From Mesorhizobium sp. LMG 17147 (GTDB lineage Bacteria; Pseudomonadota; Alphaproteobacteria; Rhizobiales; Rhizobiaceae): a stretch of 64,000 bases of DNA. A model generated the notes under the pieces. It did no database searches, was not told where the DNA came from, and saw nothing but the letters and a program-made list of their open reading frames with translations. The first letter of the stretch is position 1; every line of letters begins with the position of its first letter. The translations under genes and the position numbers were made by a program. Shown here in pieces: positions 1 through 64,000 of this stretch. The stretch covers positions 434,001 to 498,000 of the forward strand of contig NZ_JANCTC010000001.1 in assembly GCF_024297145.1 (NCBI RefSeq), read 5' to 3'.

Positions 1-855
1 GTCTGCGACTGGCCCGACGAATACGCCGACGATTACCAGTCGCGCTTCATCAACGAGCGCGTCCACGCCAACATCCAGAAGGACGGCACCTATTCGGTAG
101 TGCCGCGCATGTGGGGCGGCGTCACCAACGCCGCCGAATTGCGCGCCATCGCCGATGTCGTCGACAAGTTCGACATTCCGATGGTCAAGGTCACCGGCGG
201 CCAGCGCATTGACATGCTCGGCATCCGCAAGGAAGACCTGCCGGCAGTGTGGGCCGATCTCGGTCAGGCCGGGTTCGTCTCCGGCCACGCCTATGCCAAG
301 GGACTGCGCACGGTGAAGACCTGCGTCGGCTCGGACTGGTGCCGCTTCGGCACGCAGGATTCGACCGGCTTGGGCATCCGTATCGAAAAATTCATGTGGG
401 GCTCTTGGACGCCGGCCAAGGTCAAGATGGCGGTGTCGGGCTGTCCCCGAAACTGTGCCGAGGCGACCTGCAAGGATGTCGGCGTGATCTGCGTCGACAG
501 CGGCTATGAGATCCATTTCGCCGGCGCCGCCGGCCTCGACATCAAGGGCACCGAAGTGCTTGGCCTGGTCAAGACCGAGGACGAGGCGCTGGAGCATATC
601 GTGGCACTGACGCAGATGTATCGCGAGCAGGGCCGCTATCTCGAGCGCATCTACAAATGGGCCAAGCGCATTGGCATCGCCGAGATCAAGCGTCAGATCA
701 TGGACGATGGCGAGAAGCGCAAGGCCTATTTCGACCGCTTCGTCTTTTCGCAGAAATTCGCCCAGGTCGACCCGTGGTCGGAACGTGCTTCCGGCAAGGA
801 CAAGCATGAATTCCGGCCGATGGCTTCGGTCGGTTTTGCGCAGGCGGCGGAGTAG
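1..855 (+). CDS. nirB: Nitrite reductase [NAD(P)H] large subunit, C-terminal part (5' truncated by window)
   Basis: The frame is open from the first base, so this is the 3' end of a longer gene. It encodes the sulfite/nitrite-reductase ferredoxin-like and siroheme/4Fe-4S half of NirB, which reduces nitrite to ammonium in the cytoplasm. The siroheme/cluster ligands are visible as CVGSDWC (C-x5-C, about 105 codons in) followed by SGCPRNC (C-x3-C), the standard nitrite/sulfite reductase pattern. The FAD and BFD domains lie upstream of the window. nirD follows 66 bp downstream and nasA after that, giving the usual assimilatory nirB-nirD-nasA order. The identification is firm; only the N-terminal part is missing. 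Confidence 0.96.
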   Translation, partial: VCDWPDEYADDYQSRFINERVHANIQKDGTYSVVPRMWGGVTNAAELRAIADVVDKFDIPMVKVTGGQRIDMLGIRKEDLPAVWADLGQAGFVSGHAYAKGLRTVKTCVGSDWCRFGTQDSTGLGIRIEKFMWGSWTPAKVKMAVSGCPRNCAEATCKDVGVICVDSGYEIHFAGAAGLDIKGTEVLGLVKTEDEALEHIVALTQMYREQGRYLERIYKWAKRIGIAEIKRQIMDDGEKRKAYFDRFVFSQKFAQVDPWSERASGKDKHEFRPMASVGFAQAAE

Positions 856-865
856 GCGCGTGTCC

Positions 866-890
866 CCGAAAAGTGGAATGCGGTTTTCGG
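866..890. repeat. Small palindromic intergenic element between nirB and nirD
   Basis: CCGAAAA (866-872) and TTTTCGG (884-890) form a 7-bp perfect inverted repeat around an 11-nt loop, followed by ACAAGAATACGCGC. The layout resembles the short dispersed palindromes common between genes in Mesorhizobium and relatives; a related element with GCATGA/TCATGC ends lies at 60451-60494. In the mRNA it would form a hairpin between two co-transcribed genes. The family assignment is from memory of the pattern. Confidence 0.55.
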
Positions 891-921
891 ACAAGAATAC
901 GCGCAAAAGAGGAATGGCCAC

Positions 922-1251
922 ATGAATTGGGTATCGATCGGCTCCCTGTCTGACATTCCGCGTCGCGGTGCGCGCTGCGTCGCAACGCCCGAAGGCAAGA
1001 TCGCCGTCTTTCGTACGGCTGACGATCAGGTCTTTGCCATCGATGACCATTGCCCGCACAAAGGTGGGCCGCTCAGCCAGGGCATCGTCCATGGCACGGC
1101 GGTGACCTGTCCCTTGCACAATTGGGTGATCTCGCTGGAGACAGGCAAGGCGCTCGGCGCCGACGAGGGCGCGGTGCGCACCATCGCGGTGCGGATCGAC
1201 GGCGAGCGGCTGTTCATTGCGCTGGAAGCGCTGGCCAGCCGCGCGGCGTGA
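922..1251 (+). CDS. nirD: Nitrite reductase small subunit (Rieske-type)
   Basis: A 109-residue protein of the NirD family, the small partner of NirB in NAD(P)H-dependent assimilatory nitrite reduction. It has the Rieske 2Fe-2S signature: C44-P-H46 in the segment DHCPHKGGPL and C63-P-L-H66 in TCPLHNW. Both Cys-His pairs are kept, so unlike some NirD proteins this one could bind a cluster. The length matches the family. The ATG is preceded by GAGGAA. nasA starts only 3 nt after the stop, which indicates co-transcription and probably coupled translation. Confidence 0.95.
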   Translation: MNWVSIGSLSDIPRRGARCVATPEGKIAVFRTADDQVFAIDDHCPHKGGPLSQGIVHGTAVTCPLHNWVISLETGKALGADEGAVRTIAVRIDGERLFIALEALASRAA

Positions 1252-1254
1252 ACC

Positions 1255-4116
1255 ATGCAGATCGATGAAGCGCGCGAGGTGAGGACCACCTGCCCCTATT
1301 GTGGGGTGGGTTGCGGCGTGCTGGCGAAGGTCGCCGCGGACGGTGAAATAACCGTTCGTGGCGACCCGGACCACCCGGCGAATTTCGGCCGGCTCTGCTC
1401 CAAAGGCTCGGCGCTGGCCGAGACCACCGATCTCGAAGGCAGGCTGCTTCATCCGGAGATTCACGGTCGCCGCACCGGCTGGGACGAAGCGCTCGACCTT
1501 GTCGCTTCGACCTTCTCGCAAACCATTGCCGAACACGGCCCCAACGCGGTCGCCCTCTACGTCTCCGGCCAGTTGCTGACCGAGGACTATTACGTCGCCA
1601 ACAAGCTAATGAAAGGTTTCATCGGCTCGGCCAATATCGACACCAATTCGCGCCTGTGCATGGCATCGTCCGTCGCCGGCCACCGCCGCGCCTTTGGTTC
1701 GGACACCGTTCCGGGAAATTACGATGATCTGGAACTTGCCGACCTGATCGTGCTGGTCGGCTCCAATCTCGCCTGGTGCCATCCGGTGCTCTACCAGCGC
1801 ATCGCCGCGGCCCGGGAAAAGCGGCCCGAGATGACGGTGGTGCTGATCGACCCACGCCGCACCATGACGTCAGACATCGCCGACATGCATCTGGCGATCG
1901 CGCCCGATGGCGACGTCGCTTTGTTCACCGGCCTGCTCGCCTATCTCGGCCAGCACAACGCGTTGGACCGCACCTATATCACGGCGCACACGACTGGCTT
2001 CGGGCAAGCGCTCTTCGCCGCCTCGGCGCTCGACCTGGCCGGCATCGCCGCAGCCACCGGCCTTGGCGAGGATGAACTGGCCCGCTTCTACAGTCTGTTT
2101 GCCGCGACGGCGAAGACGGTGACCGTCTACAGCCAGGGCGTGAACCAGTCGTCTTCGGGCACCGACAAGGTCAACGCCATCATCAACTGCCATCTAGCCA
2201 CCGGCCGCATCGGCAAGCCCGGCGCCGGGCCGTTCTCGGTGACCGGCCAGCCCAACGCCATGGGCGGCCGTGAGGTCGGCGGCATGGCCAACATGCTGGC
2301 CGCCCACATGGAGATCGAAAATCCCGAGCACCGGAACCGCGTGCAGCGCTTCTGGAACGCGCCAGCCGTCGCCGAAAAACCCGGCCTGAAAGCGGTCGAG
2401 ATGTTCGAGGCGGTGGCCGACGGACGCATCAAGGCGCTGTGGATCATGGCGACCAACCCCGTCGATTCGATGCCGGATGCCGATGCCGTCGAAGCGGCGA
2501 TCAAGGCCTGCCCGTTTGTCGTGGTGTCGGACGTGCTGGGCGAGACCGACACGGTCCGCCACGCCCATGTCCGGCTGCCGGCGGCGGCATGGGGCGAGAA
2601 GGACGGCACCGTCACCAATTCGGAACGCCGCATCTCGCGCCAGCGCGCCTTTTTGGCCACGCCCGGCGAGGCAAGACCCGACTGGTGGATCATCGCCGAA
2701 GTGGCCAAGCGGATGGCTTTTGGCGAGGCGTTTTCGCATGTGTCGCCGGCCGACATCTTCGCCGAGCATGCCGCGTTGTCGGGCTTCGAGAATGACGGCG
2801 ACCGCGATTTCGACATCGGCGCGTATGGCGATATCGGTGCCGAGATCTACGAGGAGTTGGCGCCATTCCAATGGCCAGCGCCGAGCCAAGCCACCCCCCT
2901 CTGGCCTGCCGGCCATCTCCCCCGCAAGGGGGGAGATCGGCTATCATCACGGCCTTCGCTAATCTCCAATGCCGCAAGGGGAGAGCCGGCGCCAAAGCTG
3001 CCAATCTCCCCCCTTGCGGGGGAGATGGCCGGCAGGCCAGAGGGGGGTGCTCAGGCTGAAAGTGAAAAAGACTTGGGGGTTCAGGCAAGACGAGCCTCAC
3101 TTACCACCCGCTTCTTCGCCAACGGCAATTTCTACACGCCCGACCGCAAGGCGCGCTTCATTACCATCCGCCCAGCCGCACAAACCCGCACCAGCCCGGA
3201 CTACCCGCTGGTGCTCAACACCGGGCGCGTGCGCGACCATTGGCACACCATGACGCGGACCGGCAGGAGCCCGCGCTTGTCGCAGCACATGGCCGAACCG
3301 TTCGTCGAAATCCACCCGTCCGATGCGCAGCACTTCGGCATCGGCGATGCCGAGATCGTACGCGTCTCGACTGCCCATGGCGAGGTGCTGGTCCGCGCCC
3401 TGGTGACGGTGCGTCAACGCCAAGGCTCTGTATTCGTACCGATGCACTGGACCGATCAGTTCTCCGCCCGCGCGCGCGTCGATGCATTGGTCGCGCCGAC
3501 GACCGATGCGATTTCAGGCCAACCGGCCTCGAAGAATGTTGCTGCCCGCATCGAGCGGTTCGCCGCCACAGCCTTCGGCTTCGCCGTGCTCGCCGAACGG
3601 CCCGCATCGATCGACGCCGACTACTGGAGCCTCGCCCGCAGCCCCGCCGGCTGGCGGCTTGAAATTGCGCTGCAGGACAGCCGCGACTGGACCGGGTTGG
3701 CCGCCGCGCTGTTAGGCATGGAAGGCGAGACGCTCGCCTATCACGACATCGCCGGCGGGCACCATCGCTTCGCCCGTTTCGCAGGCAATCGGCTGGTCGG
3801 CGCGCTCTATCTTGCGCCTACGCCGGTAGCGGTGTCGCGCGGCTGGGCGGTCGAACAACTTGGTGCTGAACATGCCGATCGGCAGGCGCGACTGGCGATT
3901 GTCGCCGGGCGGCCGGGCGGCAACAGCGTCGACCGCGGTGCCATCGTCTGCGCCTGTTTCGGGGTCGGTGCCAACCAGATCGCGGAAGCGGTACGCGGCG
4001 GCTGTACCAGCGTCGCGGCAATCGGAGCCGTCCTTCACGCCGGCACCAATTGCGGCTCTTGCCGCGCCGAGATCAAGACCATTATCGACGGGCGGCGTCT
4101 GCAAGCTGCGGAGTGA
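1255..4116 (+). CDS. nasA: Assimilatory nitrate reductase catalytic subunit with in-frame repeat insertion
   Basis: A molybdopterin oxidoreductase of 953 residues that reduces nitrate to nitrite for assimilation. An N-terminal 4Fe-4S motif is formed by C13, C16, C20 and C48 (TCPYCGVGC and GRLCSKG). The large Mo-bisMGD domain follows, then a molydopterin dinucleotide-binding domain from about residue 640, then a C-terminal BFD-like 2Fe-2S domain with CACF near residue 899 and CGSC near 935. This domain order is typical of the NAD(P)H-linked NasA/NarB type. Between about residues 545 and 600 the protein is low-complexity and is encoded by a 46-bp inverted repeat and its loop (2892-3049) that keeps the frame. 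The enzyme may tolerate this as a surface loop; activity is not provable from sequence. Confidence 0.94.
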   Translation: MQIDEAREVRTTCPYCGVGCGVLAKVAADGEITVRGDPDHPANFGRLCSKGSALAETTDLEGRLLHPEIHGRRTGWDEALDLVASTFSQTIAEHGPNAVALYVSGQLLTEDYYVANKLMKGFIGSANIDTNSRLCMASSVAGHRRAFGSDTVPGNYDDLELADLIVLVGSNLAWCHPVLYQRIAAAREKRPEMTVVLIDPRRTMTSDIADMHLAIAPDGDVALFTGLLAYLGQHNALDRTYITAHTTGFGQALFAASALDLAGIAAATGLGEDELARFYSLFAATAKTVTVYSQGVNQSSSGTDKVNAIINCHLATGRIGKPGAGPFSVTGQPNAMGGREVGGMANMLAAHMEIENPEHRNRVQRFWNAPAVAEKPGLKAVEMFEAVADGRIKALWIMATNPVDSMPDADAVEAAIKACPFVVVSDVLGETDTVRHAHVRLPAAAWGEKDGTVTNSERRISRQRAFLATPGEARPDWWIIAEVAKRMAFGEAFSHVSPADIFAEHAALSGFENDGDRDFDIGAYGDIGAEIYEELAPFQWPAPSQATPLWPAGHLPRKGGDRLSSRPSLISNAARGEPAPKLPISPLAGEMAGRPEGGAQAESEKDLGVQARRASLTTRFFANGNFYTPDRKARFITIRPAAQTRTSPDYPLVLNTGRVRDHWHTMTRTGRSPRLSQHMAEPFVEIHPSDAQHFGIGDAEIVRVSTAHGEVLVRALVTVRQRQGSVFVPMHWTDQFSARARVDALVAPTTDAISGQPASKNVAARIERFAATAFGFAVLAERPASIDADYWSLARSPAGWRLEIALQDSRDWTGLAAALLGMEGETLAYHDIAGGHHRFARFAGNRLVGALYLAPTPVAVSRGWAVEQLGAEHADRQARLAIVAGRPGGNSVDRGAIVCACFGVGANQIAEAVRGGCTSVAAIGAVLHAGTNCGSCRAEIKTIIDGRRLQAAE
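2892..3049. repeat. 46-bp perfect inverted repeat inserted in frame in nasA
   Basis: Left arm 2892-2937 and right arm 3004-3049 are exact reverse complements over 46 bp, flanking a 66-bp centre. The inner part of each arm is itself a hairpin (ATCTCCCCCGCAAGGGGGGAGAT). This is the architecture of the mosaic palindromic repeats found between rhizobial genes. Here it lies inside nasA, and its 158 bp plus neighbouring bases contain no stop in the nasA frame. The duplication edges cannot be fixed without a relative lacking the element. Confidence 0.9.
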
Positions 4117-4226
4117 TGCGCCGAGGAACTCTGCCGCGCCGCTGCATGCCGCATGATGCTTACTAGCAATTTACAAACCATGGGCTACCAACGTTCTGAC
4201 TTCGATTCGCTCGGAAAGGGAGCCTC

Positions 4227-4712
4227 ATGAGCAAAGCTCTGACCTCATTCGCGCTTGCCGCCGTGCTGACGGCCTTGCTGATGGCGCTCAGCCTGACGGT
4301 GGCCAGGCATGGCTATCCCTATGGCGCGATCGGCGCCAAGCGCCTGAGCGACGTTGCCGATGCGGGGACGTTCATTCCGCTCGCGGCGGTCTATTTTTTC
4401 AGCGCACTCCTGATGATGGTTCTGCCGATCAGGCTCGCCGGCATCGTCCTGACACATGCCGCCGATGCGATCTTCTGGACGGTCATCGTATTGTTTGCGG
4501 TCATCGTTGGATGTCTCGCCGCGAGATTTGCTTTCGGTCAGCGCGATGTGCTCCCGGCACTGCTGAACTGGCGGTTCCTGTTTGTCGCAGCCGTCGTCGG
4601 ATGCCATCTCTTCATCAACGAGCTGCGCCGCAACATCCTGCTGCGAAGCCTGTTCTTTGTCGTCTTCGCCGCGGCGACACTGGCCTGCCTGTTTTGGTCC
4701 TTCACCGTCTGA
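4227..4712 (+). CDS. Small multi-pass membrane protein of unknown function
   Basis: A 161-residue, very hydrophobic protein with about five membrane helices: near residues 5-27, 50-70, 78-102, 112-130 and 137-160. I see no enzymatic or transporter signature. A strong ribosome site (GGAAAGGGAG) sits 4 nt before the ATG. It lies downstream of nasA on the same strand with a 110-bp gap, and convergent to the dehydrogenase that ends 27 bp away, so it may be a single-gene unit. Function is unknown. Confidence 0.8.
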   Translation: MSKALTSFALAAVLTALLMALSLTVARHGYPYGAIGAKRLSDVADAGTFIPLAAVYFFSALLMMVLPIRLAGIVLTHAADAIFWTVIVLFAVIVGCLAARFAFGQRDVLPALLNWRFLFVAAVVGCHLFINELRRNILLRSLFFVVFAAATLACLFWSFTV

Positions 4713-4739
4713 GCATGTGCGACCCGTCGGGCAGACGGC

Positions 4740-5771
4740 CTAATTCTTGTCGACCGGCTTCGAACGCATGCGCGAAACGGTCTCACGCTCGGCCCGCTTC
4801 GAACGCATCGGCGGCAGGCCGCGGTCGACCAGGTCCATGTCTTCCAGCACCATGTCGCCCATCCGCTTGAAAGCGATGTCGAGCGCACCGGCCCGGTGGG
4901 CGGAGCGCAGGAACCCCGGCAATGTGCGGACCGGGTGATCCTGGGCAAGCGGCTCCTCAGGAAAAACATCGCTGGCGGCGACGATATGGCCGCTGCGGAC
5001 GGCGTCCATCAGTGCCGGGAAATCGACCACGCCGGCTCGGCTGAGCAGGGTGAAAGCGGCTCCCTTGCGCATCCTGGCAAACGCCTCGGCGCCGAGGAAG
5101 CCCTGGTTTTCACTAGTCACCGAAGCGACCACGAAGACGAAATCGCTGTTCGACAGAACGTCGTCGAGAGAGGCCGGCTCGACGCCGTTTTCGATCAGGA
5201 TCGACGGCGGCAGCCACGGGTCGAAGACTTTTGTCCGCGTGCGAAAGCCCGACAGCAGCCGGTTGAGCGCACGGCCAAGGTCGCCGAAGCCGATGATGCC
5301 GACATCCGCGCCGGAAAGAAGCCGCGCCGTCCGGTTGCCGTCGCCGCCCCAACGCTCCTTGCCCTGTCGAAAGGCGAGGTCGGCGTCGACGATGTCACGG
5401 GCGAGGTTGAGCGCCATGGCAAGGCCGAGTTCGGCCACCGGTTCTGCAAAGACCAGCCCGGTGGTGACGACATGGATGCCGCGCGAAAACAGCGTCTCGT
5501 AGGGCATGTTGTTGATGAGGTTGCTCTCGACATTGAAGATGCAGCGCAGCGCCTTCATTTTTTCCAGCGTCTCCGGCGCGATAGGTGGCTGGCCGACGAT
5601 GTAGCGCGCCTCGCCAAGGATATCGGCCGGCAGCGCCGCCACCGCTTCGGGCGATGTTTCGACGATGTGGTATTTCGATCGAAAGTTCGCCAGCGCAGCC
5701 GGCGTGAAGATCAGGTCGAGCGTGCGCGGTTCGGGTGCGCTGATCACCAGGGGCAAGGCTCTGTCGGACAT
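4740..5771 (-). CDS. D-isomer-specific 2-hydroxyacid dehydrogenase family protein
   Basis: A 343-residue NAD(P)-dependent oxidoreductase of the D-2-hydroxyacid dehydrogenase family (phosphoglycerate, glyoxylate and hydroxypyruvate reductases). The NAD-binding glycine motif is GIIGFGDLGRAL near residue 163. The catalytic triad is recognisable: Arg in LLSRAGVVD, Glu in SDVFPEEPL and His in RSAHRAGALD. The substrate cannot be read from sequence. It is transcribed away from the aldehyde dehydrogenase at 5946 across a 174-bp region, which suggests a shared catabolic role for a sugar acid or hydroxyacid and a shared control region. Confidence 0.88.
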   Translation of the reverse strand: MSDRALPLVISAPEPRTLDLIFTPAALANFRSKYHIVETSPEAVAALPADILGEARYIVGQPPIAPETLEKMKALRCIFNVESNLINNMPYETLFSRGIHVVTTGLVFAEPVAELGLAMALNLARDIVDADLAFRQGKERWGGDGNRTARLLSGADVGIIGFGDLGRALNRLLSGFRTRTKVFDPWLPPSILIENGVEPASLDDVLSNSDFVFVVASVTSENQGFLGAEAFARMRKGAAFTLLSRAGVVDFPALMDAVRSGHIVAASDVFPEEPLAQDHPVRTLPGFLRSAHRAGALDIAFKRMGDMVLEDMDLVDRGLPPMRSKRAERETVSRMRSKPVDKN

Positions 5772-5945
5772 GATACTTCACCTCCCGTGCGATCCGCGTC
5801 GCACCACACTAGAATCGTCTTTTCCCGCCCCCGACACCTATCACATGCCTGTCGAGAAGGAGAAGTTTGCCTTCTTCGGCCTTGCGGTGCGGCGGTCGGT
5901 GGTCCAGATAGACGGCGATCGAAGGACGACAAGGAAGACAGCGAC

Positions 5946-7385
5946 ATGATCCCGTTTCGAAAGAACCTCATCGATGGCGAGTGGGTAGGCGATGCCGGCT
6001 CCCGCAACATCAACCCGTCCAATCTCGACGACGTGGTCGGCGAATATGCATCGGGGGGCGCGGAGCACGCTCGGCAGGCCATCGCGGCGGCCAAAGCGGC
6101 ATTTCCGGCATGGTCTCGATCGGGCCTGCTGGCCCGCCATGCGGTGCTGAGGAAGACGTCGGACGAGATCACCGCGCGGAAAGATGAAATCGGCCGGGCC
6201 TTGGCGCGCGAGGAAGGCAAGACGCTGGTCGAGGGCATCGGCGAGACCGTGCGGGCCGCCCAGATATTCGATTTTTTCGCCGGCGAGACGCTGCGTCTTT
6301 CGGGCGAGCTGGTGCCGAGCGTGCGGCCCGGCGTCGGCGTCGAGATCACCCGCGAAGCGGTCGGCGTCGTCGGCATCATCACGCCGTGGAATTTCCCGAT
6401 CGCCATTCCGGCTTGGAAAATCGCTCCGGCGCTGGCCTACGGCAACACCATCGTCTTCAAGCCGGCGGAACTCGTTCCGGAGAGCGCCTGGACCATTGTC
6501 GACATCCTGCACCGCGCCGGGCTGCCCAAGGGTGTGCTCAATCTGGTCATGGGCAAAGGTTCGGTGGTCGGCCAGGCCATGCTCGACAGTCCTGACCTCA
6601 ACGCGATCACCTTCACCGGATCGGTCGGCACCGGCAAGCGCGTCGCCGCCGCCAGCGTCGAGCACATGCGCAAGTTCCAGCTCGAAATGGGCGGCAAGAA
6701 CCCGCTTGTAGTGCTCGACGATGCCGACCTTGCCGTCGCCGTCGACTGCGCTATCAACGGTGCCTACTTCTCGACCGGCCAGCGCTGCACGGCGTCGTCC
6801 CGGCTGGTGGTGACGGACGGCATCCACGACCGCTTCGTCGAGGCGCTCAAGGACCGCATGGCCAAGCTGGTCGTCGGCGACGCTCTCGATGCCAAGACCC
6901 AGATCGGGCCGGTTGTCGACCAGAGCCAGCTCAAACAGGACGAAGACTATATCGCCATCGGCCGTCAGGAAGGTGCGGACCTTGCCTTCGGTGGCGAGCG
7001 GCTCGATCGTGAAACCCGCGGCTTCTATTTGCAGCCGGCGCTGTTCACCGAAACCACCAACGCCATGCGCATCTCGCGCGAGGAGATTTTCGGACCGGTC
7101 GCCAACGTCATCCGCGTCAAGGATTATGACGAGGCGCTGGCGGTGGCCAACGACACGCCGTTCGGCCTGACCTCCGGTATCTGCACCTCGAGCCTCAAGC
7201 ATGCCACGCACTTCAAGCGCAATTCGGAAGCCGGCATGGTCATGGTCAACCTGCCGACGGCCGGCGTCGACTTCCACGTGCCTTTCGGCGGACGCAAGGG
7301 ATCGAGCTACGGCCCGCGCGAGCAGGGCCGCTATGCCGCAGAGTTCTACACCACGGTGAAGACCGCTTACACGTTTGCCGGCTAA
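5946..7385 (+). CDS. Aldehyde dehydrogenase, 2,5-dioxovalerate (ketoglutarate semialdehyde) type
   Basis: A 479-residue NAD(P)-dependent aldehyde dehydrogenase. The same frame is open far upstream, but similarity to the family begins at the ATG at 5946 (MIPFRKNLIDGEWVG), which gives a normal length. Conserved features are TPWNFP near residue 140, FKPAE near 165, the catalytic Glu in LEMGGKNP near 250 and the catalytic Cys in GQRCTASS near 284. Overall wording of the motifs is closest to alpha-ketoglutarate semialdehyde dehydrogenases, the last step of non-phosphorylating pentose, hydroxyproline or aldarate pathways. The neighbouring hydroxyacid dehydrogenase, DUF1349 protein and SDR fit a carbohydrate-acid pathway. 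Exact substrate is inferred. Confidence 0.88.
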   Translation: MIPFRKNLIDGEWVGDAGSRNINPSNLDDVVGEYASGGAEHARQAIAAAKAAFPAWSRSGLLARHAVLRKTSDEITARKDEIGRALAREEGKTLVEGIGETVRAAQIFDFFAGETLRLSGELVPSVRPGVGVEITREAVGVVGIITPWNFPIAIPAWKIAPALAYGNTIVFKPAELVPESAWTIVDILHRAGLPKGVLNLVMGKGSVVGQAMLDSPDLNAITFTGSVGTGKRVAAASVEHMRKFQLEMGGKNPLVVLDDADLAVAVDCAINGAYFSTGQRCTASSRLVVTDGIHDRFVEALKDRMAKLVVGDALDAKTQIGPVVDQSQLKQDEDYIAIGRQEGADLAFGGERLDRETRGFYLQPALFTETTNAMRISREEIFGPVANVIRVKDYDEALAVANDTPFGLTSGICTSSLKHATHFKRNSEAGMVMVNLPTAGVDFHVPFGGRKGSSYGPREQGRYAAEFYTTVKTAYTFAG

Positions 7386-7423
7386 GAAAAGACGGCAGAC
7401 CAGCCAGGCAGGCGAGCAAATCG

Positions 7424-8005
7424 ATGACATCTGAGAATACGGCCCTGACCTGGCTCAATCCGCCGCCGCACCACGCCTTCGGCAACAATACGGTGCATGT
7501 ACGGACCGGCAAGGCGACCGACTTCTGGCGCGAGACGTTCTACGGCTTCTGGCGCGACAATGGCCATTTCCTCTATCGTGAGGTCGAGGGCGATTTCAGC
7601 GCCGAAGTCACGGTCAAGGGGCACTATGAGGTGCTTTACGATCAGGCCGGGCTTATGGTCCGCCTGAGCGAGACGCACTGGATCAAGGCCGGCATCGAAT
7701 ACACCGACGGGCTGATGTATTTTTCCGTCGTCGTCACCAACGATGCCTCCGACTGGTCGCTGGCCAGCATTCCAGCCGACCCCGACGGGGTCAGGATCCG
7801 CCTGACCCGCCATTCCGAGACGATCCGCGTCCAGTATCTGGACGCGTCCGACAAGCACTGGAAACCGGTGCGGCTTGCCTATTTCCCGCCGTCGAAAATG
7901 GTCGATGTCGGCATGATGTGCTGTTCGCCGCAGCGCGAGGGTTTCGAAGTGACATTCAGCGATTTTTCGATCAGCCCGCCGATCTCGCGGGAGCTTCACG
8001 ACTGA
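7424..8005 (+). CDS. DUF1349 domain-containing protein
   Basis: A 193-residue protein covering a single DUF1349 domain, a beta-sandwich related to concanavalin-like lectin/glucanase folds and to yeast YOL/regulation-of-enolase-type proteins. Characteristic stretches are DFWRETFYGFWRDNGHF near the start and DQAGLMVRLSETHWIKAGIE in the middle. There is no signal peptide, so it is probably cytoplasmic. It starts 38 bp after the aldehyde dehydrogenase and is likely in the same operon. A role in carbohydrate binding is plausible but unproven. Confidence 0.85.
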   Translation: MTSENTALTWLNPPPHHAFGNNTVHVRTGKATDFWRETFYGFWRDNGHFLYREVEGDFSAEVTVKGHYEVLYDQAGLMVRLSETHWIKAGIEYTDGLMYFSVVVTNDASDWSLASIPADPDGVRIRLTRHSETIRVQYLDASDKHWKPVRLAYFPPSKMVDVGMMCCSPQREGFEVTFSDFSISPPISRELHD

Positions 8006-8045
8006 GGCGCCGGGATGCCGTCGGGCGGTTTGCGTCGGGCCGGCC

Positions 8046-8798
8046 TCAGTAGGTCGCCCGGCCGCCGGAGACGTCGAAGACGGCAGCCGTCGTGAACGAG
8101 CATTCCTCGGAGGCGATCCAGCAAATCAGCGCCGCCACCTCCCCGACCTCGCCGAAGCGCGCCATCGGTATTTTGGACAGCATGAAGTCGATGTGCTGCT
8201 GGCTCATCTGCTGGAAGATCGCGGTGCGCACAGCCGCCGGCGTGACGCAGTTCACCGTCACCTTGGTCTTGGCCAATTCCTTGCCGAGCGATTTGGTCAT
8301 GCCGATCACCGCCGCCTTGGAGGTGCTGTAGGCCGAGGCGTTCGGGTTACCTTCCTTGCCGGCAATCGAGGCGATGTTGACGATCCTGCCGTAATTGCGT
8401 TCGAGCATATGCGGGACCAGCGCCTTGTTGCAGAAGAAGACGCCGTTAATATTGATGTCGATGACCCGGCGCCAATCCTCTACGGAATACTCCCAGGTCG
8501 TCATGTTAGGCCCGGTGATGGCAGCACTGGTGACAAGGATATCGACCGCGCCCAGCGCTTCGATCGTCTCTCCGGCGGCGGCTTCGACCGCTATGGGGTC
8601 GGCGACGTCGAGGGTGACGCTGTGCAGGCCTGGAACAATGGCCTTGGCCTGCTCGATCTGGGCGGCATCGCGATCCCAGACCGAAACACGGCCGCCTTCG
8701 TCAGTAATCCTTTGCGCGACGGCCAGGCCGATGCCTGAGGCGCCGCCGGTGATAACAGCGGATCGTCCGGCAAATCGTCCCGCGAAACTCATCGGCAT
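8046..8798 (-). CDS. Short-chain dehydrogenase/reductase (SDR), 3-oxoacyl-ACP-reductase-like
   Basis: A 250-residue classical SDR. The cofactor motif is GGASGIG (residues 17-23), NAG-region equivalents follow (VTSAAITG), and the catalytic Tyr-Lys pair is AYSTSK near residue 155. The frame stays open upstream to 9140 but the extra sequence is not protein-like; the ATG at 8798 has a good GGGAGGAAG site 5 nt upstream. It converges on the DUF1349 gene with a 40-bp gap. The substrate is unknown; neighbours suggest oxidation of a sugar-derived alcohol. Confidence 0.88.
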   Translation of the reverse strand: MPMSFAGRFAGRSAVITGGASGIGLAVAQRITDEGGRVSVWDRDAAQIEQAKAIVPGLHSVTLDVADPIAVEAAAGETIEALGAVDILVTSAAITGPNMTTWEYSVEDWRRVIDININGVFFCNKALVPHMLERNYGRIVNIASIAGKEGNPNASAYSTSKAAVIGMTKSLGKELAKTKVTVNCVTPAAVRTAIFQQMSQQHIDFMLSKIPMARFGEVGEVAALICWIASEECSFTTAAVFDVSGGRATY

Positions 8799-9127
8799 GT
8801 CGTCTTCCTCCCAATCGGCGGCGAATGTGAAGTCAACGGCGGACAAGTTCAAGCACGGACTCGCAGCCTCAGAACAGCTTGTGATGGGCCAGCACCGGGC
8901 AATTGGACGGCACTGCCTCCTGGCCAAATCGTCTCGTCCGGTATTGCGAGAACTGCAGGAACGACGCGCCCAGTTGGCATTCGGGTGACAGGCGGCGCCG
9001 GATGCGTTATATTGCACTGCACAATGCGAGCGCCTGCAGGCGAGGCTCCCATCAATCCGATGAATCGGCCCATGAAATGGGCCTATGAATCGGCATTGAG
9101 CCGCAAGGACGGAAAACCGATACCGAG
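8799..9127. promoter_or_regulatory. Divergent intergenic region between the SDR gene and exoQ
   Basis: 329 bp without a convincing gene. On the exoQ side there is a good sigma-70-like promoter: GTGACA at 8985-8990, a 17-bp spacer, and TATATT at 9008-9013, about 115 bp before the exoQ start. I see no clear counterpart for the SDR gene. No operator-like palindrome stands out. Confidence 0.5.
8985..9013 (+). promoter_or_regulatory. Candidate sigma-70 promoter for exoQ
   Basis: GTGACA (8985-8990) and TATATT (9008-9013) each match the consensus at 5 of 6 bases and are separated by exactly 17 bp. Placement upstream of exoQ is sensible. It is a sequence match only. Confidence 0.45.
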
Positions 9128-10399
9128 ATGAAGATTCCAAAATCTCTGTTGATCGATTCGGACAAGAACACGGTCTATGGCAGCTTTGCCGTTGCCGTCT
9201 CGATCTGGGCGTTCTCCTACTCGACCATTTTCGGCCAGGCCATGATCCTGGCCTACTATGCAGTCTGGCTGCCGCTCATCCTGGTCGACTACCGCAAGAT
9301 ATTAAGGCACGCTTCCAGCGCCTGGCTTCCGCTGGCCTTTGCAACCTATGTCTGCTTCTCGGTGTTCTGGTCGGCAGCTCCCGGCACCACGGCAAGGACG
9401 GCCGTCCAATATTGTTCCCATATCGCCTGCGCCTACATTGCCGCACGCACCGTCAGCGTCCGGACCTTGACCATAGGCGCCCTGATCGGGATTTTCGTCG
9501 TCCTGCTCTACTCGCTCAAGGTCGCGAGTTATTCCTACGACGTTCTCGATGGGACGTACAATTTCGTCGGCGCGTTCAGCTCCAAGAACCAGATCGGCTT
9601 TGTCGCATCGCTTGGCATTTATTTCTGCGTTGTCTACCTCGCCTTTCTCAGGCGGGGCCGGACAAGCTTTTTGTTGATCGTACCGATTGTCCTTCTATCG
9701 GGCTATCTACTGGTCGTGTCGCATTCGGCCACTTCGATGGCATCGACCCCGGCGGTTCTCGCTCTGGTCGCCCTGCTTTCCATCGGCAAGGTGCTTTCGC
9801 TCCGCCATCGCCGGGTGATTTTCATGATCGGTGCGGGCGGGCTGGTCGCCTGCACCGTGATTGCGCTGAATCTCGGGCTGATGGACTTTGTCCTTGGCCT
9901 TTTCGGCAAGGATTCGACGCTCACCGGACGAACCTACCTCTGGCAGCAGGGCTGGAATGCCGCGCAGCAATCGCCCGTGCTCGGCGTCGGCTACGCGGCC
10001 TATTGGGTGCAGGGCTTCTCCGAGGCCGAGCGGCTGTGGAACGAATTCTACATCGCCGCGCGAAGCGGCTTCCACTTCCACAACACCTACATCGAGACCT
10101 TGGTGGAACTCGGCTTCGTCGGTGCGACACTGCTTTCGCTGATTATCCTGCGCACGCTCTGGGGTCACGTCTCGGCGCTGATATTCAGGACATGGCAAGC
10201 CGACTCCGTGATTCTCGCCGGCGTCATGGTGCTTCTGTTCATCCGATCCTTCGTCGAGGTCGAGACCCTCAATCCCTACATCATGGGATCGTTCCTGCTG
10301 TACTATAGCTACTTCAAGCTGGTGAGGGTGCCGGCCATCGCTGCTTCCCGGTGGAGCGCCGTGAACCATCTGGAGGAACCGGACGCCGTGCGAGGCTAG
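9128..10399 (+). CDS. exoQ: Exopolysaccharide polymerase, ExoQ/O-antigen ligase (Wzy) family
   Basis: A 423-residue integral membrane protein with about 10-11 helices and a large periplasmic loop containing SGFHFHNTYIETLVELG near residue 315, the typical Wzy_C/O-antigen-ligase segment with its conserved His. Family members polymerise lipid-linked repeat units at the periplasmic face of the inner membrane. Its position next to exoF-exoY and its length (S. meliloti ExoQ is about the same) support ExoQ. It ends at a hairpin shared with convergent exoF. Confidence 0.87.
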   Translation: MKIPKSLLIDSDKNTVYGSFAVAVSIWAFSYSTIFGQAMILAYYAVWLPLILVDYRKILRHASSAWLPLAFATYVCFSVFWSAAPGTTARTAVQYCSHIACAYIAARTVSVRTLTIGALIGIFVVLLYSLKVASYSYDVLDGTYNFVGAFSSKNQIGFVASLGIYFCVVYLAFLRRGRTSFLLIVPIVLLSGYLLVVSHSATSMASTPAVLALVALLSIGKVLSLRHRRVIFMIGAGGLVACTVIALNLGLMDFVLGLFGKDSTLTGRTYLWQQGWNAAQQSPVLGVGYAAYWVQGFSEAERLWNEFYIAARSGFHFHNTYIETLVELGFVGATLLSLIILRTLWGHVSALIFRTWQADSVILAGVMVLLFIRSFVEVETLNPYIMGSFLLYYSYFKLVRVPAIAASRWSAVNHLEEPDAVRG

Positions 10400-10423
10400 C
10401 GCGGGCGGATCCCAAACGGCAAA

Positions 10424-10451
10424 AACCCCGCAGACCGCTGCCCACGGGGTT
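10424..10451. terminator. Bidirectional rho-independent-like hairpin between exoQ and exoF
   Basis: AACCCCG (10424-10430) pairs with CGGGGTT (10445-10451); an inner GCAG/CTGC pair extends the structure. A run of A precedes it on the + strand (T-run on the other strand), which favours termination of exoF; the + strand side has only TTGG. It lies between two convergent stop codons. Confidence 0.65.
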
Positions 10452-10476
10452 GGTGCTTCGCTCCGGTGGAAAGAAG

Positions 10477-11724
10477 CTACTGGATGGCCAGGGGCGCCGG
10501 TTTGACCTTGATCACGTCCCCTGGCAGCACCGGCGTGTCTTCATCGGCGGTGATTTCGCTGGTCTTGCCGTCGACCACCCGCACCAGGGAAAAAGACAAG
10601 GCCGCTGGTTCGTTGTTGCCATAGAATTGCGGCATGGGGCTGCCCGACAAGGCTTCGGACATCAAGGCCTTTTCCATATTCAGCTTCAGCGTCACCTCGT
10701 TGAGATCGGCTTCCGTCTGTTGCCGGTCGGTCGCGAGGCTGGAGTTCTGGGTGTTCTCGAGATCGATGGCGTCCTGGGTGGCCTTGCTGATCGACTGCTT
10801 GGCCGTGAGAATCGCCGTTTCGTAATCCAGGATCTGGCCCTCAAGGTCGGCGATGGTTTGCTGCGAGTTCAAAACCCGCGTGTTGACGACCAGGCCCTTT
10901 TGCGCCAGCGAGCCGATGCCGTTGAGCTGCTCCTTCGCCAGATCAACCTGCTTCTGCTGGTTGACGATCTTTTTCTGCAGCGAATCGATCTCGCTCTGCA
11001 GCAGCGCCTTCAAATCGTCGAGCGCCTGCAAGCGCAGCTTGAGTTTCTTCTGGTCGGCCGCCAGGATCGCCGTCTCATCGGCAACGATGCTGGGCAGCTT
11101 CGGATCGTCGGCCACCTCTTTCGGCACCGCGAATGTCGGCTTGTCCGCCAGTTCCGCTTCGATGCGGGCGCGCTTGACGGTCAGCCTGACCAACTGGTCT
11201 TGTAGTACGTCGAAATTGCCCTTGGCATTGATCAGGTCGCGATCGTAGCGCTGTCCGCTCTCCGGGGTCCGCCGGGCTCCGCCGGCAATGCTCATCGCTT
11301 TCAGCACGGTCAACCCAGGCACACAAGGATACTGGCCAGGCGCTTGCACCTCGCCGGAGATGTAGAATGGCCGGTACTGCGCCATTTCGACGGAAGCCTC
11401 CGGCCTGTCGGCCAGAGCGAGCTTGCGCTGCAGCGCCTCGCCGAGCGATGCGGCGATCTCCGAAGTCGTCTTGCCGGATGCGGGCATCTCGCCGACGAAG
11501 GGAACCGACAAGGTTCCAGCGGGCCCGACCGTGTATTCTCCATTGATGGCCGACCAGTCGCGGAACGTGCCTTCGACGGTCTGCCATTCAGCCACGCGGA
11601 TGGTCAGCTTGTCCTGTGCTCCTAGGCGATAGTCGTCGGCGAAGGCAAACTGTGGCAGGGCTAGCGACAGCGTCAGGCCGGTCGCCACTGTAAGGCAAGT
11701 CGTCAAAAGTCGTACTCGCCGCAT
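10477..11724 (-). CDS. exoF: Polysaccharide export outer-membrane/periplasmic protein ExoF
   Basis: A protein of about 415 residues with an N-terminal signal peptide (RLLTTCLTVATGLTLSLA, cleavage near FAFA-DD), a polysaccharide-export (Wza-like) beta domain beginning DDYRLGAQDKLTIRV, a SLBB-like segment (YISGEVQAPGQYPCVPG), a long coiled-coil (about residues 220-340) and a C-terminal segment GDVIKV. In S. meliloti ExoF works with ExoY at the first step and in export of succinoglycan. The frame extends upstream to a TTG at 11775; I prefer the ATG at 11724 because it gives a compact signal peptide, but neither start has a strong ribosome site. Confidence 0.87.
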   Translation of the reverse strand: MRRVRLLTTCLTVATGLTLSLALPQFAFADDYRLGAQDKLTIRVAEWQTVEGTFRDWSAINGEYTVGPAGTLSVPFVGEMPASGKTTSEIAASLGEALQRKLALADRPEASVEMAQYRPFYISGEVQAPGQYPCVPGLTVLKAMSIAGGARRTPESGQRYDRDLINAKGNFDVLQDQLVRLTVKRARIEAELADKPTFAVPKEVADDPKLPSIVADETAILAADQKKLKLRLQALDDLKALLQSEIDSLQKKIVNQQKQVDLAKEQLNGIGSLAQKGLVVNTRVLNSQQTIADLEGQILDYETAILTAKQSISKATQDAIDLENTQNSSLATDRQQTEADLNEVTLKLNMEKALMSEALSGSPMPQFYGNNEPAALSFSLVRVVDGKTSEITADEDTPVLPGDVIKVKPAPLAIQ

Positions 11725-11895
11725 GCGTCGGGAGAGAATGCCGGTGCAAAAAATATCGATTATATCTGCTTTCAACTGAGCGTTTCCGATCTGGTTTGCC
11801 CCGCCCGATGAACTGCCGATGCCTGAGTTAGGGGCCTGAGTTTCGGGCCCGAATTCTGGACAGCTGCTCCTCGATGTACGGCCAGCAAGCGGCCG

Positions 11896-12573
11896 TCAGT
11901 AGCAGCCTCGCGACATCCAGACCGCAGGTACGGTCTTGATGATGATGCGAATGTCTTCGAACATCGACCAGTTCTCGACATAGTGCCTGTCGAACGCGAC
12001 GCGGCTGTCGTAGGAAACGTCGTTGCGTCCGCTGACCTGCCATAGCCCGGTCAGGCCGGGGCGCGATTTCAGGTAATAGACGGCCGAATTGCCATAAATC
12101 TCCAGCTCATCGCGCACCACGGGACGAGGCCCGACCAGGCTCATATCCCCCTGCAGGATGTTGATGATCTGCGGCAACTCATCGAGGCTGAGCTTCCTCA
12201 GCACCGCTCCGACGCGCGTGATCCGCGGGTCGTTCTTCAGCTTGCGGGTCGCGATCCATTCGGCGCTGGCCTCCGGATTCGCGGCGAGATAGGCAGCAAG
12301 CACCCGCTCGCCGTCTGGAACCATGGTGCGGAACTTGAGGCACGGAAAAATCCGTCCTCCGCGGCCGATCCGGCTATGACCATAGAAAATCGGCCCGCCA
12401 TCGGAAAACTTGACAAGCAGCGCTATCATTACGAACAGCGGGCTGAGGGCGATCAGGCCGATCAGCGAACCGGCAATATCGAAGCTGCGTTTGACCAGGC
12501 CGCCGATCGGTGGCGGAAAATCGACACCGGCCTGCGAAAAATCCGCATCGGCCGGCTTGGCTACGTCCCTCAT
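11896..12573 (-). CDS. exoY: Undecaprenyl-phosphate galactose phosphotransferase ExoY
   Basis: A 225-residue initiating sugar transferase (bacterial sugar transferase family). It moves a hexose-1-phosphate, galactose in S. meliloti, from UDP-sugar to undecaprenyl phosphate at the inner membrane. One membrane helix lies near residues 28-52 ([19 protein letters not shown]). The catalytic C-terminal block contains [24 protein letters not shown] and [15 protein letters not shown]. The ATG at 12573 has GGAG 7 nt upstream and gives the family length. exoF lies downstream on the same strand after about 170 bp, as in the exoYF unit of S. meliloti. Confidence 0.93.
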
Positions 12574-13131
12574 GCGTAAACTCCATACGTTGAACGGATG
12601 GTTTACCGCACGATACCAAAAAAATGCTGCAGCGCAACACACAATTTCCCAGACGGCTGTAATAGTCGCGTCATGAACTGACTAAATAATAAACTCGTCC
12701 TGCACAAAATTGCGCCTTTATGTCGCAAAAAAGACGGATTATGGGCAATTTTGGAAAAGCTAGTCCAATTTTGAGGCTGATTTTAGGCGAATCGCTCTTT
12801 ATACCCTGCTGTGGGGCTTTGTCGCCATTTAGAATTTCGAAATAACGACTGACGTTGTGGTAAAATACTAGTCGATATCATAAATCTTACTGAAGCGAGT
12901 CGATATCCGGCAATCAGTGGTGATGCCGACGTGTGCATTGCACCATGGCAGAGTCGATCCCGAGGATTCGTTTAAAATTTATTCCGCAGCTGCCCTTGCC
13001 GGCTATTGCGCGGCTCAATAGAGTTGCAAATTGTTTCTGTCGGACTATGGACAGATTGGGCTAGGCCGGAAGCAACCGGCCAGAAGCGGGCAACCTAAAT
13101 AAGCTCGCAGAGTTTAAGGGAGGTGCTCGGG
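12574..13131. promoter_or_regulatory. exoY-exoX divergent control region
   Basis: 558 bp with much lower GC than its surroundings and no good gene. It holds three copies of CAATTTTG: inverted at 12705-12712, direct at 12746-12753 and 12766-12773 (start-to-start 41 and 20 bp, close to whole helical turns). A direct repeat AGTCGATATC occurs at 12870-12879 and 12898-12907. In S. meliloti the exoX-exoY region is the main control point of succinoglycan synthesis and a target of the zinc-finger regulator MucR, which favours AT-rich DNA. That these repeats bind MucR is inference. Confidence 0.6.
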
Positions 13132-13452
13132 GTGGGCTTGTCGACATTTTTTCCCGAGCCGGTGGATGGGCTATCGGGTATGTCACTGCCAAAGTTCATT
13201 ATCGGAATGTGTTTTGCGCTGGCGATCGTGATCGTCTGGTCCTATTTGGGCGGCGCCTCGCTCGGCACGACGCTGTTTCGCGTCATCGGCTGTGCCATAG
13301 TCATCCAAATGGGTTATTTTCTACTGGTCTTTGCCATGGTCGCCAGAAATGCCCCGACCCCGGCCGACAAAATTCGCGACGCTGAACGAACGCTGAGTTC
13401 GAACGAGGCGGCCGAAGGCGAGAAATTCAGCGCAAGGAGAGGCCTTCACTGA
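13132..13452 (+). CDS. exoX: Exopolysaccharide production repressor, ExoX/SyrA-like small membrane protein
   Basis: About 106 residues with two hydrophobic helices (FIIGMCFALAIVIVWSYLGG and IGCAIVIQMGYFLLVFAMVA) and a short charged tail, the layout of the SyrA/ExoX repressor family. In S. meliloti ExoX inhibits succinoglycan synthesis after transcription, depending on the exoX:exoY ratio. The position divergent from exoY and before exoU is the same as there. Start choice: GTG 13132 has GGGAGG 8 nt upstream; GTG 13123 overlaps that site, and ATG 13180 (MSLPKF) is a plausible alternative with a weaker site. Confidence 0.82.
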   Translation: MGLSTFFPEPVDGLSGMSLPKFIIGMCFALAIVIVWSYLGGASLGTTLFRVIGCAIVIQMGYFLLVFAMVARNAPTPADKIRDAERTLSSNEAAEGEKFSARRGLH

Positions 13453-13910
13453 TTTCGGGCCTGGCCGGGTCTGCGATGTCCATGTGACCTGTGGTTAAGC
13501 TCGTCGATCCTCTGACGAATTGCTCGCCTCGACAACACCGGCAGTCGGCATTCCTGTTCGTTCGTTTCCTTGACACTGCGGGCCTCGACGCGCTCGCTCG
13601 GCGCCGCCGCCGTCCGGTCGGCGAGGATCAGCAACTGGTTTTCCGCCTGTCGAGCGCTCTGGAGCGTGTAGGAACGGCTCTGCCAAGCGGTGCATTTCTG
13701 GAGCCATCCCTATTAAGGCTCGCCGCCTGCCCAGCCGGGCCATGACACCCAGCAAAATGAAAAACTGGACGGCGCCGATGATTTTGGCGATGCTTGCTTC
13801 GCACTTGCAGCATAGGCGCTTGGGCCGATGTATTTCAGAATGGGCGGTGGGGCATTGAGCTGACGGGGCGAGGAAATCCGCAACGACTTCTGCAATCGAG
13901 AGGCATGTCC
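13453..13910. other. Intergenic stretch between exoX and exoU
   Basis: 458 bp with no gene I can support. On the minus strand one frame is open from about 13725 to 13446 and reads protein-like (for example ENQLLILADR and SVKETNEQEC), but a stop lies just upstream and there is no ATG, so at most it is a gene remnant. No promoter or terminator stands out. Confidence 0.4.
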
Positions 13911-14927
13911 ATGACATCATTCCAGGTCTGCGTGATTATCGCCGCCCGCAATGCGGCGCGGACAATCCCGGCTGCCATTGCATCGGCGTTACGCGAACCT
14001 GAGGTTGCGGAAGTTGTCGTCGTCGATGACGCGTCCACCGACGATACGGCGAAAGTCGCCCACGCAGCCAGCGACGGTACGGGCCGCCTGTCCGTCATCC
14101 GCTTCGACGTCAATCGCGGCCCGTCCTTTGCACGCAACGCCGCGATAGCCGGTTCCAGGTCGCCGTTCATCAGCATCCTGGACGCTGATGATTTCTTTTT
14201 CGAAGGCAGGTTTCACAGACTGTTCGCCAGCACCGATTGGGATTTCGCCGCAGACAACATCATGCTTGTCAGGGATGACGCGGCAACCGACGTTTCGAAA
14301 ATCGTTGCTCCACCGTTCTCGCCCGAGCCGGAATTCCTCGATTTCGAGGGCTTCGTCGATGGCAATATCTCCAGGCGCCGTGTGCAACGAGGGGAACTGG
14401 GCTTCCTCAAGCCAGTGATCAGCCGCGCCTTCCTCGATCGGCATGGGCTGCGCTACGACGAGAAGCTGCGCCTGGGTGAAGACTATGAACTCTATGCGCG
14501 CGCGGTTGCCCATGGCGCGCGCTTCAAGGTCATCAAATCCTGTGGCTACGGCGCGATCGTGCGCGCCGATTCGCTGAGCGGACGGCACAAGACCCAGGAC
14601 CTGAAGCATCTGGCCGATGCCGACCTTGCACTGCTTGCGATCGACAGTTTGCCGGAGGCATCGAAGGCTGCGCTGAGAAGGCACGAGCGGCACATCCGCG
14701 ACAAATACCGGTTGCGGAAGTTTTTAGACGTGAAGGCTGAGCGCGGGTTGGCACCGGCCGCGGCCTACGCCTTGGCCGGCTCGTCCAACCTCACAGCCGT
14801 CGTCCGCGGCGTTGCCTCCGACAAGCTGGATGCGCTGTTTCGCCGCGCTGGCCTCGCCGCGAAGCGTCAGCATGTGCCGCCGCTGCGCTTCCTCATGGCC
14901 GGAACCAGCACGGCCAGCGATAGCTAG
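13911..14927 (+). CDS. exoU: Glycosyltransferase family 2, ExoU-like
   Basis: A 338-residue GT-A glycosyltransferase. The N-terminus has VCVIIAARNAARTI and VVVVDDASTDDTA, and the DXD-type metal motif is ILDADD near residue 86. The acceptor half contains LGFLKPVISRAF and LRLGEDYELYARA, a pattern shared with the second exo GT2 at 26633-27583, so the two are paralogues. The ATG at 13911 has GAGAGG 7 nt upstream; an in-frame ATG at 13905 overlaps that spacer. Location after exoX matches exoU of S. meliloti, which adds a glucose to the side chain of the succinoglycan unit. Sugar specificity here is inferred. Confidence 0.82.
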   Translation: MTSFQVCVIIAARNAARTIPAAIASALREPEVAEVVVVDDASTDDTAKVAHAASDGTGRLSVIRFDVNRGPSFARNAAIAGSRSPFISILDADDFFFEGRFHRLFASTDWDFAADNIMLVRDDAATDVSKIVAPPFSPEPEFLDFEGFVDGNISRRRVQRGELGFLKPVISRAFLDRHGLRYDEKLRLGEDYELYARAVAHGARFKVIKSCGYGAIVRADSLSGRHKTQDLKHLADADLALLAIDSLPEASKAALRRHERHIRDKYRLRKFLDVKAERGLAPAAAYALAGSSNLTAVVRGVASDKLDALFRRAGLAAKRQHVPPLRFLMAGTSTASDS

Positions 14928-15196
14928 GCCCGTCAACGTGCGATGGCGGTAGCCACTCCGTTACCGTTAGGTCGGCTCGCACCATTTCAACGAGATTCAT
15001 GAGTTTACGATCTAGGTGGTTGCCTATGGGCGCCGGGAATGGCAATCTATGTTGCGGTGCAGCAATTGTGGACGGCCACCCGAACTGGCCCGAGACATAC
15101 CCTGTCGGAGGAGCTGGACGATGCAAGAAATGTCTTTTGAATGTGGACGGGCACTAAGGCCGTTCACCAGCTTGACGATGACGGGGCGCTGACTAC

Positions 15197-15598
15197 ATGG
15201 CCTCGATCTTTCGCTTCCGATCGAGAGATCCGGCGCGCGACACGCAGACCGACACCTCGCGCCTCGATCGCTTGGCAAAGCTGCTGGACCAGATCGCGGC
15301 CGAAGTCGAGGCGGAGAAGAGCGGACTTGAGAACCGCTACAGGACAACGGCCACCAATGCCGCCTTTCTGGTCGAGGCGATGGAGAACGGTTCGGTCTCC
15401 TCGCGCAGGTCTTCCGAAGTCGGCGAACTGACCAGGTCGATTCTGAATTGCGAGCGGCGCATCGCAGCGCTGTCGCGCCAGATGCAGATGATGAAGGATC
15501 TCCGTCATTCGCTGGATGAAATCTTCGAGCCGAAGCGGCAGAACGGTCCCGACATGAGGACTGATTTTGTGAAGCCCGCCGATTCCGGCACGGGCTGA
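15197..15598 (+). CDS. Small coiled-coil protein of unknown function in the exo cluster
   Basis: A 133-residue, charged, soluble protein with no signal peptide or membrane helix. Heptad-like spacing of hydrophobics spans about residues 20-110 (LDRLAKLLDQIAAEVEAEKS and CERRIAALSRQMQMMKDL), suggesting a helical hairpin or coiled coil. I recognise no domain. It lies between exoU and exoK, 269 bp and 132 bp from them, on the same strand. Codon use and composition fit a real gene. A structural or regulatory partner of the EPS machinery is possible but unsupported. Confidence 0.6.
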   Translation: MASIFRFRSRDPARDTQTDTSRLDRLAKLLDQIAAEVEAEKSGLENRYRTTATNAAFLVEAMENGSVSSRRSSEVGELTRSILNCERRIAALSRQMQMMKDLRHSLDEIFEPKRQNGPDMRTDFVKPADSGTG

Positions 15599-15730
15599 GC
15601 GAACACCCCGGGTCGGCGCAATGGTTTAGGCACAACACTGAGCTTAGGAGCGACAGAGGTCAAGATCAGGTTGTTTCGTCACGGTTCGAACGATCGCTTT
15701 GGGGGCGCATAGCACAAGGTGAGTTTTGAT

Positions 15731-16597
15731 ATGAATGCAGATCTTAAAAGCACGTCCGCCCCGGCACCCCGCGGCACCCCGTTCACGCGCCCGATCCCAG
15801 GCAAGCTGCGGCCGCTCCGTTCAGACGGCGCGTTTCTGCTGATCGTTCTCGTCAGCCTCATTGCGGGCCTTGTGCCCGTCCGTGCCCAGGATCTGCCAAC
15901 CGCGCCGTCTTTTGTCGATGATTTCACCAGCCTCAGTCGCGCGCGCTGGTACATTTCCGACGGCTGGACGAACGGCAAGCATCAGAACTGCACCTGGTCC
16001 AAAAACCTGATCGGGCTTTCCGACGGCATGCTGACGCTCGGTTTCGAGAAGCGCAAGCTGAAGGATCGCGAATTCGCCTGCGCCGAGATCCAGACCAAGC
16101 AGCGCTTCGGCTACGGCACCTACGAGGCGCGGATGAAGACCGACACGGGCTCCGGCGTCAACGCGGCATTCTTCAGCTTCGTCGGCGATGCCGACAAGCA
16201 GCCGCATGATGAAATCGACTTCGAGGTGCTGACCAAGGACACGTCCAAGGTTCAGGTCAACGCCTACATAGCCGGCAAAGGCAAGAACGAGAAACTGGTC
16301 GACGTCGCCGGCGGCACCGACAAGGCCTTCAACGACTACGCCTTCGTCTGGGAAAAGGACCGGCTGCGCTGGTACGTCAACGGCAAGCTTGTCCACGAGA
16401 TCACCGATCCGGCGAAGCTGCCCACCCATTCGCAAAGGATCTATTTCAGCCTGTGGGGCAGCGATACGATGAAGGGCTGGATGGGGCCGTTCTCGGATCC
16501 GGGCCGCAAGCTCACCATGCAGGTGGATCGCGTTGCGTTCACCGCACTCGGCCAGCCCTGCCAATTCCCGGAATCGCTGGCATGCAACACAAACTAG
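15731..16597 (+). CDS. exoK: Secreted family 16 glycoside hydrolase, ExoK-like endo-glycanase
   Basis: A 288-residue GH16 enzyme. The catalytic signature is DEIDFEVL (E-I-D-F-E, nucleophile and acid/base glutamates) near residue 163. A signal-like hydrophobic stretch (FLLIVLVSLIAGLVPV, residues 36-51) ends near RAQ-D, after an unusually long n-region of about 34 residues rich in Pro and Arg. S. meliloti ExoK cleaves nascent succinoglycan to lower molecular weight. The ATG 15731 has AAGGTGAG 7 nt upstream; a GTG at 15719 is in frame. It stands before the UDP-glucose dehydrogenase gene. Confidence 0.88.
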   Translation: MNADLKSTSAPAPRGTPFTRPIPGKLRPLRSDGAFLLIVLVSLIAGLVPVRAQDLPTAPSFVDDFTSLSRARWYISDGWTNGKHQNCTWSKNLIGLSDGMLTLGFEKRKLKDREFACAEIQTKQRFGYGTYEARMKTDTGSGVNAAFFSFVGDADKQPHDEIDFEVLTKDTSKVQVNAYIAGKGKNEKLVDVAGGTDKAFNDYAFVWEKDRLRWYVNGKLVHEITDPAKLPTHSQRIYFSLWGSDTMKGWMGPFSDPGRKLTMQVDRVAFTALGQPCQFPESLACNTN

Positions 16598-16637
16598 AAG
16601 CGCATCTGAACCGGCCGGGCCGAAGGTGGTCGGAAAA

Positions 16638-16671
16638 CCGAAGCTTGAACAGGCCCGAAGCCTTGAACAGG
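16638..16671 (+). repeat. Tandem imperfect repeat just before the UDP-glucose dehydrogenase start
   Basis: CCGAAGCTTGAACAGG (16638-16653) is followed by CCGAAGCCTTGAACAGG (16655-16671), differing by a single extra C. The second copy ends in AGG and supplies the ribosome site for the ATG at 16683. Confidence 0.6.
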
Positions 16672-16682
16672 AATGAAACCGA

Positions 16683-18014
16683 ATGAATTTGACTGTCTTT
16701 GGAATCGGCTATGTCGGTCTTGTACAGGCGGCGGTGCTTGCCGAAGTCGGCCATCAGGTGGTCTGTGTCGACATCGATGCAAAAAAGGTCGAACGGCTCA
16801 ACCAGGGCCATGTCCCGATCTTCGAGCCCGGGCTCGAAAACATGGTCAAGGAGAACCATGCCGCCGGCCGCATCAAGTTCACCACCGACGCCGCCGCGGC
16901 GATCAAGCATGGACAGATCCAGATGATCGCCGTCGGCACGCCGCCGGGCGAGGATGGTTCGGCAGACCTCAAATATGTGCTGGCCGTCGCCGAGGCCATC
17001 GGTCGTGAGATGGACGCGCCCAAGATCGTCGTCGGCAAGTCGACCGTGCCGGTCGGCACCTGCGAAAGAATAAAGGCCAGGATCGCCGAGACGCTGAAGG
17101 CGCGCGGGCGCGAGGATCTGGTTTTCGACGTCGCCTCCAATCCGGAATTCCTCAAGGAAGGGTCCGCTGTGAGCGACTGCATGAAGCCCGACCGCATCAT
17201 CGTCGGCACCAGCAACGAGGACACCGAGGCGGTGATGCGCGAGCTCTACGCGCCGTTCAACCGCAACCACGAAAAGATGATCGTGATGGACGTGCGCAGT
17301 GCCGAGTTCACCAAATACGCAGCCAATTGCATGCTGGCGACCAAGATCAGCTTCATGAATGAAATGGCCAACCTGGCCGAGCAACTGGGCGCCGACATCG
17401 AGGAGGTCCGCAAGGGCATCGGCAGCGACCCGCGGATCGGCTACCACTTCATCTATCCGGGCCTCGGCTATGGCGGCTCGTGCTTCCCGAAGGATGTGCG
17501 TGCCCTGATCAAGACCGCCGAGGCCGTCAAGTTCGACGCCAAGCTGCTGCGTGCCGTCGAGGAGCGCAACAACCAGCAGAAGTCGGTCCTGTTCGAGAAG
17601 GTGCACCGCTATTTCAAGGGCAATCTCAAAGGCAAGACCTTTGCGCTGTGGGGCCTGGCCTTCAAACCCAATACCGACGACATGCGCGAGGCCCCGGCCC
17701 GCACGCTGATGGAAGCGCTGTGGGCCGCCGGTGCCAATGTCCAGGCCTATGATCCGGAGGCGATGCAGGAATGCCAGGCGATCTACGGGCTGCGCGACGA
17801 CCTGCAACTGTGCGGCACTAAGGAGGCCGCGCTGCGAGGCGCCGACGCGCTCTTGATCGTGACCGAGTGGAAGAGTTTCAGCGCGCCGTCCTTCGATGCA
17901 TTAAAGAACGCGCTGACCAGGCCCGTCATCTTCGACGGACGCAATCTCTACGACCCCAAGGTCATCGCCCGCCACGGCATCGAATACCACAGCATCGGCA
18001 GAATGGCGGCGTGA
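16683..18014 (+). CDS. ugd: UDP-glucose 6-dehydrogenase
   Basis: A 443-residue cytoplasmic enzyme that oxidises UDP-glucose to UDP-glucuronate with two NAD+. The N-terminal Rossmann motif is FGIGYVG (residues 5-11), and the catalytic Cys is in YGGSCFPKD near residue 267. The central dimerisation and C-terminal UDP-binding domains are complete; length is normal (rkpK in S. meliloti). This gene is not part of the S. meliloti succinoglycan cluster. Its place among the glycosyltransferases here suggests that the polymer contains glucuronic acid or a derivative. Confidence 0.95.
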
Positions 18015-18045
18015 CGCTAGGGCGGTCCAGCAAGGAGCCAGGTCC

Positions 18046-19125
18046 ATGAAAGTTCTGTTTGCAGGCGGCAACGGCTACACACCGCAGTTCAGCGGTGGCG
18101 TTCAGTCGAGCACGCACCATCTGGTCGAGCAGCTGCGCGAGCACGGTCATGACGCCTCGGTGCTGGCGGCGCTGTTCGGTGACGGCATGTTCGGTTTCAA
18201 GGCGCGCGCCAAGATGAAGCTGCTTCGCCAGCGCGCGGTCATCGACAGCTATCCCGGCTATCCTGTCGTGCGGGCGTGGTTTCCCTGGGAGGCGGCCCGC
18301 TTCGCCGTCGAACGGCTCGATCCCGATGTCGCCGTCGTGCAGTGCCACAAATCGGTGCCGATCGGAAAGGCGCTGCAGGCGCTCGGCGTGCCGCTGGTGG
18401 TCTATCTGCGCAACGTCGAATTCCACGAATTGGCCGGCGACCTGCGCGAATTGCATTCGGCGCTTTATATTGCCAACTCCGAATTCACCGCGCGCACCTA
18501 TAAGGAAAAGTTCGGCATCGACTCGACCGTAATCCCGCCGACCATCAATCCCGGGCTCTACAGCACGCCGACCACCGGCGAATTCGTCACGCTGATCAAT
18601 CCTTACAATGAAAAAGGGTTCGAACTCGCCGTGCGCATCGCCGGCCAATGCCCCGAAATCCCGTTCCTGTTCGTCGAAAGCTGGAAGCTCGACGACGACC
18701 ACCGGGCGCAGATCGAACGGATCATCGCGCCGCTACGCAACGTCAGGCTGGAAAGCCGCACCAGCGACATGAAGACCGTCTATGGCCGCACCAAGATCCT
18801 GCTGGCGCCCAGCAAATGGGAAGAAGCTTGGGGGCGGGTGGCATCCGAGGCCCATTGCAGCGGCATTCCAGTCGTCGGATCCCGCCGCGGCGGCCTGCCG
18901 GAAGCGATTGGCGCCGGCGGCGTGGTGCTCGACTATGACGCACCGCTCGACGACTGGGTCGCCGCGGTCAGGCGACTATGGAGCGACAAGGCCGAGTACG
19001 ACCGGCTGTCGGCGGCGGCGCAGCTGTTTTCGGAGCGGCCGCAAATGAACCCCGACAGTCAGTTCACGACCTTCCTCAGCGTTCTCGACAACGCCAGGCA
19101 AGGCGCGCTGGAGCGTGCCGCCTGA
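18046..19125 (+). CDS. Glycosyltransferase family 4 (EPS side chain)
   Basis: A 359-residue GT-B glycosyltransferase. The N-terminus has the glycine-rich GGVQSSTHHL acceptor loop, and the C-terminal Rossmann half ends in a family-4 E-x7-E pattern inside WEEAWGRVASEAHCSGIPVV followed by GGLPEAIG. It begins 31 bp after ugd with a strong AAGGAG site, so both are probably co-transcribed. Donor and acceptor are unknown; transfer of a uronic acid or hexose in the distal part of the repeat unit is likely. Confidence 0.85.
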   Translation: MKVLFAGGNGYTPQFSGGVQSSTHHLVEQLREHGHDASVLAALFGDGMFGFKARAKMKLLRQRAVIDSYPGYPVVRAWFPWEAARFAVERLDPDVAVVQCHKSVPIGKALQALGVPLVVYLRNVEFHELAGDLRELHSALYIANSEFTARTYKEKFGIDSTVIPPTINPGLYSTPTTGEFVTLINPYNEKGFELAVRIAGQCPEIPFLFVESWKLDDDHRAQIERIIAPLRNVRLESRTSDMKTVYGRTKILLAPSKWEEAWGRVASEAHCSGIPVVGSRRGGLPEAIGAGGVVLDYDAPLDDWVAAVRRLWSDKAEYDRLSAAAQLFSERPQMNPDSQFTTFLSVLDNARQGALERAA

Positions 19126-19309
19126 TGCATTTCGTCCAAAACCGTTTATGTCGCCCAACAGCCCGCTTTTGCGCCTGACCGGGGTGTGAGCGGCTTTGGG
19201 ACAACATGCACAACACCAGACGCTTGAAGCGCCTCGCACGGCGGCGACGGGCGTCAGCCCTCATCCGCGCGAGCAGATCGCCGACCGGCCTCGAAAGATC
19301 GTCCATTCG

Positions 19310-20479
19310 ATGAAGATTTGCTTCGTAGTTGATAAGTTCCCCTCTTTGTCGGAGACCTTCGTCCTTGACCAGATAGAAGGGTGCCTCGAGCGCGGCATGC
19401 AAGTCGGCGTCGTCTGCAACGAGACGTCCTTCGGCAAGGACAGCAACATCGACGATCGCCGCTGGCAGGCTCTCCCTGGCAAGGTCGTCTGCTGGTGGGG
19501 CGGGCTGGGGCGCTTTCGCCCGACGCTCAGGAAATGGTCGGGCAGGTTCTGGGATAAGCTCTCGACCGCCGTCGACATCGCTTTTGCGCGCAAATTGCAG
19601 AACGCCGATGTGATCGTCGCGCATTTCGGCAATAACGGCATGCGCGTCGCCCGCGCCATGAAACGAGGCCGGATTTCCGCTCCTTTGGTGACCATATTCC
19701 ACGGCCGCGATGTGGGGGAACCGCTGCATGACGACACGCTCACGCGCTACAAGGTTGTCTTCGACAAGGGCGTTCTCCAGCTTCCGGTGAACGCGTTTTT
19801 CCGCGATGCCCTGATCGGCGTCGGAGCACCCCCGGCGCAAGTCATGGTTCACCATATGGGCGTGCGGCCCGGTGAGATCGGCTATTATTGGCGTTCCTGG
19901 GAACGGGACACACTGTCCTTCATCTCGGTCTGCCGGCTGACCGAAAAGAAGGGCATCGAATTCGCCCTTCGGGCGCTCGCCAGCCTGCCGCGGCGCGACT
20001 GGGTCTATGCGGTGATTGGCGGCGGCGAATTGCTGGAAGAGTTGAAGAAGCTCGCCGCAAATCTCGGCATTGCCGACCGGGTGACTTTCCTCGGGCCGCG
20101 TCCGCACGCCGAGGTCAAGCAGCGCCTGCGCGATGCCCACGTATTCCTGTTGCCGAGCGTTGCCGCGCGAGACGGCGATCTCGAGGGTATTCCGGTGGCG
20201 TTGATGGAGGCTATGGCCGCCGGGCTGATCGTCGTCAGCACCTATCACTCGGGCATTCCCGAACTGATCGAAGATCAGGAGACAGGCTTCCTCGCGCCGG
20301 AGCGAGACGTTGCGGCGTTGGCCCGCAAGCTTGTCTGGGTGGCCGAGAACCCGGAGAAATGCGAGCGCATCGCACGTGCGGCGCGCCGTAAGATCGAGCA
20401 GGATTTCAACGCGGACGTGCTCAACGAACGTTTTGCGCAGATCGTTGCCCAGCTAGCCGAAGCCAGGCGCCCGGCATGA
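19310..20479 (+). CDS. Glycosyltransferase family 4, colanic-acid-type
   Basis: A 389-residue GT-B enzyme starting MKICFVVDKFPSLSETFVL, the N-terminus of the WcaL/AmsK-like group. The C-terminal donor half has CRLTEKKGIEFALRAL, an E-rich EGIPVALMEAMAAGL motif and GIPELIED. The open frame extends to 19196, but homology begins at the ATG at 19310. It overlaps the flippase gene by 4 nt (ATGA), a translational-coupling arrangement. S. meliloti succinoglycan clusters lack this type of enzyme. Confidence 0.87.
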   Translation: MKICFVVDKFPSLSETFVLDQIEGCLERGMQVGVVCNETSFGKDSNIDDRRWQALPGKVVCWWGGLGRFRPTLRKWSGRFWDKLSTAVDIAFARKLQNADVIVAHFGNNGMRVARAMKRGRISAPLVTIFHGRDVGEPLHDDTLTRYKVVFDKGVLQLPVNAFFRDALIGVGAPPAQVMVHHMGVRPGEIGYYWRSWERDTLSFISVCRLTEKKGIEFALRALASLPRRDWVYAVIGGGELLEELKKLAANLGIADRVTFLGPRPHAEVKQRLRDAHVFLLPSVAARDGDLEGIPVALMEAMAAGLIVVSTYHSGIPELIEDQETGFLAPERDVAALARKLVWVAENPEKCERIARAARRKIEQDFNADVLNERFAQIVAQLAEARRPA

Positions 20480-21939
20480 ACGCCAACCCGCCCCCCCAGT
20501 TCGGTCGTGTCGCCCTGCGCGGCGGCGTGGTGACGATCGGCGCGCAAGGCTTCAAGATGGCGATCCAGTTTCTCTCCGTCATCGTGCTTGCGCGTCTGCT
20601 CGTGCCCGAGGATTTCGGCCTGGTGGCTTCTGTCGGGCCGATCGTGGCCTTTGTCGGACTGCTTCAAAACCTTGGCCTGCAGCAGGCTGTGGTCCAGCGC
20701 AAGGATATCAGCACGGAGCAGCTCAACCAGGTATTCTGGATCAGTGCGTTGGTCGGGCTGGGCAGTGCCGTGATGGTGGCATGCCTGGCGCCCGCCATCG
20801 CCGCCTTCTACGGCGATCAACGCATGGTCGGGATCACCATCGGCTCTGCCTTGCCGCTGCTGCTTGGCAGCCTCGCCGCGGTGCCGCTGGCGCTGATGAA
20901 CCGTCACTTGCGCTTTGGCCAACTCGCGCTGAACGACGTGATAACCGCTGCTGCCGGACTTGGGACTACAGCAGCCGCGGCCTATGCGGGACTGGGCTAT
21001 TGGTCGCTGGTCATCGGCCCGGCGGTATCGGCTGTTGTTGCGCTGGCCGCGGCATGGCAGGTGGCGCGCTGGACGCCGTCGCGGCCGGACCTGAAGGTCG
21101 ATACCGACATATTGTCCTTCGGCGCCAATCTGACCGGCTTCAATCTGGCCAACTTCTTCTCGCGCAATCTCGACAACATCCTGATCGGAAAATATTCGGG
21201 CGCGATCGAGCTCGGCTATTATGACCGCGCCTACAAGCTCCTGCTGTTTCCGCTGCAGAACATCAACCAGCCGCTGACACGCGTGATGGTGCCGCTGCTG
21301 AGCCGCATCCATGAGGACAAGGCGCGGTTTCGCGACATCTATGTGCGAACCAACTGGATGCTGGCGGCCGTCACCATGCCCGGCATCGCGGCGCTGACGC
21401 TGACGTCGGACCAGGTGGTGGGGCTTCTCTTCGGCGAGCGCTGGGCGGCGGTGGCGCCGATTTTCGCCTGGCTGGGCATCGCCAGCCTGATCCAGTCCGT
21501 CTCGAGCACCACGGGATGGATCTTCATCTGCCAGGGCAAGACTAAGACCATGTTCCACTGGGGCATCTACTCGTCGCTGACGACGGTCGCCGCCTTCATC
21601 ATCGGATTGCACTGGGGGGCCGTCGGTGTCGCGGCGGCCTATGCAATCAGCGGCTATGTGCTGCGCGTCCCGGTGCTCGCCGTCCTGGTCCACCGGGTCG
21701 GCCCGGTGACCGCAGCCGACTTCCTGATCATGCAGGGGCTTTTCATCGCATCGTCGCTGCTTGCCTGGTCCGTGTACCGCGAGTTGCCGGCATCGCTGAC
21801 CGGTCAGTCAGACCTGCTCGCGGTGGTCCTGGCGGTTGCCCTCAACTATTCGATCGGCCTGGTCCTCATGCTTGCCCTTCGCCAGTCGCGCAGCGCCCTG
21901 TTCACCACGCTTTCCAGCGCCATGCGTAACGCCCGCTAG
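20476..21939 (+). CDS. Polysaccharide repeat-unit flippase (Wzx/MOP family)
   Basis: A 487-residue membrane protein with about 12-14 helices of the MOP flippase group (WzxC/ExoT-like). Typical segments are LRGGVVTIGAQGFKMAIQFL at the start, FGANLTGFNLANFFSRNLDN near residue 215 and LLFPLQNINQPLTRVMVPLL near 255. It should move lipid-linked EPS units across the inner membrane for ExoQ-type polymerisation. It is the functional counterpart of exoT, though not in the same position as in S. meliloti. Its last 132 bp overlap the convergent pyruvyl transferase gene. Confidence 0.88.
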   Translation: MNANPPPQFGRVALRGGVVTIGAQGFKMAIQFLSVIVLARLLVPEDFGLVASVGPIVAFVGLLQNLGLQQAVVQRKDISTEQLNQVFWISALVGLGSAVMVACLAPAIAAFYGDQRMVGITIGSALPLLLGSLAAVPLALMNRHLRFGQLALNDVITAAAGLGTTAAAAYAGLGYWSLVIGPAVSAVVALAAAWQVARWTPSRPDLKVDTDILSFGANLTGFNLANFFSRNLDNILIGKYSGAIELGYYDRAYKLLLFPLQNINQPLTRVMVPLLSRIHEDKARFRDIYVRTNWMLAAVTMPGIAALTLTSDQVVGLLFGERWAAVAPIFAWLGIASLIQSVSSTTGWIFICQGKTKTMFHWGIYSSLTTVAAFIIGLHWGAVGVAAAYAISGYVLRVPVLAVLVHRVGPVTAADFLIMQGLFIASSLLAWSVYRELPASLTGQSDLLAVVLAVALNYSIGLVLMLALRQSRSALFTTLSSAMRNAR

Positions 21940-23214
21940 GCGAGCAATCACCGGCCTCAAAAGCTCACCTGCCGACATCGCCGACGCATGCTCCTCAAGC
22001 ACTGCCTGAAGGCTCGTCCTGCGATAGAGGTCGAGATTAGCGGTAAGTCTGCCGAGCTTCTCGCTCGCTTCCTCGGGCGTCACCGTATCGATGTCGAGCA
22101 GCAGGTCGGCGACGCCGATCCGCTTGGCAAGTTCCTTGGTCTTGAATTCATAGGCGATCGGCAGCACCGGCGTGCCGACGCAGAGCGACATGATCATCAT
22201 ATGCATGCGTGTTGCGACGACAAAGTCGAAGCCTTTCACCAGGGCCATCAATTGCTCCGGCGTGTGGAACGAAGCGTCCACGCTGACATGTTCGGCGATC
22301 TCCGGATCGAGTTCGGCAACGATAGCCCGCGCCGTCTTGGAATCGTCATGGGCGTATTCCGGCACGCCCTGGCAGGTGGAGACGAAGGTGACCTCCTTGG
22401 CGTGGTCCCTGACGAGGATAGTCGCGATCTCGCGGATCGAGTCGATGTAGCGGCGCATGCCGCCCTCGCCGTCGCTGACATAGTTCCAGTGACGGACGGA
22501 AATGGCGACGCGGCCGGTGACGGTCGCCGACTGGCCGGAGGCCAGAATTGTTCCGATCCTGTCAGTATCGGCCAGGGCAAAGACGGCGTCGGCCACGACG
22601 TGGCATTTGCCGGGGTCTTTCACCATGTCCACAATGTGGCCCCGCGAACGTTCGTCGCGCAGCAGGATGAGCGGGCTCCGGTCGAAGATCGGGCTCAACT
22701 CCTGGCGATTGTAACTTTTGTTGAACGGGCCGAGCGATTGTGTGAAGAAGACCGGGTCCTTGCCCAGAATTGCGTCGATCCTGAATTGATTGAGGCGCCG
22801 CTCCAGATTGTAGGTCTCGACGAGATAGGTTCCGCCTGTCGTGACCACGAGGTCGGCGCCTTTGTAGATCTCGAGACCACGGCGATTGCTTGAGCTGAAC
22901 AAACGCCCGACAACGCCGCGGATGCCGAACCGCCGCAGGGCATTGAGGACGAGCCGATTGTAGATCGGCTTGAACAGGTTCTTCAGCCCGCTGCCGTATT
23001 TGTAGCGGAACAGCGATTCCGACAGCAGCTTGTGGAATTCGAGGTCCGGATAGTCCTTCTTCGTGTAGAGCCTCGCCGCCACCTCCGGCTGGCTGTCGAA
23101 GACGTAGAACTGGATGTCGTCCTGCACGATCGTCTTGAAAACATGGCGAATCGCCAGGAGAATCGCTGCATCCCCGGTATTCAGGCAGACGGTGTTTTCA
23201 ACCGCGATCTTCAT
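21808..23214 (-). CDS. Polysaccharide pyruvyl transferase family protein with 3' extension
   Basis: A 468-residue protein of the polysaccharide pyruvyl transferase (WcaK/CsaB) family. Family marks are the N-terminal NTGDAAILLAI, a central FFTQSLGPFN, RDERSRG and C-terminal ATRMHMMIMSLCVGTPVLPI. Enzymes of this family attach ketal pyruvate from PEP to a sugar. It is larger than ExoV and may not be its orthologue. The last 44 or so residues (after RPVIARLAG) are read antisense to the flippase and look non-protein-like, so the stop was probably lost or moved. It faces away from exoL. Confidence 0.82.
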   Translation of the reverse strand: MKIAVENTVCLNTGDAAILLAIRHVFKTIVQDDIQFYVFDSQPEVAARLYTKKDYPDLEFHKLLSESLFRYKYGSGLKNLFKPIYNRLVLNALRRFGIRGVVGRLFSSSNRRGLEIYKGADLVVTTGGTYLVETYNLERRLNQFRIDAILGKDPVFFTQSLGPFNKSYNRQELSPIFDRSPLILLRDERSRGHIVDMVKDPGKCHVVADAVFALADTDRIGTILASGQSATVTGRVAISVRHWNYVSDGEGGMRRYIDSIREIATILVRDHAKEVTFVSTCQGVPEYAHDDSKTARAIVAELDPEIAEHVSVDASFHTPEQLMALVKGFDFVVATRMHMMIMSLCVGTPVLPIAYEFKTKELAKRIGVADLLLDIDTVTPEEASEKLGRLTANLDLYRRTSLQAVLEEHASAMSAGELLRPVIARLAGVTHGAGKRGEQGAARLAKGKHEDQADRIVEGNRQDHREQV

Positions 23215-23516
23215 GGAATGACCTCATTTCGTGAGTAGTCCCGTGCTTCCATCGACGGGCGCGAAGGGGCGAATTGCAGGCGGGTTGGCCGAAAATGCTG
23301 CACGCCAAGGATGGTCCTCGCGTCGTGATAATTGGCGCGCAGCCCGGTGGCAGGCCAACGCGCGGTCCATGCGGCCCAAGCAGAGCGAGCTTAACCCATC
23401 GATTTTGCAGTGCAACAAAAAACGTGGATCTTTGCTACGCTGCAACCAAAAATGTTGCGATGCAGCAAGAGGTGTACTAGCATCGTCGCGGGCGGGCCAA
23501 CAGCGGTCGAGTTTTC
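23215..23516. promoter_or_regulatory. Divergent control region between the pyruvyl transferase and exoL
   Basis: 302 bp without a gene. It contains an imperfect 15-bp direct repeat, TGCAACAAAAAACGT at 23411-23425 and TGCAACCAAAAATGT at 23441-23455 (13 of 15 identical, 30 bp apart, three helical turns), within 110 bp of the exoL start. This is a good candidate for a control site of the exoLAMONP operon. The binding protein is unknown. Confidence 0.5.
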
Positions 23517-24689
23517 ATGCTGCATGTCTTGTACTTGGTACACGACGTCTCCGACCCGGCGGTGCGCCGGCGGATCATAATGCTCAAGGCAGGCGGCGCC
23601 CAGGTTACGCTGGCGGGCTTTCGTCGTACGGCAAGCGCAGTTGCTGATTTCGAGGGCTTGCAGCCGATCGATCTCGGCCCGACTCGTGATGGCCGATTCG
23701 CCCAACGTCTGGCCGCGATCATGAAGGCGGTGGTCTCGACCGGCTCGAAGCTGGGCTCAATGCCACGGCCCGACCTCATTATCGCGCGCAATCTGGAAAT
23801 GCTGGCGCTTGCCCGCCGCGCCAGGTCGGCTTTCCAGGCAACAGTGCCGATCGTCTACGAGTGCCTGGACATCCATCGCCTGCTGCTTCGCGACGATTCG
23901 CTGGGCTGGGCGATGCGCGGTGCGGAACGCTTCCTGGCCAGGGATGTGAAGCTTCTGGTGACCAGCTCTCCGGCCTTCATCGCTAACTATTTCAAGCCGT
24001 TCGGACAGGTTGCCGCTCCGGTCGAACTGCTCGAAAACAAGCATTTCGAGCCGGCCGCAGCTTCGCTGGATGACCGCATTACGGCGGAGAATCCCGTTGC
24101 GCCGCCGTGGCGGATCGGCTGGTTCGGTGCGCTCCGCTGCCGTCGCTCCCTGGAGCTTCTGGCCGAATTTTCGCGCCGCCTCGACGGCCGCTTTGAAATC
24201 GTCCTCAGAGGCCGGCCGGCGCTGTCCGAATTTCCCGATTTCCATGGTTTTGTTCAATCGGAACCCTGGCTGTCGTTTGGCGGGCCCTACCGCAATCCCG
24301 AGGATATGGCGGCGATCTACCACGAGGTTCACTTTTCCTGGGCCATCGACTTTTTTGAGCAGGGCCTGAACTCCGAATGGCTGCTGCCGAACCGGCTCTA
24401 TGAAGGCTGCCGCTTCGGAGCTGTGCCGATTTCGATGGGAACCACCGAAACCGGCCGGTTCCTCGACCGGCAAGGCATCGGGGTTCTATTGTCAGAAGCC
24501 ACGCCCGAGGCGCTCGAAGCCGCCGTCGGCACGATGGAGCAGCATCGGTTCGAGACATTGAGGGCGCGTGTTCTTGCCCGCAATCCGCGCACCTGGAGCC
24601 ACGACCGCGCCGATTGCCGGGCGTTTGTCGAAAAGCTCCGCGGGCTGACTGCGGCTCCCGGTCCATATGCTGCCGAAGCATTGGCATAG
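23517..24689 (+). CDS. exoL: Exopolysaccharide glycosyltransferase ExoL-like
   Basis: A 390-residue glycosyltransferase with GT-B-like composition starting MLHVLYLVHDVSDPAVRRRI. It has IIARNLEMLALARRA near residue 85 and a C-terminal EGCRFGAVPISMGTTETG block typical of the ExoL group. In S. meliloti ExoL adds the third sugar of succinoglycan. The assignment rests on these motifs plus gene order: the next genes are exoA, exoM, exoO, exoN and exoP exactly as in S. meliloti. The intergenic distance to exoA is only 11 bp. Confidence 0.82.
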   Translation: MLHVLYLVHDVSDPAVRRRIIMLKAGGAQVTLAGFRRTASAVADFEGLQPIDLGPTRDGRFAQRLAAIMKAVVSTGSKLGSMPRPDLIIARNLEMLALARRARSAFQATVPIVYECLDIHRLLLRDDSLGWAMRGAERFLARDVKLLVTSSPAFIANYFKPFGQVAAPVELLENKHFEPAAASLDDRITAENPVAPPWRIGWFGALRCRRSLELLAEFSRRLDGRFEIVLRGRPALSEFPDFHGFVQSEPWLSFGGPYRNPEDMAAIYHEVHFSWAIDFFEQGLNSEWLLPNRLYEGCRFGAVPISMGTTETGRFLDRQGIGVLLSEATPEALEAAVGTMEQHRFETLRARVLARNPRTWSHDRADCRAFVEKLRGLTAAPGPYAAEALA

Positions 24690-24700
24690 AAGGACTGCCG

Positions 24701-25693
24701 ATGACGCAAACCGACATTCCATCCTGCATGATCGTGGTTCCGTGCCTGAACGAAGCGGCCCATATCGGCGCATTGCTTCGAGAGCTTCGCCCTGCGGCCG
24801 AGAGGCTGGGCGCCGTGATCATCGTTGCCGATGGCGGCAGTACGGACGGCACCAGGACGATCGTCGCGGATATCGCCGCAAAAGATCAGCGGGTTACCCT
24901 GCTGCACAATGAAAAGCGCTTGCAGAGCGCGGCGATCAATCTCGCCGTCGCCAGATTCGGGGAAGGCGTCGACTATCTCATTCGCATCGATGCGCACGGC
25001 GGCTATCCGGCGGATTATTGCGACCGGCTGATCGAAGAAGCGCAGGCCACCGGCGCGGATTCGGTGGTCGTCTCGATGCTGACCAGTGGCAGCGGCATGG
25101 TTCAGAAAGCAGCGGCAGCGGCGCAGAATTCCAGGCTCGGCACCGGCGGCTCCAAGCACCGGCACCTTTCGGCGGGGGAATGGGTCGATCATGGCCACCA
25201 TGCGCTGATGCGGATATCGGCCTTCACCGCGGTCGGCGGCTATGACGAGACGTTCAGCCACAATGAGGATGCCGAACTCGACTATCGGCTCCGCCAGGCC
25301 GGCTACCGCATCTGGATGACCGGCAAGACGCAGATGGTCTACTACCCGCGCTCCTCGCTAAAGGGCCTCTATTTTCAGTATCTCGGCTATGGCCGTGGCC
25401 GGGCGAAGAACGTTCTCAAGCACCGCATGATCCCGAAGATCCGGCAAATGGTGCCGCTTCTGGTGTTCCCCGTGGTTCTTCTCGCCGCCTTTTCCTTCGT
25501 CCACTGGCTGGCGGCCGTGCCGCTTTTGCTATGGGCGTCGGTCTGCCTCGGCTACGGCTTTTGGACCGCCGTCAGCCAGCGCAAACCCGACATTGCGCTT
25601 GCCGGGGTCTCGGCAATGGTTATGCATTTCGGCTGGTCGGTCGGTTTCTGGCTGCAACTGCTCGCACCGCGACCGCAGCGCGAGGTAGCGTGA
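24701..25693 (+). CDS. exoA: Succinoglycan-type glucosyltransferase ExoA
   Basis: A 330-residue family-2 glycosyltransferase with three C-terminal membrane helices (about 250-320). Motifs: MIVVPCLNEAAHIG at the start, ADGGSTDGT near residue 45, the metal site RIDAHGGYP near 93, and HNEDAELDYRLRQAGYRIW near 187. ExoA adds glucose to the galactose-linked lipid in S. meliloti. The ATG at 24701 has AGAAGGA 7 nt upstream; the open frame extends further but without homology. Its stop overlaps the exoM start by one base (TGATG). Confidence 0.88.
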   Translation: MTQTDIPSCMIVVPCLNEAAHIGALLRELRPAAERLGAVIIVADGGSTDGTRTIVADIAAKDQRVTLLHNEKRLQSAAINLAVARFGEGVDYLIRIDAHGGYPADYCDRLIEEAQATGADSVVVSMLTSGSGMVQKAAAAAQNSRLGTGGSKHRHLSAGEWVDHGHHALMRISAFTAVGGYDETFSHNEDAELDYRLRQAGYRIWMTGKTQMVYYPRSSLKGLYFQYLGYGRGRAKNVLKHRMIPKIRQMVPLLVFPVVLLAAFSFVHWLAAVPLLLWASVCLGYGFWTAVSQRKPDIALAGVSAMVMHFGWSVGFWLQLLAPRPQREVA

Positions 25694-26643
25694 TGGAGCC
25701 GGTCAGAAAAAATCGAAGCATCGATATCTGCATCTGCACATTTCGCCGGCCGGAGCTTGCCGACACGCTTCGCTCCATAGCGGCCATGGATATGCCCGTG
25801 GGATTCGACGTCGGTGTCATCATTGCGGACAACGACGATACGCCGACGGCCGAAACGCTGGTCGCCAGGCTGGCGGCCGAGTTGAAGCTGCCGGTGACCT
25901 ACCGGCACGCCCCGGCCCGCAACATCTCAATCGCGCGCAACGCTTGCCTCGATGCCAGTGCGAGGGATTTCGTCGCCTTTATCGACGACGACGAGACGGC
26001 CACCGCCGGCTGGCTTGCCGAACTGGTGGCGACGGCGGAAGCAACTGGTGCTGCGGCCGTTCTCGGGCCGGTGCAAGCCCGTTACCGGGCGGATGCGCCC
26101 GCCTGGATGCGCAAGGGTGATTTCCACTCGACCCTACCGGTCTGGGTCCGCGGCGAGATCCGCACCGGCTATACCTGCAACGTCCTGCTCAGGATTGGGG
26201 CTGAGAGCCTGCGCGGCCGGCGCTTCAGCCTGGCACGTGGCCAGACCGGTGGCGAAGATACGGAATTCTTCGACCAGATGGTCAAGGCCGGCGGCCGCAT
26301 CGCCTTTTCGCCGGAGGCTTGGGTCGACGAAGCGGTGCCACCTGCCAGGGCGGCATTCGACTGGCTCGGCCGCCGCCGGTTCCGCGTCGGGCAGACGCAC
26401 GGTCATCTTCTGGGGCGCAATGTACACGGCCTTGCCCGGCTCAAGCAGGTCGGCATTGCCACGGCAAAGGCCGCCTACAGTTTCCTGTCGGCAATTCCGG
26501 TCGCCATCGACCCCGTGCGCCGGAACCGCAGCCTGCTTCGCGGCATTATGCATGTCGGCGTCGTCAGCGGCCTCGTCGGGGTTCGTGAAATCCGCCAATA
26601 CGGTCTGTCTTCGCCGCAGCAAGGGGGCAAGCGTGCAGCCTGA
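25693..26643 (+). CDS. exoM: Succinoglycan-type glycosyltransferase ExoM
   Basis: A 316-residue family-2 glycosyltransferase. Features: ICICTFRRPELADTL at the start, IADNDDTPTAE near residue 45, the nucleotide/metal site FIDDDETA near 97, and TGGEDTEFFDQMVKAGGRI near 185. ExoM adds the fourth sugar of the succinoglycan unit in S. meliloti. The start codon shares its A with the exoA stop, so translation is coupled; the end overlaps exoO by 11 nt. Confidence 0.87.
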   Translation: MEPVRKNRSIDICICTFRRPELADTLRSIAAMDMPVGFDVGVIIADNDDTPTAETLVARLAAELKLPVTYRHAPARNISIARNACLDASARDFVAFIDDDETATAGWLAELVATAEATGAAAVLGPVQARYRADAPAWMRKGDFHSTLPVWVRGEIRTGYTCNVLLRIGAESLRGRRFSLARGQTGGEDTEFFDQMVKAGGRIAFSPEAWVDEAVPPARAAFDWLGRRRFRVGQTHGHLLGRNVHGLARLKQVGIATAKAAYSFLSAIPVAIDPVRRNRSLLRGIMHVGVVSGLVGVREIRQYGLSSPQQGGKRAA

Positions 26644-27583
26644 CGTGAGCTTCGTGATTGCCGCCTACAATGCCGAGGCGACCATCGATCGGGCGATCGC
26701 CAGCGCCATTGCCCAGCGCAATGTCAGCGTCGAGGTCATCGTCGTCGACGACGGGTCGGCCGACCGGACGCTCGATCTGGCGAGATCCTACCCCGAAGGC
26801 ATCGTACGCGTGGTCGCGCTTGAGCAAAACCGTGGCCCCGGCGGCGCCAGGAACGCCGGCCTTGAACTTGCCCGCGGCAGGTGGGTCGCGGTCCTCGATT
26901 CCGACGACGCGGTCTATCCCGGGCGAATCTGCACCATGATCGAACGCGCGGAGAAGGCGGGCGCCGAGATCGCGGTCGATAATCTGCAGGTCGTTCGCGA
27001 GGATGGCGTTGCCGAAGAGACGATGTTCCCGGCCGACTATCTGGAAGGGCTCGGTGAAATCTCGCTGGCGGATTACATCGCCGGCAATGTGGTCTTCGAA
27101 TCGAGATTCAATCTCGGCTATCTCAAGCCGATCTTCCAGCGCCGGTTCCTGAACGAGAACGGGCTCCGCTACGATGAAAGCTTGATCATCGGCGAAGATT
27201 ATATCCTCCTGGCCAATGCTCTGGCCAAAGGCGGCAAATGCGTCGTCGAACCGACGACGGGCTATGTCTACCACATCCGCACCGGCTCCATTTCCCGGGT
27301 GCTGGAGCTTCATCACGTCGAGGCGATGCGCAGGGCCGATGCCATCTTCGCCGGAACCCATTCCATGGATGCTGCGGCCGCGGCGGCGTTTGCCAGGCGC
27401 GCCCGCAGCCTGCGGCGGGCGGCATCATTCCTGTCGCTGGTTCAGCACATCAAGGCGCGGTCCCCGCTCAAGGCGATATGGACGGCGCTCAGCGATCCGG
27501 CGGCGGTTCGGCATATGAGCATGCCGATCGCCGTCCGGCTGCGAAGGGTAGCGGCACAGTTTGCCGTAGTGGCGGGGAGGTGA
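26633..27583 (+). CDS. exoO: Succinoglycan-type glycosyltransferase ExoO
   Basis: A 316-residue family-2 glycosyltransferase beginning [20 protein letters not shown] from a GTG at 26633 with AAGGGGG 5 nt upstream. [12 protein letters not shown] and [11 protein letters not shown] are the nucleotide- and metal-binding motifs; [14 protein letters not shown] and [16 protein letters not shown] mark the C-terminal half, shared with exoU. Order (after exoM, before exoN) matches exoO, which adds the fifth sugar in S. meliloti. It overlaps exoM by 11 nt. Confidence 0.84.
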
Positions 27584-27653
27584 AGGGCTGCGGGCGAATG
27601 AAGACAGTTTTCGCCGCCTGCGACGGGTTGAAATCGATCAGAAGGAATATGCA

Positions 27654-28550
27654 ATGAAAAAAGTCAGGAAGGCAGTCATACCGGTGGCAGGGCTTGGAAC
27701 GCGGTTCCTGCCGGCGACCAAATCCATGCCCAAGGAAATGCTGCCGGTGGTCGACAGGCCTGTCGTGCAATATGCGGTGGATGAGGCGTTCGAGGCAGGC
27801 ATCGAGCACATCGTCTTCGTTACCGGCCGCAACAAGGCGGTGATCGAGGACTATTTCGACCTGCATCCTGAACTGATCGGAACCCTGGAGCAGAGCGGCA
27901 AGAAGGCGCAGCTTGAAGCGCTCGAAAGCCTGCTTCCCGTCGCCGGCGCGACAAGTTTCATCCGCCAGCAGTCGCCGCAGGGCCTCGGCCATGCCGTGTG
28001 GTGCGCGCGCGAAGTCATCGGCGACGAGCCCTTTGCATTGCTTTTGCCGGACATGGTGTCCTTTGGCGGGCGCGGCTGTCTCGCCGAAGTCGCCGATCTT
28101 TATGCACAGACCGGCGCAAACGTCATCGCCGTCGAGCGTTGCGACCCGACCGAGACCAGCAAATACGGCATTGTCGGCCGCGGCGCGGATGTCGGCACTG
28201 GCTTCGAGGTGACGGCCATGGTCGAAAAGCCGGCTCCGGCCAACGCCCCGTCGAACTTTTACATCAACGGCCGCTACATCCTGCAGCCCGAGATATTCTC
28301 GCTGCTGGGCAGCCAGCAACGCGGCGCCGGCAACGAGATCCAACTGACCGACGCGATGGTGCGCCTCGCACAGACGCAAGCCTTCTTTGCCCAGCCTTTC
28401 GACGGCCGCATGTTCGACTGCGGTTCGAAGGAGGGCTTTATCCAGGCCAATATCGCTTTCGCGCTGGCGCGAGAGGATATGAAGGGCCCGATCTTCGATA
28501 TGCTGCAGGAATTCGTCCGGTCGCATCAGCGTCGGGAAGAAGCCGCATAA
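27654..28550 (+). CDS. exoN: UTP-glucose-1-phosphate uridylyltransferase (ExoN/GalU)
   Basis: A 298-residue nucleotidyltransferase that makes UDP-glucose, the donor for most sugars of this polymer and the substrate of Ugd. The N-terminal signature is [18 protein letters not shown] (residues 14-31), with the catalytic Lys region KPAPA and the conserved FYINGRY. The length is normal. AGAAGG lies 9 nt before the ATG. The position between exoO and exoP identifies it as exoN. Confidence 0.94.
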
Positions 28551-28700
28551 TGTCCATTTTTTCGAGGCATTGTGGGTGCGGCTGATGACGCAGGACAGGC
28601 CCGTTGCGCCGCGCGTAACGCGCACTGTCCGGCGCAAGGTTTGCACCCTATGTCCCGACCTTCGAGGCGGTAGCGCCTGCAAACTAGAATTGGACCGAAG

Positions 28701-31121
28701 ATGAACTATGCCAATTTTCCTGTCGAGAAGAGGACGCCATTGCCGGCTTCGAGTGCGGCAAACGCCGAAGACTTCATCGACATCGAGCGCCTGCTTGGCA
28801 TGGCCGCGCGGCAGGCGAAAGTGGTTGCCGCCTGTGCCGTCATCGGTCTCTTTCTCGGCGTCCTCTATTTGCAGACGACGCCTCCTACCTATGTGGCGAC
28901 GAGCAGCGTGCTGATCGACGAAGGATTGAACAAGGTCGTCGACGACATTTCGGCGGCGTCGGTCAGCATGCAGACCGACTCCGCCGTTCTGAGCCAGATC
29001 GAAATTCTGCAGTCGGCCAGGCTGGCGGGGGTGGTCGTCGACAAGCTGAAGCTCGATCAGAACGACGCTTTCATGAACCCTCCGACGTCGGCCCTGTCGA
29101 AGGTCGCAGGCTTTGTACGCGGTATCATCCAGTCTGTCCGCCCCAAGCGCGCCGCTAGCACGACCGACGTCACTCAGCTTGATGCTGCGACGCGTGACGC
29201 GATCACCGCATCGTCGTCGCCCCGTGACTACGCAATCTTCAAACTGCAGAACCAACTCGACGCCGAGCGGATCGGCCGAAGCTTTGTCATCAGCATCTCC
29301 TTCCAGGCGACTGATCCGGCGCTTGCGACCGCCATCACCAAGGCCTATGCCGACGCCTATCTCGCCGATCAGCTCGATGCCAGCTTCGACGCGACCGAGC
29401 GGGCGGCGGTCTGGCTGCAAGGCCGGCTGACCGAGCTTCGTGAGAGCTCCCAGGCGGCCGCACTGGCGGTCGAAAAGTTCAGGGCCGAACATGGATTGGC
29501 CGTCAATGACGGCCAGCTGATCAGCGACAAGCAACTGTCCGATCTCAACACCCAGCTGATCGTCGCGCAGGCCGATACCGCACGTGCCGGCGCCCGCTAT
29601 CAGCAGTACAAGTCAATCGTCGAAAGCGGCTCGGACAATGCGTTCAAGGACGCTGCGATATCGAACGACCAGCCGAGCAGCTCGGTCATCACGACGCTCA
29701 AGAACCGCTATCTCACCGTCGCCAAGCGGCAGCAGGATGTCGAAGCCAATTTCGGCCCGCAACATCCGCAGGCCGTCGCGCTCGCCAAGGAGAAGGCCGA
29801 CATATCGGCGCAGATTTTCGGCGAGCTGAAGCAGCTCACCGAAAGCTACCGCAACGAATACGAGGTCGCTCTGGCGCGCGAGACCGCGCTCCGCGCAAAT
29901 GTCGCCTTGGCGGCAGGCAAGAGCTCCATCGACAACCAGTCGCAGGTCAAGCTGCGTGAACTGGAGCAGAAGGCGACGGCGCTCTCGACGCTCTATCAGA
30001 CATTCCTGAACCGCTATGAGGAGGCTGCACAGCAGCAATCCTTCCCGGTCGGCAAGATCCGGGTCATCTCTGATGCGACGATGCCGCAGTCGGCCGCAAC
30101 CCCGCGGACGGCCATCGTGCTGGGGCTTTCGCTGGCGCTTGGCATAATGATGGGGGCCGGGGTTGGCGGCCTGAATGAATTCAGGGAACGGTTCTTCAGG
30201 ACCGGCGAGGATGTGCGCGACCGCGTCGGCCTCAGATTCCTCGGCTACCTGCCGGTCATCGGCAAGGCTGGGAAGGACGACCAGCGCGACGACGGTCAGC
30301 CCGACGTCAAGGCCGCCGAAACCAGGACTGCCAAGTCCTCCAAATCCCAGTCCTCCAAGACATTGTCGGCAGCCGAAAAACGTGCGCGCATGCGGGTAAC
30401 CGTCGATGCACCGGCGTCAATGTTCTCCGAGACGCTGCGCAACGCCAAGATCGCCTTCGATGTCGTGATGGAAGGCCAGGGCAGCCGGGTCATTGGTGTG
30501 ATCTCGGTACTGCCCGGCGAAGGCAAGTCGACGGTTGCCGCCAATCTTGCCGGGCTGCTTGCGGCCAACGGATCGAAAACGCTGCTGATCGACGGTGACT
30601 TGCGCAACCCCGGCCTCAGCCGCAGCCTTGGCATGGAGGCCGAGCAAGGCCTGATGGAAGCGGTGGTGAGCGGGCGGACCTGGCAGTCGGTCGGCAAGAT
30701 CGACCGGCAGACCAAGCTGGCGATCATCCCGGCCGTCCTGCGTGGCCATTTTTCGCACACCAGCGAGCTTCTGTCTTCGGCCGGCATGCGGCGCTTCATT
30801 GACAATGCCAAGGAAACTTTCGAATACATCATCGTCGATCTGCCGCCGCTCGGGCCAGTCGTCGACGCCAAGGCCTTCGCCCCGCTTGTCGACGGTTTCG
30901 TGCTGGTCGCCGAGTGGGGACGCACGCCGCGGGCAATGGTGCAGTCCGTGCTGAGCTCAGAACCCTATATCGCCAAGAAGATCGTCGGCGCGGTTCTGAA
31001 CAAGGTCGAATTGAAGAAACTGGCCAAGTATGGCTCGATCGGCGGCTCCGAAAGATTCTTCGACAAATATTCGAGCTATTATCTGGAAAAATCGGAAGCG
31101 CGCACAAAGGCGGCCGCCTGA
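28701..31121 (+). CDS. exoP: Chain-length regulator/tyrosine autokinase ExoP
   Basis: An 806-residue inner-membrane protein: an N-terminal Wzz domain with helix near residues 45-65, a long periplasmic coiled-coil, a second helix near 470-492 (IVLGLSLALGIMMGAGVGGL), and a cytoplasmic BY-kinase. Kinase motifs are Walker A PGEGKST near 608, LLIDGDLRNPG near 630 and the Walker B YIIVDLPPL near 712. The C-terminus holds a small Tyr group (YSSYY) rather than a long cluster. It controls polymer length with ExoQ. A linker rich in Ser and Lys (about 535-560) precedes the kinase. It is the last gene of the exoLAMONP run. Confidence 0.93.
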   Translation: MNYANFPVEKRTPLPASSAANAEDFIDIERLLGMAARQAKVVAACAVIGLFLGVLYLQTTPPTYVATSSVLIDEGLNKVVDDISAASVSMQTDSAVLSQIEILQSARLAGVVVDKLKLDQNDAFMNPPTSALSKVAGFVRGIIQSVRPKRAASTTDVTQLDAATRDAITASSSPRDYAIFKLQNQLDAERIGRSFVISISFQATDPALATAITKAYADAYLADQLDASFDATERAAVWLQGRLTELRESSQAAALAVEKFRAEHGLAVNDGQLISDKQLSDLNTQLIVAQADTARAGARYQQYKSIVESGSDNAFKDAAISNDQPSSSVITTLKNRYLTVAKRQQDVEANFGPQHPQAVALAKEKADISAQIFGELKQLTESYRNEYEVALARETALRANVALAAGKSSIDNQSQVKLRELEQKATALSTLYQTFLNRYEEAAQQQSFPVGKIRVISDATMPQSAATPRTAIVLGLSLALGIMMGAGVGGLNEFRERFFRTGEDVRDRVGLRFLGYLPVIGKAGKDDQRDDGQPDVKAAETRTAKSSKSQSSKTLSAAEKRARMRVTVDAPASMFSETLRNAKIAFDVVMEGQGSRVIGVISVLPGEGKSTVAANLAGLLAANGSKTLLIDGDLRNPGLSRSLGMEAEQGLMEAVVSGRTWQSVGKIDRQTKLAIIPAVLRGHFSHTSELLSSAGMRRFIDNAKETFEYIIVDLPPLGPVVDAKAFAPLVDGFVLVAEWGRTPRAMVQSVLSSEPYIAKKIVGAVLNKVELKKLAKYGSIGGSERFFDKYSSYYLEKSEARTKAAA

Positions 31122-31137
31122 GCGACGGATATCGCGC

Positions 31138-31902
31138 TCAGGAAAATATCAGCCTGGCGCGTTTGTCGGCGATCCTGACTGCGGTCAGCCGGCCGCTTTG
31201 GAAGGCGCCCGTGTCGATGCCAAGCCGGCGTCCCTCGAGCTTCGGAAACTCGACCGGCGTATGCCCGTGCACCACATAGCGGTCAAGAAGATGTGCGGCT
31301 TCGAAGAACTCCGAGCGGATGTTGAGCAGGTCGTCCTCATCTTGTGCGGCGAGGTCGATGCCCGGCCTGATGCCGGCATGAACGAATACGAATTTCGCCG
31401 AACAGACCATGACCGGCAGCGCACGCATGAAACTGACGTGGTCGGCGGGAATGATCTCTCGAATGCGCCCGTCGACCTCCTCGTTTGAATCGTAGAGATC
31501 GGCCATGCGCTCCGGGTCGACGCCGTAGGAAAACAGCGTTTGCAGGCCGCCTATCGCCAGCCACGACTCTCTCGAAATGATTCCGTCGAGATAGTTCAGC
31601 ATCACGACTTCGTGGTTACCAGCAAGACAGATACGCTGGAAGCCTTGGAGTGGCGGCGCCAGCAGATGATCGAGCACGCGCGCCGACTGCGGACCACGAT
31701 CGACGTAGTCGCCAAGCATGATGATGAGCTTGCGCCCCTCGAAAGACGCAGAATCGAGCAGGATGTTCTGCTCCAGGGAGCGAAGCTCCTTATAGCAGCC
31801 ATGCACGTCGCCGATCGCATAGACGACTGAGTCCCGGATATCGATCTCGAGCCGCTGGCGCGCCGCGGTCCGGGTGTTTCTCGATCGCTGGAACAAGGTC
31901 AC
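31138..31902 (-). CDS. Metallophosphoesterase (serine/threonine protein phosphatase-like)
   Basis: About 254 residues with all calcineurin-like metal motifs: GDVHG (residues 31-35), GDYVDRG (64-70) and GNHE (95-98), and later HAG and VHGHTP histidines. These define a PPP-type phosphatase or diadenosine-tetraphosphatase-like enzyme. The frame stays open into prpE; I chose the GTG at 31902 (MTLFQRSRN), which lies about 30 residues before the first motif. It converges with exoP, 16 bp apart. A link to ExoP dephosphorylation is tempting but it is not a low-molecular-weight tyrosine phosphatase. Confidence 0.83.
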   Translation of the reverse strand: MTLFQRSRNTRTAARQRLEIDIRDSVVYAIGDVHGCYKELRSLEQNILLDSASFEGRKLIIMLGDYVDRGPQSARVLDHLLAPPLQGFQRICLAGNHEVVMLNYLDGIISRESWLAIGGLQTLFSYGVDPERMADLYDSNEEVDGRIREIIPADHVSFMRALPVMVCSAKFVFVHAGIRPGIDLAAQDEDDLLNIRSEFFEAAHLLDRYVVHGHTPVEFPKLEGRRLGIDTGAFQSGRLTAVRIADKRARLIFS

Positions 31903-32021
31903 GAATGGCGTCTCGTATGTCTGTGAATGCGCCTCGATCTCGAAACAACATGGCGACGCAGCGCGTGGATACCATGTCTGGCACCGGTCGTTCCATACCG
32001 GAGCTTCGAACGCAACTCGGC

Positions 32022-33929
32022 TTACAGGCCGATCCCGCGGCCCTTCAGTGCTGCGGTGATCTCGTCGAGGATGGTGGGTTCGTCGATCGTCGCCGGCATG
32101 GCCCATTCCTCCTTGTCGGCGATCTTCTGCATGGTGCCGCGCAGGATCTTGCCGGAGCGCGTCTTCGGCAGGCGCTTGATCGTCACTACCGTCTTGAAGG
32201 CTGCGACAGGGCCGATCCGTTCGCGCACCAGCGTGACCACCTCGCTCTCGATGATCCCTGCATCGCGGTCGACGCCCGCATTCAGCACGACGAAGCCGAG
32301 TGGAACCTGGCCCTTCATCGCATCGGCAATGCCGACGACGGCGCATTCGGCAACGTCGGGATGCGCGGCCAGCACCTCCTCCATGGCGCCGGTCGAGAGC
32401 CGGTGGCCGGCGACATTGATGATGTCGTCAGTGCGGGCCATGACATAGAGATAACCGTCCTCGTCCATCATGCCGGCATCCGCGGTTTTGTAGAAGCCGG
32501 GGAATTCCTCGAGATAGGCTTGGCGAAACCGCTCGTCGGCATTCCACAGCGTCGGCAGGCAGCCGGGGGGCAGCGGCAATTTGACCACAACATTGCCGAG
32601 CGTACCGCGCGGCACGTCATGCCCGGCATCGTCGAGAACGCGGATGTCATAGCCGGGCATCGGCACGCCGGGCGAGCCGTATTTGACCGGCAGCAGGCCC
32701 AGTCCGGCGGGGTTGATGGTCATCGGCGAGCCGGTCTCGGTTTGCCACCAATGGTCGATCACCGGCACGTTCAATTTCTGCTCCGCCCATTTGATGGTTT
32801 CCGGATCGGCGCGCTCGCCGGCCAGGAACAAAGTACGGAATTTGGACAGGTCGTATTTCGGGACGAATTCGCCCTTCGGGTCCTGTCCTTTGATGGCGCG
32901 GAAGGCGGTTGGCGCGGTGAACAGCGCGACGACGCCGTGCTCGGCAATCACCCGCCAATAGGTGCCGGCATCGGGCGTGCCGACCGGCTTGCCCTCGAAC
33001 AGCACGGTCGTGCAGCCATGCAGCAGCGGGCCGTAGACGATGTAGGAATGGCCGACCACCCAGCCGACATCGGAAGCCGCCCAAAACACTTCGCCCGGCT
33101 TGACGCCGAACTCGTTTTCCATCGACCATTTCAGCGCGACCATATGGCCGCCATTGTCGCGCACGATGCCTTTCGGCTGGCCGGTCGTGCCCGACGTGTA
33201 GATGATGTAGAGCGGATCGGTGGCAAGCACCGGAACACAGTCGACATTGGCGCCGGCGGCCCGCTCACGCGCCACGGCGTCGGCATAGTCGATATCGTGA
33301 TTTTCCCTGAGCTCGCAGCGCAATTGGTCGCGCTGCAGGATGAGGCAGGCTTCGGGCTGGTGCCGCGACATCTCGATCGCTTTGTCAAGCAGCGGTTTAT
33401 AGGCAACGACGCGCCCTGGCTCCAGGCCGCAGGAAGCGGAGATGATCAGCTTCGGCTTGGCGTCGTCGATGCGGGTGGCGAGCTCATGCGAGGCAAAGCC
33501 GCCGAAGACCACCGAATGTACGGCGCCGATCCGCGCACAGGCAAGCATGGCGAAGGCTGCTTCCGGCACCATCGGCATGTAGATGATGACGCGATCGCCC
33601 TTTTGGATGCCGCGATTCTTGAGCACCGAGGTCAGCGCGACCACCTCGCGCTTCAACTCGGCATAGGTGAATTTTCTGATTGTGCCCGAAATCGCGCTGT
33701 CATGAATCAACGCGATCTGGTCGGCACGGCCGCCGGCCACGTGGCGGTCGACGGCATTGAAGCAGCTGTTGCAGGAAGCGCCGTTGAACCACCGGCCATA
33801 GACACCGGCATTGGCGTCGAACACGGTCTCGAAGGGCGAGAACCAGTCGATTGCGCCCGCGGCATCGGCCCAGAATTTTTCCGGGTCGCGTTTCCAGCCG
33901 TCATAGACCTCATGGTAGCGTGACGCCAT
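32022..33929 (-). CDS. prpE: Propionyl-CoA synthetase (acyl-CoA synthetase, PrpE type)
   Basis: A 635-residue AMP-forming acyl-CoA ligase. The ATP/AMP motif is YTSGTTGQPKGIVRDNGGH near residue 230; VRDNGGH after the core is typical of PrpE rather than Acs. WWQTETG near 400 and the catalytic Lys in TRSGKILRGTMQ near 590 are present, so the enzyme looks complete. It activates propionate (and acetate less well) to the CoA thioester. The ATG 33929 has GGAGGAAG 4 nt upstream; the frame is open a little further without homology. The upstream neighbour is divergent. Confidence 0.9.
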   Translation of the reverse strand: MASRYHEVYDGWKRDPEKFWADAAGAIDWFSPFETVFDANAGVYGRWFNGASCNSCFNAVDRHVAGGRADQIALIHDSAISGTIRKFTYAELKREVVALTSVLKNRGIQKGDRVIIYMPMVPEAAFAMLACARIGAVHSVVFGGFASHELATRIDDAKPKLIISASCGLEPGRVVAYKPLLDKAIEMSRHQPEACLILQRDQLRCELRENHDIDYADAVARERAAGANVDCVPVLATDPLYIIYTSGTTGQPKGIVRDNGGHMVALKWSMENEFGVKPGEVFWAASDVGWVVGHSYIVYGPLLHGCTTVLFEGKPVGTPDAGTYWRVIAEHGVVALFTAPTAFRAIKGQDPKGEFVPKYDLSKFRTLFLAGERADPETIKWAEQKLNVPVIDHWWQTETGSPMTINPAGLGLLPVKYGSPGVPMPGYDIRVLDDAGHDVPRGTLGNVVVKLPLPPGCLPTLWNADERFRQAYLEEFPGFYKTADAGMMDEDGYLYVMARTDDIINVAGHRLSTGAMEEVLAAHPDVAECAVVGIADAMKGQVPLGFVVLNAGVDRDAGIIESEVVTLVRERIGPVAAFKTVVTIKRLPKTRSGKILRGTMQKIADKEEWAMPATIDEPTILDEITAALKGRGIGL

Positions 33930-34101
33930 CCAGCTTCCTCCCCAGGAATGTTTGCTGTCCTTGAAATAGCGTATGCTGGTTTGTGTAACCATGTATTTGT
34001 GCTCTTCGTTTGCCGTCGTTCGAATTTGACGGCAAGTGCAGCGGTCCTCGTGGTCTACAGGTTGATATCGGCCGAATTTTCGACATTGGGGGCGGGGCGC
34101 G

Positions 34102-34898
34102 ATGAAACTGCGATACGAGCTTCGATGTGCCGTGGTTGCGACGCTTGCCCTGATGATTGCTTCAGCTGCTCAGGCCGGCGATGCGGCGGCACGGCGTATC
34201 ATCGGCTTTTCGCCCGACGGCAACTATTTCGCCTTCGAGCAGTATGGCACGCTCGACGCTGGTGCTTCGGATTCGGGCTGGTCGGAGATCGACATCATCG
34301 ACACCCGCACCGATCAGTTCGTCGGCGCAAGCCGATCCTCATCGTCGACGAGACGGAGGATTCGACGCTGACACTTGCGCAGGCGAGGGCACAGGCCGCG
34401 GAGCAGGCGGCGCCCTTACTGGCCAAATATTACATAGCGCCGCGTGGCGAACGGACTGGCTTCGACAAGTTCACCTTTCCCGAGGACATGGTCGCCTACA
34501 ACGACATTGCGCGCCTCGAGCAGGTTTCGCAGCAATGGCTTTCGCCGACCTATGACGAGCTTGGCATCTCGACCATTCAGCTCGAGCAGATTCTTGCCGA
34601 TAGCACGGCGGATTGTTCATCGAGTTTCGACGGGGCGCAGCAGGGCGAGACGACCGGCAAGGCGCTCGGCTTTCGCCTGACGCTGCAGGGCCAGGACGGC
34701 CATCCGATCAAGGTGTTGCACGAGGACAAGACCGTACCCGGTTCGAGGAATTGCCCGATCTCCTATAGCCTGTCGGAATCCTACACCTTCACCCCAGACG
34801 GCAAAGCGGGCGTGGTTGTCGTGCTCGTGCAGCGCTTCAGCCAGGGATTTGAAGGGCGTGACCGCCGTTTTCTCGCCGTGACAGGCCAGGTGCACTGA
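34102..34898 (+). pseudogene. DUF2259-type secreted protein, broken by a one-base frameshift
   Basis: Two frames together give one protein of about 265 residues. The first (34102-34326) has a signal peptide (VVATLALMIASAAQAGDAA) and IIGFSPDGNYFAFEQYG, the N-terminal hallmark of DUF2259 proteins; the second continues as KPILIVDETEDSTLTLAQAR to the stop at 34898. The break is at about 34327, where GTCGGCGCAAGCC would be in frame as GTCGGCGGCAAGCC. So one G appears lost. This could be a true pseudogene or a consensus error in a GC repeat. The function of the family is unknown. Confidence 0.72.
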
Positions 34899-34941
34899 GG
34901 CAACGCGCTGAGAAGTAGTCCGCTACCCGAGGTTGTTGTCC

Positions 34942-35058
34942 CTAAAGCGGGAGGGCAGCGAGCATAAGTCCGACCCCGCCGGCGATCAGCAAGGCGGCTG
35001 CCAGCATCTTTCCATGGCGCTCGAAACCCGTCGGCGCCCGATCCCAATTGTAACGCAT
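34942..35058 (-). CDS. 38-residue single-helix membrane peptide
   Basis: A short gene starting at the ATG at 35058 with GGGAG 7 nt upstream and ending TAG at 34942. It encodes a charged N-terminus (MRYNWDRAPTGFERHGK) followed by one hydrophobic helix (MLAAALLIAGGVGLMLAALP). The ribosome site, basic-in topology and compact helix are those of real small membrane proteins, and I believe similar short peptides occur in rhizobia. No function can be assigned. It is convergent with the DUF2259 gene. Confidence 0.55.
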   Translation of the reverse strand: MRYNWDRAPTGFERHGKMLAAALLIAGGVGLMLAALPL

Positions 35059-35182
35059 CCTCGAACTCCCCAAACCCGCAGATTCTTTATCTTACGCAGG
35101 GTGAGGAGGGCAACTGTCTGGCGATGTGCGGCGTTGCCGATACCGGTCTTGTCACCGACTATTTCTGGGGCATTCTCCGCCG

Positions 35183-36169
35183 CTACATGCCCCAGCGCAG
35201 TGCGGCCGTATGTACCGGTGCATCCCACCAAACAGCCGCCTCGTCGTCGAGCATGCTCAGCGTGATCGAACAGCCGGCCATGTCGAGCGAGGTCACATAG
35301 GACCCGACCAGCGACCGGGTCACCGTGACGCCATGCTTCTCGAAGATTTTGCGGGCGCTGTTGTACATCAGGTAAAGCTCCATCAACGGTGTGCCGCCAA
35401 AGCCGTTGACGAAGAGCAGCGCCTGGCCTCTGGCACCGTCGCCCAGGTCACCCAGAATTGCGGTGCAGATCTCCTCGGCGATGGCGTCGGCGCTTTTCAA
35501 TGTGTCGCGCCGCCTTCCGGGCTCGCCATGGATGCCGACCCCGAACTCCATCTCGCCGTCGCCGATATCGAAGGTCGGCCTGCCCGCCGCCGGCACGGTG
35601 CAACTGGTCAGCGCCACGCCCATCGAGCGCGTCGCGCCGTTGACGCGCTCGCCGAGCGCCTTCAACGGCTCCAGTGGCATGCCTTCTTCGGCCGCCGCGC
35701 CGACGATTTTCTCGACCACCAGCGTACCGGCGACGCCGCGCCGGCCGGTGGTGTAGGACGAGTTTTCGACCGCGACGTCGTCATTGGTCACGATTTGCAT
35801 CACGCCTTCCGACATTTCAGCGGCCATGTCGAAATTCATCACGTCGCCCTCGTAGTTCTTGACGATGAACAGGCAGCCGGCGCCCGTATTGACGACTTCG
35901 GCGGCCGCCATCATCTGGTCAGGCGTCGGCGAGGTGAATACCTGGCCGGGGCAGGCGGCATCCAGCATGCCGTGCCCGACGAATCCGCCATGCAGCGGCT
36001 CGTGACCCGAGCCGCCGCCGGAGATCAGCGCCACCTTGCCCGGCTTGAGCAGCTTGCGGCGGATGAATTTGTGCTCCTCGCCAAGCGCCAGGATATCGGC
36101 ATGTGCGGCAACGAAGCCGTCGAGGCTCTCGGTCAGCACCGTATCGACCGAATTCAGAAATTTCTTCAT
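35183..36169 (-). CDS. dhaK: Dihydroxyacetone kinase subunit DhaK (PEP-dependent type)
   Basis: A 328-residue DhaK that binds dihydroxyacetone covalently as a hemiaminal for phosphorylation. SGGGSGHEPLHGGFVG near residue 50 holds the substrate-site Gly/His residues, and the hemiaminal His is in VGIHGEPG near 214. It has no fused DhaL domain, the state seen in PTS-type kinases. It is the last gene of a run DhaL, EIIA, HPr, EI, 140-residue protein, DhaK on this strand. A GGAGAA site lies 5 nt before the ATG. Confidence 0.93.
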   Translation of the reverse strand: MKKFLNSVDTVLTESLDGFVAAHADILALGEEHKFIRRKLLKPGKVALISGGGSGHEPLHGGFVGHGMLDAACPGQVFTSPTPDQMMAAAEVVNTGAGCLFIVKNYEGDVMNFDMAAEMSEGVMQIVTNDDVAVENSSYTTGRRGVAGTLVVEKIVGAAAEEGMPLEPLKALGERVNGATRSMGVALTSCTVPAAGRPTFDIGDGEMEFGVGIHGEPGRRRDTLKSADAIAEEICTAILGDLGDGARGQALLFVNGFGGTPLMELYLMYNSARKIFEKHGVTVTRSLVGSYVTSLDMAGCSITLSMLDDEAAVWWDAPVHTAALRWGM

Positions 36170-36195
36170 GGCTGTTCTCCCGAAATAGCCCAGCG

Positions 36196-36618
36196 TCAGC
36201 TGCCCTTGCCGGCGATGCTGGTGATCTTCTGGATGAAATCGTTGACCGCCCGGTCGAGCGCCGCGTTCTGCTTGTCGTCGCCGAAATCGGGAACGATCAG
36301 CGAGACATGACGTGTCTTGCGCATCCCTGCGGCCAGCGACACCTTTCCCGGATGCGCCCGATGGTAGGCCTCAAGGAAATGATCGCGTTCGACCGGGCTG
36401 AAATGGCAGACGGAGAAGATAGCCGGCAAATGCTTCGCCGGGATCGGCGTCGAGTAGGCCGGGCTTGAAATCTGCGTGACGAAGCTGCGGTGTTTTCCAA
36501 GCGCGTCGGCGAGGCGCTGGCGCATGCCGGACGGGCGCTGGTCGATCACCTGCGACAGGATCGTCTTGTAGGCGCGGATCGCCTCTTCGGGGCCGGATTG
36601 CGGTGCCTTGTCTGCCAT
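36196..36618 (-). CDS. Uncharacterised protein in the dha operon with possible helix-turn-helix
   Basis: A 140-residue soluble protein between the EI gene and dhaK, 26 bp from dhaK and 8 bp from EI. Residues about 30-60 (RQRLADALGKHRSFVTQISS) look like a Cro/CI-type helix-turn-helix, with LADALGKHRS as the first helices and SFVTQI as recognition helix. The following HLPAIFSVCHFSPVERDHFL also resembles repressor-type helices. I know no characterised homologue. A dedicated regulator of dihydroxyacetone use, or a small adaptor of the kinase, are the two options; I favour the first at low confidence. Confidence 0.75.
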   Translation of the reverse strand: MADKAPQSGPEEAIRAYKTILSQVIDQRPSGMRQRLADALGKHRSFVTQISSPAYSTPIPAKHLPAIFSVCHFSPVERDHFLEAYHRAHPGKVSLAAGMRKTRHVSLIVPDFGDDKQNAALDRAVNDFIQKITSIAGKGS

Positions 36619-36626
36619 GCCGGGGC

Positions 36627-38243
36627 CTAGATCGAAACGTCCGCGATGGCCGCCTTGGCCATCGCGAGTTGGGCGGGAGCGACCGAGAGGTCACGCAGGC
36701 CGGTTTCGAGCAGCGCCGGGATCGAGGCGGGGTCGCCGCCGGCATCGCCACACAGGCTGACCGGGATATTATGCTCGCGGCCGAAGGCGGCAACGGAGGC
36801 GATCAGCCGGAGCACGGCCGGGTGCCTGACGGAATTCAGATGTGCGACCGACGCATTGTCGCGCGCGGCCGCCATCACGTATTGGGTCAAATCATTCGAA
36901 CCGATCGAGAAGAAGGCGGCCTTGGCGAATGCCTCCGGTGCGATGGCCACCGACGGCACCTCGACCATGATGCCAAGCGGCGGCATTTTGTGCGCGATGC
37001 CGCGCGCCAAAAGGTCAGCCTGCTCCTCCGCGAACAGCGCGGTGGCGTGTTCATACTCTTCCGGAACGGCGATCATCGGGAACATCACCTTCAAATTGCC
37101 GTGCATGGCGGCACGTAGCAAGGCGCGGATCTGCACACGAAAGACCTCCGGACGCATCAGCGACAGCCTGATGCCGCGCAGGCCAAGGAACGGATTACCT
37201 TCCTCGACGGTGAGGCCCGGCACAGGCTTATCGCCGCCCGCATCGACAGTACGGATCGTCACCGGCCTCTCGCCTGCCCATTCCAGCACTTTGCGGTAGG
37301 CGCGATATTGCGTCTCCTCGCCCGGCAGCGTCTTGCCGAACAGGAATTCGGTCCGCATCAGCCCGACACCGTCGCACGCCGCAGCATCGATGCTGTCGAC
37401 ATCGGACGGATCGGCGATATTCACCTGCACGCGGACCGCTATGCCGGTCTTCGTTGCCGCCGGCCTTGTCAGATAGGCTGCCGCTTTGCCGCGATGCGCC
37501 GCGAAAGACGACGACGATCGCCGGAATATGGCGATCTCCGCTTTCGAAGGTGCCAATACGATGCCGCCATGTTCGGCGTCGAGCAGTGCGATTCCGGTAA
37601 GGTGAGCCGGCGAAGCACCTGGCCTGGCTAGCCCACGCTCCATGAGCCCGAGCCCCACCACCATGGGCACGCCGCGTGAGCGTGCCAGCATTGCGACATG
37701 ACTTGCGGCACTTCCGGCCGTAAGTGCTATGCCGCCGCCGGCACTCCAGTCGGTTTCGAGGAAGCGCGTCGGTGCGATATCCTCGCCGTAGAAGATCGCG
37801 CCCGCTGGCGCGGCAATGTCGCCGCCCCCGATCAGCGCGCGCAGCACCTGGTCGCGTATGTCGCGCATGTCGGCGGCGCGCGCCCGGAAATAGTCCTGCT
37901 CGGATGTTTCATAGCCGGCTATCTCGGCGTCGAGCGCCTTTCGCCAAGCCACATCAGCGGCCATGCCCTCGGCAATTCGCGCAAAGGCCGGGCCGGTCAG
38001 CGCGTCGTCCTCCAGCATGGCGAGCTGGAATTCGAGGATCCCGGCCGCCTCGCTGTCGCTGGTTTCGATCAATGTCGCGAGCCGGCCCGCGGCAATGGAG
38101 ATGGCGGCCTCAAGCGCCGCCTTCTCGTCCGCGGCAGTCGCCTTGCGGACATAACGCACAGCAGCCTGGTCCAGATCGAACAGCGGCCCCTCGGCATAGC
38201 CGGCCGATGCCGAAATGCCCTGCAGTCTAAGCGGTTCGGGCAT
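36627..38243 (-). CDS. PTS enzyme I-type phosphotransferase of the dihydroxyacetone kinase system
   Basis: A 538-residue enzyme I, which takes phosphate from PEP and passes it to HPr. The active His is in GSAASHVAMLARSRGVP (His about 182). The PEP-binding domain has GLMRTEFLF near residue 300, the Cys loop VSLCGDAGG near 495 and FSIGSNDLTQY near 440. It is shorter than PtsI (about 570) and in many bacteria this domain is fused in a multidomain DhaM. Here it is a separate gene overlapping the HPr gene by 17 nt. It is likely dedicated to phosphorylating the neighbouring EIIA and DhaL. Confidence 0.9.
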   Translation of the reverse strand: MPEPLRLQGISASAGYAEGPLFDLDQAAVRYVRKATAADEKAALEAAISIAAGRLATLIETSDSEAAGILEFQLAMLEDDALTGPAFARIAEGMAADVAWRKALDAEIAGYETSEQDYFRARAADMRDIRDQVLRALIGGGDIAAPAGAIFYGEDIAPTRFLETDWSAGGGIALTAGSAASHVAMLARSRGVPMVVGLGLMERGLARPGASPAHLTGIALLDAEHGGIVLAPSKAEIAIFRRSSSSFAAHRGKAAAYLTRPAATKTGIAVRVQVNIADPSDVDSIDAAACDGVGLMRTEFLFGKTLPGEETQYRAYRKVLEWAGERPVTIRTVDAGGDKPVPGLTVEEGNPFLGLRGIRLSLMRPEVFRVQIRALLRAAMHGNLKVMFPMIAVPEEYEHATALFAEEQADLLARGIAHKMPPLGIMVEVPSVAIAPEAFAKAAFFSIGSNDLTQYVMAAARDNASVAHLNSVRHPAVLRLIASVAAFGREHNIPVSLCGDAGGDPASIPALLETGLRDLSVAPAQLAMAKAAIADVSI

Positions 38244-38529
38244 GGTCCTTGCCTTCGTCGAAATCGCGGCGCACCAGCTCGACCAGTGCTCCGACCGCCT
38301 CGCCGGCGCCGTCCCCTTTGGCTCTGATGTGCAGGACAGTGCCTTTCGGCGCTTTCGCAGCCATCACCTTGACGATGCTCTTGGCGTCGAACCATGGCCC
38401 GTTGGCGGCGAGCGCAATCTCGACGTCGGCCGAAAACGTCTTGGCAAGCTTGGTGAACTTCACCGAAGGACGCGCATGCAGCCCCACCTCATGGGTGATC
38501 AGGACGCTGGCTTCGGCTGCTGCGGACAT
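38227..38529 (-). CDS. HPr-family phosphocarrier of the dihydroxyacetone kinase system
   Basis: A 100-residue HPr. The phosphorylated His18 lies in VGLHARPSV, and the region around Ser46 of classical HPr is conserved as AKSIVKVM, so regulatory Ser phosphorylation by HprK is possible. The C-terminus carries an extra charged tail (DFDEGKDHARTA). A TTG at 38538 is in frame; the ATG at 38529 is preferred. It overlaps EI by 17 nt and lies 22 bp after the EIIA gene. Confidence 0.9.
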   Translation of the reverse strand: MSAAAEASVLITHEVGLHARPSVKFTKLAKTFSADVEIALAANGPWFDAKSIVKVMAAKAPKGTVLHIRAKGDGAGEAVGALVELVRRDFDEGKDHARTA

Positions 38530-38551
38530 GCTTGTCAAAATTCCCGTTCGT

Positions 38552-38941
38552 TCACGACGGCGACAATTCGTGCGCCGTCGCCACCACTTCCTTGAGCGAG
38601 GCGCCGCCGGAAGCCTCGGTCGCCGCCATCACCGCGCCTTCGACGATCGGCGCATTGCAGACGACGATCTTCTGGGCGCGTGGTTCGCCGATCATCTCGA
38701 TCGCCATCTCGCTATTGGTCTCGGCACCTCCGAGATCAACGAGGATCGCGACACCCGCCTCCGACCAGGCTTTGTCGATGGCGCCCATGATCGCCTCGAC
38801 ATTGGTTCCCAGCCCGCCATGGCCGTTTCCGCCGCACCATGCAAGCGGCACTTCGTTGCCGACCATCTGCCGCACCATGTCGGCGGTGCCTTCGGCGACC
38901 AGCGGCGAATGCGAGACGATGACGATGCCGACATTGCTCAT
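38552..38941 (-). CDS. dhaM: DhaM-type EIIA (mannose-family) phosphotransfer subunit
   Basis: A 129-residue EIIA of the mannose family, as in the N-terminal domain of DhaM. The phosphorylated His11 sits in VSHSPLVAEG. GGNGHGGLGTN and VDLGGAETNSEMA are the family loops. It hands phosphate to the ADP bound in DhaL. It overlaps dhaL by 4 nt (ATGA). Confidence 0.92.
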   Translation of the reverse strand: MSNVGIVIVSHSPLVAEGTADMVRQMVGNEVPLAWCGGNGHGGLGTNVEAIMGAIDKAWSEAGVAILVDLGGAETNSEMAIEMIGEPRAQKIVVCNAPIVEGAVMAATEASGGASLKEVVATAHELSPS

Positions 38942-39540
38942 GCGCGCCTCTCGATTGCTTCGGCTACGGCCCGCACCAGAAGTGCGGTCGAGCGTGCGCC
39001 GGCATCCATATGACCGATCGAACGGTCGCCAAGGAAGGAGGCGCGCCCACGCAGCGCCTTCATCGGCACGGTCGCGTCGGCGGCGTTGTCGGCGATCTCG
39101 GCGATGTCTGCTGCCGCCTTTCCCTGCACGAGGGCTTCATGTACCGGCTGCAGCACGTCGAGCATGGTTTTTTGCCCGGCCTGCGACTTGCCTCTGGCGG
39201 CCACTGCTTCAATCGCCTTGCCGAAGGCCGCCGCCAGATCGGCGCGATCCGGCGCGGCGGGAATCTCCTTGCCGAGCACCATGAACAGCGTGCCGAACAA
39301 GGGACCGGAGGCTCCGCCGACGGTCATCACCAGTTTGGTGCCGATCGCCTTCAGCGCTTCGGGCAACGGCTTTGCCGCAAACGCGCCGGCCTCGGCCCGC
39401 ACTGCCTCGAAGCCGCGTTTCATGTTGAGCCCATGGTCGCCGTCGCCGATGGCCTGATCGAGCCTGGTCAGCTCTTCGGCATGGGCGGCGATGGTGTTTG
39501 CCGCCGCCTCGATCAGCCTGGAAATATCCGCTGCCGCCAT
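38938..39540 (-). CDS. dhaL: Dihydroxyacetone kinase subunit DhaL
   Basis: A 200-residue DhaL, the nucleotide-binding subunit. GDGDHGLNMKRGF near residue 42 carries the Asp residues that hold Mg-ADP; the DHG-x-N form is that of PTS-coupled kinases. GGASGPLFGTLFM near 75 and GDRSIGHMDAGARS near the C-terminus are conserved. The frame is open to 39609; the ATG at 39540 (MAAADISR) has AGGAG 10 nt upstream and gives the usual length, and ATG 39549 is an alternative. It begins the PEP-dependent gene run, 72 bp after the ATP-type kinase. Confidence 0.9.
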   Translation of the reverse strand: MAAADISRLIEAAANTIAAHAEELTRLDQAIGDGDHGLNMKRGFEAVRAEAGAFAAKPLPEALKAIGTKLVMTVGGASGPLFGTLFMVLGKEIPAAPDRADLAAAFGKAIEAVAARGKSQAGQKTMLDVLQPVHEALVQGKAAADIAEIADNAADATVPMKALRGRASFLGDRSIGHMDAGARSTALLVRAVAEAIERRA

Positions 39541-39621
39541 ATCACCCATGCTCCTGGCCCCTGCGCTGCCGGCAGTACGAGAAAATTGCATATCCGGCAA
39601 CTGAAGCATTCTTTTCCCCAG

Positions 39622-41265
39622 TCAAGCGGGTTCGAGCAACGCAGCGAGGGCCGTGAAGACCTCGGCGACGGCAAAGGCGCCGGGGTCGACCACGCCGTCG
39701 AGCTGGCTGCCAATATAGGCGGACCGCCCGGCCTTGGCCTTGCGCATGGCAGCGGTGGCCTCGGCGCCGCGTCGCGCCGCGACCGCCGCATCCTCCAGAC
39801 TGCCGCTATCCAGCGCCTTCAAGGCGGGTTCCAAGGCATCGATCATCGTGCGATCGCCCATCCTCGCTCCACCATAGAAGGACATCCGATCGAGGCCGGC
39901 GAGAAGCGCCTTGGGAAGCGTTTCGCCAGACTCCAGCGTCTGCGCGGCGGCGGTGAAGAAGATCGACAACAGCACGCCGCTAGAGCCGCCCATGCTGGCA
40001 CTCAGGATGTCGCCCACGGCGGCCAGCGTTGCGGCAGGGTCGGCGAGCGGCAGCGTCGCAAGGCGGCCAAGCACGCTCCGCGCGCCGGCCGCCACAGTCG
40101 TTCCGGTGTCGCCGTCTCCCGCCTTGGCGTCCAGTCCGTTCAACGCGCCTTCAAGCGAGATCAGCCGTTCGCAGATGGCGACCACCAGCCGCTCGGTGCG
40201 TGCGTCCGGGCTGGCTTTCGACGTGTTGCCCCGGCCGGCGGCTTTCGCCATCGGCATGACGCTGGCTTGGCGAACGGCTCTTGCCGGCAGCCAGGCGTGA
40301 GGGCCTACCGGCGCCCGCAACGCCGCTTCGCGCGGCGCATCGAGCCGGATCAGCGACAAGGAAAAGCCGTTCATGTTGAGCGCGGTCATAAGCTGCCCGG
40401 GTCCGATCGTCAGCGTCACCTTTCGTGCCAGCGGTGATGCCAACACCGCATTGGCGACAAGCAACATTTCCAGCGGTGGCACCGAACCGAGATTGTTGAT
40501 CAGCAAGGCGTAGTCGCTGGCGGGATCGAGCCGCGCGGCAAGGCGCTCCGACATGATCGCAACCAGCCTTTCGGCACTTTGCACCGCAATCCGCTCAACG
40601 CCCGGCTCGCCATGGATGCCGAGGCCGAGTTCAGCGTCGTCGGCGCCAAATCTTTCGTCATGGCTCTGACCGGGGATCGAGCAGGATGACAGCGATATGC
40701 CGAGGGAAACGATATCCGCCGCCGCGGCCCGCGCCGCAGCGGCAACCGTCGCCAGATCGTTGCCGGCTTCCGACATGTGGCCGGCGATCTTGTGCACGAA
40801 CAAGGTGCCGGCAACGCCACGCGGCTGGGCAATATCAGGCAGGGCGATGTCGTCGGCGACGATCACCATCTCGACGCGGAAGCCTTCGGCGCGCGCCTTC
40901 TCGGCGGCCAAGCCGAAGTTGAGGCGATCGCCGGTATAGTTCTTGACGATCAGCAGGCACCCGGCGGGACCGGTCACCGCGCGGATGGCCGCCAATACTG
41001 CTTCCACGCTCGGCGAAGCAAAGATTTCGCCTGATACTGCCGCCGTGAGCATGCCCATGCCGACGAAGCCGGCATGGGCGGGTTCGTGCCCGGCCCCGCC
41101 GCCGGAGATGATGCTGACCTTGCTCTTGTCCCAGTCTGCACGGAGGGCGACCTTGATTTCGGGATAGCCGTCGAGGCGGGCGAGATCGCCGGTGCCGGTC
41201 GTGCCGAGAAAGCCGTCCAGGGCCTCAGTTACGATCGTATCCCTGCGATTGAAAAAATGCTTCAT
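39622..41265 (-). CDS. Dihydroxyacetone kinase, single-chain ATP-type (DhaK-DhaL fusion)
   Basis: A 547-residue protein fusing a DhaK domain (about 1-330) to a DhaL domain (about 350-547). The K domain has SGGGAGHEPAHAGFVG near residue 50 and the hemiaminal His in LGIHGEPG (about 218). The L domain has AKAGDGDTGTTVAAG, the DTG-T-T form typical of ATP-dependent kinases, unlike the DHG form in the adjacent dhaL. GGSSGVLLSIFFTA follows. It should phosphorylate dihydroxyacetone or a related triose/tetrulose directly with ATP. It sits between the PTS-type kinase genes and the ABC importer on one strand. Tetrulose or hydroxyketone substrates are possible. Confidence 0.92.
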   Translation of the reverse strand: MKHFFNRRDTIVTEALDGFLGTTGTGDLARLDGYPEIKVALRADWDKSKVSIISGGGAGHEPAHAGFVGMGMLTAAVSGEIFASPSVEAVLAAIRAVTGPAGCLLIVKNYTGDRLNFGLAAEKARAEGFRVEMVIVADDIALPDIAQPRGVAGTLFVHKIAGHMSEAGNDLATVAAAARAAAADIVSLGISLSSCSIPGQSHDERFGADDAELGLGIHGEPGVERIAVQSAERLVAIMSERLAARLDPASDYALLINNLGSVPPLEMLLVANAVLASPLARKVTLTIGPGQLMTALNMNGFSLSLIRLDAPREAALRAPVGPHAWLPARAVRQASVMPMAKAAGRGNTSKASPDARTERLVVAICERLISLEGALNGLDAKAGDGDTGTTVAAGARSVLGRLATLPLADPAATLAAVGDILSASMGGSSGVLLSIFFTAAAQTLESGETLPKALLAGLDRMSFYGGARMGDRTMIDALEPALKALDSGSLEDAAVAARRGAEATAAMRKAKAGRSAYIGSQLDGVVDPGAFAVAEVFTALAALLEPA

Positions 41266-41332
41266 CGAATTGGTCCACTCCGGTGCCCGAAATTGCCGGT
41301 TGAAAGATGCCAGGAAAACACTCGCGCAGCGC

Positions 41333-42346
41333 TCACATCAGCCGTCGCCCATCGGCGCCGAAATACAGCGGCGAGCGATAGCGGATCATGATCCTGTCGC
41401 CCTGCGCCAGGTCGGTGTCGGGGTCGGTCAGCGTCACCAGCTTCCTGGTCCCCACCGTCACATGCAGATGGTTCTGGTCGCCGAGATGCTCGACCCAATC
41501 GACGACGCCGTCGGCATGGCCGTTCGCCGCCTTCGCGATCGAAAGATGTTCGGTCCGCGCACCAATTGTCCTGGTCCCCGCCGGCGCTCCGCCATCCGGC
41601 AGCAGTCCGACCGGCAACAAATTGATTGCCGGTTGGCCGAGCCTGGCCGCGACGTGAAGGTTTGCCGGCTCGGAATAGATCGTGCGCGGCGAACCGATCT
41701 GGACCAGCACGCCGTCGGCGAGGATGCCGATGCGGTCGGCCATGGTCATCGCTTCGATCTGGTCATGGGTGACGTAGAGCATGGTGGCGCCGAGTTCGGC
41801 CTGTATGCGCTTCAGCTCGAGCCTGAGATCGGCGCGCAGCTTGGCGTCGAGCGACGACAGCGGCTCGTCCATCAGGTAGATCGACGGCTTGCGCACCAAA
41901 GCGCGGCCGATGGCAACGCGCTGCATCTCGCCGCCCGAGAGTTTGGTCGAGCGATTATTCAGCTTGTGGTGGATGCGCACCATCTTGGCCACGTCCTCGA
42001 CGCGGCGGCGAATCTGATCCTCCGGCATTTTCCTTGCCGGCGAGCGCAGCGGAAAGGCGAGGTTGTCGTAAACCGACAGATGCGGATAGAGCGAATATTG
42101 CTGGAACACGAAAGCGGTGTCGCGCTCGGCCGGTGACAGCGTCGTCGTGTCGTGGCCGGCAATATGGATCGAGCCCGCTTCCGGACGCTCCAGCCCGGCG
42201 ATCAGCCTGAGCGTTGTCGTCTTGCCGGCGCCGGTCGGCCCGAGCAGCACGACGAATTCCCCGTCGGCGATATGCAAATCGAGATTGTCGACGGCGACAT
42301 GCTCGCCAAAAGCCTTTGTCACGCCCTTGATGTGAACGTCAGCCAT
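41333..42346 (-). CDS. ABC transporter ATP-binding protein (carbohydrate/polyol uptake), second of two
   Basis: A 337-residue CUT1/MalK-UgpC-type ATPase: Walker A GPTGAGKTTT near residue 37, Q-loop, signature LSGGEMQRVAIG near 137, Walker B YLMDEPLSSLDAK near 157 and H-loop YVTHDQIEAM, then a TOBE-containing regulatory tail. The ATG at 42346 gives MADVHIKG and overlaps the upstream ATPase gene by 8 nt. It forms a heterodimer with that ATPase, the usual case in rhizobial glycerol- or polyol-type importers with two ATPases. Confidence 0.92.
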   Translation of the reverse strand: MADVHIKGVTKAFGEHVAVDNLDLHIADGEFVVLLGPTGAGKTTTLRLIAGLERPEAGSIHIAGHDTTTLSPAERDTAFVFQQYSLYPHLSVYDNLAFPLRSPARKMPEDQIRRRVEDVAKMVRIHHKLNNRSTKLSGGEMQRVAIGRALVRKPSIYLMDEPLSSLDAKLRADLRLELKRIQAELGATMLYVTHDQIEAMTMADRIGILADGVLVQIGSPRTIYSEPANLHVAARLGQPAINLLPVGLLPDGGAPAGTRTIGARTEHLSIAKAANGHADGVVDWVEHLGDQNHLHVTVGTRKLVTLTDPDTDLAQGDRIMIRYRSPLYFGADGRRLM

Positions 42347-43451
42347 GATGCGCTCTCCCCTGGGAGGCCGAGTCATGGATTTCGGTGCGCACCGCACGGC
42401 CGGATCCTTTTGCGAACACCGACAGCCGCGCGCTGTTCAGCGCCAGGCCCACATGATCGCCCGGATTGAGCCGGATTTCGGCCGGCACCCTGGCCTTGAT
42501 GATGCCGTCTGCCGTCTCCACCGCCACGATCTGGGTGGTGCCGAGATATTCCGTGCCGTAAATAGCTCCGCGCAGCTTCGAAGCGTTGTCGAAGCGGATG
42601 TGCTCCGGTCGGATGCCAAGCGCCATCTCGGCCGGCGCGACATCCTCGCGCACCTCCGGCACGGCCACCCTCGCGCCCTGCACAACAACTTCCCTGGCGC
42701 CCTTTGAAAGGCCGCCGCCGAAGCCGAGGAAATTCATCGGCGGCGAGCCGATGAAGTCGGCGACGAACATCGTCGCCGGCCGATCATAGATCTCACGCGG
42801 CGTGCCGAACTGCTCGATGACGCCATGGTTCATCACCGCGATCTTGTCGGCCATCGACATCGCTTCCATCTGGTCGTGCGTGACATAGACGGTGGTGGCG
42901 TGGATGCGGTTGTGCAATTCGCGCAGCTCATGGACCATCAGGTCGCGGAATTCGGTGTCGAGCGTGCCGAGCGGTTCGTCCATCAGGAAACATTTTGGCC
43001 GCCGCACGATGGCGCGGCCGAGCGCCACGCGCTGGCGATCGCCGCCGGCTAGCCCGGAGACCGATTTGTTGAGCAGATGGTCGATCCGCAACAGCTTCGC
43101 CGTCTCTTCCACCCTGGCCCGAATTTCAGCGCCTGGCATGCCTTGCGCCAGCAGCGGGAAACCGATGTTCTTTCTTACATTCATGTGCGGATAGAGCGCG
43201 AACAGCTGGAACACAAAAGCGATGTCGCGCTCGCGGGCGCGCCGCATGGTGACGTCCTCGCCGCCAAGCAGGATCTTGCCACCGGTCGGCAGTTCGAGCC
43301 CGGCGATCATACGAAGCGTCGTCGTCTTGCCGCAGCCCGACGGCCCCAGCATGACGAAGAATTCGCCGTCCTCGACGACGAAGTTGGAATCCTGCACGGC
43401 GACGAAATCGCCGAATGCCTTTCTCAGATGTTCGACCCTGATCTCAGCCAT
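42339..43451 (-). CDS. ABC transporter ATP-binding protein (carbohydrate/polyol uptake), first of two
   Basis: A 370-residue CUT1-type ATPase: Walker A GPSGCGKTTT near residue 35, Walker B FLMDEPLGTLDTE near 155, H-loop VTHDQMEAM and a C-terminal TOBE domain. The signature is LAGGDRQRVALG rather than LSGGQ, a variation that suggests asymmetric ATP sites with the second ATPase. It starts 3 nt after the small membrane gene. The tail (SASQGRAHHG) overlaps the next gene. Confidence 0.92.
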   Translation of the reverse strand: MAEIRVEHLRKAFGDFVAVQDSNFVVEDGEFFVMLGPSGCGKTTTLRMIAGLELPTGGKILLGGEDVTMRRARERDIAFVFQLFALYPHMNVRKNIGFPLLAQGMPGAEIRARVEETAKLLRIDHLLNKSVSGLAGGDRQRVALGRAIVRRPKCFLMDEPLGTLDTEFRDLMVHELRELHNRIHATTVYVTHDQMEAMSMADKIAVMNHGVIEQFGTPREIYDRPATMFVADFIGSPPMNFLGFGGGLSKGAREVVVQGARVAVPEVREDVAPAEMALGIRPEHIRFDNASKLRGAIYGTEYLGTTQIVAVETADGIIKARVPAEIRLNPGDHVGLALNSARLSVFAKGSGRAVRTEIHDSASQGRAHHG

Positions 43452-43454
43452 CGT

Positions 43455-43655
43455 CTACTCCGGAAATTTCGAGACGATGATGAACATCGCCGTGCCAGCC
43501 AGCATGGTGACGAACGAATAGGTGTAGAGCGCCAGCGCGAAGGGCTGGAACAGCATCAGGAAGCCGATGGCGATGATCGCCGTGGCGACGTTTTCCATCA
43601 GTCCGCGTCTGGCCCAGATAGGCCAGCGCGATTTGCGTTTTACGGTCAGGCTCAT
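43455..43655 (-). CDS. Small membrane protein embedded in the ABC operon
   Basis: A 66-residue protein with a basic N-terminus (MSLTVKRKSRWPIWARRG) and two hydrophobic helices (ENVATAIIAIGFLMLFQPFA and YSFVTMLAGTAMFIIVSKF). It overlaps the permease gene by 4 nt (ATGA) and lies 3 nt before the first ATPase gene, so it is certainly translated with them. Small membrane proteins occur at this place in some rhizobial glycerol/polyol importers; their role is unknown. It might help assemble the permease dimer. Confidence 0.8.
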   Translation of the reverse strand: MSLTVKRKSRWPIWARRGLMENVATAIIAIGFLMLFQPFALALYTYSFVTMLAGTAMFIIVSKFPE

Positions 43656-44602
43656 TTGCGCACCGCGCCGAAGGTGATGCCGCGCAGCAATTGCTTGCGA
43701 AGCAGGATTGTGAAGACCAGGATCGGCACCAGGAAGATCGTCGTGCCGGCCGCAACCGCCGGCCAGTCCTGGCCGCCTTCGCCGATGATGGTCGGGATGA
43801 AGGGCGGCGCGGTCTGCGCCGTGCCCGAGGTCAGCAGCGCGGCGAAGGCGTATTCGTTCCAGGCAAAGATCAGGCAGAAGATGGCGGTCGCGGCAATGCC
43901 CGTGGTCGCCTGCGGCAGCACGGTGCGCCAGAACGCCTGCAGCCGCGTGTAGCCGTCGATCATCGCCGCCTCTTCATATTCGCGCGGGATCTCGTCGATG
44001 AAGCCTTTCAGCAGCCAGACTGCCAGCGACACGTTGACCGCCGTGTAGAGCAGGATCATGCCGAGCGCGGTGTCCGACAGGCCGAGCTCCCGATACATCA
44101 GGTAGATCGGGATGGCGACGGCGATCGGCGGCATCATCCGCGTCGACAGGATGAAGAACAGCAGGTCGTCGGCGAGCGGCACCTTGAAGCGCGAAAAACC
44201 ATAGGCCGACAGCGTGCCGAGGAACACCGCGCAAAACGTCGAGCCGAAGGCGATGATCAGCGAGTTGACGAAGCGCGGCATGAAGTTCGACGGGCCGGCG
44301 ATCACCATGTTGCGCTTGCGCACCGTCTCGTCGCAGACCCCGGTCGCCGGTCCCAGGGAGTTGATGTATTCCGGGGTTTGCCGAGTCCGGGTCGAGAACA
44401 AATTGCAGTAGCCCTCGAGGCTCGGCTGGAACAGGATCTTCGGCGGATAGGCGATCGAATCCGGCGGCGTCTTGAAGCTGGTGGCGAAGATCCACAGCAG
44501 CGGCACGATCGAGATCAGCGCGTAGGCAACGATGATCGTGCCGGCGACGCGCTTCGACGTGGCCGAGGGTGCGACAACGGAATGGGCTGACGTCAGGCTC
44601 AT
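43652..44602 (-). CDS. ABC transporter permease, MalG-type
   Basis: A 316-residue inner-membrane permease with six helices and the EAA loop EYEEAAMIDGYTRLQAFWRT near residue 225. The region FATSFKTPPDSIAYPP after the first helix and a long periplasmic segment with ETVRKRN are typical of MalG-like subunits. The frame is open to 45007, but the ATG at 44602 (MSLTSAHSV) overlaps the stop of the partner permease by 4 nt and gives family length. Confidence 0.92.
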   Translation of the reverse strand: MSLTSAHSVVAPSATSKRVAGTIIVAYALISIVPLLWIFATSFKTPPDSIAYPPKILFQPSLEGYCNLFSTRTRQTPEYINSLGPATGVCDETVRKRNMVIAGPSNFMPRFVNSLIIAFGSTFCAVFLGTLSAYGFSRFKVPLADDLLFFILSTRMMPPIAVAIPIYLMYRELGLSDTALGMILLYTAVNVSLAVWLLKGFIDEIPREYEEAAMIDGYTRLQAFWRTVLPQATTGIAATAIFCLIFAWNEYAFAALLTSGTAQTAPPFIPTIIGEGGQDWPAVAAGTTIFLVPILVFTILLRKQLLRGITFGAVRK

Positions 44603-45546
44603 CTCTGCTTCACCTTGTTCAGCGCCTTGACGTAAATGTTGGCCAGCCCGAACACCGCGACGAACAGGATGATGGCGAAGGCCGAGGAATAGCCCGTCCG
44701 CCAGCTTTCGAAGGCCTGCCGCTTCAGCGTGATCGAGGCCACTTCGGTGGTCGATCCTGGCCCGCCGCCAGTGAGCAAATTGACCATGTCGAACATCTTG
44801 AAGTTCTCGATGCCGCGGAACAGCACCGCCAGCATGATGAAGGGCAGCGCCATCGGCAGCGTGATCGACCAGAACTGCCGCCAGTTGGAGGCGCGGTCGA
44901 CCTCGGCCGCTTCGTAGATGTATTCGGGGATCGAGCGCAGGCCGGCGAGGCAGATCAGCATCACGTAAGGCGTCCACATCCAGGTGTCGACGATTATGAT
45001 CGACCATGGCGCCAGCGACACGTTGGAGAGCATGCTGATCTGCGTTGCCGGAATGCCGGTGACGAACGAGACAGCGTAGGCGAACAGCCCGATCTGCGGC
45101 TCGTAGAGAAATCGCCAGAAATTGCCGACCACCGCCGGCGACAGCATCATCGGCACCAGGATGATGGTCGTCCAGAAGGCGTGCCCGCGGAACTTGCGGT
45201 CGATCAGCCAGGCCAGCGTAAAGCCGATCAGCGTCTGCAGCAGGATGGTCCAGAACACGAAATGCGCCGTCGTCTGCATGGCGATCCAGATGTCCTGGTC
45301 GGCGAGGATGCGCTTGTAGTTCGCGAGCCCAAGGTTCTTCACCACCTCATTGGGACGATTGGCGCGAAAATTGGTGAAGGACAGATAGATCGCCCAGAAC
45401 AGCGGGAAGATGTTGATGGCTAGAAGCAACAGGATCGTCGGCGAGATGAACAGCCAGGCGAGGCCCTTGTCGCTGATGCCCCGGACCTTGCGGGCCAACG
45501 GCTCGGGCGTAGCCCGGGCAACGCTGTCCGCAGTCCGATTGAGCAT
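44599..45546 (-). CDS. ABC transporter permease, MalF-type
   Basis: A 315-residue permease with six predicted helices starting at LAWLFISPTILLLLAINIFP. The EAA-like loop is YIYEAAEVDRASNWRQFWSI near residue 210, contacting an ATPase. The ATG at 45546 has AGGA about 7 nt upstream; the open frame extends to 45624 without homology. It follows the solute-binding protein by about 130 bp and overlaps the second permease by 4 nt. Confidence 0.91.
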   Translation of the reverse strand: MLNRTADSVARATPEPLARKVRGISDKGLAWLFISPTILLLLAINIFPLFWAIYLSFTNFRANRPNEVVKNLGLANYKRILADQDIWIAMQTTAHFVFWTILLQTLIGFTLAWLIDRKFRGHAFWTTIILVPMMLSPAVVGNFWRFLYEPQIGLFAYAVSFVTGIPATQISMLSNVSLAPWSIIIVDTWMWTPYVMLICLAGLRSIPEYIYEAAEVDRASNWRQFWSITLPMALPFIMLAVLFRGIENFKMFDMVNLLTGGGPGSTTEVASITLKRQAFESWRTGYSSAFAIILFVAVFGLANIYVKALNKVKQR

Positions 45547-45674
45547 GGTCAGTCCTGCTTCGGTCACTTGGATCGTCTCGACAATGGAATTTATCTGAAC
45601 TGTGTCCCGTGCCAAGGGCGGCACGGGACGGTTCGGTCATGGGCCCGGGAGGAGCCGGTTACATCTTGCCCCGG

Positions 45675-47006
45675 TTACATCTTGCCATCGTCCTGGAAGA
45701 CCTCGGTCCAGTCCTTGACGAGGCCGTCGAGCGCATCCTTGGCCGAGCCTTGCCCGGCAACGACATAGTCGTGGAAGCGCTTTTGTGATGCCTGCAGCAG
45801 CGGGGCATAGCTCGGCTCGGCCCAGAAGTCCTTCACGATGGCCATCGAGTCGAGGAAAGTCTGCGCGTAGGGCTGGCTGGCCGGGAAGGCCGGGTCCTTG
45901 ACGACCGCGTTGAGGCAGGAATAGCCGCCGAGCGACCACCATTTGGACTGCACGTCCTTGTTGGCGAACCATTTGATGTATTTGAGCGCGGCTTCCTGCT
46001 TGTCGGAATAGGAGACCACCGAGATGCCCTGGCCGCCGAGCTGGGCGAACTGGTCGCCGTCCGGACCTTTGGGATTGACGAAATAGCCTATCTTGTCGCC
46101 GCCGACATTCTCGTCCTTCTGCAGGCCTGGCCAGGTGAAGGCGAAGTTCATGTGCATCGCCACCTGGCCGGATTTGAAGGCATCGACACCTTCGCCCATG
46201 TAGCTGTTCGAGGCGCCGGGAGGCGTGCAGCAGTCATAGAGCGCCTTGTAGAACTCCAGGCCCTTCACCGATTTATCGGAGTTGACGAAGCCTTCCATCT
46301 CGTAGGGCTTTTTCGGGTTTTCGTACTGGAAGCCGAAGCTGTAGAGTACGTCCATGGCGCCCATGGTGATGCCTTCCGAGCCGCGCTCGGTATAGATCGA
46401 CGCGCCATAGACGGTCTTGCCGTCGATCTCGCGCTTCTGGAAGAATTCGGCGATCTGCTTCAGCTGGTCGAAGGTCGTCGGCGGGCCGAGATCCCAGCCA
46501 TACTTTTCCTTGAATTCCTTCTGCAGCTCCGGCTTGGAGAACCAGTCCTTGCGGTAGGTCCAGCCGACGACGTCGCCCATCGCCGGCAGCGCCCAGTAAT
46601 TCGGCGAGTTCTTCGGCCATTCCGAATAGCCGACGACGGTCGCCGGCACGAAATCGTCCATGCTGATCTTCTCTTTGTCGAAGAAGTCGTTCAGCTTGAC
46701 GTAATGGCCGTTCTCGGCGGCGCCGCCAATCCACTGGCTGTCGCCTATGATCAAGTCGCACAGCTTGCCGTGCGAATTCAGCTCATTGAGAAAGCGGTCG
46801 GCATAGTTGGTCCACGGCACGAATTCGAATTTCATGCCGATGCCGGTTTCCTTGGTGAAGTCCTTGGATAATTCCACAAGCGCGTTGGCCGGGTCCCAGG
46901 CTGCCCAGCAAAGCGTCAGATCTTCTGCCTGCGCGACGTTCGAAACGGCTGTCGACGCAACGAGTGCCGAGGCCAGACCCAACGCCAATTTAAAGGTCGA
47001 TTTCAT
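45675..47006 (-). CDS. Extracellular solute-binding protein (family 1), sugar/polyol ABC importer
   Basis: A 443-residue periplasmic binding protein with signal peptide (LALGLASALVASTAVSNVAQA-ED). The mature part opens LTLCWAAWDPANALVELSKD and has FEFVPWTNYADRFLNELNS, typical of family-1 carbohydrate-binding proteins. The ligand cannot be read from sequence; the kinases downstream suggest dihydroxyacetone, glycerol-like or other short polyols or ketoses. Strong AAATGGGAGGAAGG site before the ATG. It is the first gene of the importer operon, behind a repeat-rich promoter region. Confidence 0.91.
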   Translation of the reverse strand: MKSTFKLALGLASALVASTAVSNVAQAEDLTLCWAAWDPANALVELSKDFTKETGIGMKFEFVPWTNYADRFLNELNSHGKLCDLIIGDSQWIGGAAENGHYVKLNDFFDKEKISMDDFVPATVVGYSEWPKNSPNYWALPAMGDVVGWTYRKDWFSKPELQKEFKEKYGWDLGPPTTFDQLKQIAEFFQKREIDGKTVYGASIYTERGSEGITMGAMDVLYSFGFQYENPKKPYEMEGFVNSDKSVKGLEFYKALYDCCTPPGASNSYMGEGVDAFKSGQVAMHMNFAFTWPGLQKDENVGGDKIGYFVNPKGPDGDQFAQLGGQGISVVSYSDKQEAALKYIKWFANKDVQSKWWSLGGYSCLNAVVKDPAFPASQPYAQTFLDSMAIVKDFWAEPSYAPLLQASQKRFHDYVVAGQGSAKDALDGLVKDWTEVFQDDGKM

Positions 47007-47216
47007 GCCTTCCTCCCATTTGCGAAACGCGTCCGGATGACGGTTTCAAGAGCCCGCTAAACCCCTCTCCTCCGGGGCCTAAACACAGTGGCGGCAACGC
47101 CCGGATGTTTAGTAATTTGTTTAGTGATGCAATTTTTACTAAACAACGCAAGCGAATTCGTTGCTGCACCGCAGCATGCTGGATAGGAACCAACGTGAGA
47201 AGTTGCGGCGGCCTGC
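47007..47216. promoter_or_regulatory. Control region of the polyol importer operon with three GTTTAGTAA-type boxes
   Basis: Three related 9-mers: GTTTAGTAA at 47107-47115, GTTTAGTGA at 47119-47127 (12 bp after the first) and TTACTAAAC at 47136-47144 on the other strand. On the minus (transcribed) strand this reads TTGTTTAGTAA-8 bp-TCACTAAACAA, an 11-bp near-perfect palindrome, followed by a third half-site. It lies about 100-140 bp before the solute-binding protein start. It is a typical operator for a dimeric repressor such as LacI, GntR or DeoR type; which one is unknown. Confidence 0.7.
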
Positions 47217-47912
47217 CTAGGTCACCGTCTTGTTGCTGACCGTCACCGGTCGGATCACTGGGGCCGGCGGCAGCAGCGCGCGGATATCGGCGAAGGGGAA
47301 GACCGGCTCGAAGCGGAAGGCCTCGGCGAATGATCCGGCTAGGCCGTTGCACTGGCCGGCGCGGAAGGCGTTCTGCGTGCGCGCCACGTCGACGAAACGC
47401 TCGGGATCCTGCGACTGGTGCGCCCGGATCGCCTCCGCCTTGAGATCGAAATGCCCGGAGGTATCGACGTAGTGCGTAGGCGAAAACCCGGTGCCGCCGA
47501 ACGTGTCGGCATGCAGCACCGGCACCGAGAATGATGCGGCGATGCGCATGCCATCCGATAGCGCGCGGTGGTCGCCATGATAGTCGTTCGGCGCATGCGT
47601 GATCGCCAGACCCGGCCCTATCTCGCCGATCAGCGCTTTCAGCGCTCCGATCAGCGCGGCGTCCGCCACCAGTGCGCCATCGGGAAAGTCGAGGAAGCGC
47701 GGCGTCACGCCAAGCAGACCGGCCGCCGCGGTTGCCTCCTTGCGGCGCGTGCGGGCAAGCGCGGCCGGATCGCCATAGCCGCCCCTGGCGCCATCCGTGG
47801 CTATGGCAAAAAAGAGTTCTGCGCCTTGCGCGGCATAGGCCGCCATCGTACCGAACATGAAGATCTCGATGTCGTCCGGATGCGCGCCAAGCGCCAGTAT
47901 CTTCACTCTCAT
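47217..47912 (-). CDS. PIG-L family deacetylase
   Basis: A 231-residue LmbE/PIG-L-type zinc hydrolase. The metal motif is GAHPDD (residues 10-14) and the second site THAPNDYHGDH near residue 110, which supplies the third His. Members remove acetyl groups from N-acetylglucosamine-type substrates, but distant ones have other roles. A signal peptide is absent. It is oriented like the importer operon and starts 210 bp upstream of it; the operator lies between them. Its start is only 21 bp from the divergent transporter gene. Confidence 0.88.
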   Translation of the reverse strand: MRVKILALGAHPDDIEIFMFGTMAAYAAQGAELFFAIATDGARGGYGDPAALARTRRKEATAAAGLLGVTPRFLDFPDGALVADAALIGALKALIGEIGPGLAITHAPNDYHGDHRALSDGMRIAASFSVPVLHADTFGGTGFSPTHYVDTSGHFDLKAEAIRAHQSQDPERFVDVARTQNAFRAGQCNGLAGSFAEAFRFEPVFPFADIRALLPPAPVIRPVTVSNKTVT

Positions 47913-47933
47913 CTCTCCCGGAAACGGAAAAAC

Positions 47934-48823
47934 GTGCCCAACGGAATTCTGCTCGCTCTCATCGCCTATGCAAGCTATTCGTGCAGCGACGCCGTTGTCA
48001 AAAGCCTGGGCGGGCAGTTCAATGTCTTCGAGATCGGCTTCTTCTCGACATTGTTTGCCGGCTGTTTCCTGCTTTTCGCCAGGCCGCCAGGCGAGCGCTG
48101 GCGCGATTTCTGGCGCACGACCCGGCCCTGGGCGGTACAGGCCCGCGCCTGGGCAGCATCGCGTCGGGCGTGCTCAGCGTCTATGCCTTCACCACCATCC
48201 CGCTGGCGGAAGTCTATGCGCTGATCTTCCTGGCGCCGCTATTCGTCACCATCCTGGCCACGCTGGTCCTCAAGGAGAAGGTCGGCCCCTGGCGGTGGCT
48301 GGCGGTGGTCGCTGGCTTTGCCGGGGTTATGCTGGTTGTCAGGCCTGGTTTTCGCGAGCTGCATCTTGGCCATCTGGCGGCGTTCATCATCGCCTTCCTG
48401 GCCGCCGCCAATATCATCCTGATGCGTTCGCTCGCCGCGCAGGAAAAGCGCACGACGATGCTCGGCGTGCTGATCGGCTACGGCATGCTCTTCAACGGCG
48501 TCGGTGCGGCGGCTACCTCGTTCTCGCTGCCGGATGGCAGGCAATGGGCGTGGCTTGTGCTGGCCGGCGCCTTCACCGCCGGCGGCCAGCTGCTGCATCT
48601 GCTGGCGGTCAAATACGCACCGGCGAACCGCATCGCGCCTACGCATTACTCGCAGATCGTCTGGGCGGTGCTTCTGGGCGCGCTGTTCTTCAGGGAATAT
48701 CCCGATTTTCTGTCGCTGGTCGGGCTCGCCGTGGTCGCCGGTTCCGGCCTGCTGACGATGGTGCGCGAGGAGGTGCGGCTCGGCACGGTGCGCTGGAACC
48801 CGTTTTCGCGGACCAGGCTTTGA
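47934..48823 (+). pseudogene. DMT-family (EamA) transporter, broken by a one-base frameshift
   Basis: Two frames give one protein of about 295 residues, the normal size of a ten-helix EamA permease. The first part, from GTG 47934, begins VPNGILLALIAYASYSCSDA; the second continues GSIASGVLSVYAFTTIPLAE to 48823. The join is near 48147-48150, where GCGCCTGGG would keep the frame as GCGCCCTGGG, so one C appears lost. The second frame alone lacks the first helices. Either an inactive gene or a consensus error. Substrate unknown. Confidence 0.78.
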
Positions 48824-48898
48824 ATCGGCGCTGAGGTTGCGCCGCGACCGTCACCGCTGATATGCGATCGGCGCCAACTGGCTGCACAGCATAGCACA

Positions 48899-51481
48899 AT
48901 GACCACAAAACCCTTGCCGGACCTGCCGGTCTCCGCTGTCTTGCCGGCGCTCGATGAAGCGCTGAGCCGTGGTAACAGCGCCGTGCTGGTGGCGCCGCCC
49001 GGCGCCGGCAAGACGACTTTGGTTCCACTGGCGCTGCTCGACGCTGAATGGCTCGGCGCCGGAAAAATCATTCTGCTCGAGCCTCGCCGCCTCGCCGCCC
49101 GCGCTGCCGCCCGCCGCATGGCCGAATTGCTTGGCCAAGAGCCCGGCGAAACCGTCGGCTATGCCATGCGCATGGAAAACCGCACTTCCGCGAAGACCAG
49201 GATTCTCGTTGTCACCGAAGGCGTGCTGTCACGCATGATCCTCGACGATCCCGAACTGCCCGGTGTCGCGGCGGTGTTGTTCGACGAGTTCCACGAACGC
49301 TCGCTCGACGGCGATTTCGGGCTGGCGCTGGCGCTCGACGTGCAAAGTGCGCTGAGGCCCGACCTCAGATTGCTGGTGATGTCGGCGACGCTCGATGGCG
49401 CGCGCGTCGCAAGATTGCTGTCCGGCGCGCCGGTGATCGAGAGCGCAGGCCGCGCCTTCCCGGTCGACATCCGCTATGACGAGCGGCCGGCCGGCATCGC
49501 CATCGAGGACGCGATGGCCAGGGCGATCCGCTCGGCGCTTGCCGGGGAGGAGGGCAGCGTGCTCGCTTTCCTGCCCGGCCAGCGCGAGATCGAGCGCACC
49601 GCGGAGCGGCTGGCCGGCAAGGTCGGCGCCGACACCGATATCGTGCCGCTCTACGGCATGCTCGACAACAAGACGCAGGACGCGGCGATCAAGCCTGCGC
49701 CGCCCGGCCGCCGCAAGGTGGTGCTCGCGACGTCGATCGCCGAAACCTCCATCACCATCGATGGCGTGCGCGTCGTCATCGATTCCGGCCTGTCGCGGCT
49801 GCCGCGCTATGAGCCGGCGAGCGGCCTGACGCGGCTGGAGACGGTGCGTGCTTCGCGCGCTTCCGCCGACCAGCGCGCCGGCCGTGCCGGGCGCACGCAG
49901 CCCGGCGTCGCCATCCGGTTGTGGCGGGCCGAGCAGACGGCGGCCCTGCCGGCCTTCACGCCGCCGGAAATCCTCGAGGCCGATCTTTCCGGCCTGTTGC
50001 TCGATTGCGCCGCGTTCGGCGTCGCCGATCCGACCAGCCTGTCCTTCCTCGATCCCCCGCCGGCTGCGGCGCTCACCGAGGCGAGGGCGCTGCTGCGTGC
50101 GCTCGATGCGGTCGATGCGGCAGGACGCCTGACGGATGGCGGTGCGGCGATGCGCAGGCTGGCGCTACCGGTGCGGCTCGCCCACATGGTCGCCGAGGCG
50201 GCAAGGACCGGCCAGGCGCTCGAAGCGGCGATGCTCGCCGTGCTATTGACCGAGCGTGGCCTTGGCGGCGAGGGTGCCGGTCTCGAACGGCGGCTGATGC
50301 GCTTTCACGCCGAAAGATCGCAGCGTGCCACCGCTGCCCGGCAACTGGCCGAGAGGTTGGCAAAGCAGGCTTCGTCCTCCCCCTCGAGGGGAGGGTCGGC
50401 GAACGAGCCGAGCGCAGCGAGACGAGGGAGACGGGGCGGGGTCGCCGATGGCGTGCCCGAACCGACCCCGCCCCGATCCGCTACGCGGATCAACCCTCCC
50501 CTCAAGGAGGAGGGCAGCACTGCCGGCTCGCTCCTCATCCATGCCTGGCCGGATCGGGTCGCCAAAGCGCGCGGCGAGCGTGGCCGCTTCGTGCTTGCCA
50601 ACGGCTCGGGCGCCATGCTCGACGCCTCCGATCCGCTGGCCGGCGAGACCTGGCTCGTCGTCGCCGACCTGCAGGGCAAGGCGCAGAACGCCCGCATCAC
50701 CGCGGCGGCAGCCATCGATGAGACCGATATCCGTGCCGCGCTGGCGGAAAGGATCGAGACGCGCCGGGAGGTCAGCTTCGACCGCGACAGGCGCGCGGTG
50801 CGGGTGCGCGAAACGGTTCGCCTCGGGGCCGTCACGTTGTCCGAACGCATGCTGCCGAAGCCGACCGGTGCCGACGCGGATCGCGCCATCCTCGACGCCT
50901 TGCGCGAACACGGCCTGTCCCTGGTGCCGTGGACCAGGGAGGCGGAGACGTTGCGGCAGCGGCTCGGCTGGCTGCATCGCGGCCTCGGCGCGCCATGGCC
51001 CGATGTCTCCGATGCCGCGCTCGTCGAGCGCCTCGACGACTGGCTGCTGCCATTCCTTTCCGGCGCCACAGCCTTTACGGCGATTGATCCTAGCGTGCTT
51101 TCGCAAGGCCTGATGACGCTGGTGCCGCACGAATTGCAGCGCAAGATCGACACATTGGCGCCGACCCATTTCGACGCGCCGTCGGGCAGCCGGCTGCCGA
51201 TCCGCTATGACGGCGAATGGCCGGTGCTGGCGGCGCGCGTGCAGGAGCTGTTCGGCCTCGACCGGCATCCGGCGATCGCCAACGGCACTGTGCCGCTGAC
51301 CCTCGAATTGCTGTCGCCGGCGCACCGGCCGATCCAGACGACGCGCGACCTGCCCGGCTTCTGGCGCGGCTCCTGGGCCGATGTGCGGGCAGAGATGCGT
51401 GGCCGCTATCCCAGGCATGTCTGGCCGGAGAACCCGCTTCTCGCCGCCGCCACCAGCCGCGCGAAGCCGCGCGGTACCTGA
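48899..51481 (+). CDS. hrpB: ATP-dependent RNA helicase HrpB with in-frame repeat insertion
   Basis: An 860-residue DEAH-type helicase. Walker A is APPGAGKTT (residues 32-40), the DEAH-box variant DEFHER is near 128, SAT (MSATLDGARVA) near 163, and motif VI DQRAGRAGRTQPG near 325. The C-terminal HrpB-specific domain ends LPGFWRGSWADVRAEMRGRYPRHVWPENP. Around residues 493-540 the protein is low-complexity (SPSRGG ... PPLKEEGS) and is encoded by a palindromic repeat (50382-50510) without breaking the frame. The role in RNA metabolism is poorly defined in this group. Confidence 0.92.
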   Translation: MTTKPLPDLPVSAVLPALDEALSRGNSAVLVAPPGAGKTTLVPLALLDAEWLGAGKIILLEPRRLAARAAARRMAELLGQEPGETVGYAMRMENRTSAKTRILVVTEGVLSRMILDDPELPGVAAVLFDEFHERSLDGDFGLALALDVQSALRPDLRLLVMSATLDGARVARLLSGAPVIESAGRAFPVDIRYDERPAGIAIEDAMARAIRSALAGEEGSVLAFLPGQREIERTAERLAGKVGADTDIVPLYGMLDNKTQDAAIKPAPPGRRKVVLATSIAETSITIDGVRVVIDSGLSRLPRYEPASGLTRLETVRASRASADQRAGRAGRTQPGVAIRLWRAEQTAALPAFTPPEILEADLSGLLLDCAAFGVADPTSLSFLDPPPAAALTEARALLRALDAVDAAGRLTDGGAAMRRLALPVRLAHMVAEAARTGQALEAAMLAVLLTERGLGGEGAGLERRLMRFHAERSQRATAARQLAERLAKQASSSPSRGGSANEPSAARRGRRGGVADGVPEPTPPRSATRINPPLKEEGSTAGSLLIHAWPDRVAKARGERGRFVLANGSGAMLDASDPLAGETWLVVADLQGKAQNARITAAAAIDETDIRAALAERIETRREVSFDRDRRAVRVRETVRLGAVTLSERMLPKPTGADADRAILDALREHGLSLVPWTREAETLRQRLGWLHRGLGAPWPDVSDAALVERLDDWLLPFLSGATAFTAIDPSVLSQGLMTLVPHELQRKIDTLAPTHFDAPSGSRLPIRYDGEWPVLAARVQELFGLDRHPAIANGTVPLTLELLSPAHRPIQTTRDLPGFWRGSWADVRAEMRGRYPRHVWPENPLLAAATSRAKPRGT
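50382..50510. repeat. Palindromic repeat inserted in frame in hrpB
   Basis: Outer arms GAGGGGAGGGT (50386-50396) and ACCCTCCCCTC (50493-50503) and inner arms CGGGGCGGGGTCG (50432-50444) and CGACCCCGCCCCG (50463-50475) are exact inverse pairs of 11 and 13 bp, nested. A smaller hairpin GATCCG/CGGATC lies at 50475-50491. The element keeps the hrpB frame and is unlike the one in nasA in sequence, but similar in design. Confidence 0.8.
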
Positions 51482-51581
51482 TGCTTCCCGGACCATGACC
51501 ACAACCCGAAGGTCCGCGTCAGCGGAAGGTGGTCCCGGTTTTCGGAAAGACCTCCAGCGGTTTCCCCTCTATAATCCCGCC

Positions 51582-52907
51582 ATGATAAACATTCTGCACG
51601 CGCCCGACTTCCAGCAAAGCCAGCGGCTGCGCCTCAACACGCTGATCAGGCTGCGCTGGCTTGCCATTGTCGGCCAGAGCCTGACCGTGCTTGTCGTCGC
51701 CTACGGGCTGAAATTTCCGCTGCCGGTCAGCATGTGTTTTGCGCTGATCGCTTGTTCGGCCTGGATGAACCTGTTGCTGACCTTCCGCTATCCGGCGGCG
51801 CATCGGCTTACCCCGTTCTCGGCCTTTGCCATCCTGACCTTCGACAGCCTGCAGCTTGCCGGCCTGCTCTACATGACCGGCGGCCTTACCAATCCGTTTT
51901 CGCTGCTGATGACCGTGCCCGTCGTCGTCTCGGCGACGTCGCTGCCGCTGCGCTTGACGGCTCTGCTCGGCGCGCTGGTGATCGTGGCGGCGACGCTGCT
52001 GGTCTTCTACCACCTGCCGCTGCCCTGGCATGAGGGGGCGCCATTGGCGATGCCGTTCATCTATGTCGCCGGCATCTGGATGGCGGTGTTCTGCTCCATC
52101 GCCTTTACCGCGATCTATGCCTTCCGGGTGGCAGAGGAGGCGCGGCTGCTTGCCAACGCGCTTGCCGCCACGGAATTGGTGCTGCAGCGAGAACAGCATC
52201 TCTCGGCCCTCGACGGCCTCGCCGCGGCCGCCGCGCACGAACTCGGCACGCCGCTCGCCACCATCACGCTTGTCGCCAAGGAGATGGAGAAGGCGCTTGG
52301 CGAAGATCCGAAATACGGCGAGGACGTGAAGCTGCTGCGTTCGCAGAGCGAGCGCTGCCGCGAAATCCTGAAGCGCCTGACCAGCCTTTCCTCCGAGAGC
52401 GAAGTGCACCTCTCGCGCCTGCCGCTGACCTCGCTGGTCGAGGAAGTGACGGCACCGCACCGCGATTTCGGCATTTCGATCAAGCTTCGGCCGGGCGAGC
52501 GCATCGGCCCGGAACCGGTGGGCCGGCGCAATCCCGGCGTCATTTACGGGCTCGGCAATTTGGTCGAGAACGCTGTCGACTTCGCCCGCAAGAACGTCAC
52601 CATACGCTGGAAGTGGAACGAGGCCGCCGTCAGCTTCTCGATCATCGACGACGGGCCGGGCTTTCCGCCGGAGATCATCGACCGTATCGGCGAACCCTAT
52701 ATGTCGACCCGACAAGGCACCGAAGCCGGCGGCGGCCTCGGCCTCGGCCTATTCATCGCCAAGACCTTGCTCGAACGCTCTGGCGCGACGCTCGATTTCC
52801 GCAATTCGAGCGAGCCCGGCGAGGGCGCTATCGTGCAGATATCGTGGCCGCGCAGCGTCTTCCTTAATCCCGAGCAGGCTTCGGCCACCATGTTCGACAC
52901 GGCCTAA
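51582..52907 (+). CDS. actS: Redox-sensing histidine kinase ActS (RegB family)
   Basis: A 441-residue membrane histidine kinase with six N-terminal helices. The heptad GGLTNPF (about residue 105) is the ubiquinone-binding signature of RegB. The H-box is AAAAHELGTPLATI (His about 219), SQSERCREILKRL contains the redox-active Cys of the family, and the N, G1 and G2 boxes end in GGGLGLGLFIAKTLLERSG. It controls redox-dependent genes (CO2 and N2 fixation, respiration, acid tolerance) through ActR. The start is uncertain: the ATG at 51582 (MINILHAP) matches family N-termini, an ATG at 51495 is in frame. TATAAT at 51570-51575 is noticeable. Confidence 0.92.
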   Translation: MINILHAPDFQQSQRLRLNTLIRLRWLAIVGQSLTVLVVAYGLKFPLPVSMCFALIACSAWMNLLLTFRYPAAHRLTPFSAFAILTFDSLQLAGLLYMTGGLTNPFSLLMTVPVVVSATSLPLRLTALLGALVIVAATLLVFYHLPLPWHEGAPLAMPFIYVAGIWMAVFCSIAFTAIYAFRVAEEARLLANALAATELVLQREQHLSALDGLAAAAAHELGTPLATITLVAKEMEKALGEDPKYGEDVKLLRSQSERCREILKRLTSLSSESEVHLSRLPLTSLVEEVTAPHRDFGISIKLRPGERIGPEPVGRRNPGVIYGLGNLVENAVDFARKNVTIRWKWNEAAVSFSIIDDGPGFPPEIIDRIGEPYMSTRQGTEAGGGLGLGLFIAKTLLERSGATLDFRNSSEPGEGAIVQISWPRSVFLNPEQASATMFDTA

Positions 52908-52970
52908 ATTGGACAATAGCGTTGCGAAACTATATTTGCGTAAAAATCAGGCAGCAGGATTTTCAGCACG

Positions 52971-53534
52971 ATGAGTACTGACGAAACGATTGGCGCAATG
53001 GTCGAAGGCGAGGACACCTCGTTGCTGATCGTGGACGACGACAAGCCGTTCCTGACGCGGCTTGCCCGCGCCATGGAAACCAGGGGTTTCGTGGTCGAGA
53101 CGGCGGAGAGCGTCGAGGAGGCGGTTGCCAAGGCGCGCGCCAATCCGCCGGCCTATGCGGTGGTCGACATGCGGCTGGCCGACGGCAACGGCCTCGACGT
53201 CGTCGCTGCCATTCGCGAGAAGCGCGACGATGCTCGCGCCATAATCCTTACAGGCTATGGCAACATCGCCACTGCGGTGACGGCGGTAAAGCTCGGCGCC
53301 ATCGACTATCTATCGAAGCCGGCCGATGCCGACGACATCTTTGCAGCCCTGACCCGCACGGCGGGCGAACGTGCCGCGCCGCCGGAAAATCCAATGTCGG
53401 CTGATCGCGTGCGCTGGGAACACATCCAGCGCGTCTACGAAATGTGCGACCGCAATGTCTCGGAAACCGCACGCCGCCTGAACATGCATCGCCGCACGCT
53501 GCAACGCATCCTCGCCAAGCGCGCGCCGCGCTAA
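52971..53534 (+). CDS. actR: Response regulator ActR (RegA family)
   Basis: A 187-residue response regulator. The receiver domain has DDD at about 22-24 and the phosphorylated D66 in VVDMRLADG, then the conserved Thr and Lys (ILTGYG, LSKPADADD). The C-terminal Fis-like helix-turn-helix has NVSETARRLNMHRRTLQRIL, the near-invariant RegA DNA-binding motif. It lies 63 bp after actS. Confidence 0.95.
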   Translation: MSTDETIGAMVEGEDTSLLIVDDDKPFLTRLARAMETRGFVVETAESVEEAVAKARANPPAYAVVDMRLADGNGLDVVAAIREKRDDARAIILTGYGNIATAVTAVKLGAIDYLSKPADADDIFAALTRTAGERAAPPENPMSADRVRWEHIQRVYEMCDRNVSETARRLNMHRRTLQRILAKRAPR

Positions 53535-53627
53535 CAGGTTCTGACTGCAGGCTTGCCCGGCCAGCGCCGTTTGCGCATCATCGCTGGGCGGCGCGTCGGA
53601 CCTTGCCGCTGATACGACGGAGGCGAC

Positions 53628-54821
53628 ATGCAGGACGAAAAGCGGCTGGTCTCCATGCTGCGCGAATTCCTCGACAGCGAGGCGGCCGGCGGCCTCATCC
53701 TGATGGCTGCGGCGGCCCTGGCCCTGATCGTCGCCAATTCGCCGCTGGCCGAAGCTTATTTCTCCGCCCTCCATGCCTATCTCGGTCCGCTCAGCGTCTC
53801 GCACTGGATCAATGACGGCCTGATGGCGGTGTTCTTCCTGCTGGTTGGCCTCGAGATCAAGCGCGAGATGCTCGACGGCCAGCTCTCGACCTGGCCGCGC
53901 CGCGTGCTGCCCGGCATCGCCGCCGCCGGTGGCATGGCGGTGCCGGCACTGGTCTACATCGCCATCAACCGCAACAATCCAGCCGCTCTGTCCGGCTGGG
54001 CGATCCCGACCGCCACCGACATCGCCTTTGCGCTCGGCGTGCTGTCGCTGCTCGGCAGCCGCGTGCCGGGCTCGTTGAAGATATTCCTTACCGCGCTCGC
54101 CATCATCGACGATCTCGGCGCCGTGCTCATCATCGCGGTGTTCTATACCAGCGGCCTGTCGCTCGCCTATCTCGGCGCCGCCTTCGCCGTCATCGCGCTG
54201 CTGGTGGTGCTCAACCGCATGCGGGTGCTGACGCTGCTGCCTTATATCGTGCTCGGTGTCGTGCTGTGGGTTTTGGTTTTGAAATCGGGCGTCCATGCGA
54301 CGCTCGCCGGGGTCGCGCTGGCTCTCACCATACCGCTGAAGATCTCGTCGGGCAGCGGCCACGATCTCGACCATTCGCCACTGCACCGGCTCGAACACGG
54401 CCTGCACAAAATCGTACCCTTTTTCGTCATCCCGATCTTCGGTTTTGCCAACGCCGGCGTTTCGCTCGGCGGTCTCAGCGCTGCCGCACTGGTCGAGCCG
54501 CTGACGCTCGGCGTCGCCGCGGGTCTCGTCGCCGGCAAACTGGTCGGCGTGTTCGGGTCTTCCGCGCTTGCCATCCGGCTCGGATTTGCCGATCTGCCGG
54601 TCAATGCCGGCTGGCTGCACATGATCGGTATTTCACTGCTCTGCGGCATCGGCTTCACCATGAGCCTGTTCATCGGCCTGCTCGCCTTCGCCAGCGACGT
54701 CGCTCTGCAGGACGCGGTCAAGGTCGGCATCCTCGCCGGCTCTTTCATCGCAGCGATCCTCGGCGCCGCTGTGCTGCTGGTTGCGCCGGCCGCGAGCGGG
54801 GCGGAGGAGGCGGAAGAATAA
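53628..54821 (+). CDS. nhaA: Na+/H+ antiporter NhaA
   Basis: A 397-residue, 11-12-helix antiporter. [20 protein letters not shown] at the start, [15 protein letters not shown] near residue 70, [18 protein letters not shown] (the Asp of the ion site) and [17 protein letters not shown] with the paired Asp of the site are intact. It uses the proton gradient to expel Na+ and helps at high pH and salt. GGAGGCG is the ribosome site. It stands after actR with a 93-bp gap, and converges with the aldehyde dehydrogenase. Confidence 0.95.
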
Positions 54822-54865
54822 TCGCGTGGCGCCTTCGGCCTGAGGCCACCGTCTCCCCGAGGGCG

Positions 54866-56293
54866 CTATCCGTGCGCAATCATGACGTGGCGGACTGCGG
54901 TATAGTCCTCCAGCGCATATAGCGACATGTCCTTGCCGTAGCCGGATTGTTTCAACCCGCCATGCGGCATCTCGTTGGTCAGCATGAAATGGGTGTTGAT
55001 CCAGGTGCAGCCATATTGCAGGCGGGCGGCCGTCGCCATGGCGCGCGAAACATCCTTGGTCCACACCGACGACGCCAGGCCGTAGTCAGAATCATTGGCC
55101 CAGTTCACCGCTTCGTCGACTTCGGAAAAGCGGGTGACCGAGACCACCGGGCCGAACACTTCGCGGCGCACGATCTCGTCCTCCTGCAGCGCGCCGGCGA
55201 CGACGGTCGGCTGGTAGAAGAAGCCGGAGCCCTCGCCCGGCTTGCCGCCCGTAGTGATCTCGATGTGCTTGAGCTCCGAGGCGCGCTCGACGAAGCTCGA
55301 GACGCGGTCACGCTGGCGACGCGAAATCAAGGGGCCGATCTCGTTCTCGGTATCATCGGGGCGATCATACTTGATGGTCGAGACCGCAGCGGAGAGGTCC
55401 CCGACGAGTTTGTCATAGATCTTCTTGCCGGCATAGATGCGGCAGGCGGCGGTGCAATCCTGGCCGGCATTGTAATAGCCGAAGGCGCGCAGGCCGTTGA
55501 CCACCGCCCCGAGATCGGCGTCGTCGAAGACGATGACCGGCGCCTTGCCGCCGAGCTCGAGATGTGTGCGCTTGACCGATTTAGCGGCGGCCTGCAGCAC
55601 CTTCTTGCCGGTGGCGACGTCGCCGGTGATCGAGATCATGTTGACCTTCGGATGGTTGATCAGCGTGTTGCCGACGCTGTCGCCGCGGCCGAGCACGACG
55701 TTGACGACGCCTTCCGGCAGGATCTCGACGAGGATTTTCGCCAGCTTCAGCGCGGTCAGCGGCGTCTGTTCCGACGGCTTGAAGACGACCGTGTTGCCGC
55801 CGGCAATCGCCGGCGCCAGCTTCCAGGCCATCATCATCAGCGGATAGTTCCACGGCGCGATCGACGCCACAACGCCGATGGCGTCGCGGCGGACCATCGA
55901 GGTGTGGCCGGGAATGTATTCGCCGGCGACCTGGCCAGGCATCGAGCGGACCGCGCCGGCAAAGAAGCGGTAGCAGTCGACGATCGCCGGGACCTCGTCA
56001 TTGAGCACGGCATTGATCGGCTTGCCGCAGTTCAGCGCCTCGAGCGCCGCGAAATCCGTTGCCGCAGCCTCGATGCGATCGGCGATCTTCAGGAGATAGC
56101 CGGCGCGCTGCGCCGGTGTTGTGCGGGACCAGGTGACGAAGGCTTTTTCGGCGGCAAGTACGGCCGCCTCGATCTGCCCGGGGCTGGCCTCGGGCAGATT
56201 GAGTATGGTCGCCCCGGTCTTCGGGTTGAGGATCGGTTCCTCGGTCTCGGTGCCTTTTTCGAATTTCGAGCCGATCAGCATCTGCGTGTCCAT
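54866..56293 (-). CDS. Aldehyde dehydrogenase, gamma-aminobutyraldehyde type
   Basis: A 475-residue NAD-dependent aldehyde dehydrogenase. Motifs: [10 protein letters not shown] near residue 145, FKPSEQTP near 170, the catalytic Glu in LELGGKAP near 245 and the catalytic Cys in GQDCTAACR near 280. QDCTA at the Cys and the N-terminal wording fit 4-aminobutyraldehyde dehydrogenases (PatD/Prr). This matches the polyamine ABC genes just upstream on the same strand (28 bp gap): putrescine-derived aldehyde would be oxidised to GABA. The aminotransferase step is not in the window. A betaine-aldehyde role is less likely. Confidence 0.86.
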
Positions 56294-56318
56294 GGAAGTC
56301 TCTCCCTTATGAACGAGA

Positions 56319-57134
56319 TTATTTGCCCGAACCGGCGATCTGGTCGCCGTCGCGGGTCAGGTAATAGGCAACGAGGATGGGAAGCAGCGTCACCAGCACC
56401 ACGACCATGGCCACGACATTGGTGACCGGACGCTGGCGCGGACGGATCAATTCTTCGAGCATCCAGATCGGCACCGTCTGCTGCTGGCCGGCGGTGAAGG
56501 TGGTGACGATGACCTCGTCGAAGGACAGCGCAAAGGCAAGCATGCCGCCGGCCAGCAGCGCGGTTGCGATGTTGGGCAGCACGACATGCCGAAAGGTCTG
56601 GAAACCATCGGCGCCGAGGTCCATCGACGCCTCGATCATCGAGCCGGACGTGCGGCGGAAACGGGCGACCGCATTGTTGTAGACGACGACCACGCAGAAG
56701 GTGGCGTGGCCGAGCACGATCGTCCAGAACGAGAACGGGATTTCGGCCAGCGCGAAGGCTGAGCGCAGCGCGATGCCAGTAATGATGCCGGGCAGCGCGA
56801 TGGGCAGGATGACCAGCAGCGAGATGGTTTCGCGGCCGAAGAATTTTGTGCGCGACACGGCAGCGGCGCACAGCGTGCCGAGGACCAGCGCGATGGCGGT
56901 CGAGATCGCCGCGACCCGCACCGACAGCGATAGCGCCTGCCAGACGTCGGGGCGATTCCAGGTGACGGCGAACCATTGCGTGGTCAGGCCCGGCGGCGGC
57001 CAGACGAAGCTCTTCTCCTCGGTGGTGAAGGCATAGACGAAGATCAGCAGAATCGGCAAATGCAGGAAAAGCAGGCCGCCGGTGGCAGCGAGCTTCAGTC
57101 CGATCGGCGCGGATGGGCCACGGTCAGAGCGCAT
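56319..57134 (-). CDS. Polyamine-type ABC transporter permease, PotC-like
   Basis: A 271-residue permease with six helices and an EAA loop, [20 protein letters not shown] near residue 170. [20 protein letters not shown] after the first helix is typical of PotC/PotI. It overlaps the PotB-like gene by 11 nt. Confidence 0.9.
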
Positions 57135-58092
57135 CGAAGGCCCCCATGCGCTTGGCGCCCCAGAGATAGAAGCCCATGATGACGATAGGCACCACGGTAA
57201 AGGCGGCGGCGAGCGGGATGTTTCCGGCGGTGCCTTGCTGCGAATAAACGGCCTGGCCGATGAACAGCCGCGAGGTGCCGATGATCTGTGGGATGATGTA
57301 GTCGCCGAGCGTCAGCGAGAAGGTGAAGATCGAGCCGGCGACGATGCCGGGCAGCGCCAGCGGGAACAGCACGTTGCGGAAGGTCTGCCCGGGCGAGGCA
57401 CCGAGATCGGACGAAGCCTCGACCAAATTGCCCGGCACGCGCTCGAGTGCGGCCTGCACCGGCAGGATCATGAACGGCAGCCAGACATAGACGAAGACGA
57501 TGAAGGTGCCGGTTGAGGAGACCGACAGCGAGTTGCCGCCGACGACCGGCAGCGACAGCCAGGCGTCGAGCAGCCACAGAAGATGCAATTTGGCCAGTAG
57601 CCACGTCAGGATGCCTTCCTTGGCGAGAATCAGCTTCCAGGCATAGATCTTGACCAGGTAGCTCGACCACAGCGGCAGCATGACGCCGAGATAAAACAGC
57701 GCCTTCCAACGGCCGCGCGCATAGCGCGCCGCGTAATAGGCGATGGGAAAGGCGATGACCGCCGCCGCCAGCGTCACCAGCGCCGCCATCGTCACCGTGC
57801 GCAGGATGATGTCGAGATTGGCGGCCTGCAGCAGGTCGCCATAAGTCTTCAGCGTGAACTGCCGGTTGATCAGGCCGGAGAACTCGTCGATCGAAAAGAA
57901 GCTCTGCAAAAGCAGTGCGAAGAGTGAGCCGATATAGACGATGCCGAGCCACAGGACCGGCGGCAGCAGCATGAGCAGAAGCAGGAATTGCGGCCGGCGC
58001 CAGAAGAGGTCGGAGAGCGCGCCACGCAGGCCGCCGCTTCCCGGCAGGATGGCGGGCGCCGTGGCCCGCGGCATGGCAGCGTCCAGGCTCAT
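57124..58092 (-). CDS. Polyamine-type ABC transporter permease, PotB-like
   Basis: A 322-residue permease with six helices. The first is [20 protein letters not shown], followed by a long periplasmic loop with [11 protein letters not shown]. The EAA loop is [20 protein letters not shown] near residue 225. The ATG at 58092 overlaps the ATPase stop by 4 nt; the open frame upstream is not homologous. Confidence 0.9.
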
Positions 58093-59087
58093 CCGAGATC
58101 GTCCATCAGATGTAACTGCTCGCGGTTGAAGGTGAGCGCCACCGCCTCGCCTTCCCGGGGCAAGGCAGCACCCGCCGGCACGATGACATGCAGCCGCAAG
58201 CCCTCTGCATCGAGTGCCAGTCTTGTCGTGGCGCCGAGATAATTGGTCGACACCAGGCGGGCGGCAACGCCGTCGCCCTTGGCCGCCCGGCCGATGCGAA
58301 TGGATTCGGGCCGCAGGCTGCCCCAGCGATGCTGGCCGGCATAGCGCTGGACGAAATCCGGCGGCAACACGTTGGACGAGCCGACGAAATCGGCGACGAA
58401 GCGGGTCTTGGGGCGCTGATAGATGTCTTCCGGCGTGCCGATCTGCATGATCTTGCCATCGTTGAACACGGCGACGCGGTCGGCCATCGACAGCGCTTCG
58501 CCCTGGTCGTGGGTGACGAACACGAAGGTGATGCCAAGCGCCTTCTGCAGCGATTTCAACTCCTCCTGCATGTTTTCGCGAAGCTTGAGGTCGAGCGCGC
58601 CGAGCGGCTCGTCGAGCAGCAGCACCTTGGGCTGGTTGACCAGCGCACGGGCGAGCGCGACGCGCTGGCGCTGGCCGCCGGAAAGCTGGCCAGGGCGACG
58701 CGCCCCGTAGCCGGGAAGCCGCACCAGCGCCAGCGCGTCTTCCGCCGCCTTTTGCCGCTCCGGTCTGCCGATGCCCTTGACCATCAGCCCATAGGCGACG
58801 TTGTCGAGCACGTTGAGATGCGGGAACAGCGCATAATCCTGGAACACGGTGTTGACGTTGCGGCGATAGGGCGGCACGCCCTCGGCGCGTTCGCCGAAGA
58901 TCGAGATCGAACCCGCCGTCGGCTGCTCGAAACCGGCAATGAGGCGCAGGCACGTCGTCTTGCCCGAGCCGGAAGGCCCGAGCATGGCGAAGAACTCGCC
59001 CGGCACGATGTCGAGATCGACCGCGTCGACCGCACGCACGCTGCCGAAATGGCGGGAGACTTTTTGGAAGGAAACGGCGGAGGTCAT
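58089..59087 (-). CDS. Polyamine-type ABC transporter ATP-binding protein, PotA-like
   Basis: A 332-residue ATPase: Walker A GPSGSGKTTC near residue 38, signature LSGGQRQRVALA near 135, Walker B LLLDEPLGALDLK, H-loop VTHDQGEAL and a TOBE tail. The ATG at 59087 (MTSAVSFQ) has AGGACAG 6 nt upstream; an in-frame ATG at 59114 lacks a site. It follows the binding protein after a 190-bp gap that holds a strong hairpin, and overlaps the PotB-like permease gene by 4 nt. Confidence 0.91.
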   Translation of the reverse strand: MTSAVSFQKVSRHFGSVRAVDAVDLDIVPGEFFAMLGPSGSGKTTCLRLIAGFEQPTAGSISIFGERAEGVPPYRRNVNTVFQDYALFPHLNVLDNVAYGLMVKGIGRPERQKAAEDALALVRLPGYGARRPGQLSGGQRQRVALARALVNQPKVLLLDEPLGALDLKLRENMQEELKSLQKALGITFVFVTHDQGEALSMADRVAVFNDGKIMQIGTPEDIYQRPKTRFVADFVGSSNVLPPDFVQRYAGQHRWGSLRPESIRIGRAAKGDGVAARLVSTNYLGATTRLALDAEGLRLHVIVPAGAALPREGEAVALTFNREQLHLMDDLG

Positions 59088-59139
59088 GGGGCTGTCCTGA
59101 TCTGTCAGGCTCATTAAATTTTCATGCGGTTGCGCCGCC

Positions 59140-59275
59140 CCTCTTCCGTCTGCCGGCACCTTCTCCCCGTATGGTGGACGGGGAGAAGGGAGGCGCTCTA
59201 ACGCTGGCGGCCCCCCGTTCTTCACCGGGAGAGGGTAAGGGTGACGGGCAGCGCCGGGCTTCGTAGGTGAGGCGA
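59140..59275. repeat. Palindromic element between the polyamine-binding protein and ATPase genes
   Basis: A 12-bp perfect stem, CCTTCTCCCCGT (59159-59170) and ACGGGGAGAAGG (59178-59189), with a 7-nt loop, in a region of further GC-rich inverted segments (GGCCCCCCG, CACCGGGAGAGGG). Similar elements are common between rhizobial genes. On the transcribed strand it follows the binding-protein stop and precedes the ATPase start, where a hairpin would protect the upstream mRNA. Confidence 0.75.
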
Positions 59276-59277
59276 AC

Positions 59278-60432
59278 TCACCGCCCGCCGATGACGCCGA
59301 TATAGTCCGACACCCAGCGGTAGTAGGGTACGCACTGGTCGTTCTGGGTGGCGCATTTCGAGACCGGCGTCTTCCAGAACTTGATCTTGTCGAAATTGTC
59401 GTAGCCGTTGGTCTTGCAGCCTTCTTCGCCGAGCAGTTCGTTGCCGTTGCAGGCGGCAGGCACCACCGGCAGCGAGCCGAACCAGGCGGAGACGTCGCCC
59501 TGCACTTTCGGCGACAGCGAATGCTCCATCCACATGTAGGCGCAGTTCGGGTGGGCAGCATCGGCCTCCATCATCGTGGTGTCGGCCCAGCCGGTAACGC
59601 CCTCCTCGGGGATGGTCGAGGCGACCGGCTTCTTTGCCGCGATCAGCGTGTTGACCTGGTAGGGCCAGGAGCCGGAGGCGACGACGCCTTCGTTCTGGAA
59701 ATCGTCGACCTGGATGGCGGCGTCGTGCCAATAGCGTCCGACCAGCGTACGCTGGACCCGCAGAAGGTCGAGCGCGGCCTTGTACTGGTCTTCGGTCAGT
59801 TCGTACGGATCCTTGATGCCGAGCTCCGGCTTGTGGGCCATCAGGTAATTGGCGGCATCGGCGATGTGGATGGGCCCGTCATAGGCCTGGACGCGGCCCT
59901 TGTTCGACTTGCCGTCGGAAAGTTTCATTTCCTCGAAGACCACGTTCCAGCTCTTCGGCGCCTCCTTGAACACTTCGGTGTTGTACATCAGCACGTTCGG
60001 CCCCCACTGATAGGGGACGCCGTAATGGATTCCGCCGACGGTGAACCAGGGCGCATCCTTCAGCCGGTCGTCGACCGTCTTCCAGCTCGGTATGAGGTCA
60101 GTGTTAATCGGCTGGACGCGCTTGCCTGCGACAAGGCGCAGCGAAGCGTCGCCCGAGGCGGTGACGAGATCGAAGCCGCCCTCGTTCATCAGTGAGACCA
60201 TCTCGTCGGAGGTGTTGGCTGTCTTGACGTTGACCTTGCAGCCGGTTTCCTTCTCGAACGAAGTGACCCAATCATAGGCCTTGTCGGTTTCGCCGCGCTC
60301 GATATAGCCCGGCCAGGCGACGATATTGACCTCGCCTTCGCCTTTGCCGAGCTCCTTGACCTGGGCGATGGCCTGGCCGGAGAAGCTCAGCGCGACCGTC
60401 AAGGCAGTGCATGATTTCAGCAATGAATTCAT
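59278..60432 (-). CDS. Polyamine-type extracellular solute-binding protein, PotD/PotF-like
   Basis: A 384-residue periplasmic protein with signal peptide (KSCTALTVALSFSGQAIAQ). The mature part begins GEVNIVAWPGYIERGETDK and has FEKETGCKVNVKTANTSDEM, the typical start of PotD/PotF-type proteins. The ATG at 60432 has GGGAGA 5 nt upstream; the frame is open further. It is the first gene of the PotDABC-like operon; ligand (putrescine/spermidine) is inferred from the family and the dehydrogenase. Confidence 0.9.
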   Translation of the reverse strand: MNSLLKSCTALTVALSFSGQAIAQVKELGKGEGEVNIVAWPGYIERGETDKAYDWVTSFEKETGCKVNVKTANTSDEMVSLMNEGGFDLVTASGDASLRLVAGKRVQPINTDLIPSWKTVDDRLKDAPWFTVGGIHYGVPYQWGPNVLMYNTEVFKEAPKSWNVVFEEMKLSDGKSNKGRVQAYDGPIHIADAANYLMAHKPELGIKDPYELTEDQYKAALDLLRVQRTLVGRYWHDAAIQVDDFQNEGVVASGSWPYQVNTLIAAKKPVASTIPEEGVTGWADTTMMEADAAHPNCAYMWMEHSLSPKVQGDVSAWFGSLPVVPAACNGNELLGEEGCKTNGYDNFDKIKFWKTPVSKCATQNDQCVPYYRWVSDYIGVIGGR

Positions 60433-60450
60433 CGTCGATCTCCCATTTTT

Positions 60451-60494
60451 GCATGACCTCGAAACCGGTTTCGGTTTTCGGAAGAAGATCATGC
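60451..60494. repeat. Dispersed palindrome with GCATGA/TCATGC ends
   Basis: GCATGA (60451-60456) and TCATGC (60489-60494) flank CGAAACCGGTTTCGG and a TTTTCGG segment. It resembles the element at 866-890 and lies just upstream of the polyamine-binding protein start. Confidence 0.55.
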
Positions 60495-60571
60495 GCCCGT
60501 TCAAAGACGTTGGATGCGCGGCTCTGAGGGCCGTGCTCCGGCGGCAGCTTTGTTCCCTGACCGAAAAGTGC

Positions 60572-60592
60572 TGCGAAATTTCCGGTTTCGCA
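60572..60592. promoter_or_regulatory. Operator-like inverted repeat upstream of the polyamine operon
   Basis: TGCGAAA (60572-60578), a 7-bp spacer TTTCCGG, and TTTCGCA (60586-60592) form a perfect 7-bp palindrome, 140 bp before the binding-protein start and just after the LysR gene's stop. This spacing is compatible with a dimeric regulator, most simply the LysR protein encoded next door, though its usual T-N11-A signature is not exact. Confidence 0.5.
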
Positions 60593-60633
60593 AATTCATT
60601 TATCAGAAAGCCGATATCGATTTTTCCGATACG

Positions 60634-61560
60634 TCAGCGGCCAATCTTCTCGGGCCGTTGGCGCACCATGCGTTGCGACTGGGCAAGTCCGATGAAGTCG
60701 CGCGCCGCCTGCGGCAGACCGGAGCCGCGCCGCCAGACCATGCCGACCTGGACGACCGGCAACGACCCCGAAATATCGCGCGATTCGATGCGGTCGCCTT
60801 CCAGCGACCATGGCCGGTAGACGAGATCGGGCAGCAGCGCCACGCCGGCGCCGGTAGCGACGAGGCTGCGCACCGCTTCCACCGAGCGGGTGCGGAAGGC
60901 GACATGCGGCTTGGCGCCGATTGCCGTCAGCAGCTTTCCGGTATTCTCCTCGATCTCGTCGACGGTCAGCATGATCAGCGGTTCCGAGGCGATGTCGCCG
61001 ATGCCGATGATGTCGGCACCGGCCAAGGGGTGGCCGAGCGGCAGCCACAGCCGGTAGGCCGAGACTTCGAGGATTTCGGACTGCAGCGCGGTGCGGTCGC
61101 GCAGGTTCGAGGTGACCATGACGGCAATGTCGAGCTTGCCGCCGATCAACAGATGCTCGAGATAATCGCCATTGTCCTCGATCGCCGAGACCTCGACACC
61201 CGGATAGGCGCGGCGGTAGCGGGCAAGAAGATCGGAAAGCACATAGCCAGCGACCAACGAGGTGACGCCAAGTTGCAGCCGCCCGCTTGCCGCGATCCGT
61301 TCGCCGAAGAAGGCGCGGCGCGCATCGGAAACGTCGGCCAGGATCTTCCTCGCATGGCGCAGGAACTGGTGGCCTTTGTGGGTGATATTCAAGCCGCGCG
61401 GGTGGCGCTCGAACAGCTCGACGCCGAGATCGTGCTCCAGCTCCTTGATCGCTTCGGTGACCGAGGATTGCGAGATCGACAGGTTCTGGGCGGCGCCCGA
61501 CACTGTGCCCTGCTCGGCCACGGCGATGAAGAACTGCAATTGGCGGATGGTGAAAGCCAT
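60634..61560 (-). CDS. LysR-family transcriptional regulator
   Basis: A 308-residue LysR protein. The N-terminal helix-turn-helix is AEQGTVSGAAQNLSISQSSV (about 17-36) with AIKELEHDLGVELFER following. The effector domain is complete. It is on the same strand and directly upstream of the polyamine-type ABC genes, so it probably controls them in response to a polyamine or amino-acid ligand. Start at the ATG 61560 (MAFTIRQLQF), the usual LysR N-terminus. Confidence 0.9.
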   Translation of the reverse strand: MAFTIRQLQFFIAVAEQGTVSGAAQNLSISQSSVTEAIKELEHDLGVELFERHPRGLNITHKGHQFLRHARKILADVSDARRAFFGERIAASGRLQLGVTSLVAGYVLSDLLARYRRAYPGVEVSAIEDNGDYLEHLLIGGKLDIAVMVTSNLRDRTALQSEILEVSAYRLWLPLGHPLAGADIIGIGDIASEPLIMLTVDEIEENTGKLLTAIGAKPHVAFRTRSVEAVRSLVATGAGVALLPDLVYRPWSLEGDRIESRDISGSLPVVQVGMVWRRGSGLPQAARDFIGLAQSQRMVRQRPEKIGR

Positions 61561-61626
61561 GGCCGGACTAAACACGGCAGAGGCGGCGCTGGGAAGTGGG
61601 TGCTGGTGCCGATCTGCCGATAGAGC

Positions 61627-62412
61627 TCAGCCCTCGCTTCCGCCGTCCGCAATGCTGAGCCGCGCGCCGGCCTGGACGAGGGCGGCGGCGATGTCGTGCG
61701 GCGGCCGCCGGTCGGTGGCGAGTTCGGAAAAGCCGCCGAAGCTGCAGACCTGAACAAGGCCCTGGCGGCCGAACTTGCTGTGGTCGGTGACGACAAGCGA
61801 ACGCTGACCGCGCGACAGCACCATGCGGGCGAATTCGGCCTCTTCCAGATCATAGTCCATGACGCCGGTGACGGCGTCGACCGCACCGGTCGATATCACA
61901 GCATGGCTGACGGAAAAGCGGCTGACGAATTCGATGGCCGAGACGCCGAAGGCAGCACCGGAATCGCTGCGCAGCTCGCCGCCGGCCATATAGACCTTGT
62001 TGCCGTTGACGGTGGCCAGCGTGCGGGCGATGTCGGAGGAGTTGGTGACGACCGTCAGCCGCCGGTGGCCGAGCAGTTCCCGGGCCAGGAAAGAGGTGGT
62101 GGTGCCGGTGTCGAGCATGATGGACTCGCCGTCGCGGATGGTGGCGGCGACCATGCGGGCAATAGCCCGCTTGGCATCGGCGTTCTCGCGCATGCGCCGC
62201 TCGAACGGCGCTTCGCCGGCAAACGACGGCAGGCTGATGGCGCCGTGCATCTTGAGGATGGAACCGTCGCTGGTCAGTGGCTTGACGTCGCGGCGTACCG
62301 TCTCCAGCGAGACGCCCAGCCGGTCGGCCAGGCTGGCAATGGTGACAGTGCCTTCCTCCTTGAGGAGGCGCAGGATTTCGCCATGCCGCTTCGAGTGGAC
62401 CAACGGTTCCAT
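61627..62412 (-). CDS. DeoR/GlpR-family transcriptional regulator
   Basis: A 261-residue regulator. An N-terminal DeoR-type helix-turn-helix is visible as ASLADRLGVSLETVRRDVKP (about 26-45), and the C-terminal sugar-phosphate-binding domain has LDTGTTTSFLARELLGHRRL near residue 100 and VVTDHSKFGRQGL near 225. These repressors respond to phosphorylated sugars or glycerol-3-phosphate. It is divergent from the phosphotransferase/oxidoreductase operon across 412 bp and is the best candidate for its regulator. Confidence 0.9.
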   Translation of the reverse strand: MEPLVHSKRHGEILRLLKEEGTVTIASLADRLGVSLETVRRDVKPLTSDGSILKMHGAISLPSFAGEAPFERRMRENADAKRAIARMVAATIRDGESIMLDTGTTTSFLARELLGHRRLTVVTNSSDIARTLATVNGNKVYMAGGELRSDSGAAFGVSAIEFVSRFSVSHAVISTGAVDAVTGVMDYDLEEAEFARMVLSRGQRSLVVTDHSKFGRQGLVQVCSFGGFSELATDRRPPHDIAAALVQAGARLSIADGGSEG

Positions 62413-62824
62413 CCGGTCGGATTGTTGCAGCGTTGACCGTTTCTACGGCAAAAACGCTACTAACTTCAATAAATTTCGCAAAATTCGGGCAAAAACGCAG
62501 AGAACACCACAATTTCGCGTTGACAACGCCTCTAGCGTGGCGCGACATTATCGCTGTGACAGGCTCGGAACGGAGGACGACGGCTGAGCCGCACGAAAAA
62601 TCGCCTGCCCGAACGCCCGGGAAACTGTTGGGTGCAAGGGTGCCGAAATTCAGGATCCGCGGGGGCGGATGCCGGCGTCGAAGAAACCCGGCACAAAGGG
62701 GCTCGTCGGTGCGGTGCGGGATACCGATCCCGAGATCTGCACCGACGAGATCTTCGCGTTGCCGCCATTCCTCTGTCCGATTGTCATCGCCGGCCAGCCG
62801 TGACATGCGTGGAAAATTGACCCG
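62413..62824. promoter_or_regulatory. Divergent control region between the DeoR regulator and the phosphotransferase operon
   Basis: 412 bp without a gene. The first 110 bp are AT-rich and contain several TTTCG/TTCG elements (AATTTCGCAAAATTCGGGC, CAATTTCGCGTTG), the kind of repeated half-site used by DeoR-family repressors. The right half is GC-rich and I see nothing there. Confidence 0.45.
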
Positions 62825-63724
62825 ATGTTGGACGAGATCGTGACTGTCGAAGACCGCATCCGCGCGCTGCCTTGCTGGACCGGCAGCATCGACATTGCGC
62901 CGCTGCCGGGTGGGCTGAGCAATGCCAATTATCTGGTCAAGGACGCGGCCGGGCGCCACGTCGTACGGCTCGGCCAGGACTATCCGTTCCACCATGTCTT
63001 TCGCGAGCGCGAGATGATGACCGCTCGGGCAGCGCACGCCGCAGGCTTCGCTCCGGCCGTCCACTACACCGGACCGGGCGTCATGGTGACGGAGTATCTC
63101 GGCGCCAAGGCCTACGTCGCGCAGGACGTGCGCGCCGATCTCGGCCGCGTTGCCGCGTTGCTGCGCGGCTTCCACCGGGAGATGCCCAGTCACATCTCCG
63201 GCGCCGGCTTCATGTTCTGGGTATTCCATGTCATTCGCGACTATGCGCGCACGCTGGAGGAAGGCCGCAGCCGCAAGCTGGGCGAATTGCCACGCCTTTT
63301 GACTCTGGCGGACGAGCTCGAGCGCGCGCAAAAACTGCTGCCGATCGTCTTCGGTCACAACGATCTTCTGCCGGCTAACATAATCGACGACGGTCACAGG
63401 CTGTGGCTCATCGACTTCGAATATGCCGGCTTCAACACCGCGATGTTCGACCTTGCCGGCGCGGCTTCGAACGCCGGCATGAGCGACGAGGAATCCTTCG
63501 CCTTCCTGACCGCCTATTTCATGAAGGAGCCGGACCCGGCGATACGGCGCTCGCACGCCGCCATGCAATGCGCGTCGCTGCTGCGTGAGGCGATGTGGGG
63601 CATGGTTTCCGAGCTCTACCTCGATGCGCCCGGCGTCGACTACGCCGCCTACGCCGACGAAAACCTGGCGCGGCTCGAAGCCGCCCTGGAAAACTACAGG
63701 ACAAAATACGGGACGCGGACATGA
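62825..63724 (+). CDS. Phosphotransferase of the choline/ethanolamine kinase (APH) family
   Basis: A 299-residue kinase-fold enzyme. The Brenner motif is FGHNDLLPANII (about 176-187) with the catalytic Asp, and the metal motif LIDFEYAGFNT follows about 20 residues later. GGLSNANYLVKDAAGRHVVR near residue 25 is the nucleotide loop. The wording is that of choline kinase-like proteins. Its stop overlaps the start of the next gene by 4 nt (ATGA), so it works with an FAD amine oxidoreductase. The actual substrate, perhaps an amino alcohol, is unknown. Confidence 0.88.
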   Translation: MLDEIVTVEDRIRALPCWTGSIDIAPLPGGLSNANYLVKDAAGRHVVRLGQDYPFHHVFREREMMTARAAHAAGFAPAVHYTGPGVMVTEYLGAKAYVAQDVRADLGRVAALLRGFHREMPSHISGAGFMFWVFHVIRDYARTLEEGRSRKLGELPRLLTLADELERAQKLLPIVFGHNDLLPANIIDDGHRLWLIDFEYAGFNTAMFDLAGAASNAGMSDEESFAFLTAYFMKEPDPAIRRSHAAMQCASLLREAMWGMVSELYLDAPGVDYAAYADENLARLEAALENYRTKYGTRT

Positions 63725-64000
63725 CCTTGCCCGCCCAGGCCGGGATCGTGGTCATCGGCGGTGGCATCATCGGCTGTTCGACGGCCTATCATCTGGCGCG
63801 CGACCACAAGGCCGAAATCGTGCTGCTCGAACAGGGCAAACTGACCTCGGGTTCGACCTGGCATGCTGCTGGGCTGGTCGGCCAGCTACGCTCGTCGGCG
63901 TCGATCACGCGCGTGCTCAAATATTCAGTCGATCTCTACAAGGGGCTGGAAGCCGAAACCGGCCTCGCCACCGGCTGGAAGATGACTGGCTGCCTGCGCC
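63721..64000 (+). CDS. FAD-dependent oxidoreductase, dimethylglycine/sarcosine dehydrogenase-like (3' truncated by window)
   Basis: The first 93 codons of a flavoprotein. The dinucleotide motif VVIGGGIIGCSTAYHLA (residues 9-25) is followed by LLEQGKLTSGSTWHAAGLVG, whose SGSTWHAAG with the FAD-linking-type His is the hallmark of dimethylglycine and sarcosine dehydrogenases with a C-terminal GcvT domain. The rest lies outside the window. It is translationally coupled to the phosphotransferase. Confidence 0.9.
   Translation, partial: MTLPAQAGIVVIGGGIIGCSTAYHLARDHKAEIVLLEQGKLTSGSTWHAAGLVGQLRSSASITRVLKYSVDLYKGLEAETGLATGWKMTGCLR

Follow-up and report, generated by a model that had tools for sequence, protein, structure and literature searches.

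A dispersed palindromic repeat, probably translated as a tolerated spacer, in the interdomain linker of the nitrate reductase NasA of Mesorhizobium

The best-known translated palindromic repeats are those of Rickettsia; palindromic repeats also occur in bacteria related to Mesorhizobium, namely RIME (Rhizobium intergenic mosaic elements) and the Bru-RS of Brucella. According to passages of PMC2229807 and PMC10969869 the Rickettsia palindromic elements (RPE) are palindromes of 100–150 bp which are found between genes and also in frame in unrelated genes, where they are translated and tolerated; an excerpt of PMC6649704 states that RPE lose their repeat identity over time. The bacterial MITEs (Correia, ERIC, YPAL, RUP) are described in parts of PMC2229807 as small multicopy elements with inverted repeats and a stem-loop, sometimes with ORFs fused to genes. 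The excerpt of PMC6649704 also reports long inverted repeats in genes of nematomorph mitochondria, gained and lost with their arms kept complementary, and mobile hairpins in yeast mitochondria which are bypassed by ribosomes. A section of a 2024 review regards translated palindromes in other prokaryotes as conceivable (PMC10969869). No comparable case from rhizobia was found in the open-licence literature, most subscription papers lying outside that search.

The window analyzed here, a stretch of 64,000 nucleotides from Mesorhizobium sp. LMG 17147, contains nasA, coding for the catalytic subunit of assimilatory nitrate reductase, at 1255..4116 on the + strand. The gene was assigned from its open frame, its Pfam matches and its named relatives. 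The ORF of 953 codons is intact despite an inverted repeat within it; the matches Molybdop_Fe4S4, Molybdopterin, Molydop_binding and Fer2_BFD are the four expected of NasA, and the closest named proteins are from Mesorhizobium with 96–98% identity. Judged by inverted-repeat pairing, the 5′ arm of the repeat extends over 2892..2941 and the 3′ arm over 3000..3049, both given on the + strand. They are 50 nt each and 98% complementary, and the outer 46 bp (2892–2937 and 3004–3049, row L030) are free of mismatches with a 66-nt loop between them. A sequence-only reading had described a perfect 46-bp inverted repeat with a 66-bp loop in an open nasA frame, and both the pairing and the 953-aa ORF agree with this. 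In the unit of about 158 bp each arm includes two smaller palindromes, and the loop between them, here 2942..2999 (+), is asymmetric and about 58 nt long; comparison of copies shows this loop to be related in sequence to those elsewhere, though it varies strongly.

With a free energy of −144.6 kcal/mol the predicted fold of the element strand lies below every one of 200 dinucleotide shuffles (mean −83.5, z = −14), and a very stable hairpin is predicted in the mRNA at the insert. In Rfam the element gave no score above the gathering cut-off; it had six matches with E values of up to 1, four of them to microRNA hairpins, all of which fell below it and were dismissed as hairpin look-alikes. Promoter and terminator scans gave nothing exceeding shuffles.

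At the protein level the repeat is situated after the Molybdopterin match, which ends at residue 486, and before the dinucleotide-binding match, which starts at residue 652. Alignment with NasA genes devoid of the insert, together with AlphaFold2, shows the linker between FQWP and RFF to be expanded, with 77 residues (542–618; 2878..3108, +) vs. about 9 to 33 in insert-free NasA of the same type. An AlphaFold2 model made with 70 diverse NasA aligned has a mean pLDDT of 87.5 and a pTM of 0.88, and in fold it most closely matches periplasmic nitrate reductases. The only segment with pLDDT below 50 is residues 548–617, i.e., the insert, which by this prediction forms an unstructured loop, the NasA domains on either side being intact. 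This model superseded an earlier one made with 50 close relatives, which was poor (mean pLDDT 47).

The repeat belongs to a dispersed family. It has 90 matches in its own genome, both strands counted, so that the search for the arm proposed in the sequence-only reading does find the repeat elsewhere; the repeat search produced 88 first-look candidates, of which 40 were scored. Used as a DNA query it matched 171 of the 297 genomes and 72 of the 109 genera sampled from the bacterial family, figures for presence and not for copy number, since at most two candidates were scored per genome. The insert peptide matched 35 of 61 genomes, that is 35 of the 37 from the genus and none of the 24 drawn from the order's other families. 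In other genomes the nasA-type element occupies the nirB-nirD gap; of its 23 unique copies there, 17 point one way and 6 the other. The corresponding gap in the window (856–921, upstream of nirD) contains a different short palindrome.

With its short length and terminal inverted repeats the element resembles the MITEs. By-eye comparison of filled and empty nirB-nirD gaps showed no clear target duplication, and a cognate transposase has not been identified. The Y1 (RAYT) transposase domain PF01797, present in 5 of 14 control genomes, had no match in the own genome, and an identity as REP/RAYT (REPIN) was dropped for this reason. RIME and Bru-RS are cited in portions of PMC2873474 and PMC2267715; the family may be one of these, or may be named elsewhere.

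When a database of 5.8 billion proteins was searched with the insert peptide, 44 proteins of about 520–1670 residues were found, of which 41 were NasA, two NDP-forming acyl-CoA synthetases and one a terminase. In the NDP-forming acyl-CoA synthetases P0126 and P0128 the nasA-type peptide lies in frame between domains. Proteins of about 170–540 residues gave 13 matches, three of them weak: five UPF0280-like, two PaaD, one transglycosylase, one nitrite/sulfite reductase-like, one Rdx and three unknown proteins. Gene-call errors may account for some of these shorter matches, above all for terminal extensions. The gene for the NDP-forming acyl-CoA synthetase is present in 142 of 146 genomes of the genus, and the nasA-type element was absent from the 12 of these loci that were read. 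A codon test of moderate sensitivity on 91 copies with flanks (one being the nasA copy of G017) revealed no other clear coding copy; at a stricter cut it found the own nasA copy and missed that of G017 (L076). Long ORFs running across six other copies (L004, L015, L027, L078, L278, L286) were rejected as genes, none having a Pfam match.

The nasA element appears to work like an RPE, to which it is likened by description and not by RPE sequence. Both are many-copy palindromic repeats of similar size with in-frame copies in unrelated genes, here NasA, acyl-CoA synthetases, a terminase and others, some possibly by gene-call error. The host group is another one, however, a single enzyme linker dominates among the large database proteins, and the arms of the nasA-type repeat stay paired. 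The nematomorph palindromes differ in that both of their arms encode conserved protein, whereas the nasA element adds a spacer derived from a dispersed repeat.

A nasA gene was found at E ≤ 1e-200 in 127 of the 146 genomes of the genus, in two types, the own type and a more distant one, which share about 69% identity before the linker and 42% after it. Five genes read of the distant type (L246–L249, L251) have a short, insert-free linker. A tree was made of 102 distinct nasA genes, 79 of them of the own type, with the linker left out of the alignment. Identical-sequence duplicates, three genes whose contig ends at the insert (L200, L207, L250) and one with a run of N (L210) had been removed. 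These four genes come from three assemblies which break inside the nasA insert (G138 with L200 and L250, G136 with L207, G091 with L210), as if the hairpin impedes assembly.

Insert states were set by text rules, two of them by hand. The element is present in 43 of the 79 own-type genes, five of which also hold another repeat; six have remnants, three only another repeat and 27 neither. Position and frame are common to all 43 carriers, and 41 of 42 unique copies have the same orientation; the element counts exclude L202 and L203, whose additional nested repeat was caught by a length filter. On the tree the state of the insert changes at least 22 times by loss, gain or recombination. The element of Xaviernesmea oryzae nasA has the same frame and the same offset of 17 nt from the FQWP codon as in Mesorhizobium, and Mesorhizobium xinjiangense nasA has a footprint at an offset of 20 nt. 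The short linker of many relatives supports the proposal that the element was inserted at a domain boundary of a once shorter gene. Neither of the outcomes named in the sequence-only reading as refuting it was observed: the relatives do not all carry these residues free of a DNA palindrome, and the repeat does occur elsewhere in the genome.

All 41 measured nasA elements (of 42 unique) are stop-free in the frame of the gene and have an arm spacing that keeps the frame. For 54 copies elsewhere the numbers are 35 stop-free and 37 with frame-keeping spacing (Fisher p 4e-6 and 2e-5, respectively, uncorrected for relatedness). One nasA copy and 11 comparison copies without anchor were omitted from these tests, as were 26 copies (24 anchored) chosen by that very frame. 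It should be noted that the comparison set is mixed. The 21 copies from the own genome outside nasA keep spacing in 9 and are stop-free in 9 cases; the 20 nirB-nirD copies, which lie outside any gene, do so in 18 and 17 cases; and the remaining 13, mostly from Xaviernesmea and M. xinjiangense, in 10 and 9. The nirB-nirD copies are nearly as open as the nasA copies, so openness is partly a property of the family in this genus, and the sharp contrast is that between nasA and own-genome copies. The other two forward frames of the nasA copies are open in 25/40 and 13/40, and the reverse frames in 10/40, 5/40 and 6/40. Of the 23 copies of the own genome, one being the nasA copy, about 40–60% are open in any given one of the six frames. 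The nasA of G030 (L040 / L205) has a linker of 212 nt with a net frameshift from altered runs of C and of G within the arms; the frameshift, which may be real or a homopolymer error, lies outside the part of the element measured for spacing.

Arms and loops behave differently. The arms diverge among nasA alleles by 4–5% (5′) and 5–7.5% (3′) and the loops by 33–39%, as found from 741 pairs of 39 alleles placed in bins (several pairs each) by fourfold-site divergence from 13% to 37%. Loop divergence shows no correlation with gene divergence (rho 0.01), which rules out a clock-like history after one insertion, and arm divergence shows a weak one (rho 0.16). In ten allele pairs with similar loops there were 19, 22, and 22 differences at codon positions 1, 2, and 3, and the arm entropy at these positions was 0.12, 0.18, and 0.14; as there is no excess at third positions the loop residues look unconstrained and the arms conserved as nucleotides. 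Of 39 nasA loops, 28 were nearest to the loop of a second nasA copy and 7 to that of a copy elsewhere, while 4 gave a tie, although the non-nasA pool is larger. This gives the nasA locus a history of its own and speaks against pure random loop replacement. L030, L171 and L211 have a common loop though their genes differ by 25–31% at fourfold sites, which points to allelic exchange at nasA. In L192 the loop is inverted.

Loss of the element has left footprints. In L098, L204 and L209 just the outermost bases of both arms remain, fused in frame at GGCC, while L092 is fused nearly at the GGCC site and L234 at GCCGGC, both in frame. These words are present in both arms, as would be expected if the deletions arose by slippage across the hairpin.

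A dispersed palindrome of about 158 bp sits in frame in the interdomain linker of NasA, and we consider it likely to be translated as a disordered spacer which the enzyme would tolerate. The best reading of the element is that of a MITE-like palindrome which is repeatedly deleted or exchanged at nasA. It would be a non-autonomous mobile element; ribosomes would read through the hairpin, and the resulting spacer would, going by the structure prediction, be disordered. Losses would result from slippage across the hairpin, from one short direct repeat of the arms to another, and loops and arms would be renewed via allelic recombination at nasA with occasional exchange with other copies, so that selection at the protein level would see mainly the reading frame. 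The sequence-only reading had called the repeat domesticated. In the sense of put to use this is not supported, given its presence in 43 of the 79 own-type genes and the lack of any recognizable trace in 27, a loop lacking amino-acid constraint and the recurrent in-frame deletions, for which reasons we prefer the word tolerated; the data neither demonstrate nor rule out that the cell benefits from the insert. The conservation of the arms as nucleotides is not by itself explained by simple toleration. Also counting against the reading as a translated spacer are the G030 frameshift, the openness of the nirB-nirD copies and the fact that no clear target duplication and no transposase were found.

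The conserved arms could be taken to mean that the hairpin serves a purpose at nasA and is selected as RNA, to slow ribosomes between domains or to tune the mRNA. Besides its predicted stability, pairing is kept in 97.3% of the cells of a 40-row alignment (L196 and L095 left out), with 25 two-sided changes vs. 7.7 in shuffles (none of 500 as high). The copies of the own genome outside nasA also keep their arms (mean pairing 0.925 vs. 0.961 in nasA), however, so arm pairing belongs to the family as a whole; 6/40 and 7/40 alleles have one or the other of two stem pairs broken, and the genes without a trace and the footprints of repeated loss make us regard this use of the hairpin as very unlikely. 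A ribosome hopping over the hairpin, leaving the insert out of the protein, would be in line with the bypassed hairpins mentioned for yeast mitochondria in the excerpt of PMC6649704, and the one allele frameshifted in its linker (G030) could be accommodated. A bypassed element need be neither stop-free nor frame-keeping, yet every measured copy is both and the deletions read keep the frame too, and we find bypass extremely improbable.

More weight may be given to the NasA linker as a hot spot where the same family was inserted many times independently, with one frame and orientation surviving, although we still find this unlikely. At least two other repeat types are found in the same linker of relatives, the many state changes on the tree fit recurrent entry, the nirB-nirD gap has been filled recurrently and in both orientations, and the Xaviernesmea nasA copy is nearest to a copy from the Xaviernesmea genome itself (0.67 vs. 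0.60). Against it, independent entries should give several frames and orientations, given how many of the six frames are open in own-genome copies; the nasA loops are mostly nearest to each other, and the offset from FQWP is identical in Mesorhizobium and Xaviernesmea. Compared with the tolerated spacer that we favor, a bolder proposal, which we think unlikely, makes the linker a long-lived dock which several repeat families enter, where they are exchanged between strains and from which they exit by in-frame deletion, the arms being renewed as DNA and the hairpin perhaps pacing translation. If this were true, a single enzyme would have its linker continually rewritten by mobile DNA throughout a genus. 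The nasA genes offer a natural series at one site, with alleles that hold the full insert, a partial deletion, a footprint, another repeat or nothing, in an assayable enzyme of free-living, culturable nitrogen-fixing bacteria, and both the cost of a translated hairpin and the retention or loss of a palindrome are directly testable there.

Inserts of other kinds were also seen. The interdomain linkers of the acyl-CoA synthetases L290 and L296, at least two of the 12 loci read, carry other translated repeat-like inserts, and in a MAG from the Alphaproteobacteria (L142) an unrelated, palindrome-like insert occupies the nasA linker. The second repeat type, found in the nasA linker of G169, has matches in all three genomes searched, and positions 50376–50475 of the window match it.
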